Of a stretch of 49,298 nucleotides of DNA, positions 1-49,298 are shown piece by piece. The stretch comes from Candidatus Parcubacteria bacterium (lineage in GTDB: Bacteria > Patescibacteriota > Patescibacteriia > PEXW01). Numbering within the stretch: the first letter of the stretch is position 1; every line of letters starts with the position of its first letter. The notes below the pieces were generated by a model that worked only from the letters and a program-made list of their open reading frames with translations, was not told where the DNA came from and ran no database searches. Location: positions 1 through 49,298 of the forward strand of contig QZJU01000016.1 in the NCBI GenBank assembly GCA_003597955.1. The letters are read 5' to 3'. The translations under genes and the position numbers were made by a program.

Positions 1-81
1 ACCCGTATTCATTCGGTACTGAAAATGCCGCCGGTATTGTTTGCCCAACGGCTGCTCCCACTCGTCGAAAAAGTGTCTTAA
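1..81 (+). CDS. possible C-terminal end of a gene cut by the window edge
   Basis: Frame 1 is open from the first base to a TAA at 79-81 and gives about 26 residues with a hydrophobic, proline-containing end (PPVLFAQRLLPLVEKV). It could be the tail of a gene that starts to the left. It is too short to name, and an open frame of this length is expected by chance, so this is only a possibility. Confidence 0.2.
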   Translation, partial: TRIHSVLKMPPVLFAQRLLPLVEKVS

Positions 82-129
82 TTTTGGGGGTCTTGACAAA
101 ATGACAATCTCCAGCCTGCGTTTCGTCTA

Positions 130-204
130 TGGTGCGGGCGACCGGAGTCGAACCGGCGTCTCCACCTTGGAAGGGTGGCATAATAGCCGCTATACAACGC
201 CCGC
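130..204 (-). tRNA. tRNA-Gly(UCC)
   Basis: On the minus strand GCGGGCG pairs with CGCCCGC to make a perfect 7-bp acceptor stem. The anticodon arm is CCACC-CTTCCAA-GGTGG, giving anticodon UCC, and the T-loop is TTCGACT. The discriminator is A and the CCA end is encoded at 130-132. It reads GGA glycine codons. Another tRNA-Gly-like sequence that has lost its 3' half lies just upstream at 223-290. Confidence 0.95.
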
Positions 205-222
205 GTTATTAAATTTAATCGT

Positions 223-290
223 GCGGGATTCCAATATCGCTTTTGATGGAGTGGGAGAAAGCCGAGGTATTACCATTATACGATACCCGC
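223..290 (-). pseudogene. broken tRNA-Gly-like gene (5' half only)
   Basis: Minus strand. The 5' part is convincing: acceptor GCGGGTA, a D-arm of the form GTAT-loop-ATAC, and the start of an anticodon arm (TCGGC then TTTC), closely resembling bacterial tRNA-Gly(UCC). After TTTC the match stops: there is no GCCGA to close the anticodon stem and no proper T-arm, although a short GGAATCCCGC remains. If the missing part began CAA, the loop would be TTTCCAA with anticodon UCC. The apparent break is therefore at anticodon-loop position 35/36, as in the interrupted tRNA-Ala at 28665-28867. Confidence 0.5.
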
Positions 291-415
291 GCAGAATTTT
301 TTCAGTACTCACACCATAACTTAAGCACCCAGGATTTTCAAGTTCAAAACTATCGCAAAACCCGCTTTTGGGCTATAATTTTTATACTTAAATCTTGACA
401 TAACAAAAATCAAAC

Positions 416-2071
416 ATGACAAAGGAGGAGCAAAAAATAAAAGGAATCTTGCTAAAAGCCGGTTATCTGACCGAGGCGGAAATGTCCCGGGCCCAAGCGC
501 TCGCCACCAGCAAAGACCTGCCCTTGGTTGAGTTCTTAATCTCGGAGGATTTGGTGAGCCGCGAACTTTTAGGTCAGGCCGTGGCCAAGGCTTTCGGTTT
601 AAAATTCCTTGACTTAGACGCCAAATCACCTAGCCGCGAACAGGTTGTAAAAATTCCGGAAAGCATCGGCAAAAAAAATCGAGCCGTGCTTTTTTTGGAA
701 GACAGTAAAAAAGTTTTAATCGCCAGTGACCAACCGGATAAACCCAAACTGGCCGGTTTGCTAAAAAGTTATTTCCCCAAGAAAAAAATCGAGTTAGGTT
801 ATGCCTTGCCTTCAGCTATTGACCAAGCCTTCTTTTTTTACCGCAAGCCCTTAAATACCCGTTTCGCCGAAATCATCCGAACCAAAGAACAAATCGCGCC
901 TGAACTTTTGGAAATAATAATTGCCGAGGCGCTGACTTATCGTGCGTCTGACATTCACTTCGACACCCAGGAAAAAGAAGCCCTGGTGCGTTTTCGCATT
1001 GACGGAGTGTTGCAAGAAGCCGGCCGTATTCCCAAAAGCATTTACGAAAACATCTTAAACCGCGTCAAGGTCCAAAGCCATTTGCGGATTGACGAGCATT
1101 TCATAACCCAAGACGGCGCCATGCGGTTTATGCATAACCGCCGACCCATCGATTTGCGGATTTCCATCGCGCCGACTCTGGATGGCGAAAAAATCGTCAT
1201 GCGGATTTTGGCTGAATACGTGAAGAATTTCACGCTGACGGATTTGGGCGTTGCTTCCAAAGATTTGGGCAAGGTCTTTGAGGCCATCCAAAAGCCTTTT
1301 GGCATGATAATCGTTACTGGCCCGACGGGCGCGGGCAAAACCACCACGCTTTACGGACTTTTGCGCATGCTAAACCGCTCTGAAGTCAACATCGCCACCA
1401 TTGAAGACCCGGTGGAATATAAGGTTCTAGGCTTGAACCAAATTCAGGTCAACGAGCAGACAAATCTGACCTTTGCCAATGGTCTGCGTTCGATCGTCAG
1501 GCAAGACCCGGACATAATTATGGTGGGTGAAATTCGAGATGAGGAGACCGCGGAAATCAGCGTTAATGCTGCGCTTACCGGGCACCTTTTGCTTTCCACC
1601 TTTCACGCCAACGACGCGGCCACGGCCATTCCCCGCCTGATTGAAATGGGTGTTGAACCTTTTTTGTTGGCTTCCACCTTGGAACTCTTGGTCGCCCAAA
1701 GGCTGGTGCGGAAACTCTGCGAGCACTGTCGTTACCGGGTGAAAATTTCAAAAACGGAATTAAACAAAATCCTGCCTAACGCCAAGTATTGGTTTGGCCG
1801 GTCGCAGCCAAAAGTTTTCCGGGCTAAAGGCTGTAATCATTGCAGCAACACCGGTTACCGCGGCCGGTTGGGAATTTTTGAATTTATTTCCATGAACCGA
1901 GCCATGCAAGATTTAATCAACCAAAAACCCACGAGTCAGGAGATTTGGCGAGTGGCCAGGAAATTTGGTTCGCGCAGTTTGTTTGAAGACGGTTTGGAAA
2001 AAGTAAAAATCGGCCTGACTTCTTTGGAAGAATTGCTTCGAGTTGCCACGCCCCCGCCAGAGCTAAACTGA
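416..2071 (+). CDS. pilB: type IV pilus extension ATPase PilB (GspE/PulE family)
   Basis: A 551-residue cytoplasmic hexameric ATPase that powers pilin polymerisation. It has an N-terminal MshEN/GspE-N-like region (about 1-150) and an ATPase core with Walker A GPTGAGKT at 302-309. The Asp box (TIEDPVEY), Walker B (DPDIIMVGEIRDEETA) and His box (ATAIPRLIEMG region) follow. Near the C-terminus are the paired CxxC motifs (CEHC, CNHC) of the zinc site typical of PilB/GspE. The ATG at 416 is the only good start; a purine-rich GGAGG lies inside the first codons, with TATAAT at 374-379 upstream. It heads an operon with pilC 11 nt downstream. Its retraction counterpart pilT is at 48107. Confidence 0.95.
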   Translation: MTKEEQKIKGILLKAGYLTEAEMSRAQALATSKDLPLVEFLISEDLVSRELLGQAVAKAFGLKFLDLDAKSPSREQVVKIPESIGKKNRAVLFLEDSKKVLIASDQPDKPKLAGLLKSYFPKKKIELGYALPSAIDQAFFFYRKPLNTRFAEIIRTKEQIAPELLEIIIAEALTYRASDIHFDTQEKEALVRFRIDGVLQEAGRIPKSIYENILNRVKVQSHLRIDEHFITQDGAMRFMHNRRPIDLRISIAPTLDGEKIVMRILAEYVKNFTLTDLGVASKDLGKVFEAIQKPFGMIIVTGPTGAGKTTTLYGLLRMLNRSEVNIATIEDPVEYKVLGLNQIQVNEQTNLTFANGLRSIVRQDPDIIMVGEIRDEETAEISVNAALTGHLLLSTFHANDAATAIPRLIEMGVEPFLLASTLELLVAQRLVRKLCEHCRYRVKISKTELNKILPNAKYWFGRSQPKVFRAKGCNHCSNTGYRGRLGIFEFISMNRAMQDLINQKPTSQEIWRVARKFGSRSLFEDGLEKVKIGLTSLEELLRVATPPPELN

Positions 2072-2082
2072 AGTTTTTAAGT

Positions 2083-3192
2083 ATGACTCCAAGCAAACAG
2101 CCCGCCCGCAAACCACGCGCCAAAACTTATCTATTTAGTTTTGGCTTTTTCAACAAAGACCGGGAATATGTCTTGGAAAATCTCGCCCTCCTTTTAAGTT
2201 CAGGTATGGATGTCTTAGCGGCTTTTCAAGCGATCAAGCAGGATGTCCGTTCGGCGAAAATGCAACAGTTAATAAGCCAAGTGGAAACCAAAATTTCCGC
2301 AGGGTCTTCTTTGTGGCGCGCGCTGGAAGAAACCAAGCTTTTGCCCGGCTATATGCTGTCTTTGTTGAAAATCGGGGAAGCCAGCGGCAGGCTATCAAAG
2401 AATTTGAAAGTTATGGTCTTGCAACAGCAAAAAGACCGAGAATTCCGGTCAAAAATCAGGTCGGCCATGCTTTACCCCAGCGTGGTTTTTGGCTTAACTG
2501 CGATAATTGGCTTGGGCGTTTCTTGGTTCATTCTGCCCAGACTGGCTGAAGTATTTAATCAGTTGCACCAAGACTTGCCGCTTTTGACAACGGTTTTTAT
2601 TGATCTAGGCATTTTTTTGAAAGCTTATGGTTATGTAGTTGTCCCCAGTTTGATATTCATCGTTTTGCTGGTTTGGTACGTGCTGTTTGCCAATGCGAAA
2701 ACCAAACATTTAGGCCAGGAATTCTTGTTCCATTTTCCGGGGATAAAAAAATTAATTCAAGAGGTGGAAATTTCCAGATTCGGCTTTATTTTAGGCACGC
2801 TGCTGGAGTCAGGCCTTCCTGTGGTGGAGGCGATAAATTCACTGCAGCAGACCAGCAGTCTCAAGGCATACCAGCGATTTTACACCTATCTGCAAAAAAG
2901 CATAGAGCAGGGCAATTCTTTTCACGCCAGTTTCAGTAATTACCCCAAAAGCCGGAAACTTATTCCTATACCATTCCAGCAGTTGATTGTGTCCGGCGAA
3001 CAATCCGGAAATTTGGCGGCGGCCTTAATCTATGTCGGCAAAACATTTGACGAGAAAGTTGAAACCAGCAGCAAAAATTTAGCCGTGATTTTGGAACCAA
3101 TCCTTTTGGTCGTCGTTTGGCTGGGCGTTATTGCCGTGGCCGTGGCCGTAATTCTGCCAATTTATAACATGCTTGGCAATATCAACCCTTAA
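2083..3192 (+). CDS. pilC: type IV pilus inner-membrane platform protein PilC (GspF family)
   Basis: A 369-residue membrane protein with two GspF domains (about 25-150 and 225-345) and three hydrophobic segments (about 130-155, 180-205 and 340-362), the usual PilC/GspF layout. The signature LLKIGEASGRL appears in the first domain and LIVSGEQSGNL in the second. It couples the PilB/PilT motors to pilin assembly. It lies 11 nt after pilB and 3 nt before the first prepilin, so it is surely cotranscribed. The length is close to the family norm of about 400 residues. Confidence 0.95.
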   Translation: MTPSKQPARKPRAKTYLFSFGFFNKDREYVLENLALLLSSGMDVLAAFQAIKQDVRSAKMQQLISQVETKISAGSSLWRALEETKLLPGYMLSLLKIGEASGRLSKNLKVMVLQQQKDREFRSKIRSAMLYPSVVFGLTAIIGLGVSWFILPRLAEVFNQLHQDLPLLTTVFIDLGIFLKAYGYVVVPSLIFIVLLVWYVLFANAKTKHLGQEFLFHFPGIKKLIQEVEISRFGFILGTLLESGLPVVEAINSLQQTSSLKAYQRFYTYLQKSIEQGNSFHASFSNYPKSRKLIPIPFQQLIVSGEQSGNLAAALIYVGKTFDEKVETSSKNLAVILEPILLVVVWLGVIAVAVAVILPIYNMLGNINP

Positions 3193-3195
3193 ATA

Positions 3196-3654
3196 ATGAT
3201 CAGGAAAATTTCTTCAAAAAAATTTTATCAAGGCTTTACACTGGTTGAGGTCTTATTGTCTTTGGCCGTGGTGGGGATAATCGCCGCCTCAGCCACGCCC
3301 GTATATCAAGCCCTGCAGAATCGAAATGATTTGGATATTGCCATCAATACGACTGCGCAAGCCATGCGCCGGGCCCAGCTTTTATCGCAAGCAGTTGCAA
3401 ATGATACGACTTGGGGCGTAAAAATTCTAACTGGCAAAATTTCAATTTTTCAGGGCGCCAGCTATGCCGGTCGGGATCAGAATTTTGACGAAGATTTCAG
3501 TTTGCCAAGCAGCATAAACCTTTCGGGTTTGGACGAAGCCGTGTTTGCTAAGTTGTCAGGCTTTCCCCTAACTTCGGGCGCCCTAACTTTAAGTTCGCCA
3601 AACAATGAGAGCCGTACGCTTACGCTCAATAGCAAAGGCACCATCGCCTATTAA
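3196..3654 (+). CDS. type IV prepilin, GspH/FimT-like minor pilin
   Basis: 152 residues. A class III leader (MIRKISSKKFYQG) is followed by the prepilin peptidase site G|FTLVE and a hydrophobic helix (VLLSLAVVGIIAASATPVY), with Glu at +5. The rest is a short beta-rich globular domain as in GspH/FimT minor pseudopilins. It starts 3 nt after pilC. Its 3' end overlaps the next gene by 50 nt. It is likely a priming or minor subunit rather than the major fibre pilin. Confidence 0.85.
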   Translation: MIRKISSKKFYQGFTLVEVLLSLAVVGIIAASATPVYQALQNRNDLDIAINTTAQAMRRAQLLSQAVANDTTWGVKILTGKISIFQGASYAGRDQNFDEDFSLPSSINLSGLDEAVFAKLSGFPLTSGALTLSSPNNESRTLTLNSKGTIAY

Positions 3655-5089
3655 ACCGGGTTCTTCCGCGGTGGAAGTGCTGCTGGCCAGCGCGCTTTTT
3701 GCGCTAATGGTCACGGTTTTCGTGGGCGCGTATATTTTCGGCCGGGAAAGCTCGGCACTTTCCGGCACTCGCAACCGCGCGAATTTACTGGCCGAGGAAG
3801 GCCTGGAAGCGGCTCGGAGCATTCGTGACTCGGGTTTTGCGAATTTAATTGATGGCAACCACGGCTTAAGCCAAGCAACGGGAACTTGGGCATTTACCGG
3901 TCTGACTGACACTTTTGATGTTTTTACTCGGCAGGTAAGCATTTCCACAATCTCCCCGGAAGTCAAGCAAATAATTTCAACCGTAAGCTGGCAGCAAACG
4001 CCGCAGCGGAGCGGTCAAATTTCTTTAGCCAGCCGACTCGCGAATTGGCGGTCGCCAGCAGCCGGCAATTGGGCTTTTCCGATACTGGACGCCTTCTTTA
4101 ATCTGACAGTGGCGAACAGCGGCAATAACACAGCCAATGGTTTGAGTATTGCCTATGCCAATCAGAAAGCTTACCTAGGGCGAGTAAATGGCGGAGGCCG
4201 GGAATTTTTCATTTTTAATGTCGCTGATCCCAACAACCCGATACTTTTGGGCCAACGCCACCTCAATGGTTCGCCCAATGACATCGTGGTAAATGACAAT
4301 TTCGCCTACATTGGCTCCACGGATAACGCTTCGGAATTGCAGATTTTAGACATTAGTGACCCTGCTACCATTGCCAACGCCGGCAAGCTGACAACCGTGG
4401 ATTTGACCGCGGCCAACAGCGGCAATGCCACAGCTGACGCGATCGCTTTGGCTACGGATGGCAGTTATTTGTACATGACCCGCAATGGCGGGAGCGAATT
4501 TTTGATTTTTGACATTCAGACTAATCCCGCCAATCCGGGAAACCCGGTCGGCCAAACAAATGCTTTAGTCGGCGCGCCGAATGATATTGTCGTGAATGGT
4601 AACTATGTTTTCGGCGCCAGCGCTAATGACGCCGCCGAGTTGTATGTCATCAATGTCACCAATAAAACCGCACCGGTGATTGGCGCCAGTTTAAACCTGA
4701 ACAGCGGAAACAATGGAGCCAACGGCCTGGCAATCGCTTTTGCAAATAATTTTGTCTATCTGGGTCGCGCCGCCAGCGTTGCACCGGAATTTTATGTGAT
4801 TAATGCCAGCAATCCGTTGGCACCAAGTCTGACCGGCACACTTGAGCTTGGCGCCAATGTGAATGGGCTGGCTTTTGACCCGGCAAAAAATTACGCTTTT
4901 GCCATAACGGCTGATACGGCGAATGATTTCAAAGTCATCAATGCTAGCGTTCCGGCAACGCCAGTTTTATTAAGCCAATTAAACTTAAACAATTCGCCGG
5001 TAGACGAAGCTTACGCACCGGATATAGATAGAGTTTTAGTTACCAGTTCGGACAACAATCAAGAATTACAAATAATCGCTCCTCAATAA
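3605..5089 (+). CDS. prepilin fused to a LVIVD-type beta-propeller
   Basis: 494 residues. The ATG at 3605 lies inside the previous gene but is supported: it gives a basic 19-residue leader ending in PG, then S-S-A-V-E with Glu at +5 and a hydrophobic helix (VLLASALFALMVTVFVGAY). From about residue 160 to the end there are roughly six or seven repeats of about 45-50 residues. Each has an AYLGR or YVFGA-like strand, then EFFIFNV/ELYVINV, then DPNNP/NPLAP, which is the LVIVD repeat pattern of beta-propellers. This suggests a minor pilin that displays a propeller on the pilus, probably for binding. The ligand is not predictable. Confidence 0.8.
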   Translation: MRAVRLRSIAKAPSPIKPGSSAVEVLLASALFALMVTVFVGAYIFGRESSALSGTRNRANLLAEEGLEAARSIRDSGFANLIDGNHGLSQATGTWAFTGLTDTFDVFTRQVSISTISPEVKQIISTVSWQQTPQRSGQISLASRLANWRSPAAGNWAFPILDAFFNLTVANSGNNTANGLSIAYANQKAYLGRVNGGGREFFIFNVADPNNPILLGQRHLNGSPNDIVVNDNFAYIGSTDNASELQILDISDPATIANAGKLTTVDLTAANSGNATADAIALATDGSYLYMTRNGGSEFLIFDIQTNPANPGNPVGQTNALVGAPNDIVVNGNYVFGASANDAAELYVINVTNKTAPVIGASLNLNSGNNGANGLAIAFANNFVYLGRAASVAPEFYVINASNPLAPSLTGTLELGANVNGLAFDPAKNYAFAITADTANDFKVINASVPATPVLLSQLNLNNSPVDEAYAPDIDRVLVTSSDNNQELQIIAPQ

Positions 5090-5090
5090 A

Positions 5091-5657
5091 ATGCGCGCTG
5101 CTTTTCGAAAATCTACTAAAAAAAAGACCCATTATGGAAAATCATGGTATTTGCCCAAAAACGGCGCCGGCTTCACGCTTATTGAATTACTGTTGTACTT
5201 GGCGTTAATTTCCATAATGGTTTTGGTGATTTCTTCGTTTATGATCATGATTTTGCAATCACGCGTAAAGAACCAAACCATTACCGAAGTCGAGCAACAG
5301 GGCTTGTATGTCATGCAGCTTATTTCGCAAACAATTCGAAATTCAAATACGATAAATTCACCTTTACCAGGCCAAACCGCCGCAGCTCTTTCTTTAAATA
5401 CGCCCTCACCAGTTAATAACCCAACGGTATTTAATCTTACCGCCGGACAATTAAGCCTGACGGAAGGCGCGGGCAGTCCCACAGCCTTAACTTCCGCGCG
5501 GGTTAGCATTAGTAATTTAAATTTTCAAAATTTATCATTAAGCGCGAATTCCGAGCAGGTTCGGGTCAGCTTCACTTTAAGCTATGTCAACCCGGACAAT
5601 CGAAATGAATTTGAATATTCCAAACAATTCGTGACTTCCGCGCAATTGCGCCCGTAA
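5091..5657 (+). CDS. type IV prepilin (PilW/GspJ-like minor pilin)
   Basis: 188 residues. A long basic leader (27 residues, rich in Lys) ends in NGAG and is followed by FTLIE and a hydrophobic helix (LLLYLALISIMVLVISSFMI). After the helix comes EVEQQGLYVMQLISQTIRNS, typical of PilW/GspJ-like pseudopilins. The ATG starts one base after the stop of the propeller pilin, so translation is probably coupled. Minor pilus component; no enzymatic motif. Confidence 0.82.
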   Translation: MRAAFRKSTKKKTHYGKSWYLPKNGAGFTLIELLLYLALISIMVLVISSFMIMILQSRVKNQTITEVEQQGLYVMQLISQTIRNSNTINSPLPGQTAAALSLNTPSPVNNPTVFNLTAGQLSLTEGAGSPTALTSARVSISNLNFQNLSLSANSEQVRVSFTLSYVNPDNRNEFEYSKQFVTSAQLRP

Positions 5658-5660
5658 AAT

Positions 5661-6071
5661 ATGCGAGACTTTTTTCGGTTAAATCACAAATCCAAAGGCT
5701 ATATTGCCCTGTTAAGCTTGATAATTTTAGGCGCGGTCGGTTCGGCCGTGGCAGTTTCAGTTTTGCTTTTGGGCCTGAATTCAACCCGCAATAGCCTAAC
5801 CTTAAATCAGGGCGAACAGGCTAAAGCCTACGCAAACGCCTGCGCTGAAGAAGCATTACAGGCCATTCGGGACAACCCGAATTTTAGCGGGACAGTTAAC
5901 TTGGTGATCGGATCGGGAACCTGTAATTACACCGTGGTTAATGCGGGCGGTCAAAACCGCACAATTACTACAATGGGCAGTCTTGGTGTTGTTGTCAGGA
6001 AGATTTCGATTTTTATCAACCAAATCAGTCCGACAATTTCCATTAGTTTTTGGCAGGAGGTGGCAAACTAG
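5661..6071 (+). CDS. PilX/GspK-like pilus protein
   Basis: 136 residues with a basic N-terminus (MRDFFRLNHKSKG) and a hydrophobic helix (YIALLSLIILGAVGSAVAVSVLLLG). The sequence ALLSL lacks the Glu at +5 of ordinary prepilins, as often seen in PilX/GspK-type minor subunits. The motif EQAKAYANACAEEALQAIR after the helix also fits the PilX N-terminal family. It starts 3 nt after the preceding prepilin, in the same operon. Two Cys residues (in ANACAEE and GTCNY) could form a disulfide. Confidence 0.75.
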   Translation: MRDFFRLNHKSKGYIALLSLIILGAVGSAVAVSVLLLGLNSTRNSLTLNQGEQAKAYANACAEEALQAIRDNPNFSGTVNLVIGSGTCNYTVVNAGGQNRTITTMGSLGVVVRKISIFINQISPTISISFWQEVAN

Positions 6072-6124
6072 CTTCGATCGTGTTATATTATTAAGGTAAA
6101 TTTATCATTAATTCGCTCTAGCGT

Positions 6125-6589
6125 ATGCGGAAAAATCAAAAACATAAGGGCTTCACCTTGCTGGAAATCCTTTTGGTCGTTGCGGCTATTGGGATTCTGG
6201 CCGGCATCGTGATCCTAGCTATTAATCCTAGCAAGCAACTGGCTGACACAAAAAACGCCCAGCGGCGTTCGGATGTCAACACCATTTTGAACGGCATTTA
6301 CCAATATGCCGTGGATAACAGCGGCGTGGTGCCCGCGGCAGTCGTCGCTGGTACAACATGCAATGTCGCGACTCAAGAAGTCTGCAAAACCGGCGCCGTC
6401 TCTTGCGCGGGCCTAACAGACTTGGCGGTTCTGACCACCAACGGTAAATACCTAGTGGCCATGCCGTCAGACCCGACTGGTGCGACAACCAATGGCACTG
6501 GTTATTTCGTTTACAAAAACGCCAATAATCGGGTAACGGTCTGCGCGCCCAATGCGGAAGAAGGGGCGAGTATCAGCGTTACCAGATAA
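6125..6589 (+). CDS. type IV prepilin, candidate major pilin
   Basis: 154 residues. The short leader MRKNQKHKG is followed by FTLLEILLVVAAIGILAGIVILAINP, a classical class III pilin start. The continuation (KQLADTKNAQRRSDVNTILNGIYQYAVDNSG) matches many Gram-positive and CPR major pilins. Four Cys in the C-terminal half could make two disulfides. A 50-nt gap with an AT-rich TGTTATATT (extended -10-like) suggests its own promoter in addition to operon read-through. It is the last gene before a strong terminator. Confidence 0.85.
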   Translation: MRKNQKHKGFTLLEILLVVAAIGILAGIVILAINPSKQLADTKNAQRRSDVNTILNGIYQYAVDNSGVVPAAVVAGTTCNVATQEVCKTGAVSCAGLTDLAVLTTNGKYLVAMPSDPTGATTNGTGYFVYKNANNRVTVCAPNAEEGASISVTR

Positions 6590-6600
6590 GCAAATTATAA

Positions 6601-6638
6601 AAAAACCAAAGCGCTGTAAATCAGTCTTTGGTTTTTTT
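6601..6638. terminator. bidirectional Rho-independent terminator
   Basis: AAACCAAAG at 6603-6611 pairs with CTTTGGTTT at 6626-6634 and is followed by a T run; the opposite strand also ends in T residues. It closes the first pilus operon and probably also the minus-strand DUF167 / phosphatase transcript coming from the right. Confidence 0.8.
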
Positions 6639-6640
6639 AT

Positions 6641-6740
6641 CCAGCACCTTACTGCAAAGTATTAGGCCTGGCAGAAAAAATTACCCTCAAGTCCATCCAC
6701 TCTTGCAGTTAGCTGCGGGGTATTCTTACGAAGGTGCTGG
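6641..6740. ncRNA. 100-nt element closed by a perfect 10-bp inverted repeat
   Basis: CCAGCACCTT at 6641-6650 pairs exactly with AAGGTGCTGG at 6731-6740. Inside, ACTGCAA (6652-6658) can pair with TTGCAGT (6706-6712). A further TACCC/GGGTA pairing could cross the second stem as a pseudoknot. It lies exactly between the DUF167 stop and the terminator, so on the minus strand it would be a structured 3' UTR or processed small RNA. I could not match it to SRP RNA, a riboswitch or an attC site. A small palindromic mobile element is also possible. Confidence 0.4.
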
Positions 6741-6742
6741 AT

Positions 6743-6974
6743 TTATTTAAAAATTTTGTAAGTTTTTGTGCTCCTGTGATGGCCCGAAACCAAAACGATT
6801 CTTGAGGTGTTTAGGTGGGTTTTCAGTAACGCCAGAACCGCTTGGTTAGCCATTTGATTTTCAGGCCGGGCTTTAACCCAAACCACCAAACCCGGGGGGT
6901 GATTTTATGACTGCTAAATGTTTGGCATCGGTCACCACCCTGACCTTAAGAAGTTCAAATTCTGGCTTTGGCAT
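6743..6974 (-). pseudogene. DUF167/YggU-family gene with a frameshift
   Basis: Minus strand. ATG at 6972-6974 opens a frame coding MPKPEFELLKVRVVTDAKH.., which matches the DUF167 start. After KSPPG the frame runs into a stop. A neighbouring frame continues with VWVKARPENQMANQAVLALL and then IVLVSGHHRSTKTYKI, the diagnostic DUF167 second half (VSGH..S..K), to a TAA at 6743-6745. The span of 232 nt is not a multiple of three. A run of six G on the plus strand (6894-6899) lies at the junction and is the likely slip or sequencing-error site. The gene overlaps the end of the phosphatase gene by 20 nt. Repaired, it would be about 77 residues. Confidence 0.75.
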
Positions 6975-7728
6975 ATTTCCGCAAATTATTCAAAAGTTTT
7001 GGGCGGCCGGCATAAAGGTCAGAGGCCTTTGACCGCCAAGGCTGACCTTTCTGATCAAGAATTTCCCCGCCAGCCTCTTTTACGATTATCATTCCAGCCG
7101 CCACATCCCAAAGGTTAACCGGACCGGCGATAATAACGGCGTCCAACCGGCCGGCAGCCAAATAGGCCATGTCCAAAGCCGTTGACCCGGAATGCCTGAC
7201 GGCTCTGACGCGATAACTCAATTTTTCCGCCAGCGCCAAAGAGGCATGCAAAGATCTGGCTGAATGGCTGTAGCCGTAACCGATTATGGTTTGCTTTAGA
7301 TTCCTGACCGGGTTTAGCTTCAGGGGCTTTGGGTTTTTATAAGCGCCCTGGTTTTTAGCGCCGATAAAAATTTCGTTGGTTGCCGGGCAGGTGATAATGC
7401 CAAAAAGGATTTCCGAACCTTCCGCCAAGGCAATTGATACGCCGAAAAACGGAATGTGCAGGACAAAATTCGTCGTGCCGTCCAAAGGATCAATAATCCA
7501 GCGCAGTTTCGATTTACGGTTATGACCCTCCTCGGATAAAATTCCGATATTTGGAAAATGACGTTTTAAAATTTTTTGGATCAGGGCATTCGCGGCTTTA
7601 TCCGTGGCGGTCACCAATTCATGCGCGGATTTTGCCCGGACATCGCTTTGGTGGAGCTTTTTAAAGTTTTTTAAAAGCAGCTGGTCAGCCGCCCGCGCGG
7701 CTTGCAAAGCAATTTTTATAGGTTGCAT
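6955..7728 (-). CDS. inositol monophosphatase family protein
   Basis: About 257 residues from ATG 7728 (a TTG at 7746, 2 nt after the previous stop, would add six residues). The Mg-binding and catalytic motifs of the FIG/IMPase superfamily are present: SEEGH, then WIIDPLDGTTNF, and near the C-terminus LWDVAAGMIIVKEAGG. It is expected to hydrolyse phosphate from inositol-1-phosphate, a sugar bisphosphate or 3'-phosphoadenosine phosphate; the substrate cannot be told from sequence. It lies in a tight minus-strand group with ydcF-like and nfo genes (gaps of 1-20 nt) and overlaps the broken DUF167 gene. Confidence 0.88.
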   Translation of the reverse strand: MQPIKIALQAARAADQLLLKNFKKLHQSDVRAKSAHELVTATDKAANALIQKILKRHFPNIGILSEEGHNRKSKLRWIIDPLDGTTNFVLHIPFFGVSIALAEGSEILFGIITCPATNEIFIGAKNQGAYKNPKPLKLNPVRNLKQTIIGYGYSHSARSLHASLALAEKLSYRVRAVRHSGSTALDMAYLAAGRLDAVIIAGPVNLWDVAAGMIIVKEAGGEILDQKGQPWRSKASDLYAGRPKLLNNLRKYAKARI

Positions 7729-7747
7729 AGGTTTTGGTTTCGACAAA

Positions 7748-8389
7748 TTAAAGTCTGCCCTTAAGCCAATAATAGCAATTTGCTGCGTATTCTCTCAATA
7801 AGACCTTGGTCGAGAGCAGCCGACGAACAAAGGTCTTTTGGTTAATCACATCTCGGTCAGCGGCTCGGCAAATCACCTCGCCGCCAAGCTGGCGAAAAAA
7901 TTTGCACGCTCGATAAGTGTGAAAGTCGGAAGTTAGAACAATTATTTTTTGAAACCGGCGAAGTTTGGCAATGGCCAAAGCGTTTTGCGCGTTTTCCCAT
8001 GTGTTTTCCGATTGATTTTCTTGAATTATCGCCTCTGCCGGCACCCCGTTTTTTTGCAGAAGTTCAGCCATGGCAGGCGCCTCGGCAAAGGGGTTTTTGC
8101 CCACTTTGCCGCCTGCAACGATTATTGCCGGCGCATAACCTTGTTGAAAAAGCTGCGCGCCGCTTAAAACCCGCTCTTGAGATTTAAATGAGAGTTTTCC
8201 AGTTTTCGAATCTATGCCGCCGCCCAAAATGATTAGAACCTCGGCTTTTTGCAAAGGCTCCTGGGTTAACCAAACTTTCGAAAGCGCGGCGTTGATGTCC
8301 GTAAAGCCGGCCAAGCCGAAGAAGACTACCAAAATTCCAGCCAATGCCGAAAAATAATATTTGAGCTTGGAGTTTTTGAAGGTGAACAT
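7748..8389 (-). CDS. YdcF/SanA-like DUF218 membrane-anchored protein
   Basis: 213 residues. One N-terminal transmembrane segment (about 10-30) is followed by an extracytoplasmic DUF218 domain. The landmarks are VLIILGGGID, a polar ENTWENAQNA segment and VLTSDFHTYRA. Family members such as SanA and ElyC affect envelope integrity, but the enzymatic activity is unclear. It starts 1 nt after the stop of nfo and ends just before the phosphatase start. Confidence 0.85.
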   Translation of the reverse strand: MFTFKNSKLKYYFSALAGILVVFFGLAGFTDINAALSKVWLTQEPLQKAEVLIILGGGIDSKTGKLSFKSQERVLSGAQLFQQGYAPAIIVAGGKVGKNPFAEAPAMAELLQKNGVPAEAIIQENQSENTWENAQNALAIAKLRRFQKIIVLTSDFHTYRACKFFRQLGGEVICRAADRDVINQKTFVRRLLSTKVLLREYAANCYYWLKGRL

Positions 8390-8390
8390 T

Positions 8391-9230
8391 TTAGGCGTCC
8401 CTAAAACCTTTCAGAATTTTTAGATCATCAAGATGTTTGCGGTCGTGCGGCGTTTCGACAATCAGGTCGACATTTTTTAATTTCGGGTTTTTAACCAGGC
8501 TTTCAAAACCCTTGAGGCCGATTTTACCGTCGCCTAAATGCTCGTGGCGGTCCCGATGTTCGCCCAGTGCGGCCTGACTATCGTTGGCGTGGATGAGCTT
8601 TAAAAAACTCAAACCGATTTTTTTCTCAAATTCTTTAAGTAATTTATCCAGACCCTTTGTGTCTCGTAAATCGTAGCCAGTGGCAAACGCGTGGCAGGTG
8701 TCAAAACAGATGCCGATTTTAGCTCGGTAGGGCCTTAATGCTTTAGTAAAAAACGCCAACTCCTCCAAAGTGTCGCCGACGGTTTGGCCGGCGCCAGCCG
8801 AATTTTCTATTAAAAATAAAGCCGTGCCTTTATAGCCCGCCAGGACTTTTTTTAAGCCTTCGCTAACGGTTTTTAAGGCGGTTTTCTCTGGCAATTCTTT
8901 GGCCGAACCCAAATGCGTCATCATGGCGGTCACGCCCAAAACCGAGGCCCTTTCCAACTCTTCTCTGACTATCGAAATCGAACCGTATTTTATCCGATTA
9001 TTGCTGGAAGCGAAATTAATAAAATACGGCGCATGAATGTAAGTTCTCGGAATTTTGTATTTTTGATTTCCCGCTTTAAATTTGTTAATAATTTCCACAG
9101 TTAATTTCGGCGCCGGGCCGCCTTGGGGCGGCCGCGAAAACAACTGATAGGTTTCACAACCCAAGTCACGGGCGTTTTGCGGACAATTTTGCGCGCCGCC
9201 AGCGGCAGAAACATGAAGGCCGAATAACAT
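8391..9230 (-). CDS. nfo: endonuclease IV (AP endonuclease)
   Basis: 279 residues, the family length. The zinc-ligand motifs appear in order: IHAPYFINFAS, MTHLGSAKE, LIENSAGAG, CFDTCHAFATGYD, IHANDSQAALGEHRDRHEHLGDG and VETPHD. The enzyme cleaves DNA 5' to abasic sites in base excision repair. It is the first gene of the minus-strand nfo-ydcF-IMPase group. The upstream intergenic region holds a palindromic repeat and a promoter for the opposite strand. Confidence 0.95.
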   Translation of the reverse strand: MLFGLHVSAAGGAQNCPQNARDLGCETYQLFSRPPQGGPAPKLTVEIINKFKAGNQKYKIPRTYIHAPYFINFASSNNRIKYGSISIVREELERASVLGVTAMMTHLGSAKELPEKTALKTVSEGLKKVLAGYKGTALFLIENSAGAGQTVGDTLEELAFFTKALRPYRAKIGICFDTCHAFATGYDLRDTKGLDKLLKEFEKKIGLSFLKLIHANDSQAALGEHRDRHEHLGDGKIGLKGFESLVKNPKLKNVDLIVETPHDRKHLDDLKILKGFRDA

Positions 9231-9285
9231 AATTTAATAATATCATATTTCCGTTAGCTTACTTTAGAAACTGATACAGATTTAG

Positions 9286-9396
9286 GTTGACCCCGCACCA
9301 CTTTCCATAAAAACATCGCTCAATAACGCAGATATTTACTGGTAAAATATCTTAGATTAAGATTTCCATTTTTTTGGAAAGTGGTGCGGGGTTGAC
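9286..9396. repeat. CCCGCACCAC palindromic element, copy 1
   Basis: The left arm at 9291-9307 (CCCCGCACCACTTTCCA) is repeated in inverse at 9375-9391 (17 of 17), with about 67 nt between. Both outer edges carry the same direct hexamer GTTGAC (9286-9291 and 9391-9396). The right hexamer plus the next A is the -35 box TTGACA of the promoter for the small gene at 9447. Related copies lie at 18025, 25298, 36955 and 40304. Confidence 0.8.
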
Positions 9397-9419
9397 ATCT
9401 CCGTAATATTTGTTATGCT
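9392..9419 (+). promoter_or_regulatory. sigma-70-type promoter for the small basic protein
   Basis: TTGACA at 9392-9397, 16-nt spacer, TATGCT at 9414-9419. The -35 is the edge of the palindromic element. Transcription would start near 9426, about 20 nt before the GTG start codon. Confidence 0.75.
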
Positions 9420-9446
9420 TTTTTGAATGCCAACAAAGGAGATATT

Positions 9447-9596
9447 GTGAGAAAGCGAAAAATCAGAAAGCCCAAAATTCGAATCCCCTTGCCCGGGCAA
9501 ATCGGCGGACCGCACCCAAAAAACAAAGGCCGCGGATCATACAGCCGCCGGAAAAATCGGCAGGAAACCCGAAAGCAGATTCAAAACCCAGAATAA
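9447..9596 (+). CDS. small highly basic protein (49 residues)
   Basis: GTG start at 9447 with an ideal AAAGGAG six nt upstream, a consensus promoter and a terminator directly after the TAA. The product is about one third Lys/Arg, beginning MRKRKIRKPKIRIPLPG and continuing GGPHPKNKGRGSYSRRKN. It has no signal peptide or membrane segment. Such composition suggests RNA or ribosome binding, and short basic proteins of this look recur in CPR genomes, but I cannot name the family. It is convergent with tig, whose stop lies inside the shared terminator. Confidence 0.75.
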   Translation: MRKRKIRKPKIRIPLPGQIGGPHPKNKGRGSYSRRKNRQETRKQIQNPE

Positions 9597-9612
9597 ATTT
9601 TCTGGGTTTTTT
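9583..9612. terminator. terminator between the small basic gene and tig
   Basis: AAAACCCAG (from 9583) pairs with CTGGGTTTT (9602-9610) and is followed by a T run on the plus strand. It overlaps the last codon and stop of tig on the minus strand, where the T run is weaker. Confidence 0.75.
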
Positions 9613-10894
9613 ATTTCTTGATTTGAGTTTTTAGCCAAGCAATCACTTTTTTGTTCGTCAACACCATCTGCAAATAGTCTTTGTAATCTTCAGACTGCAA
9701 CTGTTTGAGGATTTCCGGTTGGTTGGCATAGCGCAGGCTTTCCGCGGCAATATCGTTTTCCACTTCTTTCGCTGACGCCATCAGGTTTTCTTTTTCCGCC
9801 AGAGTCCGCAAAATTAAGGCAACCTTAACCCGAGTTTCGGCTTTGGGCGTAAATTCTTTTTTCAAATCGTCTTTGGTTTTTTTGATGCTGGTCAGGTAAT
9901 CTTCAAATTTTCCGCCGTCGTGCTCGATGGCGTGCTCAAGCTCGTGCAGCATTTTGTCGGTTTCGGAAGCGACTAAGATTTCCGGCAAATCGCCAATTTG
10001 GCATTTTCTCAGAACCGCTTCCAAAAGCGCTTGTTCGAATTTTTGTTCGGCCAGATTTTCGGCTTCTGTTTGCAGATTTTCCTGTATTTTGGCGCGCAAA
10101 TCTTCCATCGATTCAAATTTTCCCAGCTTTTTCGCAAACGCATCGTCCAGCATTGGCAGACTAATATCATAAACCGCTTTTAAAGTCACTTTAAAATCCG
10201 CCTGCTTACTCTGCAGGTCTTTTTTGCCGTAATCCTTAGGGAAAGTTAATTTGAATTCTCTAGTTTCGTTTTCTTGCATGCCGATCAATTGCTCTTCAAA
10301 ACCTGGGAGAAAAACTTTTTCACCCAGCGTCAGGGGGTAATTTTGGCCCTTGCCGCCGTCCAAAGGCACATTGTCCAGGTAAACATTAAAATCCACATCC
10401 ACGCGGTCGCCGATTTTGGCCGGCCTCTTGGCGCGGGCTTCAGTGGCGTGCATTTTCTGCAGGCTTTTTAAAGTTTCGTCAATTTTTTCAGATTTTAATT
10501 CCGCTGGTTTTTTTTCGACCTTGAGCGCGGCAAAATCGCCAAGCTGTATTTCCGGCAAGATCTCGACTTCAGCCGTATAAATAAAGGGATTGCCTTCGGC
10601 CAATTTTTCAATGGAAATTTTCGGGGCGCCTAAAGACCGAATTTGTTTTTCCGTAATGGCTTTGGGAAAGCTGTCTTGTACGGCCAGTTCAGCCGCTTCT
10701 TCCAACAGCGTTTTGTTGCCCGCTTTCTTTTCAACCAGTTCCCGAGGAGCTTTGCCCGGCCGAAAGCCCGGGATTTTAAGTTCCTCGGCCAGATGATTTA
10801 CGGCCTTGCTGATAAAATTTGAAAATTCCTCCGGGGTTAATTCAATTTTTAATTCCAATAAGCTTTTCGGCTTAGCCGCAACAGTGGTTTGCAT
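9611..10894 (-). CDS. tig: trigger factor
   Basis: 427 residues, the usual length. The N-terminal ribosome-binding domain contains GFRPGKAPRELVEKKAG (about 42-58), the trigger factor signature. The FKBP-type peptidyl-prolyl isomerase domain follows (about 155-240, including GDRVDVDFNVYLDN and FLPGFEEQLIGM). A helical C-terminal chaperone domain completes it. It binds near the ribosome exit tunnel and helps nascent chains fold. It is monocistronic by position: 140 nt or more separate it from the next minus-strand gene. Confidence 0.95.
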   Translation of the reverse strand: MQTTVAAKPKSLLELKIELTPEEFSNFISKAVNHLAEELKIPGFRPGKAPRELVEKKAGNKTLLEEAAELAVQDSFPKAITEKQIRSLGAPKISIEKLAEGNPFIYTAEVEILPEIQLGDFAALKVEKKPAELKSEKIDETLKSLQKMHATEARAKRPAKIGDRVDVDFNVYLDNVPLDGGKGQNYPLTLGEKVFLPGFEEQLIGMQENETREFKLTFPKDYGKKDLQSKQADFKVTLKAVYDISLPMLDDAFAKKLGKFESMEDLRAKIQENLQTEAENLAEQKFEQALLEAVLRKCQIGDLPEILVASETDKMLHELEHAIEHDGGKFEDYLTSIKKTKDDLKKEFTPKAETRVKVALILRTLAEKENLMASAKEVENDIAAESLRYANQPEILKQLQSEDYKDYLQMVLTNKKVIAWLKTQIKK

Positions 10895-11000
10895 AAATAT
10901 TTTTTAAGGGTTGGAATTTCACCCTAACTCAAAATTTGAAATTGGTCAATGTTAAAAAATACCCATGCGCAGTAAGACAATTAGTTTGGGTATTGGAAAA

Positions 11001-11029
11001 TAAAAACCCTCTTTAAAAAAAGAGGGTCG
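11001..11029 (-). terminator. terminator after the 84-residue gene
   Basis: ACCCTCTTT and AAAGAGGGT form a 9-bp stem with an A-rich loop; on the minus strand it is followed by TTTTTATTTT. Confidence 0.8.
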
Positions 11030-11035
11030 GGTAAA

Positions 11036-11290
11036 TTAAAAGGGCATTCCAACGAGCTCATCAGCGGAGGAAATTGGGATAGCATTAAGTTCGGCAAGGG
11101 TCGGCCAAGGATTGCATTTTTCGCAAAAGAGGTGGTGAATGTAGTAACTCTTACCAGCAATTATTCGCTCAAAGCTCATTGTGATTATGGGGCCATCGGT
11201 ATCTTTACACAACCAGACGGGGCCATTAGCACAATGGATTACACGGGCGTGCTTTTCGCACCATTCTTGTTCGGTTTTTAGAAAGAGCAT
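11036..11290 (-). CDS. small cysteine-containing hypothetical protein
   Basis: 84 residues, family not recognised. AAAGGAG lies 7 nt before the ATG and TATAAT is found about 15 nt further upstream (minus strand), so this is an independent gene with its own terminator. It contains WCEKHARVIHCANGPVWLC and HHLFCEKCNPWP. The Cys and His spacing could bind zinc. There is no signal peptide or membrane segment. Confidence 0.7.
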   Translation of the reverse strand: MLFLKTEQEWCEKHARVIHCANGPVWLCKDTDGPIITMSFERIIAGKSYYIHHLFCEKCNPWPTLAELNAIPISSADELVGMPF

Positions 11291-11336
11291 TCCAAAACTC
11301 CTTTTGGTCCATTATAACAATCTTTAAAAAAATAAC

Positions 11337-11367
11337 AAAAGCCGCATTATAATAATGCGACTTTTTA
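11337..11367. terminator. terminator after the 103-residue gene
   Basis: GCCGCATTAT pairs with ATAATGCGAC (one mismatch); T runs occur on both strands. It separates the two small minus-strand genes. Confidence 0.7.
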
Positions 11368-11375
11368 TGAACAGC

Positions 11376-11687
11376 TCATTTGGGGAGCAAATCGGCTTTA
11401 GGCAGCCACCTAAGTTTTTTGGCACAAGAAGTGATGACAATCCCACCCTTCTTAACCGGCCATTCAAGCCGAATATGGTAACAGTTTGTTTGTGGCCAGC
11501 AATTACAAGGCCTAAATTCAACCTTTACCCAGAAAGGTCCATCAGCAGTTTTCAGCTTGACCCGGCCAGATTTGGCACCCTTTTTCAGCCACGGAAATTG
11601 TGTAAGGAACGCTACTTTAAAAAGTGAGAACTGATGCGGCGATAGCGTTGTTGACGGCAGCCAATTACATCTCTCGGTCTTTGGCAT
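11376..11687 (-). CDS. hypothetical protein (103 residues)
   Basis: No family recognised. GGAGG lies 6 nt before the ATG, and a promoter plus a terminator frame it. The chain is basic with several Cys and Trp residues (FRPCNCWPQTNCYHIRLEW), lacks a signal peptide, and ends in KKLRWLPKADLLPK. Codon use resembles its neighbours. It is probably a small nucleic-acid-binding or zinc protein, but that is only inference from composition. Confidence 0.6.
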   Translation of the reverse strand: MPKTERCNWLPSTTLSPHQFSLFKVAFLTQFPWLKKGAKSGRVKLKTADGPFWVKVEFRPCNCWPQTNCYHIRLEWPVKKGGIVITSCAKKLRWLPKADLLPK

Positions 11688-11713
11688 TATTAGCCTCCAA
11701 AAAAAAGAACTTT

Positions 11714-11755
11714 TGGTCTATAGACCAGCCTAGTAGCCGCCGCAAGTCTTGTCAA
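11714..11755 (-). promoter_or_regulatory. promoter with a palindromic operator-like site
   Basis: On the minus strand TTGACA (plus 11750-11755), a 17-nt spacer and TAGGCT (11727-11732) make a promoter for the 103-residue gene. Immediately downstream, TGGTCTATAGACCA (11714-11727) is a perfect 14-bp palindrome across the expected start site, a typical place for a repressor operator. Confidence 0.6.
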
Positions 11756-11790
11756 TGTTGGGCGGTTGTATTCGTTTTGCGTTTTAGTTA

Positions 11791-13242
11791 TTACGCCTTT
11801 GGCCGCTTATCGACTATCCGTTTTTCCTTTAATTCGCTTTCCATGCCGATTAAACTCAGCACTTCTTTTAAGTTTTTTTCCACGATTCGGGCCGTAATCC
11901 CGGTTTCGGAAAGCACGCGCCGATTGATCTCGTGGCTTAAGTTTTCAAAATTTACTCCGACTTTTGGCGCCACATACAAAATCAGCTCGTCAACTTCGTA
12001 GGGGTCATTGTTGACCTTGGCAATTTCCAGCTGCCATTCCTCGACATCTGGCAAACCCATAAGTAAAGGGTAAAAAGCGTTCAGATTCACCAGCTCGCCT
12101 TTGACCTTGGTCAAATTGAACTCCTTGATGTCGGATTTTCTCTGGATGTCGCGGGAGATTTGCGGAACAGTGCGGCCGCAAGTCTGGCAAGCCTGCAGGC
12201 TTAAGCCCTGGATCATGTCGCCGGTGCGGTACCGAACCATGACCGTGCCCCGCCAATTCAAGCTGGTGTACACCAGTTCGCCCGGCGAATTTTCCGGCAC
12301 CCGGTTGCCGTTTTCGTCCACCACTTCAAAAAATTCCATGTCCGGGTAAGTGTGATAACCGGTTTCCTCGCTGCATTGCACCCAGGCGGTTTTGCCTTCG
12401 GTCATGGCATAGGTGGTTAAAATCTTGGTATTAAAAGCGCCGACTTCTTTTAAGAGTTCTTTAACTTTAGCCCGGAAGCCGTCGCTGACCCTTTCGCCGC
12501 CAAAAACCGCGAATTCTAAATTTGACCAGTTGCGCTTCTGGGCTACGGCTTCGCGCAGGATGTGGTAAAAATAGCCGGGAATGGAAGTGACGACTTTGGC
12601 CTTGAGTTTTTCAATGGCGTCGATGATTTTCGGCGTACCCATGATTTTACCGCCGCCAGATTGCAGGGTGGTCAAGCGCAAAGAGGAAGTGGCAAAATAG
12701 GTTAGCCAAAAAGCCAGGTGCGGAGCGTAAGGGAAAGCGTTGACCACTACGGCATCCGAAGGGATTTGCATGGTTTGAAAAAGTCGTCGAGCCGTTTCCT
12801 TGATAGTTTCTAGGTCCCGGCTGGAATAACCCACTGCCGTGGGTAGGGCGGTACGGCCCGTGGTGAAATGTAAATGCACTGGCTTGTATTCCCATTCCAG
12901 AAATTTTTTCACATCCAAGCCCGCCACTTTTTGCATCAAGATTTTCAGCAGTTTGGTTTTTGGTGCGAATTTTTTAATCAAATGTTCGTCGGGCTGCAGA
13001 ATGAATTTTCGGGATTTGCCGGGATCTTCCGGAGTCGGTGCCAGGTCGGCTTTGGAGGTAAATGGAACTTTTTGCAAATCGTCAATGTTTTTGATGTCAG
13101 CAAAATTCAAATTGTGTTTAGCAAAAAGTTCCCGGAAAAACGGGGAAAAGGGCAGCTCATGCCGAAAAAATCTTTTAATCGCGCGGTTTTGCAAAGCCAA
13201 GATTTCAGCTTGGGTTAAGTGGGAAAGGGTTGGCCAATCCAT
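11791..13242 (-). CDS. PaaK-like adenylate-forming ligase
   Basis: 483 residues, related to phenylacetate-CoA ligase and coenzyme F390 synthetase-type proteins. Visible motifs are the ATP-binding FTTGRTALPTAVGYSSRD (about 128-145), the acyl-adenylate motif TYAMTEGKTAWVQCSEETG, then GELVYTSLNWRGTVMVRYRTGD and the C-terminal lid hinge ISRDIQRKSDIKEFNLTKVKG. It probably activates a carboxylic acid with ATP for transfer to CoA or another acceptor; the acid is unknown. It lies 12 nt after two PlsC-type acyltransferases on the same strand, which suggests lipid acyl transfer. Confidence 0.8.
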   Translation of the reverse strand: MDWPTLSHLTQAEILALQNRAIKRFFRHELPFSPFFRELFAKHNLNFADIKNIDDLQKVPFTSKADLAPTPEDPGKSRKFILQPDEHLIKKFAPKTKLLKILMQKVAGLDVKKFLEWEYKPVHLHFTTGRTALPTAVGYSSRDLETIKETARRLFQTMQIPSDAVVVNAFPYAPHLAFWLTYFATSSLRLTTLQSGGGKIMGTPKIIDAIEKLKAKVVTSIPGYFYHILREAVAQKRNWSNLEFAVFGGERVSDGFRAKVKELLKEVGAFNTKILTTYAMTEGKTAWVQCSEETGYHTYPDMEFFEVVDENGNRVPENSPGELVYTSLNWRGTVMVRYRTGDMIQGLSLQACQTCGRTVPQISRDIQRKSDIKEFNLTKVKGELVNLNAFYPLLMGLPDVEEWQLEIAKVNNDPYEVDELILYVAPKVGVNFENLSHEINRRVLSETGITARIVEKNLKEVLSLIGMESELKEKRIVDKRPKA

Positions 13243-13254
13243 AGTTTTAACGGG

Positions 13255-13890
13255 TTAATAAGGCGAGGGGCGATCGGCCAGCTGGCCGATTATTGCCATA
13301 ATCTCATGAGTCGTGTGAATGAGCAAGTCTTTGGTGATTTTTGACTCTTCAATTTTTTGAAAATGCAGCGGTCTGCCGATTCGAAGGCGCATATCTTTTT
13401 TAAACAGCAAAGTGGCGTAAACGCCTTGGTTAAAAGTCCAAGTCGCCGGGCCTTGAAAGCCGAACGGCACAACGGGCGCGCCAGTCCAATGGGCCAAACG
13501 CGCCGCCCCGGTTTTGCCGGGCATCAGAAACGGCGCGGAATTGCGCATGCCTTCGGGAAAAATGGCCACAGGGTTGCCGTTTTCCAATTCAATTTTCAGA
13601 TATTTCAGGCTTTCGCCGGGTCGTTCCTCGTCTTTGCCAATTACGCCCAACCAGTTGTAAGCGATTTTTTTTCCGAAGAAATTTACCACTTTGTCATAAG
13701 CCAGGAAAATTACCGGCCTTTGCAGGACAGAATGAATGATTGACATTATGAAGATCGGGTCAGGCGAACCAATATGGTTACCAGCCAAAATAAAAGGCCC
13801 AAAACGTGGTAAGTTTTCCAAGCCAGCGACTTCCCGAAAACGGCGCTGGCCCAAGCGCATGAACCATTTTAGACCAAAATACCTTTTCAT
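13255..13890 (-). CDS. PlsC-type 1-acyl-glycerol-3-phosphate acyltransferase (second copy)
   Basis: 211 residues. The LPLAT motifs are GNHIGSPDPIF (catalytic HX4D) and IFPEGMRN (motif III, phosphate binding), with a hydrophobic stretch between. The family acylates lysophosphatidic acid or related glycerolipids at the cytoplasmic face of the membrane. The start overlaps the stop of the upstream PlsC paralogue by 4 nt (ATGA), indicating translational coupling, and the PaaK-like gene follows 12 nt later. Substrate preference cannot be read from sequence. Confidence 0.85.
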   Translation of the reverse strand: MKRYFGLKWFMRLGQRRFREVAGLENLPRFGPFILAGNHIGSPDPIFIMSIIHSVLQRPVIFLAYDKVVNFFGKKIAYNWLGVIGKDEERPGESLKYLKIELENGNPVAIFPEGMRNSAPFLMPGKTGAARLAHWTGAPVVPFGFQGPATWTFNQGVYATLLFKKDMRLRIGRPLHFQKIEESKITKDLLIHTTHEIMAIIGQLADRPSPY

Positions 13891-14528
13891 CCGATATAAG
13901 TTTTATTGGCGAGCTTGGCGACCGCTGACATTATTACGGCTTTTACTTTCTTTATCAAAGGCTTATCAATGGTTAAATTATACCAAGGCGAAAGATCCAA
14001 AGGCGGGCCGATTTTTATTTTAACGCGGCCAAACATAAAATCCCGGCGATGCGCCCACTCGTTTTGCGGCGGCGCTGAAGTGCGAATTAAGCCAATAGGC
14101 ACGACGGGGACGCGCGTCAGTAAGCCCAGGCGCGCGGCGCCCGACTTAATTTCACGGATTTCCGAAAAAATGTTGACTTGCCCTTCGGGATAAATTAAAA
14201 CCATCTCGCCCTTTTCCAACAATTCTTTTGCATACAGAAAAGATTTTGACCGATCGGCAAACAAAGGAATGGTGCCCAGCCATTTCTGGCTAAGTTTGGT
14301 ATGGAAAATTTTCCATTTGGCAATCACGTGTATTTTTTTGCCGCCGGTTTGGCGCATGAGCGTGGTGATCAGCAACTGCGGATCTTGCAGACCCACATGA
14401 TTGGCCACCAGCAGAGCCGGGCCGGATTTGGGCAGGTTTTCCAAACCTTCCACTGACGCGATGCGCCAGCGGAGCATGATTGGATAAATAATTTTTCGGA
14501 TAATTCGGTAGGCCATTTGATAGGCCAA
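13887..14528 (-). CDS. PlsC-type acyltransferase (first copy)
   Basis: 213 residues with VANHVGLQDPQLL (HX4D) and LIYPEGQVN, the two best LPLAT motifs. The N-terminal SVEGLENLPKSGPALLV resembles the corresponding part of its neighbour, so the two are tandem paralogues of ancient divergence. It starts 11 nt after hppA and is therefore likely part of the nusA-hppA-plsC-plsC-paaK transcript. Two adjacent acyltransferases could fill the two positions of glycerol phosphate, or use different acyl donors. Confidence 0.85.
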   Translation of the reverse strand: MAYQMAYRIIRKIIYPIMLRWRIASVEGLENLPKSGPALLVANHVGLQDPQLLITTLMRQTGGKKIHVIAKWKIFHTKLSQKWLGTIPLFADRSKSFLYAKELLEKGEMVLIYPEGQVNIFSEIREIKSGAARLGLLTRVPVVPIGLIRTSAPPQNEWAHRRDFMFGRVKIKIGPPLDLSPWYNLTIDKPLIKKVKAVIMSAVAKLANKTYIG

Positions 14529-14539
14529 AATTTATTCAA

Positions 14540-16546
14540 TTACATTTTCCAGTTTATCAACAAGCCTACAATTAATAAAGCCACGATATTGATGATTTTT
14601 ATCATCGGATTAATGGCCGGACCCGCTGTGTCTTTGTAAGGATCGCCGACCGTGTCGCCGGTAACGGCGGCTTTGTGAGCGTCAGAGCCTTTGCCGCCGA
14701 AATTTCCTGCTTCAATGTATTTTTTGGCATTATCCCAGGCTGCGCCCCCGCTGGTCATGGAAACCGCGACGAATAACCCCGTGATGATCGAGCCGACCAA
14801 CAAGCCACCCAAAGCCACAGGGCCCAAGATCAAACCAACTAAAATGGGCGCCAAAACTGGAATTAAGGCCGGGATATACATGGCGCGGATCGCGCCTTTG
14901 GTGACAATATCCACAGCGCGGCTGTAATCCGGCTTTTGCGTGCCCTGCATAATCCCGGGCATTTCTCGGAATTGCCGCCGGACTTCTTCCACCACAAAGC
15001 CCGCGACCTTGCCGACTGCTTGCATGGCGCGAGCACCGAACAAGTATGGCAACATCCCGCCGATGAACAAACCAATCAAAACATTCACATCGCTAAGGGA
15101 AAAATCCAAAGCATAACCGCGGTCGGCAAATTCTTGGGTGTAAGCCGCGAATAAAACAATGGCGGCCAAAGCAGCCGAACCAATAGCATAACCTTTTGTG
15201 ACGGCTTTGGTGGTGTTGCCGACAGCGTCCAAGGGATCTGTGACATTTCTGACGGATTCTGGCAGTTCAGCCATTTCCGCGATGCCGCCGGCGTTGTCAG
15301 TGATCGGACCAAAAGCATCGATGGTTACAATGATGCCGGTCAAAGACAACATGGCCATAGCCGCAATCGCCACGCCGTAAAGTTCAGCCAAGGCATAGGC
15401 GCCCCAGATGCCTGCGGCAATGACGATCACAGGCAAGGCTGTTGCTTTCATGCCCACGGCCAAACCGGTAATGATATTAGTCCCGTGGCCGGTTTTGGAC
15501 GATTCGGCAATGGATTTGACGGGTTTGAATTTAGTGGAGGTAAAGTATTCCGTAATAATCACAATAGCTGCCGTCACAACCAGGCCAATCAAGCTAGCCA
15601 AGTACAAATTAGTCACACTGTATAATTCATTGTCTTTCATTAACCACTGGGTAATCGGGTAGAAAAAAATCGCGGCAATAACGCCAGACGCAATCAGGCC
15701 TTTGTAAAGCGCGCCCATTATTTTTTGGCTTTTGCCCAGGCGCACGAAAAAGGTTCCCAGAATTGAAGCAACAATAGAAATAGCGCCCAAAGCTAAAGGA
15801 AAGAGAATAGGCTTTTCTTCGCCGGGAAACATCAAAAAACCCAAGAGCATGGCGGCAACAGCGGTGACTGCGTATGTTTCAAAAAGGTCAGCGGCCATAC
15901 CTGCGTCATCGCCAACATTGTCGCCTACATTGTCTGCAATCACGGCTGGGTTGCGGGGGTCGTCTTCGGGAATGCCAGCCTCGACTTTCCCGACCAAATC
16001 CGCGCCCACATCCGCGGCTTTAGTGAAAATGCCGCCGCCTAACCGAGCAAAGACTGAAATCAGGGAACCGCCAAAGCCCAAGCCGATTAAAGCTTTAACA
16101 TCTTTGGTCAGCCAGTAAAAAACCGCGACACCCAAAAGGCCCAAGCCCACGACCAGCAAACCGGTTACCGCACCACCTCGAACCGCCACCTTTAAAGCCT
16201 CTTTTAGTCCAGTTTTCGCCGCTTCGGCTGTTCGAACATTCGCTCTAACCGCAATGTTCATGCCGATATAGCCGGCCAGAGCGCTGAAAACCGCGCCGAG
16301 CAAAAAGCCATAGGCCGTGTTGTGATCGATGAAAAAGAAAATTAGGACAAATAGAATTGCCGCGAGCCAAGCCACGGTCTTGGTTTGCCGGTTTAAATAG
16401 GCCTTCGCACCAGCCTGGATGGCTTTGGCGATGTCGCGCATCTTGTCCGAACCCTGGGGCAAGCCCAAAATCCACTTGGCCAGACCTAAGCCAGTCAGGA
16501 TCGCCAAAATCGAGCCGGCTACTGACATCAGTAAAACTTGCGTCAT
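14540..16546 (-). CDS. hppA: membrane-bound proton-translocating pyrophosphatase
   Basis: 668 residues, a many-helix membrane protein. The pyrophosphate-binding motifs are [11 protein letters not shown] (179-189), DNVGDNVGD (205-213) and [11 protein letters not shown] (about 415-425). The segment GNTTKA (443-448) has Lys at position 447. In this family a Lys here marks the potassium-independent type, known as proton pumps, while Ala marks potassium-dependent enzymes. It converts PPi to 2 Pi and pumps protons outward. A cell without a visible respiratory chain may depend on it to energise the membrane. It is 31 nt downstream of nusA. Confidence 0.95.
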
Positions 16547-16577
16547 ATGTCTTAATGAGGTTAATAATTAAAATAAA

Positions 16578-17951
16578 TTAAGTTGCGTCTTTTTCCGGTT
16601 CAGCCGGGGTTGCTTCTGCGGGCAGAGGGGTTTCGGTTTTTTCCGGTTCAGGCTCGGCTGGTTTTTCTGTTTCAGTTTTAGTTTCAGATTCTTCTTTTTT
16701 TTCGGCTTCAGCGTCTGCAGGCTTATCCGTTTTTTCCGTTTTGCCGCCCTCACCAACAATGTCAATGCGCCAGCCAGTCAATTTAGCAGCCAGCCGGACA
16801 TTCTGGCCGGATTTGCCAATAGCCAAAGACAGCTGGTCTTCTTTAACTTCCACGCGGGCGGTATGGTTTTCCTCATCCAGATTTATGGAAATGACTTTGG
16901 CTGGTGAAAGCGCATTGCCGATGAAAGCGATTGGATCTTCCGACCATTCGATAATGTCAATTTTTTCTCCACCGAGTTCGTTAATGACGGTCTGCACACG
17001 ACTGCCGCGCTGGCCCACGCAGGAGCCAATCGGATCGATGTTTGGTTGGAGTGATGCCACGGCGATTTTCGAGCGATAGCCGGCCTCCCGCGCCACCGCC
17101 TTAATTTCCACGGTGTTGTTTTGGATTTCCGGCACTTCAGTGGCAAAAAGCTTTCTGACCATTTCCGGATGGGTGCGAGAAACGATTATTTCCGGGCCTT
17201 TGGTCGTGGCGTTGACTGAAACGATAAAAACTTTAATGCGAGCGCCAGCGCGATACTGCTCGGTTGGCAATTGTTCTTGCGGCGGCATTATTGCCATAGT
17301 ATGGCCAATGTCAAAAATTACCAATTTGCCTTCCTGTCTTTGCACCGTGGCATTAATCATTTCACCTTCCTTGTCTTTGTATTCCTGGAAAACGATTTCC
17401 CTTTCCGCTTCGCGCAGTTGTTGAATGATTACTTGCTTGGCAGTTTGAGCGGCCATCCGGCCGTAAGCCGCCGGCGGAAAAAGTTCAGTTCTGATCACAT
17501 CGCCGATTTTCGCGTCCGGTTTCAAGCTTGAAGCATCCGTCAGGGTAATTTCAGTTTTGGGATCGAATCTTTCGAAAACCTCCTCGGGCTTTTCCGAGTT
17601 TTCGGTTTGCGTTTCTACGGGTTTTTCGTCCGCAGACCTGACAATGGTCTCGCCGGCCGCGACTTTGGCTTCGCGCTCGGCTTCTTCAGCTTCCAGGCGC
17701 GCTTTTTTTTCGGCGTCATAGGCTTCAGTTTTAATTTTTTTCTCGTCTTCCACCACGGTCTTCACATCAAAAACCCGGGAAGAACCGTCTTCCAAATTAA
17801 AATCGACCTTTATGTTTTGTTCTTTGCTGCCAAAGTCTTTGCGGTAAGCAACGGCCAAGGCTGCTTCCACGGTATGAATAACGGATTCCATCGGAATGCG
17901 TTTTTCTTCAGTAATCTGCTTCATGGCTTGAATAATTGGATTTTCGGACAT
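16578..17951 (-). CDS. nusA: transcription termination/antitermination factor NusA
   Basis: 457 residues. The N-terminal RNA-polymerase-binding domain (with AVAYRKDFG) is interrupted at about 70-135 by a highly charged Glu/Lys/Ala insertion. An S1 domain (about 190-270, including GKLVIFDIGHTMAIMP) and two KH domains follow, with IDPIGSCVGQRGSRVQTV and LAIGKSGQNVRLAAKLTGW as signatures. A C-terminal acidic tail rich in Glu, Lys, Thr and Pro (about 395-457) is probably disordered. It modulates pausing and termination. The promoter at 18002-18029 abuts a palindromic element. Confidence 0.95.
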   Translation of the reverse strand: MSENPIIQAMKQITEEKRIPMESVIHTVEAALAVAYRKDFGSKEQNIKVDFNLEDGSSRVFDVKTVVEDEKKIKTEAYDAEKKARLEAEEAEREAKVAAGETIVRSADEKPVETQTENSEKPEEVFERFDPKTEITLTDASSLKPDAKIGDVIRTELFPPAAYGRMAAQTAKQVIIQQLREAEREIVFQEYKDKEGEMINATVQRQEGKLVIFDIGHTMAIMPPQEQLPTEQYRAGARIKVFIVSVNATTKGPEIIVSRTHPEMVRKLFATEVPEIQNNTVEIKAVAREAGYRSKIAVASLQPNIDPIGSCVGQRGSRVQTVINELGGEKIDIIEWSEDPIAFIGNALSPAKVISINLDEENHTARVEVKEDQLSLAIGKSGQNVRLAAKLTGWRIDIVGEGGKTEKTDKPADAEAEKKEESETKTETEKPAEPEPEKTETPLPAEATPAEPEKDAT

Positions 17952-18001
17952 GTAAATTTATATTAAAAAAGAAAACAGTCTTCTTTAGACTGCTTGGTAC
18001 A

Positions 18002-18029
18002 AGCATACAGGAAGTGCGCAGATTGTCAA
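18002..18029 (-). promoter_or_regulatory. nusA promoter
   Basis: Minus strand TTGACA (plus 18024-18029), 16-nt spacer, TATGCT (plus 18002-18007). The -35 hexamer is the edge of palindromic element copy 2. The leader includes AGTCT..AGACT, a small hairpin (about 17977-17991). Confidence 0.75.
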
Positions 18030-18086
18030 CCCCGTACCACCCCGTACCACCCGTTGTACTCGGGTACAGGGTGGCGCGTGGTCAAT
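18025..18086. repeat. CCCGCACCAC-family palindromic element, copy 2 (degenerate)
   Basis: The left arm CCCCGTACCACCCCGTACC and the right arm GGGTACAGGGTGGCGCG are imperfect inverse copies. The flanks are direct copies GTCAAC (18025-18030) and GTCAAT (18081-18086). The left flank, read on the minus strand with its next base, is the -35 box of nusA. Confidence 0.7.
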
Positions 18087-18138
18087 CTCTTGGCATTTCC
18101 GGTTTGTGTTTTTTTGGTTTTGGGTAAAAAATGGAAAT

Positions 18139-18420
18139 ATGACATATGAACAGCTTAGTCAAACTCTGGGTCTGGTAAGCGCGGATTTAAAAAGCGTCAT
18201 TGTTAACATCATTAATTTTGTGCTGGGTTTGCTTGCCTTCCTTCAGCTGCTGATGATTTTATATGCCGGCTTTCTTTGGTTTTTTTCCCGGGGTAATGAA
18301 GAAATGCGGTACGACGCAAAAATAATTGTCATAAGAGCGATAGTCGGTTCGGGGATATTGGCTTTAGCCTGGGCAATCGTAAATTTCTTGCTGACGGCGG
18401 TGGCTGACTGGGTGAAGTAA
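18139..18420 (+). CDS. TrbC/VirB2-like small pilin-family membrane protein
   Basis: About 93 residues from ATG 18139 (an in-frame ATG at 18106 would add an unlikely 11-residue start). Two transmembrane helices are visible. Between them lies LYAGFLWFFSRGNEEMRYDAKIIVIRAIVG, the polar turn typical of the VirB2/TrbC-like proteins common in CPR genomes. No VirB4/VirD4 or other conjugation gene is in the window. It may be a stand-alone envelope protein. It is convergent with the yraN operon. Confidence 0.65.
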   Translation: MTYEQLSQTLGLVSADLKSVIVNIINFVLGLLAFLQLLMILYAGFLWFFSRGNEEMRYDAKIIVIRAIVGSGILALAWAIVNFLLTAVADWVK

Positions 18421-18435
18421 GATGATTTTACAAAA

Positions 18436-18786
18436 TCAGCTGATATTTTTTAGCCAAAGGAATTTCGGAGCTTTTTCAGGGTTTTCGATCAATAAAGCAT
18501 CCAATTGGTAGGCCTGGCTCAAATTCCGGGTGCTGACAAACCAATCAATCGACTGCTTAAGCCTTCCTAGTTTATTGCCCAAAAGCGCATCTTCAGGGTT
18601 GCCAAAAGTCTTGGAATTTCTGGCTTTTACTTCCACAAAAATCCAATTCGCTCCTTTTTTGCAGACCAAATCCAGCTCGCCAAAAGGCGTTCGGACATTT
18701 TTGGCGATAATTTTTAAACCCTGCTTTTGTAAGTATTCGGCCGCAAGTTTTTCGCCTCTTTGGCCTTGGATTTGGGTTTTACCCAC
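18436..18786 (-). CDS. yraN: UPF0102 / YraN family nuclease-like protein
   Basis: 116 residues, the family length. The PD-(D/E)XK-like core is clear: GQRGEKLAAEYLQKQGL, then GELDLVCKKGANWIFVEVKAR with the E..D..EVK pattern. The family is widespread next to rnhB in bacteria, as here (rnhB-methyltransferase-yraN with gaps of 2-3 nt). A role in DNA processing or Holliday-junction binding is suspected but not established. Confidence 0.9.
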   Translation of the reverse strand: MGKTQIQGQRGEKLAAEYLQKQGLKIIAKNVRTPFGELDLVCKKGANWIFVEVKARNSKTFGNPEDALLGNKLGRLKQSIDWFVSTRNLSQAYQLDALLIENPEKAPKFLWLKNIS

Positions 18787-18788
18787 GT

Positions 18789-19343
18789 TTATTTCCGAAA
18801 AACCAAGGCAAAATGATATGGGCCGGCCGAAAATTCTTCTAAAAACTCAAAGCCTGCGTCCATGGCCGCCTCTTTTACGCTCTGGGGACTGACAAGATTT
18901 TCGTGGTCGGGGCCCATTTTCATGCCTGAAACTTTCCAATCAATCACCAGCAGTCGACCTCGGCTTTTTAGCATGCGGTAGGTTTCGCGGAAAATATCGC
19001 TGTGTCTTTTGGATTGGAAGAGTAGGTTTATCAGTAGGCCGACATCGACAATTTCGTCGCGCACCAAACGCGCTCCGCGGAAAATTTCCAAGTTCGACCA
19101 AACCGGGACGATGTTAGAGAGTCCCGCCAGCTTGGCGCGGCTGACCAGGTTTGAGAGCGCGGATTTTAAAACATCAATGCCAAAAACCGTGCCTTTACTG
19201 CCAACCATTTTTGCGGCTTGCAAGACGAAATAGCCAGAGCCGCCGCAGCCCAAATCCGCCACGACTTGGCCCGGACCCACGCCCATGCGGCGAAGAATTT
19301 TTTCAGTGTGGAATAAAGTTGTGCCTGAAGGAATCTTTGCCAT
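18789..19343 (-). CDS. class I SAM-dependent methyltransferase
   Basis: 184 residues, a Rossmann-fold methyltransferase of the UbiE/ArsM-like type. Motif I is VVADLGCGGSGYFVLQAA (about 25-42), followed by GTVFGIDV (acidic residue binding the SAM ribose), a VDVGLLINLLFQ segment and RLLVIDWK. The substrate is not predictable. It is placed 3 nt after rnhB and 2 nt before yraN, so it is cotranscribed; an RNA or small-molecule substrate is possible. Confidence 0.82.
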   Translation of the reverse strand: MAKIPSGTTLFHTEKILRRMGVGPGQVVADLGCGGSGYFVLQAAKMVGSKGTVFGIDVLKSALSNLVSRAKLAGLSNIVPVWSNLEIFRGARLVRDEIVDVGLLINLLFQSKRHSDIFRETYRMLKSRGRLLVIDWKVSGMKMGPDHENLVSPQSVKEAAMDAGFEFLEEFSAGPYHFALVFRK

Positions 19344-19346
19344 AAA

Positions 19347-20045
19347 TTATTTGCGTCTGGTTTTGATTCTTTTAAGATTTTTCTTTGCCCCGGCTCGCCT
19401 GATTTTTTTGTGTGCAATGGTTTTTTTCTTGAGCATGTCCTTCATGGGCGAGAAGCTGTGGCGGTGTTCGGGGCTGGACCCGTGTTTTAATAATAGTCGC
19501 TTATGCAGACTTGTGCCATAGCCTTTGTGCGTATCAAACTTGTACTGCGGATGAGCGTGGTGAATTTCTGAACTCATCAGCCGGTCCCTAATAACCTTTG
19601 CGATTATTGATGCCGCACCGATTGATCTTTCCAAAGCGTCACCGTTGATGATATTTACGACTGGCTTGCGGCCGTAAAAAATTTTAAAAGCGTCCACCAA
19701 GATCGCTTGGGGCTGAATATGCAGTTTTTTCACGGCCATGGTCAGCGCTTCCAAATTGGCTTTTTGGATGCCCTGCTCGTCAATTTTTTTTGCCGGCACC
19801 AGGTGCGCGGACCAAGAAATTGATTTTTTGGTAATTTCCACAAACGCCTTTTCCCGCTGGTGAGACTTCAACATCTTGCTGTCGAAGATATTTTTCGGCA
19901 GATTTTGGTGATCCAGAATCACGGCCGCGGCCACTAAAGGGCCGGCCCAGCTGCCCTTTCCCGCTTCATCCACGCCGGCAATAAGTTGGTGGCCGGCTTT
20001 TCGCAATTTTTTTTCGTGCTTGTTTAGGGGCGGCTTTTTGCGCAT
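19347..20045 (-). CDS. rnhB: ribonuclease HII
   Basis: 232 residues. Catalytic motif AGVDEAGKGSWAGPLVAAAV has Asp26 and Glu27. The third Asp is in ILVDAF, followed by NGDALERSIGAASIIAKVIRD. It removes RNA from RNA/DNA hybrids and misincorporated ribonucleotides. An unusually basic C-terminal tail (KKKTIAHKKIRRAGAKKN..) follows the core. An extended -10 (TGGTATACT, minus strand) ends 7 nt before the ATG, so its mRNA is probably leaderless. First gene of the rnhB-methyltransferase-yraN operon. Confidence 0.93.
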   Translation of the reverse strand: MRKKPPLNKHEKKLRKAGHQLIAGVDEAGKGSWAGPLVAAAVILDHQNLPKNIFDSKMLKSHQREKAFVEITKKSISWSAHLVPAKKIDEQGIQKANLEALTMAVKKLHIQPQAILVDAFKIFYGRKPVVNIINGDALERSIGAASIIAKVIRDRLMSSEIHHAHPQYKFDTHKGYGTSLHKRLLLKHGSSPEHRHSFSPMKDMLKKKTIAHKKIRRAGAKKNLKRIKTRRK

Positions 20046-20114
20046 ATAAAAGAGTATACCATTTTTTACGCAACGCCCGTTAGATTAAGGAGAGTTGTTT
20101 GGTAAAAAATCAAA

Positions 20115-20536
20115 AATTAAAAGGGCACTGAACCCTAAATAACATAGTTAATATGAGGGCGTGCCCTTTAATAGTCTAATTAGTAGACAAGGGCCGCCCG
20201 GTTCAAGACTCCTTTTTGGAAAGAAATCTTCAACCGGGCAGCGATTGCCATAAACCTAATTAAACTTTGCATTCTTCGAGATGCCATGATTTTCGAAGAA
20301 TAATTGGCTACCACTCTTGTGGTCATACCTCTCACCAAAAAGGCTTAAAGGTTGGCCTTTTAGATTCCTGGGATTTTTTTATAACCCCAAGATTTTTGTT
20401 TTCAGACAGGCTCATGGACGCCTATGACGAGCAGTAGAACAGAAGCTCTATAACGCGTTAAAACTATCGCCAGCTGCGCTACTTCTCGTGCATTTGCAAG
20501 AGTAGTTAGAAATTTAAAGAGCTTTGTAGCTTTTCT
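20115..20536 (-). ncRNA. structured non-coding RNA A (about 420 nt), family not identified
   Basis: Minus strand, bounded by a consensus promoter (20543-20571) and a terminator stem (GTGCCC 20161-20166 with GGGCAC 20123-20128, then TTTTAATTTTT). No convincing reading frame. Many self-complementary helices occur: GCCCGGTT with AACCGGGC (about 20190-20235), ATTCTTCGA with TCGAAGAAT, ACCAC with GTGGT, and AAAAGGC with GCCTTTT whose CCAA loop can pair with the UUGG just after it (an H-type pseudoknot). Serial pseudoknots recall tmRNA, but no tRNA-like ends or CCA are visible, and no RNase P consensus is seen. Confidence 0.7.
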
Positions 20537-20542
20537 AGGCAT

Positions 20543-20571
20543 AGTATATCACGGGTTTGACCCCCTGTCAA
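20543..20571 (-). promoter_or_regulatory. promoter of ncRNA A
   Basis: TTGACA (plus 20566-20571), exactly 17 nt, TATACT (plus 20543-20548), read on the minus strand. The -35 overlaps the stop codon of the upstream kinase-like gene. The spacer contains GGGGGTCAAAC, so TTGAC and GTCAA face each other, perhaps a remnant of the palindromic element. Confidence 0.85.
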
Positions 20572-21164
20572 CTATTTGTTTTGGCTAGTTTTGCGGATTT
20601 CTTAAGTTTTCGCCTTTGCCAAACCTGAAAAGCCGATTTTACCCGGCTAACCACCTGGGGTATCGGAATATGGGTGGTATCAAGAACATAATCGTAATTA
20701 CTTGGTTTGAAAATGTTTACCCGGTAAAGTTTTTTATACCGTCGCGTATCCGAAGCAATCCTTTTTTTCATGCTGGAAATTATTTCCGCAATCGAACTTA
20801 GGTTCCTGCCCTCGTTTCGGTTTTCGTGCAAACTTTGCTTGATGCGCCTGGCGCCTTCGGGGAAAGATACATCAAAAAAAATTTTGAAACTTTCAGGCAG
20901 AAAATGAAAAGCCATTCGGCCGCTGATAACCAAATTTTTTTTGGCACGAGCGGTCTTGATTAACAAATGGTCAAAATATTTATCCCCGAATTTAGGATTT
21001 TTCTCCGACCATTTATTGAATTCAGCCAAGGTTAGGCCTTTTTTCTTGGCCACCCGTCTTCTTAAGCTGCCGATATCCAAGGTTGAGTAGCGTAAAATTT
21101 TGGCCAAGCGTTTAGCGATTGTTGATTTGCCTGAACCCGGCATGCCGTTAATGGTTATAATCAT
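20568..21164 (-). CDS. cytidylate kinase-like P-loop kinase
   Basis: 198 residues. Walker A GMPGSGKST is at residues 7-15. A LDIGSLRR segment follows in the nucleotide-binding region. NLVISGRMAFHFLPESFKIFFDVSFPEGARRI then matches the cytidylate-kinase-like (archaeal type) pattern of a conserved acid and the lid arginines. It probably phosphorylates CMP or dCMP, though a different NMP is possible. The C-terminus is a Lys-rich tail. Its stop codon overlaps the promoter of ncRNA A. The 246 nt upstream, to the pnp stop, hold only the pnp terminator and no gene I trust. Confidence 0.75.
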   Translation of the reverse strand: MIITINGMPGSGKSTIAKRLAKILRYSTLDIGSLRRRVAKKKGLTLAEFNKWSEKNPKFGDKYFDHLLIKTARAKKNLVISGRMAFHFLPESFKIFFDVSFPEGARRIKQSLHENRNEGRNLSSIAEIISSMKKRIASDTRRYKKLYRVNIFKPSNYDYVLDTTHIPIPQVVSRVKSAFQVWQRRKLKKSAKLAKTNS

Positions 21165-21372
21165 ATTTTTACCAGCAATTTTTTTCTTTAAATCTTATGG
21201 GTCTTATGGGTTAAATATAGCTTTTTTGTTTGAGAAAAACTAGGCAGATGGGGCGTTGTCGTTTTAGGTGTGGATTTCTGTATCGTCAGAAGTTATGGGT
21301 TTTGGTAAGCGGAAACTAAACCGAATCACCACATCAATACCGAGCTCCAAACCCGAAACTCCTCACCCCAAC

Positions 21373-21405
21373 AAAATTCCTCGCTTTACTGAAGCGAGGA
21401 ATTTT
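21373..21405 (-). terminator. pnp terminator
   Basis: AAAATTCCTCGCTT pairs with AAGCGAGGAATTTT (14 bp) around a short loop, 6 nt past the pnp stop. On the minus strand it ends in TTTTGTT. Confidence 0.75.
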
Positions 21406-21410
21406 AATTC

Positions 21411-23687
21411 TTAAAATCTTTCCCGTCCGCCGCGGCCGCGGGGCGGGCCGGAAAAGCGGCGGTTGCCGCCATGGAAGCCGTTTTCCCGGCGGGGACTGTT
21501 ATCAATGGCCGAATCCGGTATGGCCAGATCGCTATCCGTGCCCAAAGCCTTGACGGATAAACCGATCCGTCCGCGTTCTTTATCCACTTCCATAACTTTT
21601 ACTTTAAGTTTCTGGCCGACTGAAACGATATCCGAGACATTTCGGATCCGATTTTGGGAAAATTCCGAAATGTGCACCATGCCGTCCTTACCCGGCGCTA
21701 GTTCGACAATCGCTCCAATCTCTGCGCCGGAATTTCGGTCTTTTTGAATCTGTAAAACCGTGCCCTCGATTATTTCGCCCGGCACGATTTCCCGCGTTAT
21801 GTTCTTTATCCAGTCTTCGGCCTTGGTTGCCATTTCAGCGCTGGTGGAAGTGATGAAGATCAAACCGCTCTCTTCAATATCTACCTTGATGACATCGGCG
21901 CCGCCGCACTCGTCAATAATTTTGTTAATAGTTTCCCCGCCCTTGCCGATAACTTCGCGAATCAATTCGGGGTTTATCTGCAGAGTCGTAATTCTGGGCG
22001 CGTAAGGTGATAATTCTTTGCGGGGTTCGGGAATGGCTTGGGTGATGACATCTAAAATTTGTTGCCGGGCTTTTTTTGCGCCAACTAAAGCCTCCTCAAC
22101 CACAGCCAAGCCCAAACCGTCAACTTTTATATCCACCTGCATGGCCGTTACGCCGTTTTTCGTACCGGCGACTTTAAAATCCATACCGCCGGAATGATCC
22201 TCAATGCCTTGAATGTCAGTTATAACTTTGTAATTTTCGGGCTTGTTTGGATCCACAATCAAGCCCATGGCAATGCCAGCCACTGGTTCAATGATCGGCA
22301 CGCCCGCATCCATTAGCGCCAAAGTCGAACCGCAAGCTGAAGCTTGGGAGGTGGAGCCATTGGAAGCGAGGACTTCGGAAACCACGCGGATGGTGTAAGG
22401 GAATTGCTCTTTGGGTGGCAAAACCGGCTCCAAAGCGCGTTCGGCCAAAGCGCCGTGGCCGATTTCCCGGCGGCCAGGCCCGCGGTTAGGCTTGGCTTCG
22501 CCCACGGAATAGGGCGGGAAATTATAGTGATGCATGTAGCGCTTTTTGCCGGACTCTTCCATGCCGTCCAAAGTCTGTTCATCGCCCGGGCTGCCCAGGG
22601 TCACTGTGGAAAGCACTTGGGTCTCCCCGCGTTGGAACAGACCCGAACCGTGCGTGCGCGGTAGCAAACCGACTTCGGCGGAAAGCGGCCGAATTTCATC
22701 ATAGGCCCGGCCGTCAACCCGTTTGCCGGTTTCCAAAACATAATTCAAGGCCGCTTGGTCGATCATCTCGCCAAGCATGCCAACGCCGGCAACCCGCATA
22801 TCTTTGGATACTTCATTGTCGGCTTTTAATTGCTCGTCTAATTCTTTGGTTAAAGATTCTATGGCGGCTTTTTGGTCTTGTTTAGCCGGACTGGCAAAAA
22901 TGCGGTTACGTTTTTCTTGGGTCAAAAAAGCTTCAACCTTGGCTTTGACTTTTTCCCTTTCTTCTTCAGCCTCGGTGCCCGCCAGTGGATTGATTTTTTC
23001 TTTGCCAGTGGCCTTAACCACTTCCTCAATTAAGTCGATGATTTTTTTGATGTGTTTTTGGCCGAATTTAATCCCTTCCAAAATGGTTTCTTCCGTAACT
23101 TGTTTGGCGCCAGCTTCAATCATAACCGCCTTGTCCGAACTGCTGGCTAAAATCAAATCTAAATCGCTTTTTTCGCGTGCTTCATAACTTGGATTCAAAA
23201 CCCACTCACCGTTAATTTGACCGATTCTGATTCCGGCAATCGGACCGTTCCAGGGGATTTCTGACATTGAAAGCACGGTAGCCGCGCCGATTAAAGCCGG
23301 GATGTCCGGATCGTTTTCTTGATCAACCGATAAAACTAGAATGCTGACTTGCACATCATTGCGCAAACGATCGTCGAACAAGGGCCGGATTGATCGGTCG
23401 ATCATGCGGCCCGTGAGAACGGCTTCGTCAGTCGGCCGGCCCTCTCTTTTAATAAAGCGAGAGCCTTTGATTTTCCCGGCCGCGTAAAGGCGCTCTTCGT
23501 ATTCCACCATGAGCGGGAAGAAATCAATGCCTTCCCGAATGGTATTGGAAAGCACCACGGTTGCTAAAACCAGAGTGTCGCCATAGCGAACCGTGCAGGC
23601 GGCATTGGCCAAGCCCGCATACTTACCCGTCTCTATAATCAGGGTTTTTCCGCCAATGGAGGCAGAAAAGGTTTTTATTTCCGACAT
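21411..23687 (-). CDS. pnp: polyribonucleotide nucleotidyltransferase (PNPase)
   Basis: 758 residues with two RNase PH domains (about 10-235 and 320-550) joined by an alpha-helical linker. A KH domain (about 560-625, with VIGKGGETINKIIDECG) and an S1 domain (about 630-700) follow, then a Gly/Arg-rich tail. The second PH domain carries the phosphate and catalytic residues (LPRTHGSGLFQRGETQ; GIEDHSGGMDFKVAGT). It degrades mRNA 3' to 5' using phosphate. It lies downstream of rpsO and the NYN gene on the same strand, the classical rpsO-pnp neighbourhood. The 130-nt leader contains hairpins that could serve autoregulation. Confidence 0.97.
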   Translation of the reverse strand: MSEIKTFSASIGGKTLIIETGKYAGLANAACTVRYGDTLVLATVVLSNTIREGIDFFPLMVEYEERLYAAGKIKGSRFIKREGRPTDEAVLTGRMIDRSIRPLFDDRLRNDVQVSILVLSVDQENDPDIPALIGAATVLSMSEIPWNGPIAGIRIGQINGEWVLNPSYEAREKSDLDLILASSSDKAVMIEAGAKQVTEETILEGIKFGQKHIKKIIDLIEEVVKATGKEKINPLAGTEAEEEREKVKAKVEAFLTQEKRNRIFASPAKQDQKAAIESLTKELDEQLKADNEVSKDMRVAGVGMLGEMIDQAALNYVLETGKRVDGRAYDEIRPLSAEVGLLPRTHGSGLFQRGETQVLSTVTLGSPGDEQTLDGMEESGKKRYMHHYNFPPYSVGEAKPNRGPGRREIGHGALAERALEPVLPPKEQFPYTIRVVSEVLASNGSTSQASACGSTLALMDAGVPIIEPVAGIAMGLIVDPNKPENYKVITDIQGIEDHSGGMDFKVAGTKNGVTAMQVDIKVDGLGLAVVEEALVGAKKARQQILDVITQAIPEPRKELSPYAPRITTLQINPELIREVIGKGGETINKIIDECGGADVIKVDIEESGLIFITSTSAEMATKAEDWIKNITREIVPGEIIEGTVLQIQKDRNSGAEIGAIVELAPGKDGMVHISEFSQNRIRNVSDIVSVGQKLKVKVMEVDKERGRIGLSVKALGTDSDLAIPDSAIDNSPRRENGFHGGNRRFSGPPRGRGGRERF

Positions 23688-23692
23688 ATTGC

Positions 23693-23795
23693 TTGACCCC
23701 GCATGAGCCCCTAAGTTAGCAGTCGTAGATCCGCTGAAGTTAATTTTTTCAGTGGAGCCGTGACTGAGAACTAGTGAACCAATGCCGGGGTGATT
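23693..23795. repeat. degenerate palindromic element in the pnp leader
   Basis: TTGACCCCGCAT at 23693-23704 and ATGCCGGGGTGATT at 23782-23795 are imperfect inverse copies resembling the arms of the CCCGCACCAC family. Between them TCAGT-n9-ACTGA (23749-23767) forms a small hairpin. The pnp ATG is 6 nt from the inner edge and lacks a normal Shine-Dalgarno, so this structure may control pnp. Confidence 0.4.
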
Positions 23796-23819
23796 AAGTT
23801 TAAAAGACTAAAAAACAAT

Positions 23820-24359
23820 TTAACGATGTCTGATTCGAATTCTGCCCAGCTGCGCCAGGCGCGAGGGTATTAGAAATTTTCTTTTGTCTTTAGAAAGGTC
23901 AGTGAACGAATCAACCGCTTCTTTTAACTTTATTGAAGAACTTTCGCCAAAAGCCATGCCCTCGACGCGTACGCCTTCGTGCTGTAGGGCTTGGACCAAA
24001 GGCACGAAATCCCCGTCGCCCGTCACCAAAACCACCACATCCAATTTTTTAGCATAGCGCAAAGCGTCGATGGACAGACCTACATCCCAATCGCCCTTCT
24101 TTGTCCCGTCGGCAAAAACCTGCAAATCTTTCATTCTTAATTCAAAACCGACCTTGGCTAAAGTCTCCAAGAATTTTTCTTCTTCCGAGGTGGGCGTGGC
24201 AATGCCATAAGCAAAAGCCCGAATTAGTTTGCGGCCACCGACCGCGGTTTCCAAGATATTGCCGAAATTCGGCCGAGCGCCGTGGATGCGGCGGGCAGTG
24301 TGATAAAGATTTGAGAGGTCGACGAAAACGCCGATCCTTTGTTCAGAATTTGAAATCAT
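23820..24359 (-). CDS. NYN-domain protein (LabA/DUF88-like nuclease)
   Basis: 179 residues. The PIN-like NYN fold is shown by [17 protein letters not shown] (first catalytic Asp), [35 protein letters not shown] (further acidic residues) and [10 protein letters not shown]. The family is thought to cleave RNA with a metal-dependent active site. Its start overlaps the rpsO stop by 4 nt and it precedes pnp. It therefore sits between a ribosomal protein and an exoribonuclease, consistent with RNA turnover. Confidence 0.88.
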
Positions 24360-24655
24360 TCGGCGGGAGCAGTTGGGATAATATAAGTTTCGCTTTTTAA
24401 CTTCAATTTCTTGGTTAAAGCTTCAAAGCGCGCGTTGTCTTCCCGTTGCAGATAGGTTAAAAGCCGGCGACGCTGGCCAACTTTTTTCAGCAAGCCGCGG
24501 CGGGAAGAAAAATCTTTTTTGTGTTTTTTTAGATGATCAGTGAGCTGTTCGATCTCGTACGACAAAATTGCCACTTGGACCTCGGGTGAGCCCGTGTCGC
24601 CTTCGTGGGTTTTAAATTTTTTAATTATCCGATCTTTAGCGGTTTTGTCCAGCAT
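24356..24655 (-). CDS. rpsO: 30S ribosomal protein S15
   Basis: 99 residues from ATG 24655; an open frame continues 18 codons upstream, but [29 protein letters not shown] is the usual S15 start and AAAGG lies 9 nt before it. The S15 signature [36 protein letters not shown] is complete. It binds 16S rRNA helices 20-22. A perfect promoter stands upstream and the NYN and pnp genes follow. Confidence 0.96.
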
Positions 24656-24740
24656 ATTTTTTGCCTTTCGCGATTGCCGAGATTCGGGTGTATTTTTAGC
24701 CGAAACCAAGCAACCGTACCTTAATTTATTAAGTGGGGCA

Positions 24741-24769
24741 ATTATATTTTAAATCAGGGTTTTTGTCAA
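24741..24769 (-). promoter_or_regulatory. rpsO promoter
   Basis: TTGACA (plus 24764-24769), 17-nt spacer, TATAAT (plus 24741-24746) on the minus strand: a full consensus sigma-70-type promoter, as expected for a ribosomal protein operon. Confidence 0.9.
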
Positions 24770-24783
24770 GAAATAAGTTAAAA

Positions 24784-24817
24784 ATAAAAAACCCTTTCCA
24801 AAATTGAAAAGGGTTTC
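24784..24817 (-). terminator. terminator after the 130-residue membrane gene
   Basis: AAACCCTTTCC pairs with GAAAAGGGTTT (one bulge); on the minus strand TTTTTTATTTTT follows. Confidence 0.8.
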
Positions 24818-24834
24818 ATGGGGTCCGATCACAA

Positions 24835-25227
24835 TTAAATCTGCTTTTTCCGTCTTCGAATAAAATGACCATACCAAAGGCAGGAGGCCAGGGGGATGCC
24901 CAAGACCGTGATTAAAACGCAGGGTAAGTTGTTGGTTAAAATTTGGCCGCGTGAAAACCCAATCCCAGGCAACATAAATCCACAGGAGAACGCTAAAGAT
25001 GTTATGAAAGCGGCATGCCAGTGACCCCATGCAAAATCAGCTTGTCCTTTGCCAAAAATCGCGCCGATTAAAATCGCCAGGATTATGGCAAGAATTATGC
25101 CAGACACAAAGAATCTTATGGCAACGGTAGTGACTATCATACCAACGAAAAGACCGACAAGAATGCCTAGAATAAAAAAAGTAAACCAACCAACAATAGC
25201 CGGCATCCAGGTTTCAACTTTTACCAT
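24835..25227 (-). CDS. small multi-spanning membrane protein, unknown function
   Basis: 130 residues with about four hydrophobic segments (about 10-30, 37-58, 70-90 and 103-120) and a basic end FIRRRKKQI that should face the cytoplasm. AGGAGG lies 7 nt before the ATG. It has its own promoter (25275-25302) and terminator, so it is a real single gene. Glycine- and isoleucine-rich helices (FILGILVGLFVGMIV, IILAIILAILIGAIFG) resemble small integral membrane proteins of unknown role. No family recognised. Confidence 0.75.
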   Translation of the reverse strand: MVKVETWMPAIVGWFTFFILGILVGLFVGMIVTTVAIRFFVSGIILAIILAILIGAIFGKGQADFAWGHWHAAFITSLAFSCGFMLPGIGFSRGQILTNNLPCVLITVLGIPLASCLWYGHFIRRRKKQI

Positions 25228-25274
25228 TTCAAACCTCCTAATTTTTGTTAAAAAGCTATTTTATTTAACAGAAC

Positions 25275-25302
25275 AGAATAGCATAATTGCCAAAACTGTC
25301 AA
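25275..25302 (-). promoter_or_regulatory. promoter of the 130-residue membrane gene
   Basis: TTGACA (plus 25297-25302), 16-nt spacer, TATTCT (plus 25275-25280). Again the -35 is the edge of a palindromic element (copy 3). Confidence 0.75.
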
Positions 25303-25358
25303 TCCCCCACCACCCCGTACCACTCGTTGCATTAGGGTACGGGGTGGTGGGGGTCAAG
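25298..25358. repeat. CCCGCACCAC-family palindromic element, copy 3
   Basis: CCCCCACCACCCCGTACC and GGTACGGGGTGGTGGGGG form a perfect hairpin of 18 bp around a 14-nt loop. Flanks are direct copies GTCAAT (25298-25303) and GTCAAG (25353-25358). The left one supplies the -35 of the minus-strand promoter. Confidence 0.8.
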
Positions 25359-25381
25359 TCCCAAAACCGATTTTAATATAT

Positions 25382-25769
25382 AAAAAAGTCCCGTCTTGGT
25401 GTTAACCTCAACGGGACGATAAAAGAAAATTTAACTAACTCTCACTAATATTTTCGCTTTAGCCCAAAGGATACCACTCCCCATTTTCAGCCGGTTTTTG
25501 TATTGAACCAAAGCCTTGGCTGTTTTAGCTTTGGGTGGTTACAACAAACGCGAGAATTACATCCTAACCCGCCCCGATTTTTCAGGGACGAGGCATGACC
25601 AAAGGGTCAATGGTTTTCCCGGCGCCGGTCGCTTAAATAAAAGAGTGATTCAGGTGATGTGCCAAGACAATCATATCTAGCAGACCTGCCTTTCTGGCCG
25701 TCGATATTAGACAGCCGGTTTGTAAAGGTTCGCCCCAAAACAGTGCCAGGAAGGTAAGCAGTGTCAGGA
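25382..25769 (-). ncRNA. structured non-coding RNA B (about 390 nt), family not identified
   Basis: Minus strand. A consensus promoter (25776-25804) and a terminator (ACGGGAC 25411-25417 with GTCCCGT 25388-25394, then TTTTTT) bound a region without a credible ORF. Local helices include GACC-n-GGTC near 25600, CCCTG..CGGGG, CAAAGC/GCTTTG and GGCGCC. The layout (17-nt spacer, TATACT, similar length, minus strand) parallels ncRNA A. No tRNA-like ends, RNase P CR-I consensus or SRP loop were found by eye. Confidence 0.65.
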
Positions 25770-25775
25770 TTTCGC

Positions 25776-25804
25776 AGTATAATCTAACTTTCAAAAATTG
25801 TCAA
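25776..25804 (-). promoter_or_regulatory. promoter of ncRNA B
   Basis: TTGACA (plus 25799-25804), 17-nt spacer, TATACT (plus 25776-25781), minus strand. It lies 9 nt downstream of the phosphodiesterase stop, so the RNA is transcribed independently. Confidence 0.85.
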
Positions 25805-25812
25805 GACTAAGA

Positions 25813-26505
25813 TTAAAGCCGGTCGGGAAAATTGGAAAAAACCCCGTCCACATCCATAGCTTTCATCCGGGCAATGTCTTCAGGAAGATTGACGGTATAG
25901 ACAAAGACTTTTAAACCTCGATTATGCGCGTCATCAATGAAAGCTTGGTTCAGAAATTCAATGGATGGATTGAGCGAGTAAGCGCCAAGATCCTGGGCGA
26001 ATTGGGCTAGAGTTATCGGCAGGGCGCAAATAAGTGCGCCAAGTTTAATCTCGGGTATGATCCGGTGAAAGGTTTGAAGTTCAAAATGATTAAAGGAAGA
26101 AACCAGGAAATGTTCCGGCGTCCAACTGGTTAGTGATTTAGATAAGTAATCTTTCATCACCTTAGCAACTGGTTCTGCCGTGCCAGCGCCTTTTAATTCA
26201 ATATTCACCTGAACCTGGCCGTTTATCAAGTTCAGAACTTCCTGAAGGGTTGGAATTTTTTCTCCTTTACCCGCGTCGAGCCTACGCAATTCTTCAAAAG
26301 TCATTTCAATTACAAACCCCTGGCCATTGGTCGTGCGGTTTACCGTGTCATCATGGATAATTACCAATTCTCCGCTTTTGCAGACATAGACATCAAACTC
26401 AATCATATCAACGCCAAGTCCCAACGCCTTTTTTATTGACCGTAGCGTGTTTTCCGGTTCATAACCGCAAGCGCCGCGATGACCAATCTTTAAAAAATTA
26501 GACAT
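25813..26505 (-). CDS. glycerophosphodiester phosphodiesterase
   Basis: 230 residues from ATG 26505, which has AAGGG 6 nt upstream (an ATG two codons earlier is also in frame). The GDPD signature is complete: KIGHRGACGYEPENTLRSI, then VDMIEFDVYVCKSGELVIIHDDTVNRTTNG with the catalytic His pair and Glu/Asp metal ligands, and VQVNIELK. It hydrolyses glycerophosphodiesters to glycerol 3-phosphate and an alcohol, which could feed the acyltransferases in this window. No signal peptide, so it is cytoplasmic. Divergent from xer. Confidence 0.93.
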   Translation of the reverse strand: MSNFLKIGHRGACGYEPENTLRSIKKALGLGVDMIEFDVYVCKSGELVIIHDDTVNRTTNGQGFVIEMTFEELRRLDAGKGEKIPTLQEVLNLINGQVQVNIELKGAGTAEPVAKVMKDYLSKSLTSWTPEHFLVSSFNHFELQTFHRIIPEIKLGALICALPITLAQFAQDLGAYSLNPSIEFLNQAFIDDAHNRGLKVFVYTVNLPEDIARMKAMDVDGVFSNFPDRL

Positions 26506-26611
26506 AAGCATCCCTTTCTATTTTAAATTTAGCAGTTTTTAGTTTTATAAGAAATCTTTTGCAAATATTGGCGAGGTCCACAAAAGATTGGCCAGAACTT
26601 TTATTGTGTCG

Positions 26612-26617
26612 TATAAT
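26612..26617 (+). promoter_or_regulatory. -10 box of a leaderless promoter (xer)
   Basis: TATAAT at 26612-26617 ends 7 nt before the ATG at 26625, so transcription should start at or within a base or two of the start codon. A weak -35 (TTGGCC) lies 18 nt upstream. Confidence 0.6.
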
Positions 26618-26624
26618 GTCTCCG

Positions 26625-27566
26625 ATGCCTAATTCTCTTACCAAATTTTTAAATGATTTCCTGGCTTATTTGGAGATTGAAAAAAATGTCTCACCCTTGA
26701 CCGTGAAGAATTACGACTTTTACCTCAAGCGTTTTATTGCCTGGGGGAAATTAAAATCACCAAACGAAATTACGGCGGAAAAGGTCAGGCAATATCGGTT
26801 GTTTTTAAATCGGCTGGTAAACAAACAAAAAGAAGCCTTGAAAGCTTCCACCCGGAATTACCACTTAATTGCTTTGCGAGCTTTTTTAAAATATCTGGCT
26901 AAGCGGGATGTGAGCGCCCTGGCGCCGGAAAAAGTGGAGCTGGCCAAGCAGGCCGAAAGGCAGGTAAATTTTTTGGACGGTGCGGATTTGGAAAGGTTTT
27001 TGGAAGCGCCCCTGAAAACCCAGGAACCGGGCTTGGTTAAAATGCGGGATAAGGCGATTTTGGAAATGCTTTTTTCTACCGGCTTGCGGGTTTCCGAACT
27101 GGCGAATTTAAAAAAAGAAAATGTGAACCTACAAAAGGAGGAATTCACCGCCCGCGGCAAGGGCGGAAAACTGCGGGTCGTTTTTCTTTCGCAGGCCGCC
27201 CGGCGCTGGCTGGGTGAATATCTGGAAAATCGTTCAGATCAGGAGCCTTGGCTTTTTTTAAGACATGATCGGGCAGTAAAAAAATCGGCAGAAAATCTTA
27301 AGCCGCTTACGCCGCGCTCGGTTCAGAGGCTGGTGCAATTTTACGCCAAAGCCGCGGGCATAACCAAAAGGGTCACCCCGCACACCCTAAGGCATTCTTA
27401 CGCCACAGATCTGCTTATGAACGGGGCGGACATTCGTTCGGTCCAATCCATGCTGGGCCACGCATCCATCACCACCACGCAGATTTACACCCATGTCACC
27501 AATCAGCAATTGCGGGAAGTTTACAAAGCCTTTCACGCCCGCCGGAGAAAAAACAAAGAGGATTGA
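26625..27566 (+). CDS. xer: tyrosine recombinase, XerC/XerD family
   Basis: 313 residues from ATG 26625; earlier in-frame starts lie upstream of or inside the -10 box. The N-terminal SAM-like core-binding domain (about 5-90) is followed by the catalytic domain with Arg in STGLRVSELANLK, HTLRHSYATDLL (His and Arg), LGHASITTT (His) and the nucleophile Tyr in QIYTHV. In CPR genomes a single Xer usually resolves chromosome dimers. It stands just upstream of a rearranged tRNA island, so it could also act on tRNA-located sites, though no att site was identified. Confidence 0.93.
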   Translation: MPNSLTKFLNDFLAYLEIEKNVSPLTVKNYDFYLKRFIAWGKLKSPNEITAEKVRQYRLFLNRLVNKQKEALKASTRNYHLIALRAFLKYLAKRDVSALAPEKVELAKQAERQVNFLDGADLERFLEAPLKTQEPGLVKMRDKAILEMLFSTGLRVSELANLKKENVNLQKEEFTARGKGGKLRVVFLSQAARRWLGEYLENRSDQEPWLFLRHDRAVKKSAENLKPLTPRSVQRLVQFYAKAAGITKRVTPHTLRHSYATDLLMNGADIRSVQSMLGHASITTTQIYTHVTNQQLREVYKAFHARRRKNKED

Positions 27567-27692
27567 CCTAAATTTAAGAATTAATTATTATTCGAAGCCG
27601 GCTTAAAAATTTGTCCCTACAGTCCCCCGCCATTTGGCGGGGCAAGCAATAATGATAAATGGTGAGAGCCTTCCCCGCCCGACTCGCCTGAC

Positions 27693-27767
27693 GCCCTTAT
27701 AGCTCAATGGATAGAGCATCGGCCTTCTAAGCCGAGGATGCAGGTTCGATTCCTGCTGAGGGTACCA
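27693..27767 (+). tRNA. tRNA-Arg(UCU)
   Basis: 75 nt with CCA encoded. The anticodon loop CTTCTAA gives UCU, the T-loop is TTCGATT, and the acceptor GCCCTTA pairs with TGAGGGT. Flanking DNA is self-complementary (GACTCG at 27681-27686 with CGAGTC at 27770-27775; CCGCC with GGCGG further out), extending a stem beyond the tRNA, as seen around the inner tRNA-Ala. Confidence 0.95.
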
Positions 27768-27808
27768 GACGAGTCTGGCGAGGCGGAAATTGCTCTCGGG
27801 GTTTTTCG

Positions 27809-27885
<77 letters not shown>

Positions 27886-27892
27886 TAAACAA

Positions 27893-28135
27893 ATGTATTA
27901 CGTATACTTTTTACAAAGCCAAAAAGATAACGGTTATTATATAGGCGTAACCTCTAATCCGCGAAAGCGTCTTCAAGAACATAACAATGGCTTGTCGAAG
28001 TCTACAAGATTTCGAAAACCCTGGGTTTTAGTCAGAACCGAACCTTACGAAGATATAAAATCCGCTTACCGTCGAGAGCGTTTCTTAAAAGCGAAAAAGA
28101 GCAGAATAATAATTGAAAAGATAATTGAAAGTTAG
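27893..28135 (+). CDS. GIY-YIG endonuclease-like protein (UPF0213 type)
   Basis: 80 residues, start ATG at 27893 only 8 nt after the tRNA-Val CCA end, without a Shine-Dalgarno. The GIY-YIG core is clear: YYVYFLQSQKDNGYYIGVTSNPRKRLQEHNNG, with the catalytic Arg and His, and the C-terminal Glu in YRRERFLKAKKSR. Single-domain members are widespread and their DNA target is unknown. It lies between an intact and a broken tRNA-Val of the same anticodon, as a mobile endonuclease might. Translation probably starts near the 5' end created by tRNA processing. Confidence 0.88.
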   Translation: MYYVYFLQSQKDNGYYIGVTSNPRKRLQEHNNGLSKSTRFRKPWVLVRTEPYEDIKSAYRRERFLKAKKSRIIIEKIIES

Positions 28136-28193
28136 TCCCGATGTTCGCAAAGCGAAATCGGGATCCCGACATCACAGAAAGCGATCGTCGGGA
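28136..28193. repeat. tandem pair of TCCCGA palindromes
   Basis: Hairpin 1: TCCCGAT (28136-28142) with ATCGGGA (28157-28163) and an inner TTCGC/GCGAA. Hairpin 2: TCCCGAC (28164-28170) with GTCGGGA (28187-28193). They begin at the base after the GIY-YIG stop and end exactly where a tRNA-Val copy begins without its 5' acceptor strand, so they probably replaced it. Confidence 0.75.
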
Positions 28194-28260
28194 CTCAGCT
28201 GGTTAGAGCGTCTCGTTTACACCGAGAAGGTCGGGGGTTCAAGTCCCTCAGCATCCACCA
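28194..28260 (+). pseudogene. 5'-truncated tRNA-Val(UAC)
   Basis: From CTCAGCTGG onward the sequence is a good tRNA-Val: anticodon arm TCTCG-TTTACAC-CGAGA, T-arm GGGGG-TTCAAGT-CCCTC and the 3' acceptor strand GCATCC with ACCA. The 5' acceptor strand (expected GGATGC..) is missing and replaced by the palindromic repeat pair. It cannot form an acceptor stem and is likely inactive. Confidence 0.8.
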
Positions 28261-28267
28261 TGATTTC

Positions 28268-28356
28268 TGTCATTCTAAGCGCAAGAGAAGAATCCTTATA
28301 AGCATTATTACTTATGAAGATTCTTCGTCCCACCCTTGGTGTGACTAAGAATGACA
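28268..28356. repeat. TGTCATTCTAAG inverted repeat element
   Basis: TGTCATTCTAAG (28268-28279) and CTAAGAATGACA (28345-28356) are near-perfect inverse copies (11 of 12), with an inner GAAGAATC / GATTCTTC pair. The sequence resembles the TGTCATTCTGAGC.. intergenic repeats seen in many bacterial genomes. It fills the gap between the broken tRNA-Val and the next gene. Confidence 0.65.
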
Positions 28357-28383
28357 CGGTAAATAAAATGTTATTATAGATTT

Positions 28384-28656
28384 ATGAAATACCTCGTTGG
28401 TATATTAATGATCGGCATTGGGTTCGTGATAATTTGGAAATCCGATTGGCTCATGAATAATATGGGTCGGATCGAATGGGCCGAAGCCCATTTAGGTTCG
28501 GATGGCGGCACGCGGCTTTTTTACAAACTCGTCGGCATTGTCATAATTATCGCCGCGTTTCTGTTGATGAGCGGCGGTTTGGCTACGGGTGCAAAGAAGA
28601 TTTTTTCTCCCAGCGGGCCCACTCAGCTGGAAGAAACTCAAAGCGAGAGCTTATGA
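28384..28656 (+). CDS. small membrane protein with two helices
   Basis: 90 residues. An N-terminal helix (MKYLVGILMIGIGFVIIW) and a second helix (LVGIVIIIAAFLLMSGG) are separated by a polar loop MGRIEWAEAHLGSDGGTRLFYK; the C-terminus is polar. Proteins of this layout are common in CPR genomes, but no function is known. An AT-rich TTATTATAG stands just before the start. It sits between the truncated tRNA-Val and the nested tRNA-Ala genes. Confidence 0.7.
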   Translation: MKYLVGILMIGIGFVIIWKSDWLMNNMGRIEWAEAHLGSDGGTRLFYKLVGIVIIIAAFLLMSGGLATGAKKIFSPSGPTQLEETQSESL

Positions 28657-28664
28657 CCATTCAA

Positions 28665-28867
28665 GGGCCGTTAGTTCATCTGGTAGAACGCCACATTTGT
28701 TCCGACGTTAAAAATTGCGAATCCTCGATAACTTTGGTGGGCCCTTAGCTCATTTGGTAGAGCGCCGCGTTTGCAACGCGGAGGTGACCGGTTCGAGCCC
28801 GGTAGGGTCCACCAAAGTTATCGGGACAATGTGGAGGTAGCCGGTTCGAGCCCGGTAGGGTCCACCA
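28665..28867 (+). tRNA. interrupted tRNA-Ala(UGC), split in the anticodon loop
   Basis: The 5' half is 28665-28699 (acceptor GGGCCGT, D-arm GTTC/GAAC, CCACA then TTTG). The 3' half is 28827-28867 (CAA, TGTGG, T-arm, AGGGTCC, ACCA). Joined, they make a 76-nt tRNA with anticodon stem CCACA/TGTGG and loop TTTGCAA (UGC); the only flaw is one G-G mismatch in the acceptor. The 127-nt insertion (28700-28826) sits between positions 35 and 36 and contains a second complete tRNA-Ala. Whether the outer tRNA is spliced or dead is unknown. Confidence 0.8.
28739..28814 (+). tRNA. tRNA-Ala(UGC), complete, inside the interrupted tRNA-Ala
   Basis: 76 nt. Acceptor GGGCCCT pairs with AGGGTCC, the anticodon arm is CCGCG-TTTGCAA-CGCGG (UGC), the T-arm is ACCGG-TTCGAGC-CCGGT, and ACCA is encoded. 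The 13 nt before it (CGATAACTTTGGT, 28726-28738) pair perfectly with the 13 nt ending at 28823, which include its own ACCA. In the precursor the acceptor stem is thus extended to 20 bp. Confidence 0.95.
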
Positions 28868-28928
28868 CTGGCGCGGGCTCCCGTCAGTAATTTATTAAAG
28901 TGCGGGACAGCGCATCGACTGAACAATT

Positions 28929-29351
28929 ATGAAAATTGCCATTTGTGGGAGCATGGCCTTTGCCAAGGAAATGTTGGATATAAAAAATCGTTTGGAACAA
29001 AGCGGACATGTTTGTTATTTGCCGGAAGGGACGGAGGCTTATGCAGGTGGCCAAGTGAAACATTCGGGCGGCTCTGAAGGCGCAAAACTTAAGATTGCTA
29101 ATGATTTAATCCGCAAGCATTACGATTTAATTAAAACCTCGGACGCTATTTTAATTCTTAATTACGACAAAAACGGGGTTAAAAATTACATTGGGGGAAA
29201 TGCCTTTTTGGAAATGGGTTTTGCGCATATTTTAGGCAAAGTAATTTACTTATTGAATCCGCTGCCTGACATTGATTTCATACATCAAGAGATTGAGGCC
29301 ATGCAACCTATTGTCTTAAACGGCGAACTAAACCGTTTAAGCAATCCCTGA
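28929..29351 (+). CDS. nucleoside 2-deoxyribosyltransferase-like protein
   Basis: 140 residues. MKIAICGSMAFAKEMLDIKNRLEQSGHVCYLP opens a flavodoxin-like Rossmann fold. NDLIRKHYDLIKTSDAILILNYDKNGVKNYIGG followed by NAFLEMGFAHILGKVIYLLNP carries the Asp and the catalytic-type Glu (LEMGFA) of the deoxyribosyltransferase superfamily. A role in nucleobase exchange or house-cleaning hydrolysis of modified nucleotides is likely. No Shine-Dalgarno is visible. It is followed 20 nt later by the oxidoreductase gene. Confidence 0.75.
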   Translation: MKIAICGSMAFAKEMLDIKNRLEQSGHVCYLPEGTEAYAGGQVKHSGGSEGAKLKIANDLIRKHYDLIKTSDAILILNYDKNGVKNYIGGNAFLEMGFAHILGKVIYLLNPLPDIDFIHQEIEAMQPIVLNGELNRLSNP

Positions 29352-29372
29352 TAAAAGCAAATTTTGCCATTT

Positions 29373-30785
29373 ATGACTGAAATCGAAAGTCAGCACGATT
29401 TCAAACTAGCCAGACTGCGAAAGCAGGTCAGGTGGTTTTTTGACAACCAAAAGCAAGCGTGGATTTACCATGGCGCCACGAATTCCACCCGCCAAATTAA
29501 GTTTGAAAAGGATAGGCTTGTTGATGTGAGTGATTTTAACCGTATTTTAGAAATAAATCCTACAGAAAAATTTGCAGTGATGGAGCCGAATGTGCCAATG
29601 GACAAGCTAGTTTCTGAAACCCTGAAATTTAGTCTGCTGCCGCCGGTGGTGCCGGAATTTCCAGGCATAACCATTGGTGGCGCCATCCAAGGGGGAGCTG
29701 AAGAAAGCAGCTCTTTTAGGCACAGCTTAGTCCATGATTGCGCTTTGGAATATGAACTGGTCTTGGGCAATGGCGAAGTGATAAAGGCTTCCCGGGAGAT
29801 TCAGTCAGACTTGTTTTGGGGACTGGCCGCTTCTTACGGTTCTTTGGGTATTCTTACCAAAATAAAGTTAAAATTAATTCCGGCTAAAAATTTTGTTCGG
29901 CTTGCCTACCAACCGGTAAAAAGTTTTAATGAAGCGATTGAGGTAATTACCCAAAAAACCAAGGCGCCCGTGGATTTCATAGACGGTATTATGTTTTCCA
30001 AAAACTCCGGCGTGATAATGACCGGTATTTTTTCGGAAACGGCCGACTTGCCAGCTGTTGCTTTTCATCGTTCAGCTGACGAGTGGTTCTATCTTCACGC
30101 CAAAAAAATCTGCACGGCGAAAGTTCAACATGAAGAGTTGGTGCCCGTTCGGGATTACCTATTTCGCTACGACCGCGGCGCTTTTTGGATGGGTTGGCAT
30201 GGTTTTAAGCTGTTAAAACTGCCTTTTAACCGCCTGACGCGATTTCTGTTAAACGGCATTTGCAAAACTCGGACGCTTTACCGATTATTGCATGAAACCA
30301 ACCTTGCCCAAAGGTATTTCGTCCAGGACTTTAATTTACCTCGGCAAAAAACCCAGCAATTTTTAGAATTGACCGACAGGGAATTGGGTATTTTTCCCCT
30401 ATGGTTTTGCCCTCTGCGGCCAGGCCAAGCCGATAAACTTTCGGCCAATTGTTTGGACACGGATTTGGTTTTTAACATCGGCGTTTGGGGCAAGGCTCAG
30501 ACCGATACTATTAATTTTGTGGAAGTCAATAAAAAATTCGAAAAATATACGGCCGAATTAAACGGCCGAAAAATGCTCTATGCCCATCAGTATTACAATG
30601 AAAAGGAGTTTTGGAAAATCTACGACCTAAGGTGGTATAAAGATTTGCGTGCGAAATACCATGCCAGCCAAACCTTCCCGGATATTTACGAAAAAACCCG
30701 GGTGATTAAGAAATACCAGCCCTCAATATTAATTGGCATTTGGCAAGTGATAAAATCGCCTTTTAAACTGCGAATTTTTAAATAA
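29373..30785 (+). CDS. FAD-binding oxidoreductase (DHCR24/PCMH type)
   Basis: 470 residues from ATG 29373 (a TTG three codons earlier is also possible). The PCMH-type FAD domain spans about 1-175: FAVMEPNVPMDKLVSETLKF, then VPEFPGITIGGAIQGGAEESSSFRHSL and SDLFWGLAASYGSLGIL. The C-terminal half resembles the Delta24-sterol reductase-like flavoproteins (FPLWFCPLR, AHQYYNEKEFWKIYD). The substrate is unknown; sterol metabolism is not expected here. There is no signal peptide, so it is cytoplasmic or peripheral to the membrane. Confidence 0.78.
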   Translation: MTEIESQHDFKLARLRKQVRWFFDNQKQAWIYHGATNSTRQIKFEKDRLVDVSDFNRILEINPTEKFAVMEPNVPMDKLVSETLKFSLLPPVVPEFPGITIGGAIQGGAEESSSFRHSLVHDCALEYELVLGNGEVIKASREIQSDLFWGLAASYGSLGILTKIKLKLIPAKNFVRLAYQPVKSFNEAIEVITQKTKAPVDFIDGIMFSKNSGVIMTGIFSETADLPAVAFHRSADEWFYLHAKKICTAKVQHEELVPVRDYLFRYDRGAFWMGWHGFKLLKLPFNRLTRFLLNGICKTRTLYRLLHETNLAQRYFVQDFNLPRQKTQQFLELTDRELGIFPLWFCPLRPGQADKLSANCLDTDLVFNIGVWGKAQTDTINFVEVNKKFEKYTAELNGRKMLYAHQYYNEKEFWKIYDLRWYKDLRAKYHASQTFPDIYEKTRVIKKYQPSILIGIWQVIKSPFKLRIFK

Positions 30786-30815
30786 AAAAAGGAAGGTTTT
30801 TTTAGCCTTCCTTAT
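30784..30815. terminator. terminator shared by converging genes
   Basis: AAGGAAGG (30789-30796) pairs with CCTTCCTT (30806-30813). The minus strand continues into a long T run, ending the DUF4342-like gene; on the plus strand it follows the oxidoreductase stop. Confidence 0.75.
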
Positions 30816-30820
30816 TAAAC

Positions 30821-31162
30821 TTATTCTTCCTCGGTGTTGTGGAATGTACCGGGTTTGTCAGTGTCGACATCCCCGGAATCGGCTTCAACGATTTTTTCCA
30901 GCACAACCGTGCACTCCGAAAGATTAGCGAAAACCGTATCAGCCGCGGTCAAAATCGGATCTAAAATAAAAGAGGTGGAACCAAACAGCATAATAGGGAC
31001 GATGAAGACCGTCTCGCCCCTTTCGTCTTTGATTTTAATGCGGCGGATATTGTCCTGACGAATCAGCTTGGGGAGTTCGTCAATGAATCTGCTTTTTTCT
31101 TCGACCGAATCACGATCTTTGATGCTGAATTTTAACTCTTTGATTGAGGTTTTAGGGGCCAT
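30821..31162 (-). CDS. DUF4342-like small protein
   Basis: 113 residues with GAGGAG 6 nt before the ATG, its own promoter and a terminator. The central part, ELPKLIRQDNIRRIKIKDERGETVFIVPIMLFG, resembles the DUF4342 core (GNVRRI..IP), though the usual glycine-rich hydrophobic helix is replaced by STSFILDPILTAADTVFANL. The C-terminus is acidic. Function unknown; the match is distant. Confidence 0.6.
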   Translation of the reverse strand: MAPKTSIKELKFSIKDRDSVEEKSRFIDELPKLIRQDNIRRIKIKDERGETVFIVPIMLFGSTSFILDPILTAADTVFANLSECTVVLEKIVEADSGDVDTDKPGTFHNTEEE

Positions 31163-31224
31163 TTTTTCTCCTCACGGTAATTGGGTTTTTAAAGAAGCGA
31201 AAAAGCATTTTTTATGTCTTGGAC

Positions 31225-31254
31225 ATCTTAGCCGCAAAACTTGAAGATTGTCAA
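31225..31254 (-). promoter_or_regulatory. promoter of the DUF4342-like gene
   Basis: TTGACA (plus 31249-31254), 18-nt spacer, TAAGAT (plus 31225-31230), minus strand; start expected near 31218, leaving a 55-nt leader. Confidence 0.65.
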
Positions 31255-31275
31255 ACTTTAGGCTAATTTAAACTT

Positions 31276-31309
31276 CTCTCTTGACAAGAGAGTTTAAACC
31301 TGCTAAAGT
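31276..31309 (+). promoter_or_regulatory. promoter with a palindrome centred on its -35 box
   Basis: TTGACA (31281-31286), 17-nt spacer, TAAAGT (31304-31309). CTCTCTTG-A-CAAGAGAG (31276-31292) is a perfect palindrome centred on the -35 box, with TTTAAA on both outer sides. A repressor bound there would block the promoter of the secreted protein at 31375. Confidence 0.65.
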
Positions 31310-31374
31310 TTTTAGAATTTTTAAAAAAGTATTAAAACGCTGTTTTAAAACCAAAAAATGAGAGGAGATCAAAA

Positions 31375-31950
31375 ATGAAGACGCTAAAGTACGCGTTCTT
31401 CGTTGTGATGAGTGTGTTGATTTTGTCAGCGTCAGTTGTGGCTGAAAAGGATTGGGGCCACTTTGGCGGCGCGCAGATCCTTTTGAATTTCCCACTGACT
31501 TCCAAGCCGATTGCTGGCCAGGTGAATTCTTACTTCAAGTATTCGCATTTCATGATGCCCTCCCAGGATTTCCACCAAGGCTGGCTTTACGCGGGTGCAA
31601 GCCGTGGCGTGGTGACAATTTATACCGGCGGGGCTTTTAACTGGCAGGCCAGAGACCTGGCAATGTTCGGGATAATGCTGGACATACCCCAAGGCCCATT
31701 CATGTTTTCCACGGAAGTCGATTACATAACCGGCGAAAACGATTTGTATTTATGGTCGGGCGTTGATTATAATTTTCATTTGGGTCAATTGAAATGCTTT
31801 GTGGGCCCGCAGGTTGAGATGATTAAGACGGATCTGGCTTGCGCCCAAACCGGTTTAAGAGTGGGCATTGAAAATATGCAAATCGCTGGTTATTTCGGCG
31901 ACCAAAGCTACAATGTGCGCTTAAGCCTAAAAGTTCCTTTGGAACTCTGA
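31375..31950 (+). CDS. secreted protein of unknown function
   Basis: 191 residues. A Sec signal peptide (MKTLKYAFFVVMSVLILSASVVA, cleavage near residue 23) precedes an aromatic- and glycine-rich domain with alternating strands (GWLYAGASRGVVTIYTGGAF, DLYLWSGVDYNFHLGQLKC, VRLSLKVPLEL). This looks like a beta-barrel or beta-sandwich. GAGGAG lies 8 nt before the ATG; a promoter and a strong terminator frame it. Two Cys might form a disulfide. No known family. Outer-membrane-barrel-like composition is odd for a cell believed to lack an outer membrane. Confidence 0.75.
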   Translation: MKTLKYAFFVVMSVLILSASVVAEKDWGHFGGAQILLNFPLTSKPIAGQVNSYFKYSHFMMPSQDFHQGWLYAGASRGVVTIYTGGAFNWQARDLAMFGIMLDIPQGPFMFSTEVDYITGENDLYLWSGVDYNFHLGQLKCFVGPQVEMIKTDLACAQTGLRVGIENMQIAGYFGDQSYNVRLSLKVPLEL

Positions 31951-31967
31951 TCCACCTCCTGTTTGAT

Positions 31968-32001
31968 AAAAGCCCGGATGTAATCCGTCCGGGCTTTTTT
32001 T
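31968..32001 (+). terminator. terminator of the secreted-protein gene
   Basis: AGCCCGGA (31971-31978) pairs with TCCGGGCT (31988-31995), followed by seven T. Confidence 0.9.
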
Positions 32002-32099
32002 ATTGACCAATTACTGGTAATTTAATACTATTCAACATCGCTGCTAGAAGCGATGTGCGCTGGTGCTTGATAGGCAGATTATTAAACAGCGATCTCGGC

Positions 32100-32174
32100 G
32101 GTGGCCATGGTGTAGTGGTAACACAGAGGCTTGTGGAGCCTTTATCTCGGGTTCGAGTCCCGATGGCCACCCCA
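32100..32174 (+). tRNA. tRNA-His(GUG)
   Basis: Acceptor GTGGCCA pairs with TGGCCAC. The extra G at -1 (32100) faces discriminator C73 (32171), the hallmark of tRNA-His, and CCA is encoded at 32172-32174. The anticodon loop TTGTGGA gives GUG. A hairpin ACATCGCT..AGCGATGT (about 32035-32056) precedes it. Confidence 0.96.
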
Positions 32175-32532
32175 CTCGGTTCTTAATCGAACTAAAGACT
32201 CGGTTGAGGCTCGAGTGGGGTGGTCGTCACCGCAAGGCACAGAAGCTCGTTCCAAAAGGACGGGCTTGTGTGCGTTGACTGAACCGGAACCAAATCCAGT
32301 TAGGGCACGAAAAACTGGCGTTGGAACGGCCTCGACAATTTCATTATGCCGGACCTCAAATCTCTCCCAAGAGAGCTTGAGCAAGAGCCGCTTCAGATAT
32401 TCTGGAGCCTGTTGATAGTGAAGCCCAATCACGCGGTCGTGAGTTCTGTCGAGGAACTCATGGTCAAGCTTGGGCAAGATACAAAGCTATTGCAGCGGGG
32501 GAGCAAGGGATTCTTGGAGATTTGGTAGGTTT
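32175..32532. other. 358-nt stretch without a convincing gene
   Basis: CACCCCACTCG near the tRNA-His end is repeated in inverse as CGAGTGGGGTG at about 32212-32222, forming a long hairpin. Beyond it both strands have open frames (minus 32142-32477, which runs into the tRNA; plus 32346-32528). Neither has a ribosome-binding site or a recognisable family. The stretch is richer in G+C than its surroundings and may be recently acquired or decayed. Confidence 0.4.
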
Positions 32533-32832
32533 CTATTTGAATCGGAAACCGCGCCAACTGATCGTGAGAAAGAAGACTAATGCAGTCGTTGCACCGACAA
32601 TGAAAAAGAGAATTCCCCATGTGTGCCCACTGAGACATGAGAACACACCGAATAATGGCCAAAGTAGCGCAGCAAGGAACTGAAACCCGGCGGGGTGGTC
32701 AGCCAGCCCGCCGGGGTTGAATGTGTAATCGATACCAGTCTTGGCAATGTAGCTATAGAGCAATCCCGTAACGACACCCGCGCCGATGTAAGCAGTAATT
32801 CCTGAGATCAGCTTTGTATACATTGTCACCAT
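32533..32832 (-). CDS. small membrane protein, unknown function
   Basis: 99 residues, three hydrophobic segments (about 8-28, 48-66 and 70-92), Gly-rich first helix (ISGITAYIGAGVVTGLLYSYIA) and a basic C-terminus WRGFRFK. An extended -10 (TGGTATACT, minus strand) ends 6 nt before the ATG, so the mRNA is probably leaderless. No family recognised. The gene upstream on the same strand encodes a secreted Cys-rich protein. Confidence 0.6.
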   Translation of the reverse strand: MVTMYTKLISGITAYIGAGVVTGLLYSYIAKTGIDYTFNPGGLADHPAGFQFLAALLWPLFGVFSCLSGHTWGILFFIVGATTALVFFLTISWRGFRFK

Positions 32833-32878
32833 TCTTCAAGTATACCACATCTCGGTCGCTGCCCGGAGAACCATGATC

Positions 32879-33199
32879 TTAGCAATAGCAACAGTGCCAC
32901 CAAGCAACAAATCCTGGCCACCAGGCACCTGGACATCGAGTCCAGTTATAAGCCCAGATTTCAGGATTGGGTTCCGAAACTTGAATGTAGTACGTATACT
33001 GCGTGCCGAATCGGGCTATCGCCGCTTCGGTCCTGTAGGTTCCGTACCCACACCAACCATAAGTATCGCCTGAACTGATAAAAACAGCGAAGTCAACCAA
33101 CGAATACCCGTCATTCACGGAATTGCACGAAACGATTACGCAAATGCCGATACCCAAAACCACGATTCCGGTCAAGAGAAGCAGGGGGAGCTTTTTCAA
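32879..33199 (-). CDS. secreted cysteine- and tryptophan-rich protein
   Basis: 106 residues starting at a TTG that has AAGGAG 7 nt upstream. A hydrophobic signal (KKLPLLLLTGIVVLGIGICVIVSC) ends at a Cys, which could be a lipobox-like lipid attachment site or a simple cleavage region. The mature part is short, rich in aromatic residues and Cys (YGWCGYGTYR; the last 20 residues contain several Trp and four Cys). No family recognised. Confidence 0.6.
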   Translation of the reverse strand: MKKLPLLLLTGIVVLGIGICVIVSCNSVNDGYSLVDFAVFISSGDTYGWCGYGTYRTEAAIARFGTQYTYYIQVSEPNPEIWAYNWTRCPGAWWPGFVAWWHCCYC

Positions 33200-33307
33200 T
33201 TCTGTCTCCTTACCAACTGAGTTGACAGTTGGTTTGTTGAATGATATCTTTTGCTCCAGAGTATCGATCTTTCTAAAGAGTCCGACTCTCTGGCGGTGGA
33301 CACGAAG

Positions 33308-33412
33308 CGTTTATGTCGTATCACCTCCTTTGGGTCTTTGAGCGGAAGCCTCGAACTTCCGCTCTTTGTATTACTAAAATTCTCCGGTTATTCCTGGGAC
33401 AAACCCATCCGG
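33308..33412 (-). other. structured leader with an exact anti-16S sequence and no start codon
   Basis: On the minus strand two hairpins (CTCCGG/CCGGAG at 33379-33411; GAGCGGAAG/CTTCCGCTC at 33339-33363) precede AAAGGAGGTGAT (about 33318-33329), an exact complement of the usual 16S rRNA 3' end. No ATG, GTG or TTG follows at a usable distance (only ATA at 9 nt). The secreted-protein gene starts 115 nt further on. The remaining DNA in 33200-33744 shows no gene I trust. Confidence 0.4.
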
Positions 33413-33744
33413 AGCGTTGTTATTTTGAAAAACGCACCTGAGCAACCTCTCAATTGTCATGATCATCGATTCGCGACGTTGTTTGGATTGCCATTCATCA
33501 CCCTTGCTTCCAAGGGGCGTCATCAGAAATAGGAGTCGCATCCGGACTATGTTTTTGTCGCGTTTTGCACCTGCAAGCCGGGTGGGCTTTCATCCTAAGC
33601 GTTTTCATCCGACCTCCCAAATAAGTTTTTGGTTTTGGATTAGTCAAAATTAGCTGGTCAAAGCATCAAAGTCAAGCACAAAAAAACAAGAGCGCCTTTT
33701 GAGATATTTTTTTAAGCCGATTTTTGCTATGCTATAACCAGATT

Positions 33745-35346
33745 ATGACTGATATTTCCGTTTTTCCAAACAGTTTGCAAAAATTGGTAAAGGCCTTTGA
33801 AGAGCCTTTGCCGAATTTGGAAGCTCCGCCGGGCATGCCCCGGATTAAATTAAACGAAGTCATCGGCAAGGTGGCGTATTTTTACGAGAAATTAAGAAAT
33901 TCTATAGAATTCCAGGAAGAGCATTTGTTAAGACGCAATGCTATTGAACGGATTTTGCGCCGCAAAATCCTACTGGAAAACCGGAATTTGGTGGACGCTC
34001 GGCTTTTGATAAACGAATTGATCCGCGCCCGGTATTTGCCCAATGACGCTCTGCCTGACGCTATCGTGGGCGTGGTTCAGAATTATATTGACCGTTACAT
34101 AGCGCTCTTGGATCATCTCAAATTGCGGCGAACAAGTCCGGATGACCGGCGGCTTATCCGCTGGTTGATTAGTGTGGCTTCGGCGGATATTGAAGAACGT
34201 TTGAGCCCCAGCGTCAGAGAAGACGCTTTAGTGGAAGTGATGTATGCCACCATCCGAAATAATCTAGTTTTGCCCGAAAGCATACCTACGGGCCAGGAAC
34301 AGGACATTTTGGTGTATTTGGCCATTCATCGCGCTTTAATCAAGTCAGACGATGCGATCCTGCGATATCATCTTTTCCGCTGGGCTTACCCGCAATGGCA
34401 GACCCCGGATCACGCCGTGACCGAACAAATCAAGTCGCACTTCCAACAACTAGTTGAAGCCATCGAGCGTCGAATTAACCACCCTTTGTCCGAAAGGCTT
34501 TTGGTTATCTGCCGGCAATACACCATACCCTTCCTGGTTTTAGCAGATGTTTTTAAAGAACGACCTGGGGAGATTCGGGAATTACTGACAAGTCCCGAAG
34601 CTTTGAACGATGCTTCCGAAAAGGCCATGACCAAAAGGATAAAATCCGCTGGTTCGCGATTGCGCCGCACAACGGTCAGAAGCATCATTTATATATTCAT
34701 AACCAAAATGTTGTTAGCCTTGGCAATTGAATTGCCGTATGAGGTTTACGTTTTGCGATTGAGTAACTTTCTGCCCTTGTACATCAATGCGGCTTTTCAT
34801 CCGGTGCTTATGGCGTTCATCGGCATGTCAGCCATTGTACCCGGCAAAAAGAACACGCAATTAGTCGTGCAAGCGGTTCAAGAAATCGTCAATCCCAGCG
34901 CTCCTCGAATGGTTTTCGGCAAAAAATTAAAGCCTCGGCCGCGCAGCCGGTTTCGCGTCTGGCTATTCAACCTGGCTTACCTTTTGACTTTCGTGGTGAC
35001 TTTCGGAGCCATTATCAGACTACTCCAATATTTGGAATTTAATTTCGTCAGCATTTTGATTTTCCTGTTTTTCCTCTCGGTAATTAGTTTCTTCGGCATG
35101 CGCGTCAGGCAAGTCGTGAAAGAACTGACGATCTTGACCCGGCGGGAAAATCTTTTACTGCTTTTGCTGACCTTCGTCTCGTTGCCGATTTTGCGAGTCG
35201 GGCAATGGTTTTCCAAGAAAATTCCCAAAATCAACCTTTTTATTTTTATTCTGGATTTCGTGATTGAGGCGCCTTTTAAGATTTTTGTGGAAGTGGTGGA
35301 AGAATGGTTTTCTTTTTTGAAAGAAAAACGGGAAGAAATTTCTTAA
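33745..35346 (+). CDS. large membrane protein conserved in type, unknown function
   Basis: 533 residues from ATG 33745; an extended -10 (TGCTATAAC) ends 6 nt upstream, implying a leaderless mRNA. The first about 300 residues are soluble and helical with many Arg/Leu. Two clusters of membrane helices follow (about 320-375 and 415-505), with a basic stretch KKLKPRPRSRFRVWLFN between. The C-terminus is charged and short. No catalytic motif was recognised. Large proteins of this architecture occur in CPR genomes without assigned roles. Confidence 0.75.
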   Translation: MTDISVFPNSLQKLVKAFEEPLPNLEAPPGMPRIKLNEVIGKVAYFYEKLRNSIEFQEEHLLRRNAIERILRRKILLENRNLVDARLLINELIRARYLPNDALPDAIVGVVQNYIDRYIALLDHLKLRRTSPDDRRLIRWLISVASADIEERLSPSVREDALVEVMYATIRNNLVLPESIPTGQEQDILVYLAIHRALIKSDDAILRYHLFRWAYPQWQTPDHAVTEQIKSHFQQLVEAIERRINHPLSERLLVICRQYTIPFLVLADVFKERPGEIRELLTSPEALNDASEKAMTKRIKSAGSRLRRTTVRSIIYIFITKMLLALAIELPYEVYVLRLSNFLPLYINAAFHPVLMAFIGMSAIVPGKKNTQLVVQAVQEIVNPSAPRMVFGKKLKPRPRSRFRVWLFNLAYLLTFVVTFGAIIRLLQYLEFNFVSILIFLFFLSVISFFGMRVRQVVKELTILTRRENLLLLLLTFVSLPILRVGQWFSKKIPKINLFIFILDFVIEAPFKIFVEVVEEWFSFLKEKREEIS

Positions 35347-35487
35347 GAGTAAAAAATGTAACGTTTTTTGGGATCTTCCGATATATAGATTAGTCTGGTA
35401 ACCAAATTTTTGAATTTGACGTTCAGGTGGCAAAAAACAAACCTTTAATGTATAATAAGCAAGCTTTATCATTAACTTAATAATGTT

Positions 35488-36570
35488 ATGAAAAAAGCCC
35501 TCAAAGTTTTAAGCCTGGGCATGATCGCGCTTTCGGCGCTTCTGTTTTTGGCGGTTAAAACCAGCCATGCCGTCAGCAAGCCCTCGATTTATGTCACCGG
35601 AACCTTAACCGCAATAAGCAATAATACTTTACCCGCGGTTTTAACTTTAACCTCTGGTGCCACGACTTACATAGTCAATGTGCCGGTTAATGCCAATATT
35701 GACCGCAAATATAACGGGGACTCCAATTTGGGCGAATTTATTATCGGCGATACCCTTCAGGTTTGGGGAAAATTGTCCGAGTCCACGACTAATACTATAG
35801 ACGCCATTCGAATCAGAGATATTTCGATTCAGAGAGCCGGTGGCACCTTCAAGGGTTCAATTGTGGGATTGGATTGTGTAAATAACAAATTTACTTTTAA
35901 ACCCGAAAAACGAAGTGAACAGACTGTGTATTTGTCTACTAATACCAAAATAATTCGGGGTGGTGAAAAAATTTCCTGCGCTGGCTTAATTGTCAAAGAA
36001 AAAGCTAAGGTTATCGGTCTCTGGCGGTTCAGTCAGAATCGCATTGATGCCGACCGAGTTATAGTGGACATGCAGACCATTTCCGGCACAATTACCGAAA
36101 TCAATTTGACAAACGGCGGCTTGCCCGCGACCCTTACGGTTGCTCTCAAGAATGGTAAAACCTGGACCGTAAATGTCACCAGCTCAACCAAGCTATTTCG
36201 GAAATATCTGGGAAAAGCGACGATTGAAGAATTTTTAGTCGGCGATAAGGTGGAAGCACGCGGAACAATTTCTACAGGTAATGTTTTAAACGCAAAAGTG
36301 GTTAGAGATAATTCCATCTCGGTAAAATATGGAGATTTTAAAGGCACGGTTAAGTCTGTTGACGCCGACAATCAGAAATTTGTTATGCGCGTCAGCGGCA
36401 AAAAATACGGCGACATTACCGTAACCACCTCGGCCTTGACTAAATTTTATGACGACGAAGTAGTAAAAGCTTTCACCGATATCGCCGTAGGCGACAGCCT
36501 CAAGGTGATCGGCACTTACACAAGCAGCACCAAAATTTTGGTCGCCTCCAGAGTTTTCTGGCGGGATTAA
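35488..36570 (+). CDS. secreted protein with repeated DUF5666-like domains
   Basis: 360 residues. Signal peptide MKKALKVLSLGMIALSALLFLAV.. is cleaved near residue 28. Four repeats of about 75-80 residues follow. Each has a GTLTAIS/GTITEIN-type start, a lipophilic strand, a T-x-L-x-R-K-Y or N-T-K-I-I element, and an IGDTLQVWGKL/VGDKVEARGTI end. This is the OB-like DUF5666 pattern. Repeats 1 and 3 are most alike (NIDRKYNGDSNLGEFIIGD versus KLFRKYLGKATIEEFLVGD), suggesting duplication of a two-domain unit. Likely a cell-surface binding protein. Confidence 0.8.
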   Translation: MKKALKVLSLGMIALSALLFLAVKTSHAVSKPSIYVTGTLTAISNNTLPAVLTLTSGATTYIVNVPVNANIDRKYNGDSNLGEFIIGDTLQVWGKLSESTTNTIDAIRIRDISIQRAGGTFKGSIVGLDCVNNKFTFKPEKRSEQTVYLSTNTKIIRGGEKISCAGLIVKEKAKVIGLWRFSQNRIDADRVIVDMQTISGTITEINLTNGGLPATLTVALKNGKTWTVNVTSSTKLFRKYLGKATIEEFLVGDKVEARGTISTGNVLNAKVVRDNSISVKYGDFKGTVKSVDADNQKFVMRVSGKKYGDITVTTSALTKFYDDEVVKAFTDIAVGDSLKVIGTYTSSTKILVASRVFWRD

Positions 36571-36592
36571 CCGAAAAAAATTGAGTTTAAGC

Positions 36593-36626
36593 AAAACCCG
36601 ATGTCTAAAAAGCATCGGGTTTTTTA
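36593..36626 (+). terminator. terminator of the DUF5666 gene
   Basis: AAAACCCGATG pairs with CATCGGGTTTT, then TT; stem of 11 bp. Confidence 0.88.
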
Positions 36627-36649
36627 TCGTCATTGGCGAGAGTTTGAAG

Positions 36650-36874
36650 CTACAATTCTTGGCTCCGGCCCAACAGGTCTTGGTGGATTTTTTGCGCGGC
36701 AATTTTCAGGCTCGTGTCCGGCGCCAGGCTTGGCCGGAATCCAAAGGTCTCTTCGGCCAAATTAAGGAAAGAATTTATTTCCGTATCTCGGATCTTGGTG
36801 TTGTCTGCCGGTTCAACGCCGCGGATTAAAGACAACAGCTGGCGGACTTGGTCTTCGATATCGTGCAAGCTCAT
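36650..36874 (-). CDS. small acidic hypothetical protein
   Basis: 74 residues, AGGAG 7 nt before the ATG. Predicted all-helical: MSLHDIEDQVRQLLSLIRGVEP, then INSFLNLAEETFGFRP and SLKIAAQKIHQDLLGRSQEL. There are no Cys or membrane segments. It vaguely recalls small helical subunits such as GatC, but conserved residues do not match well enough to claim it. Its promoter abuts palindromic element copy 4. Confidence 0.6.
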   Translation of the reverse strand: MSLHDIEDQVRQLLSLIRGVEPADNTKIRDTEINSFLNLAEETFGFRPSLAPDTSLKIAAQKIHQDLLGRSQEL

Positions 36875-36930
36875 AAGGTGACTCCTGCTTTATTTTGGCA
36901 TTTTTCAAGAGCAATTTTTCGGGTTTTTAC

Positions 36931-36959
36931 ATTTAAGGCTTTCGGCAGGCTTTTGTCAA
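36931..36959 (-). promoter_or_regulatory. promoter of the small acidic gene
   Basis: TTGACA (plus 36954-36959), 17-nt spacer, TTAAAT (plus 36931-36936), minus strand. The -10 is weak; the -35 is the edge of palindromic element copy 4. Confidence 0.55.
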
Positions 36960-37007
36960 CCCCGCACCACCCTGTACCATTTCGGTACAGGGTGGTGCGG
37001 GGTCAAC
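36955..37007. repeat. CCCGCACCAC palindromic element, copy 4 (best hairpin)
   Basis: CCCGCACCACCCTGTACC (36961-36978) and its exact inverse (36984-37001) form an 18-bp stem with loop ATTTC. Identical direct flanks GTCAAC lie at 36955-36960 and 37002-37007. In 37008-37196 I see no gene; GGTGGTGCGGCGCC at about 37152-37165 may be another remnant. Confidence 0.88.
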
Positions 37008-37229
37008 CCTACCGCCTCCGCCACCTCACTTTCTAAAAAGGTAGTTTTAGTTGTGGAAATTGGTATCATTTTGGTCATTGGTTGTGGTTTTATGGATTCC
37101 GAAAATCTACTAACCATAACCATACGGAAACCTATATCTTAATAACCATTTAGGTGGTGCGGCGCCAAGACCGAATTAATAAAATTCTTGAATTGAATGC
37201 TATACTGGGGTGTGGGGGATTTTGAAAGT

Positions 37230-37778
37230 ATGCTAGAAGAAGCAAAAAACTATTTTCAGGTTATTCGCAAAAATTATTCAGCTATAGTTTTATTCACTTG
37301 TGGAATTATTTTGGCAATTTTGATTCTGCAAACTTCCAGTGTAAAAAATTTCGCTCTTGAATTGATGGAACTGCCAGGGATTGGGCAGATACTATTGGGT
37401 TTTTTATACACAACAGCCTTCACCGCGCCCGTGGCAACGGTTTTAATCATTAATATAGCTGAAAGTATAAACCCAGTTTGGCTGGCAACCTTAGGCGGTA
37501 TTGGCGCCATGCTTTATGACCTGGCAATTTTTGCTTTTGTAAAAAATCAAACCCAGCACGGCTGGTTTCAACACTGGCGTGGAAAATTTTTGAGTCGGCC
37601 GGTGATATCTTGGTGTTTGGCGATTCTTGGCGCCGCGGTTATCGCCTCACCCTTACCTGACGAATTGGGCAGTGGACTTTTGGGTTTATCTCGCTTGCCC
37701 CAAAAGTATTTTATTCCAATGTCATTTTTACTAAACGGAATTGGGATCTTTATTTTGGCGGCAATCGGTCGAAGTTGA
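37230..37778 (+). CDS. multi-spanning membrane protein, unknown function
   Basis: 182 residues from ATG 37230; an in-frame ATG at 37197 overlaps an extended -10 (TGCTATACT), so it is unlikely. Four or five hydrophobic segments are visible, with PGIGQILLGFLYTTAFTAPVATVL and ASPLPDELGSGLLGLSRLPQKYF between or within them. The proline/glycine-rich re-entrant-like segments recall DedA/VTT-type proteins, but the family motifs are not complete. A transporter or lipid-related role is possible but unproven. Nothing recognisable lies between it and the next start at 38000. Confidence 0.65.
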   Translation: MLEEAKNYFQVIRKNYSAIVLFTCGIILAILILQTSSVKNFALELMELPGIGQILLGFLYTTAFTAPVATVLIINIAESINPVWLATLGGIGAMLYDLAIFAFVKNQTQHGWFQHWRGKFLSRPVISWCLAILGAAVIASPLPDELGSGLLGLSRLPQKYFIPMSFLLNGIGIFILAAIGRS

Positions 37779-37999
37779 AATTCTTCTTGAGCTTTGGGCT
37801 ATGGAAATTTTTCACATTCGACTGAAAATTATGGACAAACATCTGAATAAAGCGCGAAAATCTCCGGTTTTTGGTTTGGTTTTTTAAGTTTAATCGCAAA
37901 AAACTAACTCGAATATGTGTTCTGTTAAAAACTATAGAAGCGTACCGGGATTCATTGGTTTTTCTGCAAAGAATCGGAAAAATGCGATATACTAAAGTT

Positions 38000-40165
38000 A
38001 TGAAATCGCAGAGGGGTACAACCTTAATTGAGGTTCTAGTCGGCACGGCCATCATTGGTTTGGTTTTTTCTTTTGCGATTACAGCATTCATGTTAAGCGC
38101 CGACAAATTGACCCGTTCGAAGATTCGAATTCTGGCCGCGGCTTTAGCTAACGAACAGATGGAGATTATAAGGAATCTACCTTTTGATCAGGTCGGCACC
38201 CAAGGTGGTTCGCCCAGCGGCAACTTACCGCAAAATCAGCAAATAGTCCGTTCCAACATAACTTTTTCTGTAGCCATTATCGTGGATTGGGTTGACGATC
38301 CTTTTGACGGCCAGATTCCGGCCGACACTACGCCGACAGATTATAAAAAGGTTGAGGTGGTAATCAGCTGGGCCAACAGCGGTTCGGCAAATGTCAAATT
38401 AACTTCAAATTTTTCGCCCAAAGGCGTGGAAGCCGCGGCCAACACCGGCTCAATTTTGATTAGCGTTTTTGATGCCTCGGGCTTGCCAGTGTCCCAGGCT
38501 GACATCACTTTAACCAACAATAATTTAAGTCCGGCAATCAATTTGACTCGACAGACTGACGACAGCGGCAATTACCAATTCATTGGCTATCCGCCGGACT
38601 TAAATAATTATCACATTGCGGTCACCAAAGGCGGGTATACCCTCGATCAAACTTACCCAGTTTCGGCCGAAAACCCCAACCCCATAAAGCCCGACATTTC
38701 CGTCATCGCTAATGAGGTCACTAGCAGCAGTTTCGCCATTGATCGAGTTAGTTCCTTGGCGGTTGCCACGCAAAATGCCACCTGTCAAGCGATTGGCAAT
38801 ATCGGGTTCAACCTAAAAGGCCAAGCCCTGATTGGCAACCCGCCCCCAAATCCGGTTTTGAAATACGACGAAGATCATACCACTGATGCTGCAGGCAATA
38901 AAACCATAAGTAATTTAGGCTGGGATAATTACATGTTAACTTTATTAGGCACGAGTCGAAACATTACGGGCATCATTCCGCCAACCAGTTTGAATGTGCT
39001 GCCGAATACCAACGCGAATTTAACCCTAGTGCTTTCGGATAGTTATTCCACCGATTCGTTGCTGGCTAATGTAAAAGACGCAAACACAAATTTGCCCATT
39101 AGCGGAGCCAGCGTACGATTGGTTTACGGTACCTACGATGAGACTAAGATTACGGGCCAGGGCGCATGGCTACAGACAGATTGGAACGGTGGCAGCGGCC
39201 AGGCGCTATTTACGGATGCAACCAAGTACTTTGAAGACAACGGCGCCGTGGAAGTCAATGCGACTCCCGGCCAAGTCAGCATGATTAAGTCCACCAGTAA
39301 TCCCAACCTGGCCGAAAGTTTTGATTCCGACGCCAACAAAGACGCAACCGCCAGCAATGCGGTTTGGGATACTTCAGCCGGCGAAATTCGTTTGCCCCAG
39401 ACCGGCGGGGTTTATGATTTCAACGCCACGGCCCAAAGTCTGCAATTAACCACCCCGGCCGGAAAGATCGTCAGCGCCACTTTGACAGTCGACGAGGAAT
39501 TGAATGGCCAAACCGTTCGTTATTATTTAAGCGCTGACGGGGCGAGTTTTGAAGCAGTGACCCCAGGAAATTTGCATAATTTCGTGCAGACCGGCGGCGA
39601 TCTGCGTTTCCGGGTGGAGTTTAGCACCACTGACCAGAACCAAACCCCGGTGGTTAGAAGTTTGGGCATAGCTTTAACTATCGAGACCTACGCCAACAGC
39701 GGCAGCCTAACCTCTTCGACCTTTGATACCGGCTCAGCCTCAAGTTTCATTATGCTAAATTGGAACCCGGAAAATCAGCCTTCAGAAGTCGGCAGCGAGT
39801 CGGTGCGCTTTCAATTGGCGGCCAATGACGACAATGCCACCTGGGATTTTGTCGGTCCGGACGGAACCGCAGGGACCTATTATACGGTTAGCGGCACACC
39901 TATTGCCGGGGCGCTGCAGAACAAAAGATACATACGATACAAACTATTCTTGCAAACTGCGGACGTGAAATATTCACCGGCGATTTCCGGAGTATCCATT
40001 GATTACACTTCAGGTTGCACTCCGCCCGGGCAGGCTTTTTTTGGCGGATTGAGCTCGGCAACCACTTATCAAGTGACAATCCAAAAAAGCGGGTATGTTG
40101 ATTTAGTGGTTGATGTGGACATCAGCGGAAATTTGCAGAACACTTTTCAGTTAACGCCCAACTAA
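38000..40165 (+). CDS. large prepilin with repeat beta domains (adhesin-like minor pilin)
   Basis: 721 residues from ATG 38000; TATACT at 37988-37993 ends 6 nt upstream, so the mRNA is probably leaderless. Leader MKSQRG is cut before TTLIE, followed by VLVGTAIIGLVFSFAITAFML, a PilV-like start. About 190-270 and 385-470 look like carboxypeptidase-regulatory-type beta sandwiches (SILISVFDASGLPVSQADITL; NLPISGASVRLVYG). A jelly-roll-like region follows and another short beta domain ends the chain. It is far larger than a structural pilin and probably sits at the tip as an adhesin. Confidence 0.8.
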   Translation: MKSQRGTTLIEVLVGTAIIGLVFSFAITAFMLSADKLTRSKIRILAAALANEQMEIIRNLPFDQVGTQGGSPSGNLPQNQQIVRSNITFSVAIIVDWVDDPFDGQIPADTTPTDYKKVEVVISWANSGSANVKLTSNFSPKGVEAAANTGSILISVFDASGLPVSQADITLTNNNLSPAINLTRQTDDSGNYQFIGYPPDLNNYHIAVTKGGYTLDQTYPVSAENPNPIKPDISVIANEVTSSSFAIDRVSSLAVATQNATCQAIGNIGFNLKGQALIGNPPPNPVLKYDEDHTTDAAGNKTISNLGWDNYMLTLLGTSRNITGIIPPTSLNVLPNTNANLTLVLSDSYSTDSLLANVKDANTNLPISGASVRLVYGTYDETKITGQGAWLQTDWNGGSGQALFTDATKYFEDNGAVEVNATPGQVSMIKSTSNPNLAESFDSDANKDATASNAVWDTSAGEIRLPQTGGVYDFNATAQSLQLTTPAGKIVSATLTVDEELNGQTVRYYLSADGASFEAVTPGNLHNFVQTGGDLRFRVEFSTTDQNQTPVVRSLGIALTIETYANSGSLTSSTFDTGSASSFIMLNWNPENQPSEVGSESVRFQLAANDDNATWDFVGPDGTAGTYYTVSGTPIAGALQNKRYIRYKLFLQTADVKYSPAISGVSIDYTSGCTPPGQAFFGGLSSATTYQVTIQKSGYVDLVVDVDISGNLQNTFQLTPN

Positions 40166-40200
40166 GAAAATGCATATTTTACCCCTGAAAAAATCCTTTT

Positions 40201-40219
40201 TTACCCCGCACCACTTTTC
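40201..40219 (+). repeat. half site of the palindromic element
   Basis: TTACCCCGCACCACTTTTC matches the left arm of copy 5, about 100 nt downstream, without its own partner nearby. Confidence 0.5.
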
Positions 40220-40243
40220 TTTTACAGACTGTAAAATTTAACC

Positions 40244-40999
40244 ATGGATTTTCACCCGAAAAAATATCTTCCTTTAAAAATCAACCCTTTGTTGAATCGG
40301 GTGGTTTACCCCGCACCACTTTTTGAAAAAGCGTTGCGTATTTGTAAAAATATTTTTTCATCACAAAATAATCAAAAAGTTCATAAAAGAATTTTTTCAA
40401 AAAGTGGTGCGGGGTTTACTTTGGTTGAGGTTATCATCACCGCTGGCATATTAGGCATTGTCGGAACTTTGTTAGGCGTGTTTGCCACAACGGGCTTTCG
40501 GGAATGGGATCGAAACCGGGCGCAAGTGGAAGCGCAGGAAGCCTCCCGCCAAGCTTTGGCGCGTATGACAAAAATAATTCGGGAAGCACAGCCATCCAAT
40601 AACGGCAGTTATCCGATTTTAGCCGCGGCCGCACAAAGTTTAACTGTTTACGCTAATGTCGACGCGGATTTGGATCGCGAGCAGGTCAGGCTTTTTTTGG
40701 ATAACGGGCAGATTAAAATCGGCATAATTAATCCCACGGGCAGCCCAGCAACTTATCCCACCGGCAACGAACAAATACAAGCTTTAGCCAGCTTTGTTCA
40801 AAACGGCGCCAATCCGGTTTTTGCGTATTACGACAAAAATTATTCGGGCAGCCAGGCAGCTTTAAGTTTCCCCGTAAATTTGCAGGATGTTCGGCTGGTA
40901 AAAATAACTTTGACTATAGATTACGATCCAAATCAACCGCCGACGCCGATTGAAATGCAAAGCAGTATTGTGTTTAGGAATTTAAAGGATAATTTATAA
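40244..40999 (+). CDS. prepilin (PilW/GspJ-like) with an unusually long leader
   Basis: 251 residues. The processing site is SGAG|FTLVEV followed by a hydrophobic helix (IITAGILGIVGTLLGVFAT) and EWDRNRAQVEAQEASRQALARMTKIIREAQ, as in PilW/GspJ minor pilins. The leader is 57 residues instead of 6-20. Both arms of palindromic element copy 5 (40304-40419) lie within the leader, and its right arm encodes the SGAGF of the cleavage site. A shorter start inside (for example ATT or GTT codons) is not supported, so the element may have lengthened the leader, or the leader may start later than annotated. Confidence 0.75.
   Translation: MDFHPKKYLPLKINPLLNRVVYPAPLFEKALRICKNIFSSQNNQKVHKRIFSKSGAGFTLVEVIITAGILGIVGTLLGVFATTGFREWDRNRAQVEAQEASRQALARMTKIIREAQPSNNGSYPILAAAAQSLTVYANVDADLDREQVRLFLDNGQIKIGIINPTGSPATYPTGNEQIQALASFVQNGANPVFAYYDKNYSGSQAALSFPVNLQDVRLVKITLTIDYDPNQPPTPIEMQSSIVFRNLKDNL
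40304..40419. repeat. palindromic element copy 5, inside a prepilin gene
   Basis: CCCCGCACCACTTTTTG and its exact inverse are separated by about 65 nt; the match extends to 22 bp with the neighbouring A/T tract. Both outer flanks are the direct hexamer GTTTAC (40304-40309 and 40414-40419). The arms are translated as part of the leader of the prepilin at 40244. Confidence 0.8.
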
Positions 41000-41017
41000 G
41001 TCTACGAATGTACGAAT

Positions 41018-42844
41018 ATGGCAAGAAAAAATAACCCACCAAAGAAAAATTTAAAAACCCCGGGTTCATTGTTGGTCAGTATCTTGGTTATCACCGCATT
41101 ATTCGTGACCTTAGGCATGCTGGCCATGCAATTCATAATCAATCAGAATACGGCCAGCAATTTCCGCGTGGATCGAGAGCGGGCTTTAGCCATAGCCGAA
41201 GCCGGTGTTGATTATTATCGCTGGCATTTGGCGCATGTGCCGGACGACTACCAAGACGGCACAGGCGGCCCCGGGCCATATGTGCATGATTTTCGGGACG
41301 CTAACAATAACATCGTCGGACAGTTTTCTCTGGAGATTACTCCGCCGCCGTCGGGCTCGACCGTGGTCACCATAAAATCCACCGGTCAATTGACTAATAA
41401 GCCAAACAGCGCTCGATCGATTACGGTTAAACAAGGCATTCCGTCTTTCACCAAATATGCCGTCGTGGCCAATGCGGATATGCGTTTTGGCGTGGGCACG
41501 GAAGTCTTTGGCCCCATCCATTCCAATGGCGGTATCAGGTTTGATGGAATTGCCCACAATTTAGTTACTTCGTTGCAATACGTTTACGACGATCCTGATC
41601 ACACTGGCGGTCAAGAATTTGGGGTGCATACGCATGTTAATGCGCCGCCGGGAACGGGCGTGAATGATACTTATCGTCCCTTGGAAGCGCCTACGGTTTT
41701 GCCGCCCCCGCCCTATGAAACCCTGCCTACACGATCGGATGTGTTCTTGGTCGGCCGGCAAACGCCAGTGCCCCAAGTGGATTTTAACTCTATCACTTCC
41801 GACTTAAGCGTGATGAAGACCCGCGCTAACGCTAACGGCATTCATCTTTTGCCTTCGGGTGGCCAGGGCTACCATATCACCTTTCGTCAAGATGGCTTGG
41901 TGGATATGCGGATCGTTAATGCCCAGCTGCGCTGTCAATACCGCTCAGGTACGCAATGGCGCGATTACGGCTATTGCTCGAACAATTTCAACCGGACTTG
42001 CACCCAAACCAGTAACTGTAATTATTGCTCTTTGAACGGCAACCGCAGCTGTTCATCAAATTTCGATTGTTCCAGCGTCGGCGCCGGAACCTGCGTGACC
42101 TCGGGCTTTAGTTGCTTGCAATCCAGCCACTCTATCGGCTCGCGGGTCGCTGACCAATCAAGCTTTACCTATCAGGGCGTTTCTTCGCTGGCACATCCAA
42201 TGCCGACCAACGGCTTGATTTTCGTGGAGGATGATGTCTGGGTTGACGGCGTCGTGAGCAACAATACCCGCGTGACCGTTATTGGCGCGCGTGAACCATT
42301 GGCTTCGGGCAATGCCAATATTTATGTCAACAAGGATCTGACCTACAATCGTTATTGCGATAACGCTACGCGCAATGCTTGTTCTCAAGATAGCGAATGC
42401 TCTGGCGGCGCGAGCTGTGTCAATAATTCCAACAGCTCGGCGGCAATCGGGTTAATTGCGCAAAATAATATTTTGGTCGGATTCTTTAGCGAGGACGATT
42501 TACGGGTTGACGCGGCTTTGATTGCCCAGAACGGCCGCATTGGCCGGCCGAATTACGGTGCCAGCGGGAGCAGTTATCAGCTTTACCCAATTGGCAGTCC
42601 AGACCCCTATGGCCTGGCTTCCTGCAGCAGCTATCGATCGCAGTCCACCATTACGACTTTTGGTTCATTGGCTACCAACCAAAGGTATGGGTTTGCCTGG
42701 ACTGGCTCAACCTTTTGCGGCGGGACACAGAGTTCCGGTTATTGCACCCGAAATTTGAATTTCGATTCGAATTTAACCTATGCCCCGCCCCCGGATTTTC
42801 CCACCACGGGGCAGTACGAAACTTTAAGCTGGGAAGAAAATTAA
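41018..42844 (+). CDS. PilX-like pilus protein with cysteine-rich inserts
   Basis: 608 residues. A basic N-terminus and one helix (GSLLVSILVITALFVTLGMLAMQF) are followed by RERALAIAEAGVDYYRWHL, the PilX N-terminal pattern. A long beta-rich ectodomain contains GPIHSNGGIRFDG, typical of proteins with a DUF4900-like parallel beta helix. Two Cys-rich inserts (about 325-365 and 445-475) have spacing like C-x5-C-x5-C and CSQDSECSGGASC, as in disulfide-rich repeat modules. It lies 18 nt after the preceding prepilin. Probably a surface adhesin subunit assembled with the pilus. Confidence 0.78.
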   Translation: MARKNNPPKKNLKTPGSLLVSILVITALFVTLGMLAMQFIINQNTASNFRVDRERALAIAEAGVDYYRWHLAHVPDDYQDGTGGPGPYVHDFRDANNNIVGQFSLEITPPPSGSTVVTIKSTGQLTNKPNSARSITVKQGIPSFTKYAVVANADMRFGVGTEVFGPIHSNGGIRFDGIAHNLVTSLQYVYDDPDHTGGQEFGVHTHVNAPPGTGVNDTYRPLEAPTVLPPPPYETLPTRSDVFLVGRQTPVPQVDFNSITSDLSVMKTRANANGIHLLPSGGQGYHITFRQDGLVDMRIVNAQLRCQYRSGTQWRDYGYCSNNFNRTCTQTSNCNYCSLNGNRSCSSNFDCSSVGAGTCVTSGFSCLQSSHSIGSRVADQSSFTYQGVSSLAHPMPTNGLIFVEDDVWVDGVVSNNTRVTVIGAREPLASGNANIYVNKDLTYNRYCDNATRNACSQDSECSGGASCVNNSNSSAAIGLIAQNNILVGFFSEDDLRVDAALIAQNGRIGRPNYGASGSSYQLYPIGSPDPYGLASCSSYRSQSTITTFGSLATNQRYGFAWTGSTFCGGTQSSGYCTRNLNFDSNLTYAPPPDFPTTGQYETLSWEEN

Positions 42845-42898
42845 GGTTTTCCGGTGGAAAACCCAAGACATTTTTTAATTCAAGCCGGAACCTTAGGT

Positions 42899-42936
42899 GA
42901 AAAAAATCCTGCCGTTAAAAATAAATGGCAGGATTT
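42899..42936 (-). terminator. terminator of the 125-residue minus-strand gene
   Basis: AATCCTGCC (42905-42913) pairs with GGCAGGATT (42927-42935); the minus strand ends in seven T. It overlaps the stop codon. Confidence 0.8.
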
Positions 42937-43312
42937 ACCATAATGATTTGTCGCGCGGGTCAGGACTGTCGTCCGGGCTTTCCGAAAAGTAAAGTTTTTG
43001 TTTTTGCTGGTAAAATTTGAGGGCGTGATAATTGCCCAGCCTCATTTCGGCATAATCATGCTCCGGACAAACATCTGGGTAAGCCGAGACTAAAAAGCAG
43101 ATTGGACAGTAATAAACGGGTTGATCTGGTGCTAAAGGGCCGTTTAAGGTTTTCAGGTCAGGCAAAGGCCGGCTTGGGTTGCCAATTAATTTTTGAGTAA
43201 AGGCCTCCCTTTCTTTTTTTTGCATTTTCTTTTCCTCAATAAACTGATCGAGAAAAGGCAACAGCAACAGCGCCAAGCATAGTAAGCCCGTCAATAAGTA
43301 ATAAAACCACAT
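42935..43312 (-). CDS. membrane-anchored protein with a zinc-ribbon-like Cys motif
   Basis: 125 residues from ATG 43312, which has AGAGGTG 6 nt upstream (the open frame extends 26 codons further but has no such site). One N-terminal transmembrane helix (MWFYYLLTGLLCLALLLLPFL), a charged Lys/Glu segment, then YYCPICFLVSAYPDVCPEHDY with two C-x-x-C/H pairs that could bind zinc. The C-terminus is acidic. The -10 TATACT lies about 50 nt upstream. No family recognised. Confidence 0.68.
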   Translation of the reverse strand: MWFYYLLTGLLCLALLLLPFLDQFIEEKKMQKKEREAFTQKLIGNPSRPLPDLKTLNGPLAPDQPVYYCPICFLVSAYPDVCPEHDYAEMRLGNYHALKFYQQKQKLYFSESPDDSPDPRDKSLW

Positions 43313-43468
43313 TGCGCACCTCTTTGCTTTTTTAAGGGAACTTTTTTGAGAAACTTGGAGTAAGTATAAAGCATTGGTCGGAAAAGCCAAGCGCTTTTTT
43401 GTTTAAGCCTGGACGATTTCGCAATAGGTTTGTAGACTATACTTACTTACTTTTATTTTCTTTTAATC

Positions 43469-44380
43469 ATGCCGCATAAACTCATTATAATTGGTTCAGG
43501 TCCGGCTGGATTGGCCGCGGCCATTTACGGCGCTCGCGCGGAATTGCGGCCGCTGGTCATTTCCGGCAGCGTTCCGGGCGGGCAATTGACCGAAACCTCG
43601 GCCGTGGAAAATTTTCCCGGCTTCATCAGCATCCAAGGCCCGGAACTGATGCAAAAAATCCGGGAACACGCCGCGGCATTTGGCACGAAATTCATTGATG
43701 CCCAAGCGACCAAGGTGGATTTTAAAACCCGGCCGTTCAAAATTTGGGTTGGTGAGGAGGCCTTGGAAGCACAGGCCGTAATCGTGGCCACGGGCGCCAA
43801 GGCTAAGTGGCTGGGTCTGGCCAATGAACAGCGCTTGCAAGGCAAAGGCGTTTCGGCCTGCGCCACTTGCGACGGGTTTTTCTTCAAGAATCAGTCCGTC
43901 GTGGTGGTCGGCGGGGGCGATACGGCCATGGAAGAAGCCAATTTTTTAACAAAATTTGCCAGCCAAGTGACAATCATACATCGCTCTGCCGAATTCCGCG
44001 CCAGCAAAATTATGCAGGAGCGGGCGCTTAAAAATCCCAAGATTCAGGTTAAATACAATTCCGAAGTCGTGGATGTTTTAGGCCAAGACAGAGTTGAAGG
44101 TGTGAAAATTAAAAACAGTCAAACCGGGGAGGTTGAAGATTTTCCTTGCCAAGGCTTATTTTTGGCCATTGGCCACAAACCTTCGACCGAGATTTTTGAA
44201 GGCCAATTGGAATTGGATCACGGCTATGTAAAAGTTCACGACCTGACCAAAACCTCGGTGGAAGGCGTGTTCGCGGCCGGCGATGTGCAAGATCCTCGTT
44301 ACCGCCAAGCCGTGACCTCGGCCGGCACGGGCGTTATGGCCCTGCTGGACGCGGAAAAATATTTGGCTGGCTTGGAGTAA
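43469..44380 (+). CDS. trxB: thioredoxin reductase
   Basis: 303 residues, usual length. FAD-binding GSGPAGLAAAIYGARA (about 9-24), redox motif CATC at 131-134, NADPH-binding VVVVGGGDTAMEEANFL, and the C-terminal VFAAGDVQDPRYRQAVTSAGTG all match low-molecular-weight TrxB. It reduces thioredoxin with NADPH. TATACT stands about 30 nt upstream of the ATG. It is the only thiol-reducing enzyme in the window and balances the membrane VKOR at 47083. Confidence 0.95.
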   Translation: MPHKLIIIGSGPAGLAAAIYGARAELRPLVISGSVPGGQLTETSAVENFPGFISIQGPELMQKIREHAAAFGTKFIDAQATKVDFKTRPFKIWVGEEALEAQAVIVATGAKAKWLGLANEQRLQGKGVSACATCDGFFFKNQSVVVVGGGDTAMEEANFLTKFASQVTIIHRSAEFRASKIMQERALKNPKIQVKYNSEVVDVLGQDRVEGVKIKNSQTGEVEDFPCQGLFLAIGHKPSTEIFEGQLELDHGYVKVHDLTKTSVEGVFAAGDVQDPRYRQAVTSAGTGVMALLDAEKYLAGLE

Positions 44381-44403
44381 GACAAAAGGATAATTCAAAA
44401 CAA

Positions 44404-44520
44404 AGAAAAAACCAGTCCTTAATGGACTGGCGGGTGTGAGTCTCTTGATAGTAAAGCCATTATTGTAGGCGTCCCTTAACGCCTCGATGTTCGATTTGTT
44501 CTAAAGCCACACTTAAGGTA
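44404..44520 (-). ncRNA. small RNA 2 (about 115 nt)
   Basis: Minus strand. Promoter TTGACA (plus 44551-44556), 18-nt spacer, TATAAT (plus 44527-44532); terminator CCAGTCC/GGACTGG (44412-44430) then TTTTTT. Internal hairpin GGCGT-TAAGGG-ACGCC (about 44478-44493). An ATG frame of 22 codons begins inside the -10 box, so it cannot be translated from this transcript. Confidence 0.6.
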
Positions 44521-44526
44521 GGCTCC

Positions 44527-44556
44527 ATTATATAAAATATTTAAAATTATTGTCAA
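44527..44556 (-). promoter_or_regulatory. promoter of small RNA 2
   Basis: TTGACA-18-TATAAT on the minus strand. The -35 follows the T run of the terminator of small RNA 1 by two bases. Confidence 0.75.
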
Positions 44557-44559
44557 GCA

Positions 44560-44698
44560 AAAAAAATACCCCTTTGCCTGATTTTCTCCTCAAGTCTCTC
44601 AATATCTATTAACCTGTCGCTGGGGGGCGTGCATTGGTTAATTAATATATTGTTTGGCAAAGGGGTTATGCAATGGATTTATGCGTTTTTGGTTTAGT
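44560..44698 (-). ncRNA. small RNA 1 (about 138 nt)
   Basis: Minus strand. Promoter TTGACA (plus 44728-44733), 17-nt spacer, AATAAT (plus 44705-44710). The 3' half is closed by CCCCTTTGCC/GGCAAAGGGG (44656-44665 with 44569-44578) and ends in TATTTTTTTT. Inside, CAATAT/ATATTG and TTAACC/GGTTAA form a nested helix around a C-rich loop (ACGCCCCCCAGCG). No start codon with a ribosome-binding site. Not matched to a known family; length would suit a small SRP RNA or 6S-like RNA, but their signature loops are absent. Confidence 0.6.
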
Positions 44699-44730
44699 GG
44701 GTTAATTATTAATGTATTTTCGATTTTTGT

Positions 44731-44762
44731 CAAAAAAAGCGCTCTTTGGCTCAAGAGCGCTT
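44731..44762 (-). terminator. terminator of the 68-residue gene
   Basis: AAGCGCTCTT pairs with AAGAGCGCTT; the minus-strand T run doubles as the -35 region of small RNA 1. Confidence 0.85.
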
Positions 44763-44768
44763 AATCAT

Positions 44769-44975
44769 TCAGGGAGTCGGGTTTTTGTGGTAAAAGATCA
44801 CGATGGTGCAGTTGATAAAAGCATGGCCTTCGAGGTTGGTTCCGCTAATGGTTCTGACCTCACGCACAATAATTTGAATTGTGCGATTTTGCTTTCTAAG
44901 CCACTGGTTTACCTCTTTTTCAAGTTCTTCAAAAGTATTACCAGTTGCCCCGGTGAAAATTTTTACTTTTTCCAC
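44769..44975 (-). CDS. small protein, Cse60-like
   Basis: 68 residues, GTG start with AAAGGAGG about 11 nt upstream. MEKVKIFTGATGNTFEELEKEVNQWLRKQN followed by beta strands ending VIFYHKN resembles the short Cse60 family of Firmicutes, a beta-alpha-beta-beta fold of unknown role. No catalytic residues or membrane segment are seen. It is framed by its own terminator and lies between the small RNAs and a prepilin gene. Confidence 0.55.
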   Translation of the reverse strand: MEKVKIFTGATGNTFEELEKEVNQWLRKQNRTIQIIVREVRTISGTNLEGHAFINCTIVIFYHKNPTP

Positions 44976-45059
44976 CTATTTTTTCCTCCTTTCTTGGAAA
45001 ACATCATTTATTTTGTTTATTACCGCAACCCTATGGGATTTTTGGCAGTGTGTCAAGGT

Positions 45060-45092
45060 AATAAAAAACCCGCAAGATGAGATGCGGGTTTA
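45060..45092 (-). terminator. terminator of the minus-strand prepilin
   Basis: AACCCGCA pairs with TGCGGGTT; the minus strand continues TTTTTTATT. Confidence 0.85.
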
Positions 45093-45098
45093 AAGTAT

Positions 45099-45458
45099 TT
45101 ATTCTATTAGCGATAATGTGATGACGCTATCTTGGGTAATTGTTGCCTGGATTTGCCTAAGATTCGTAACCGCAAAGAAAGAATGAGATGTGGCTCTAAG
45201 CACATATGCCTGAAGCTCCGGATTTTTTTTCAGCAGATTGCCGGCCTTTTTGGATAAGTTTAAATTCCAGTAAAATGCGTAAGCGCCGTGGAGCTGATGG
45301 TAAGCTTTTTCCGCGTTATAAATTTCCGCGAGCATATCTTTGCAGACTGCTCGGTCGCGCGTCTTAGTGTAGTGAGGAATGGCAAGCACCGCAAGAATGG
45401 CAATTATTATGAGAATGACAAACAGTTCGGTTAGGGTAAAACCCTTTTGGTTTCCCAT
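45099..45458 (-). CDS. type IV prepilin (short)
   Basis: 119 residues. Leader MGNQKG, then FTLTELFVILIIIAILAVLAIPHYTKTRDRAVCKDMLAEIYNAEKAYHQLHG, the standard type IVa pilin N-terminus with Glu at +5. The C-terminal half is short and lacks the disulfide loop. AAAGGA lies 7 nt before the ATG and a terminator follows, so it is expressed on its own, apart from the two pilus operons. Confidence 0.9.
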   Translation of the reverse strand: MGNQKGFTLTELFVILIIIAILAVLAIPHYTKTRDRAVCKDMLAEIYNAEKAYHQLHGAYAFYWNLNLSKKAGNLLKKNPELQAYVLRATSHSFFAVTNLRQIQATITQDSVITLSLIE

Positions 45459-45549
45459 TTTTTTCCTTTCTGTCCGATTTGATTAAATGAGCGGTTTTAA
45501 AATAGCCTAGAAGATAATTTAAATAGCGTCAACCTAATGAAGCGTGCTT

Positions 45550-45584
45550 TAAAAAACTCCTGAGATTCATTCAGGAGTTTTAAA
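45550..45584 (-). terminator. terminator of the KAS III-like gene
   Basis: AAACTCCTGA pairs with TCAGGAGTTT around a 7-nt loop; TTTTTT follows on the minus strand. Confidence 0.85.
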
Positions 45585-45617
45585 AGAAAAGAAACCTTTT
45601 TTGGCTGCTTCAGTGGA

Positions 45618-46994
45618 TTAAATAACAAGAGCCGGTAAATTAGCGGATTGGAAGCTGTAAGCAAGATACTCACTTGGAAAACCTTGGAGCGTCCACCGGA
45701 AAATAATTATGCCCACAGTCATGCCACCGCCAAAGACGACTATCATGACCAAATCGCCGGATTTTAGCAGATCTAGCTGCCAGGCGTGATCAAGACATAA
45801 GCCAACCGAAGCGGAAGTCGTATTTCCAAACTCATCGATGTTATTCCTCACATTCCCCTGGAATCCGAGCTCGCGCATATGTTCTTCAATGGGAGTGATT
45901 ATCCGTGAGTTGGCCTGGTGGAAAGCGACGAAATCAATGTCAGCATAGGTCACATTTGCTTTCTCCAGAGCTCGAGCAATCGCGCCGGTAATTTGAGGCT
46001 GTGAATCCTCGTCACTTTTTTGGACTTTCAACAATAAGCGCTCCGCGCGTTTACGTACTTCCGGTCCATTCATCGCCATCATATGACGCTGGTCAAATGG
46101 ATCAATAATCATCTCCGGCGTGACTTGGAGCGCCGAACCCCCAGCCGGAATGACAATAAGGTCAGCTAGGCTCCCATCAGACTCGAAGTGAAATCCATTG
46201 GGAAAAAATCCACGATCTCGAAAACTGCATGCTTCCAGAACGCCGCATACTGCGCCACTAGCCAAGAGAATTCTAACATTCCGATCATATGGGCTTGTGG
46301 TTGTTGTCTCCATAACATCAGCACCGATGACCAGACCATTTTTGTAAAGCCCAGAACTGATTAAAGCATTGCCGAGCTGAAGCGCCGATGCGTAACTTGT
46401 GCACGCGGCCGTAATGTCCGTACAGAAGACATTTTCATTCCGGATGCCCAGCAATTCTTTGATCAGTGTGGCAGTCAGCGGAGTTGCCGGATGAGCTGGC
46501 GTGGTGGTCGCCACGACAATAAATCCAAGCCTTTCACGATTCAGACCCGAAACCGCCAAAGCCCGCTCCGCGGCCTGCGCGCCAACATGACTGGAGTCTA
46601 CGCCGGGCTTTGCCCAATAGCGGAATTTTATGCCTGACTGCTTCTCGATTTTTTCCGGCGGCGCCTTAAACTGGATCCACCTCGGATCATCATCTTTAGG
46701 CAAGGTGTCGCCTGGGTATTTTCGATCAAGAATCAGCGAGGCAATTTGGCTTTTGGAATCGAGCCGTTGCCACTCCGGCTGCGAATATAAGGAAATCCCT
46801 TTTTCGCGAAATTTGCTTAGCAAAGCGAAAATTTTTCGAAAATATGTTTCGTGCTTTGCGAAAGAATCGGAAATTTCTTGGTTGCTGACCCGTCGGACAA
46901 GGCAGACAGGATTTGATTCGTCAAAAATATTGGAACCAAATCCGGTTAAGCACGCCCAATTTCCTTCATTAGGCGTGTTTTTCAATGCTACCAT
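45618..46994 (-). CDS. 3-oxoacyl-ACP synthase III-like enzyme with an N-terminal insertion
   Basis: 458 residues, about 120 longer than FabH. The catalytic triad is intact: Cys198 in DITAACTSYAS, His359 in AFHQANSRI and Asn391 in EFGNTTSASV. The extra length is a charged segment at about 40-110 between the first strand (TGFGSNIFDESN) and KIEKQSGIKFRYWA. The usual GDGAGA segment reads ASGAVCGVLEA, unlike FabH. No other fatty-acid synthesis gene is in the window, so it may condense an imported acyl group or act in a special pathway. AAGGAG precedes the ATG. Confidence 0.85.
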   Translation of the reverse strand: MVALKNTPNEGNWACLTGFGSNIFDESNPVCLVRRVSNQEISDSFAKHETYFRKIFALLSKFREKGISLYSQPEWQRLDSKSQIASLILDRKYPGDTLPKDDDPRWIQFKAPPEKIEKQSGIKFRYWAKPGVDSSHVGAQAAERALAVSGLNRERLGFIVVATTTPAHPATPLTATLIKELLGIRNENVFCTDITAACTSYASALQLGNALISSGLYKNGLVIGADVMETTTTSPYDRNVRILLASGAVCGVLEACSFRDRGFFPNGFHFESDGSLADLIVIPAGGSALQVTPEMIIDPFDQRHMMAMNGPEVRKRAERLLLKVQKSDEDSQPQITGAIARALEKANVTYADIDFVAFHQANSRIITPIEEHMRELGFQGNVRNNIDEFGNTTSASVGLCLDHAWQLDLLKSGDLVMIVVFGGGMTVGIIIFRWTLQGFPSEYLAYSFQSANLPALVI

Positions 46995-47082
46995 TGTAAA
47001 ACTCCTTTGTTTGTTTTTCAGTTTTGTTTAAAAACAGCCTACCGCTTGGCAGAGCGCAAGTCAAACTGCTAAAATAGCGCAT

Positions 47083-47553
47083 ATGTTAAAACTGAAAAAC
47101 CGATTGATTATTGTAATATTATTAGCGATCGTCGGGGTGGTGATTTCGGCCTATAGTTTGAAAACGCATTATAGTTTGGAGCCCTCAAGTTTTTGCAATT
47201 TTAACGATACTTTCAGTTGCGATGCCGTAAATCAAAGCTGGGCCAGTGAAATCGTCGGCGTTCCCGTGGCTTTGATCGGCCTAATTGGTTATGGCTCGCT
47301 GGCCTTGGGCGGCTTGTGGCTTTTGTTTGTAAAAAAAATCACCACTTTCGCCTGGGGCGCCATGGCTTTGGCCAGCGGGCTGGGCGTGGTTTTTTCCGTA
47401 TACCTGACCAGCGCGGAAATTTTCAGCCTAAAGGCCTATTGTCTTTTGTGTCTAATTTCCCAATTGGTGATGTTGCTGATAACCTGGTTGATCTGGAACG
47501 CTTCTGTGGCGCGTCAAGGCTTGCGTTCCTGGTTCTGGTCGGATTCCACTTGA
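47083..47553 (+). CDS. vitamin K epoxide reductase (VKOR) family protein
   Basis: 156 residues, four transmembrane helices. Cys38 and Cys46 lie in the outer loop (SSFCNFNDTFSCDAVNQS), and the quinone-site CxxC is Cys120-L-L-Cys123. This is the bacterial VKOR layout without a fused thioredoxin domain. It reoxidises a DsbA-like partner with quinone, making disulfides outside the membrane. Likely clients are the cysteine-rich pilus proteins here; no DsbA is in the window. An extended -10 (TGCTAAAAT) ends 7 nt before the ATG, implying a leaderless mRNA. Its 3' end overlaps the opposite DUF5654 gene by 40 nt. Confidence 0.9.
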   Translation: MLKLKNRLIIVILLAIVGVVISAYSLKTHYSLEPSSFCNFNDTFSCDAVNQSWASEIVGVPVALIGLIGYGSLALGGLWLLFVKKITTFAWGAMALASGLGVVFSVYLTSAEIFSLKAYCLLCLISQLVMLLITWLIWNASVARQGLRSWFWSDST

Positions 47554-47771
47554 GCGCTTAATTTGGAAAGCCGGGTCACGACCCAAACCACCACCACGGT
47601 GACGATGATGGCGTAAAGAAATTTGGCAATCAGGCCGCTGGCTTGGCCAAAAATCTTTTCAAATAAAGCCTTCACCGCCTCATTCCAAGCGAGAGCCGCG
47701 ACCAGGCTCAAAGCGCCGGTTAAAAGCGTTTCGATTTGTTGCGTGATTTTTTTGTGCAACTTATTGTCCAT
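47514..47771 (-). CDS. DUF5654 family membrane protein
   Basis: 85 residues from ATG 47771; an extended -10 (TGTTATAAT, plus 47778-47783) ends 6 nt upstream, so longer in-frame starts are outside the transcript. LLTGALSLVAALAWNEAVKALFEKIFG matches DUF5654, followed by a second helix LLYAIIVTVVVVWVVTRL-like and a polar tail. Function unknown. Convergent with, and overlapping, VKOR. Confidence 0.82.
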   Translation of the reverse strand: MDNKLHKKITQQIETLLTGALSLVAALAWNEAVKALFEKIFGQASGLIAKFLYAIIVTVVVVWVVTRLSKLSAQVESDQNQERKP

Positions 47772-47883
47772 AGGTTCATTATAACAGAGATTGAACCGGT
47801 TAGAGTTTATTCCCAAATATCGTAAGTTTCCATAAACGTGAAAATTTAATTTGGATAAATCAAATGGACAACATTTTAACGGG

Positions 47884-47912
47884 TTGACGGAATTGCACAA
47901 ACCTGCTACAAT
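47884..47912 (+). promoter_or_regulatory. promoter of the small ORF and pilT
   Basis: TTGACG (47884-47889), 17-nt spacer, TACAAT (47907-47912). Transcription would begin near 47920, 18 nt before the ATG of the small gene. Confidence 0.78.
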
Positions 47913-47937
47913 AAAGACAGAAATAAAAATAAAAACT

Positions 47938-48120
47938 ATGAAAAAGTCAGCATCATTTTTCCCTCATGGGCAAATCAGCTTGGTTATGTTCGGCCAAACC
48001 ATGTATTATGCCAAAGCCACGCCAAATCTGGGCAAGCGAATCGCGCAGCAGTTTTTTGGATTTTTTAAAACTCCACAAAAACGGCATTTTTTAAACTTTT
48101 CCAAATATGATAAAAATTGA
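47938..48120 (+). CDS. small basic protein upstream of pilT
   Basis: 60 residues, start ATG 47938 about 18 nt after the expected transcript start. MKKSASFFPHGQISLVMFGQTMYYAK, then a basic aromatic C-terminus. No signal peptide or known motif. Its 3' end overlaps the pilT start by 14 nt, so it may mainly serve to couple pilT translation. No family recognised; moderate support from promoter and placement only. Confidence 0.5.
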   Translation: MKKSASFFPHGQISLVMFGQTMYYAKATPNLGKRIAQQFFGFFKTPQKRHFLNFSKYDKN

Positions 48121-49153
48121 CGACCTTTTCAAATTGGCGGTTGAAAAACGCGCATCAGATGTTCACATTGTGGCCAACAAACCTCCGATTTTAAGAATTG
48201 ACGGCGAATTGAACGAAGTCGACAGTATTCCGCCCTTGGCGCCCAAAGACACCCAGGCTTTAGTTTTTTCAATCCTCAACGACAAACAGAAACAGCTGTT
48301 TATTTCCGAGCGGGAGCTGGATATGTCCTACGAGCTGAATGACGGCAACCGGTTTCGGGTGAATTGTCATTGGGAAAGGAATAACGCCGGCTTAGTGGCT
48401 AGAATCATCTCCCAGCAAATTCCAACTATGGAAGACCTGCTTCTGCCCCAGGTGGTTTATGATTTGTTAAGGCAGAAACAAGGCTTGATTTTGGTGACCG
48501 GCCCGACCGGCTGCGGCAAATCCACAACTTTGGCCGCCATGATAAATTTCATTAACAATGAACGCTCGGCGCACATTATTACCCTGGAAGATCCCATTGA
48601 ATTTTTGTACGAATCCAAGAAATCCATAATCAAGCAGAGACAGCTGGGTACGGACATGGTATCTTTTGGCGATGCTTTGAAGCATGTCCTGCGGCAAGAC
48701 CCGAATGTGATCATGGTAGGCGAAATGCGGGACTTGGAAACCATTGCCGCTACCATTACTTTGGCCGAAACCGGGCACTTGGTCCTGGCTACTTTGCATA
48801 CTTTTAACGCCGCCCAAACCGTGGATCGGATTATTGATGTATTTCCACCCTATCAGCAGGATCAAGTCAGAATCCAATTGTCTTTATTCTTGAAAGGCAT
48901 TATTTCCCAGCAATTATTGCCGCGTATTAATGGCGGCCGGATCGCTTCGCGGGAAATTCTCATTAACACCCCGGCAATTTCCAATCTCATCCGTGAAAAT
49001 AAGATCGCGCAGATTAAAACCGTTTTGCAAACCTCGGCTGACGACGGCATGGTGACTATGGATCAAGACTTGAAGCGTTTGTTTGACGCCAACGAGATTA
49101 CGGAAGAGATTGCCAAAACTTATATGTTAAATCCGGAATCACTTAAACAGTAG
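48107..49153 (+). CDS. pilT: type IV pilus retraction ATPase PilT
   Basis: 348 residues, usual length. PAS-like N-domain with RASDVHIVANKPPILRIDGEL, Walker A GPTGCGKS at 132-139, Asp box TLEDPIEFLY, Walker B RQDPNVIMVGEMRD, His box AETGHLVLATLHT and the PilT signature near AAQTVDRIIDVFPPYQQDQVR. It depolymerises pili, driving twitching and DNA or surface retraction. It is separate from pilB/pilC, followed by a terminator, and the only retraction motor seen. Confidence 0.97.
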   Translation: MIKIDDLFKLAVEKRASDVHIVANKPPILRIDGELNEVDSIPPLAPKDTQALVFSILNDKQKQLFISERELDMSYELNDGNRFRVNCHWERNNAGLVARIISQQIPTMEDLLLPQVVYDLLRQKQGLILVTGPTGCGKSTTLAAMINFINNERSAHIITLEDPIEFLYESKKSIIKQRQLGTDMVSFGDALKHVLRQDPNVIMVGEMRDLETIAATITLAETGHLVLATLHTFNAAQTVDRIIDVFPPYQQDQVRIQLSLFLKGIISQQLLPRINGGRIASREILINTPAISNLIRENKIAQIKTVLQTSADDGMVTMDQDLKRLFDANEITEEIAKTYMLNPESLKQ

Positions 49154-49174
49154 CAAGGTCGGATAAAAAACTAA

Positions 49175-49209
49175 AAAATACTCCGAAGATCAGGCGGAGT
49201 ATTTTTTCT
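49175..49209 (+). terminator. pilT terminator
   Basis: AATACTCCG (49177-49185) pairs with CGGAGTATT (49195-49203), then TTTTT. Confidence 0.88.
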
Positions 49210-49220
49210 AATCCAGGAAA

Positions 49221-49273
49221 CCCCGCACGGAAGCGGCGTCAGGAGTAGTCTTTTAGCCGCTTTAAGTGCGGGG
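49221..49273. repeat. compound hairpin with CCCCGCAC arms
   Basis: CCCCGCAC (49221-49228) pairs with GTGCGGGG (49266-49273), and AAGCGGC (49231-49237) with GCCGCTT (49256-49262). The outer arm matches the start of the CCCGCACCAC family, but the inner part and flanks differ (no GTTGAC), so it may be a cousin or an unrelated hairpin at the window edge. Confidence 0.55.
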
Positions 49274-49298
49274 ATGAATGGAACCTCTCTTGCCAGGC

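Follow-up and report, generated by a model that had tools for sequence, protein, structure and literature searches.

The window, by which we mean the whole 49,298-nucleotide stretch of DNA analysed here, contains an interval between a cytidylate kinase-like (cmk-like) gene and the ribonuclease HII gene rnhB (positions 20046-20567) in which no gene was found, in agreement with the sequence-only reading of this DNA. That reading had also reported a consensus promoter, TTGACA-17-TATACT, and a strong terminator, and both are present. The promoter (20571-20543, minus strand) is of the sigma-70 type and carries 11 of the 12 consensus bases and an extended TG, and a terminator stem followed by a U-rich tail closes the RNA unit (Table 1). 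We read the locus as a free-standing gene for an RNA, equipped with a promoter and a terminator of its own.

The dense complementary helices noted earlier are borne out by folding: the minus-strand RNA has a folding energy of -155.4 kcal/mol compared with -106.6 +/- 6.1 kcal/mol in dinucleotide shuffles (z = -8.0), whereas the plus strand, folded likewise, reaches a z of only -3.1. The sense strand is also more structured than the antisense strand in all eight homologues tested. Because the promoter, the terminator and the stronger fold all lie on the minus strand, we assigned the RNA to that strand, from about 20537 to about 20104.

Table 1. Predicted features of the RNA gene and its neighbours (window coordinates)
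Feature	Position	Strand	Basis or remark
Upstream neighbour, cmk-like protein	20568..21164	minus	Pfam PF13189 / PF02224
-35 hexamer TTGACA	20566..20571	minus	conserved in 4/4 Kerfeldbacteria
-10 hexamer TATACT	20543..20548	minus	sequence, Kerfeldbacteria alignment, homologue promoters
Whole predicted RNA	20104..20537	minus	promoter and terminator positions, fold z -8.0, homologues
RNA 5' end	~20536	minus	7 nt past the -10 hexamer
RNA 3' end		minus	within the U-tract
Candidate boxA-like antitermination element AAGCTCTTTAA	20514..20524	minus	GCTCTTT invariant in the Kerfeldbacteria family
P0 hairpin, upstream of P1	20428..20488	minus	3' strand overlaps the P1 5' strand in the Kerfeldbacteria lineage
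P1, 5' strand CUACUGCUC	20429..20437	minus	covariation, 53 distinct sequences
P2 hairpin AGGCGU...GAGCCU, after conserved CGUCAUAG	20408..20423	minus	covariation
A-rich single-stranded linker GAAAACAAAAA	20393..20403	minus	homologue consensus about AAAACAAAAAYAAAA
Extra hairpin inside the linker	20368..20392	minus	eight-sequence alignment; among the eight aligned, Kerfeldbacteria only
P3 hairpin GGY...RCC	20321..20357	minus	covariation
P1, 3' strand GAGUGGUAG	20308..20316	minus	covariation
P4 hairpin	20270..20302	minus	family fold; equivalent stem in Doudnabacteria
P5, long interrupted hairpin	20173..20266	minus	many double-sided changes in four sequences
Terminator, AAAGGGCAC...GUGCCCUUU stem (20169-20119) with nested inner CCCU/AGGG hairpin, then U-rich tail	20104..20169	minus	
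Downstream neighbour, ribonuclease HII (rnhB)	19347..20045	minus	Pfam PF01351

The predicted architecture starts with P0, continues with P1, which encloses P2, the A-rich linker and P3, and ends with P4 and P5. The RNA is about 430 nt long in the window and reaches about 550 nt in Doudnabacteria, where the counterpart of P5 is a 39-pair stem; the consensus covering the P1 3' strand with its flank reads approximately ASAAGAA.GGUAGAGAA. The H-type pseudoknot that had been proposed for the locus is not supported, given that the complements at the 3' end, GGGCAC/GUGCCC and CCCU/AGGG, are nested, and that relatives preserve a simple hairpin in the P3 region.

Homologues were identified at several levels of divergence. 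BLASTN recovered one, with 70-75% identity, in each of the three sampled genomes of the same family (Candidatus Kerfeldbacteria, which we take to belong to GTDB class ABY1); their promoter is conserved, and they lie between a cmk-like gene and rnhB or, where a contig ends, beside cmk. Beyond this family, BLASTN yielded only short, chance-like matches. A search with a covariance model of the 5' domain then brought up four remote homologues, which belong to families f30 and f54. The core model R2 matched 40 of the 380 genomes of the window's class and 28 of the 379 of the phylum, and the rebuilt model R3 matched 43 of the 379 genomes of the phylum; these fractions are lower bounds because 8-9 candidates per genome were scored under strict filters. 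With the exception of one weak genome, the R2 and R3 surveys gave one match per genome. At E <= 1e-4, the matches are spread over at least 22 families, 16 of them in the window's class and 6 in others. Scored with R3, the window reaches 89 bits, compared with 25 bits for the next-best match in a 200-kb control set.

A pattern scan of GTDB genomes gave matches in Kerfeldbacteria, Doudnabacteria and other Patescibacteria. Pattern matches outside Patescibacteria (in Bacteroidota and others) were rejected, as they resemble protein-coding sequence and score at most 29 bits, which is noise level. By covariance model, the homologues extend beyond a single class of Patescibacteria and include those of Doudnabacteria. 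Detection in about 11% of the sampled genomes reflects either a patchy distribution or homologues that are often too diverged for the model. In the five families with a class-survey hit and two or more members in the BLASTN sample (f1, f11, f22, f30 and f42), all 13 of the 13 members were positive, which is the pattern predicted by vertical inheritance.

These observations bear on the idea that the locus is a short mRNA or a mobile, phage-borne large RNA of the GOLLD or ROOL kind, as opposed to a chromosomal housekeeping RNA. Some large ornate RNAs are indeed linked to phages, and short open reading frames exist here by chance, up to 58 amino acids among eight homologues and 52 in the window. 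However, none of these frames is conserved among the eight, where the reading frames differ from one homologue to the next; the chromosomal gene order is conserved across families; and the searches of phages and plasmids gave no match and that of IMG/VR no pattern match. We consider either version of this idea very improbable.

The comparative folding of homologous intergenic regions that had been suggested as a check yielded covariation beyond shuffled and slid controls. For the four full-length Kerfeldbacteria sequences, RNAalifold predicted 110 pairs, 29 of them with compensatory changes, and when eight sequences were aligned without structure, a common core emerged in which 12 of the 29 predicted pairs show double-sided changes. 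When 53 distinct core sequences were placed on R2, standard pairs made up 89.7% of the cells, and 24 of the 29 pairs change on both sides; the 292 double-change cells compare with 101 after shuffling (none of 500 shuffles as high), and controls with slid partners were 35-49% paired. Because the R2 alignment is fitted to the structure, a separate test was performed on Doudnabacteria sequences aligned with MAFFT. In ten full-length sequences, RNAalifold gave 96 pairs, of which 41 have double-sided changes, compared to 17.5 for shuffled alignments (none of the 500 as high) and 11-19 for slid ones, and the alignment recovered P0, P3, P4 and one long hairpin. In the same alignment, columns 156-163 are predicted to pair with columns 275-282 through a nearly invariant GCUGUUCU/AGAACAGU match that joins the P2 arm to the 3' strand of P1. 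This predicted pairing in place of P1 and P2 is by itself neutral on those helices, whose support comes from the comparison across families.

Two partners are available to the 5' strand of P1, one upstream, which extends P0, and one downstream (window 20428-20488 versus 20308-20316, minus strand). The extension of P0 into this strand is possible in families f1, f30, f22, f42 and f139 and absent in f11 and f113. Where it occurs, the two pairings therefore compete, and this competition, found in several but not all families, could amount to a folding switch or to strand exchange. A universal switch between P0 and P1 was considered, as the overlap is raised on average, yet it was not adopted because the overlap is lacking in several families.

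The promoters, the boxA-like element and the gene order are features outside the search model. Within 230 nt upstream, 50 of 51 homologues have a promoter matching at least 10 of the 12 consensus positions (3.8 expected), and in 41 of these 51 homologues the match extends to at least 11 positions (0.4 expected). After the promoter, 14 of 45 leaders match the boxA-like pattern G..C.TTRAMAA at all nine informative positions (0.13 expected) and 25 of 45 match at eight or more (2.6 expected); the element is also found in the 16S leaders of several of the RNA-bearing genomes. The E. coli-type boxA consensus by itself was weakly enriched, and the general boxA consensus strongly. The window's copy matches GCTCTTTAA, at 9 of 10 positions to the E. 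coli-type consensus, and at 7 of 9 to the fuller one, which is not significant alone, so that, taken singly, this copy is suggestive only. Because it falls short of the fuller consensus, boxA use is something that we infer.

Downstream of the RNA and co-directional with it lie a DksA/TraR-like gene and lspA in families f3, f11, f30, f59, f91 and f95, and, outside the window's class, in f113, f128, f139, f153 and f172; in f22, f42 and f52 the RNA is followed by lspA. The downstream gene is rnhB in Kerfeldbacteria and cca in f54, and a cmk-like gene lies upstream of the RNA in f1, f22, f52 and f53. That the DksA-like gene and lspA lie side by side is in its own right a deeply conserved arrangement among these Patescibacteria, and at several loci the RNA sits just upstream of the pair. 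Together, the promoters, the boxA enrichment and the gene order are taken to confirm the covariance-model hits.

Gene order is also a ground for the chief rival interpretation, under which the RNA is a long cis-acting leader, similar to an attenuator or riboswitch, of the dksA-like gene and lspA, with the terminator serving as the expression platform. The position of the RNA directly upstream of these genes in most lineages fits such a leader, as in two classes most families have the three elements side by side and in one orientation, and the overlap of the P0 and P1 pairings in several lineages would provide the two competing folds. Nevertheless, we found no constant association with one regulated gene: dksA-like and lspA genes dominate, rnhB and cca also occur, and the structure persists throughout these changes of downstream gene, including the cases of lspA without dksA. 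The competing pairing is also absent in two families (f11 and f113), and a length of more than 400 nt combined with a boxA-like element is unusual for a leader. A cis-acting role is an alternative that we regard as unlikely.

Among known RNA families, no counterpart was found. The search of the locus against Rfam 15 (4227 families), another check suggested earlier, returned no match at the gathering threshold or at E <= 10, chance hits aside, and a search with the homologues tested, at E values up to 0.5-1, gave only chance matches. In particular, the locus and the homologues tested do not match the OLE, GOLLD, ROOL or raiA family models.

The suggestion that the RNA might be a divergent tmRNA did not survive. 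The genome encodes a canonical tmRNA elsewhere (contig C17, 57121-57527, 81.8 bits), and the Rfam tmRNA model has no match at the locus at E values up to 10. ARAGORN found neither a tmRNA nor a tRNA there and confirmed that a tRNA-like domain is absent, as had been stated. The GCAAAT near the 5' end is present, but the link to tmRNA drawn from it is not sustained, since the motif is not conserved even within the family; the serial pseudoknots cited as a second likeness are not conserved either, and no conserved tag frame was found at the locus, with reading frames varying among homologues.

Elsewhere in the window, at 28190-28260 on the plus strand, a segment obtains an Rfam tRNA score of 37.4 bits and is not listed by ARAGORN. 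Its 5' acceptor strand seems to be unpaired with the 3' strand GCATCCACCA, which would fit a tRNA copy that is degenerate or incomplete; an open reading frame resembling a tyrosine recombinase (26559-27566) lies nearby.

More generally, the size range and the serial helices of the RNA might suggest that one of the universal RNAs, namely tmRNA, RNase P RNA or SRP RNA, occurs here in a very divergent form. Apart from the tmRNA, the genome also contains an RNase P RNA (contig C14, 158.7 bits), and the covariance model for the latter has no match at the locus. SRP RNA (RF00169) was not detected in the window genome or in 13 other RNA-bearing genomes, nor was the large SRP RNA (RF01854) in the window genome, the only one tested for this model. 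The missing SRP RNA raised the possibility that it was hidden in this locus, which was dropped when the Ffh M domain (PF02978) proved to be missing as well, with 0 of 14 RNA-bearing genomes positive compared to 14 of 14 control genomes. Since this domain went undetected in all 14 genomes, we consider a hidden SRP RNA unlikely here, and no SRP helix-8 motif was seen in the RNA by eye. With no Rfam match in any homologue tested, a disguised universal RNA is the reading to which we give the least credence. As a separate matter, these lineages of Patescibacteria may lack an SRP pathway, given that both SRP RNA and the Ffh M domain were undetected.

A further, weaker rival is an RNA polymerase-binding regulator similar to 6S RNA, in which P5 with its internal loops would mimic an open promoter. 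The long interrupted hairpin with its covariation and the frequent linkage to a DksA-like gene are consistent with such a role. Conversely, the 6S model of Rfam has no match at the locus (cmscan, E up to 10), the length, the multi-domain core and the A-rich linker differ from 6S RNA, and the linkage to dksA and lspA may be just ancestral gene order. We therefore view this possibility as distinctly improbable.

The explanation that we favour, and consider likely, is that the locus encodes a single-copy, vertically inherited, strongly transcribed and trans-acting structured RNA that scaffolds a ribonucleoprotein. Under this model, RNA polymerase would transcribe the gene strongly and constitutively, and NusB/S10 bound at boxA, by analogy with rRNA operons, would shield the long untranslated transcript from premature termination. 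The folded RNA would then serve a ribonucleoprotein in trans, either as its scaffold or as its catalyst. Action in trans is suggested by the retention of the structure where the downstream gene has changed, among rnhB, cca, lspA and dksA-like genes. The core formed by P1, P2, the linker and P3, with the conserved unpaired CGUCAUAG, CAAAAACAAAAA and ASAAGAA, is the part that probably binds protein or is active, and P0, P4 and P5 would be more variable peripheral arms. This is probably the RNA component of a ribonucleoprotein machine that nobody has described yet. The RNA would also represent a new class outside Rfam, where new refers to the RNA class and not to the biochemical role. The earlier proposal of an abundant stable RNA of a new class stands insofar as a conserved, promoter-driven structured RNA outside Rfam is concerned, while its abundance is read from the promoter only.

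Patescibacteria (CPR) account for a major, mostly uncultured share of bacterial diversity and have genomes of about 1 Mb. In a genome of this size, a non-coding gene of 430 nt whose promoter is near-perfect is unlikely to be retained if it is unimportant. More tentatively, and with rather less than even confidence, we propose a Patescibacteria-specific housekeeping ribonucleoprotein whose RNA dates back at least to the ancestor of Kerfeldbacteria and Doudnabacteria and whose function would be new to cultured bacteria, possibly replacing something lost, because the genomes tested have no detectable SRP RNA and Ffh M domain. An RNA class found in over 20 families and beyond a single bacterial class, and missing from both Rfam and the open-licence papers searched, would be among the larger undescribed bacterial RNA families, and its conserved core offers immediate handles in the form of a covariance model, pull-down and probing. 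RNase P RNA is a documented case of an RNA gene that can diverge strongly in these bacteria (PMC8172020). In the open-licence literature, we found no description of a CPR RNA like this one or of SRP loss, and such descriptions may exist elsewhere.

Several known systems share individual features with the window RNA. Leaders of rRNA operons that bear boxA invite comparison with the window RNA, where a candidate boxA-like element likewise comes soon after a strong promoter, but the predicted window transcript is not rRNA, as it has no Rfam rRNA match. tmRNA (RF00023) is of similar length, is encoded by a single-copy chromosomal gene and consists of several helices joined by A-rich linkers; in contrast, the window RNA has no tRNA-like domain or conserved tag frame. 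RNase P RNA (RF00010) belongs to a similar size class, and both it and SRP RNA (RF00169, RF01854) are, like the window RNA, housekeeping-like and present in one copy per genome. Compared to OLE, GOLLD, ROOL and raiA, the window RNA comes from a different phylum, is by Rfam model a member of none of these families, has no phage relatives found and possesses a core with an A-rich linker that is not described for them. Nevertheless, it is these RNAs that it resembles most: they are likewise free-standing, large and highly structured, were found by comparative genomics, and have functions that are unresolved or have been studied only recently (PMC12286853, PMC12054373, PMC11706538).

Follow-up and report, generated by a model that had tools for sequence, protein, structure and literature searches.

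The nearest analogue of the locus analyzed here is found in fungal mitochondria, where mobile ORFs replace the C-terminus of a gene. In the passages of PMC3630166 that deal with them, these ORFs encode a homing endonuclease (HEG) and enter atp6 and other genes together with a foreign C-terminus, the native one being displaced, and gene hybrids of this kind are given for atp6 of Allomyces macrogynus and for atp6, atp9, cox2 and nad3 of Glomus. As in our case an endonuclease element brings a replacement for the part that it disrupts and the native part is left adjoining, but the fungal targets described there are protein-coding mitochondrial genes of which the C-terminal part only is exchanged, whereas here a complete gene within a hairpin has entered the middle of the anticodon loop, and this in bacterial tRNA genes of many isoacceptors. 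SegB of the T-even phages T4 and T6 is a free-standing GIY-YIG enzyme encoded next to tRNA genes, and it cuts in tRNA genes (PMC2988022, PMC13096335). Like the elements described below it stands beside tRNAs and drives the inheritance or amplification of tRNA segments, but it belongs to a phage and lies freely between tRNA genes, and the parts of these accounts that concern it describe neither a split tRNA nor a replacement embedded in a hairpin. From the rRNA genes of CPR bacteria, GIY-YIG-encoding inserts have been described that are unlike group I or II introns and, in the judgement of the authors, do not spread by homing; inserts in these genes mainly occupy the top or the base of stem-loops (PMC11270868). 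The GIY-YIG inserts come from the same phylum as our locus and likewise encode GIY-YIG proteins, but they reside in rRNA, and the sections of PMC11270868 devoted to them make no mention of a replacement gene. Group I introns with HEGs in the anticodon loops of bacterial tRNAs share the same loop and the logic of homing with the present insert, which however replaces the gene, was not seen to splice and yielded no group I RNA. Islands and phages with integration sites in tRNA genes also reconstitute the target tRNA gene, but they use integrases and leave direct repeats, neither of which is present here. Whole replacement tRNAs nested in tRNA genes are absent from the relevant parts of PMC3630166, PMC2988022, PMC13096335 and PMC11270868, and searches of open-licence full texts revealed no earlier description of tRNA genes nested in one another or of GIY-YIG/tRNA elements for Patescibacteria.

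The window, i.e. the whole stretch of DNA analyzed, comprises 49,298 nt (contig QZJU01000016.1) of a Candidatus Parcubacteria genome (GCA_003597955.1, 990 kb, in the following G000) for which 45 tRNAs were obtained as Rfam matches. Direct reading revealed a split tRNA-Ala(UGC) enclosing a complete tRNA-Ala(UGC), the break lying between nt 35 and 36 of the outer gene (Table 1). When joined, the outer halves give 76 nt that ARAGORN calls as tRNA-Ala(tgc), nt 35 being the last one before the junction; the intron mode of the program mixed inner and outer halves and its result was left out. The inner gene was found by Rfam with 65.1 bits as well as by ARAGORN and is the only intact tRNA-Ala(UGC) found in G000. 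The insert of 127 nt (28700–28826) consists of a 39-nt spacer (28700–28738), this tRNA and another 12 nt. A perfect 13-bp flanking repeat (28726–28738/28811–28823) lengthens the inner acceptor stem to 20 bp and, past the single bulged T28725, the pairing of the arms extends to TCC/GGA; as RNA the inner unit is predicted to fold into a cloverleaf on one continuous 20-bp stem (−57.6 kcal/mol, z = −7.4). A first-pass annotation made from the letters alone had already proposed the nesting in the anticodon loop, the 76-nt outer tRNA and the 127-nt insertion with its intact 76-nt tRNA, repeat and 20-bp stem, and all of this was borne out. It had also noted compensating pairs in the anticodon stem of the outer tRNA. 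The D, anticodon and T stems of this tRNA are fully paired, but the acceptor stem contains a mismatch, G6:G67, that had gone unmentioned. Its suggestion that the long stem holds the insert together as one domain fits as well, but the evidence favours a role of the arms in delimiting a mobile DNA unit over one as splicing signals. Its remark that the insert does not resemble a group I intron agrees with our searches, in which no group I core or other intron family matched around the insert at the Rfam gathering threshold or E ≤ 1, and no RNA family other than tRNA reached the Rfam threshold within the window. By direct reading the junctions carry no target duplication or direct repeats; the insertion is precise (35|36), its site is common to the relatives, and terminal inverted repeats as in MITE/REP palindromes are present. 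A replacement gene lies within the insert of the window and the displaced native parts lie outside of it.

Table 1: Features of the nested tRNA-Ala locus and of its neighbourhood within the window.
Feature	Position	Strand	Basis or remark
Probable third nested unit, tRNA-Arg(UCU) at 27693–27767	27674–27786	+	inferred from direct reading
Intact tRNA-Val(UAC)	27809–27885	+	second tRNA of the window with a displaced copy
80-aa GIY-YIG endonuclease ORF, directly 3' of tRNA-Val	27893–28135	+	sequence comparison
Two abutting hairpins, TCCCGAT..ATCGGGA and TCCCGAC..GTCGGGA, end of Val element	28136–28193	+	direct reading
Displaced tRNA-Val(UAC) fragment, about nt 11–76, without 5' end	28194–28260	+	Rfam searches
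Small membrane-protein-like ORF	28384–28656	+	marks the tRNA-Val, ORF, tRNA-Ala locus in many genomes with and without insert
Outer tRNA-Ala(UGC), 5' half, nt 1–35 (35 nt)	28665–28699	+	starts GGGCCG, ends CCACATTTG
Putative endonuclease-hairpin remnant TTCCGACGTTAAAAATTGCGAA, HEG presumably deleted	28700–28721	+	homology inferred from orthologues
Left arm of tRNA hairpin, TCC-t-CGATAACTTTGGT	28722–28738	+	T28725 bulged
Inner complete replacement tRNA-Ala(UGC), CCA encoded	28739–28814	+	ARAGORN, Rfam
Right arm AAGTTATCGGGA	28815–28826	+	pairs with left arm together with ACCA 28811–28814; element end ATCGGGA
Outer tRNA-Ala(UGC), 3' half, nt 36–76, displaced (41 nt)	28827–28867	+	starts CAATGTGG, ends ACCA

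A comparison with related genomes had been recommended along with the first-pass annotation. In several other families of the class this insert recurs at the identical site of the orthologous tRNA-Val, ORF, tRNA-Ala locus, there still encoding a GIY-YIG endonuclease of about 80 aa, and uninterrupted alleles exist as well. The ORF lies inside the insert, TTTG^TCCCGAT..TCGGGA^CA, in the genomes G036, G199, G221 and G160, and it is also present at this locus in G093, where the contig end cuts the locus. In G036 the tRNA-Val(UAC) and the membrane ORF are followed by the Ala 5' half with ..CGCATTTG^TCCCGATGCGCA, the 80-aa GIY-YIG ORF and then TGCGCATCGTGGA-TCCGCGATAAAATCAGGT-[tRNA-Ala]-TGATTTTATCGGGA^CACTGCGG. 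An intact endonuclease hairpin, TCCCGATTTAT - GIY-YIG - ATAAATCGaGGA, was found in seven genomes (G036, G199, G221, G342, G206, G160 and G020), and the consensus of the Ala elements reads TTTG^TCCCGATTTAT..GIY-YIG..ATAAATCGaGGA|TCCtCGATAnnnnGGT-[tRNA-Ala]-ACCnnnnTATCGGGA^CAA, which corresponds to the layout TTTG^TCCCGAT - GIY-YIG - ATCGaGGA|TCCtCGAT..-[tRNA-Ala]-..ATCGGGA^CAA. The insert of the window has no endonuclease ORF and has kept both ends and the second hairpin, the one with the tRNA; its spacer TTCCGACGTTAAAAATTGCGAATCCTCGATAACTTTGGT retains AAATTGCGAATCCTCGATA of the orthologous region, and none of 20000 shuffles matched the Ala consensus as well. As the spacer keeps these parts and matches the consensus without an ORF, we read the insert as the same element minus its endonuclease gene, the former presence of which is suggested by the orthologues and the remnant of about 20 nt.

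The residues of the GIY-YIG motif are conserved in the endonuclease, and its relatives in the PDB are 1zg2 and 1mk0, the I-TevI domain. Using the G036 protein as query, homologues were detected in 293 of the 381 genomes of the class. Among the 30 best homologue loci, 22 have a tRNA on the same strand 3' of the ORF, in 21 cases at a distance of ≤55 nt, and all 22 have, on the other side of the ORF, i.e. upstream, a 5' half of that very tRNA, which scores above 30 shuffles and stops at nt 34/35 in 12 of them. In the Ala cases of these 30 loci the outer 3' half is present, too (7/7), beginning at nt 36 or ≤2 bases away, and in the Ala elements with flanks on both sides the 5' side ends at nt 35 (7/7). 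All homologues with ≥59% identity are located at tRNA-Ala loci or beside tRNA-Ala remnants, the latter at a contig end or where the tRNA has been lost. The units do not all share one architecture, as several elements for Tyr, Thr, Ser and Glu, which usually show the order 5' half, HEG and tRNA, are devoid of an outer 3' half; these may bring in the HEG along with a 5' half and make use of the resident 3' half to reconstitute the tRNA. Phage records contained one weak homologue. A search of viral contigs for the central palindrome of the element gave 25 matches, none of them beside a tRNA, and these were judged to be unrelated.

We conclude that the locus is very probably the scar of a tRNA-replacing homing element, which splits its target tRNA and supplies a full replacement. 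Such a scar had been one of the options in the first-pass annotation and is strongly supported by the GIY-YIG homing-type endonuclease gene in the insert of the relatives; the further option of a dead outer copy is probably also true, namely as a consequence of the insertion. Cleavage and mobility, as well as transfer of the element between lineages, are presumed. The full element consists of the GIY-YIG gene in a hairpin TCCCGAT..ATCGaGGA and of a second hairpin, TCCtCGAT..ATCGGGA, tipped by a complete tRNA-Ala, and it lies mid anticodon loop between nt 35 and 36 of a tRNA-Ala without target duplication. In the proposed model the endonuclease would cut a tRNA-Ala gene that is still uninterrupted, in the DNA of its anticodon arm, and the break would be repaired by copying the element-bearing allele, which we propose because of the exact site, the missing target duplication and the relatedness of the HEGs following the isoacceptor. 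The resident tRNA would thereby be split and lost and the tRNA of the element would take over, presumably after RNase P, alone or together with RNase III, has released it from the long stem; as the resident is replaced, insertion into an essential single-copy gene would be tolerated. Subsequently, both the endonuclease gene and the outer halves that have been displaced would decay. In the window the endonuclease would already have been lost in this last step, whereas the outer halves are still nearly intact. Speaking against homing, the inner tRNA contains an intact target sequence, its 5' half even being the same as the outer one in G036 and G199, so that the element would need some way of escaping its own enzyme.

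The covariation of the arms of the tRNA hairpin also supports this reading. In eight Ala elements the arm sequences vary between genomes and yet pair in 133/133 cells, a figure that follows partly from choosing the sequences as arms, which does not apply to the changes on both sides seen in 11 of 17 pairs (0/500 shuffles as good); sliding the partner arm as a control lowered the pairing to 35–52%. For the alignment a GAAA joining the arms was added artificially and extra unpaired bases by the tRNA in G221, G206 and G160 were omitted. The one-base bulge after TCC is common to all eight elements. Extended stems are not restricted to tRNA-Ala(UGC): among the 39 tRNAs of G000 with full flanks, 9 have a leader and a trailer whose pairing prolongs the acceptor stem (score ≥8), compared to 0.36% of cross pairs. 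At a score ≥10 these numbers are 5/39 own pairs and 0/1382 cross pairs between different tRNAs, which excludes chance, and pieces of the same tRNA flank 10/39 tRNAs at a score ≥15 vs 4.6%. By eye Ser(UGA), Tyr, Ala(GGC), Pro(GGG), Pro(UGG) and Phe are clear cases. In the extended-stem tRNAs nt 73 pairs with −1. For nested Pro, Ser and Tyr tRNAs of G000 (L033, L054, L059, L064) the palindromic arm crosses the 3' end, giving CCC instead of an encoded CCA, so that CCA addition would have to come afterwards.

Small hairpins were also observed in the middle of the T-loop or anticodon loop of degenerate copies of Val-GAC, Phe, Ala-GGC, Tyr and Ser tRNAs (L033 on contig C6 of G000, L044, L059, L064), so that hairpins are located in the tips of other hairpins. 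In another locus (L339, G274) an Ala-type endonuclease adjoins tRNA-hairpin arms that hold no tRNA, with an intact tRNA-Ala(CGC) upstream, possibly an empty-hairpin derivative. As this hairpin, next to its GIY-YIG gene, lacks the tRNA, plain hairpins can be deletion products.

To find nested tRNAs independent of their structure we searched for two T-loops closer to each other than two tandem tRNAs permit. About 80 such sites were found in 54 of the 381 genomes of the class, and the reversed pattern as control gave 1 match. Inner and joined outer tRNA agree in their amino acid at 24 loci, and in 18 of these the outer tRNA is split at nt 34–37, including eight with the exact 35|36 split. Among the named genomes with such sites are Kaiserbacteria, Kerfeldbacteria, Wolfebacteria, Sungbacteria, Nomurabacteria, Doudnabacteria, Curtissbacteria and Gottesmanbacteria. 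In a wider scan of contigs many T-loop matches from non-Patescibacteria were not nested, and only cases with both halves or long arms were counted. Nested-looking tRNA-Arg(CCU) and tRNA-Leu(UAG) were seen in MAGs of Chitinophagaceae (L244) and Omnitrophota (L243), respectively, which may be mis-binned. At a tRNA-Arg(UCU) locus of G040 (L184/L169, C1:273500–274500) the 3' half and the right arm are present twice in tandem, being either a double shell or a tandem duplication.

An enrichment next to tRNAs was also observed for the GIY-YIG genes. From 54 GIY-YIG ORFs in six genomes, counted by hand after exclusion of UvrC-size ORFs, at least 20 are located ≤100 bp from a tRNA, whereas 1.1 would be expected (p about 5e-20), and G000 taken by itself has 4 of 12 (p = 1.8e-4). 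The tree of 42 GIY-YIG proteins follows the tRNA isoacceptor: the isoacceptor label changes 13 times in this tree, in which many inner branches are weak, compared to a minimum of 16 in 500 shuffled sets (0/500 as low).

Uninterrupted tRNA-Ala genes at the orthologous locus are found in G002 of the same family, in G024, G027, G044 and others, and the inner tRNA-Ala of the window is identical (76/76) to those of G024 and G027. Inner and outer tRNA-Ala of the window are identical in 66/76 positions and several of the 10 differences are compensated stem changes, suggesting that both diverged as working tRNAs and that the inner one need not be a copy of the outer one. The outer 3' end equals the inner sequence from nt 50 to the end, and the G6:G67 mismatch may result from a conversion of this outer 3' end. 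These data bear on a rather improbable alternative, a palindrome-driven local duplication in which template switching copies a tRNA into its own anticodon loop and the GIY-YIG genes are passengers. It would agree with the like hairpins in the loops of degenerate tRNA copies that contain neither a tRNA nor a HEG, and with the lack of a HEG in most of the nested units. Moreover, the left arm and the 5' half are duplicated exactly in G036, indicating local recombination in addition to homing. However, the relatedness of the HEGs tracks the isoacceptor, the element ends are identical between families and the compensated changes in the window identify its inner tRNA as no fresh copy.

Much less probable is a tRNA-bearing intron, also among the initial proposals, with the insert being excised and the outer halves being ligated to a second functional tRNA-Ala. 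The nearly intact outer halves with their compensating anticodon- and D-stem pairs and the position in the anticodon loop, as in known tRNA introns, would be in line with it, but in addition to the missing Rfam intron match neither a tRNA-splicing endonuclease (PF01974) nor RtcB (PF01139) was found in G000, with positive controls, the outer acceptor stem has its mismatch, G036 and G199 have a truncated or broken outer 3' half, and the inner tRNA already supplies the anticodon. We regard the scar of a tyrosine-recombinase island using the anticodon arm as attB as just as improbable: anticodon arms are known attachment sites and an integrase-family gene is present at 26559–27566, but this gene lies 1.1 kb outside of the 127-nt insert, none of the Ala-element inserts compared contains an integrase and the junctions show no attL/attR repeats. 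Finally, an assembly error, which the first-pass annotation had considered, or chance has a negligible probability even though the draft genome consists of 21 contigs, one of which is the window in its entirety, as the same architecture is found in many independent genomes (the about 80 sites in 54 genomes and those in the named Kaiserbacteria, Kerfeldbacteria, Wolfebacteria, Sungbacteria and others).

With the tRNA-replacing homing element as the preferred reading of the locus, a selfish element can inhabit an essential single-copy RNA gene without self-splicing by carrying the whole gene. As a broader and tentative idea, which may well prove wrong, the tRNA genes of Patescibacteria might be continually replaced from inside by hairpin-shaped selfish units (GIY-YIG plus tRNA hairpin) that target the tips of DNA hairpins, each round leaving the old tRNA behind as a buried shell; some of the tRNAs of a genome would then be element-borne and plain hairpins in T-loops or anticodon loops would be deletion derivatives. 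The homing element as such would help to explain the widespread small GIY-YIG genes of Patescibacteria and the tRNA pseudo-halves around working tRNAs, and it possibly accounts for the unexplained short or GIY-YIG-bearing inserts in CPR rRNA. The tRNA sequences of these genomes may be horizontally replaced, which would affect annotation and tRNA-based inference, and homing on tRNA genes becomes directly testable.

Two more units are located upstream of the tRNA-Ala in the window (Table 1). The cluster of tRNA-Val, GIY-YIG ORF and displaced tRNA-Val (27809–28260) is a mirror form of the element. The nested-looking tRNA-Arg(UCU) has the arms CCCGCCCGACTCGCCTGAC/GACGAGTCTGGCGAGGCGG, also given as CCCGCCCGACTCGCC/GGCGAGGCGG, and is flanked by remnants of an outer anticodon arm, GAGAGCCTTC (27664–27673) and AAATTGCTCTC (27787–27797; GCTCTC). 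Its left-arm sequence recurs upstream of an outer Arg half in G044 (L168) and flanking a nested Arg in G265 (L170), and an arm similar to it was observed in Wolfebacteria (L250).
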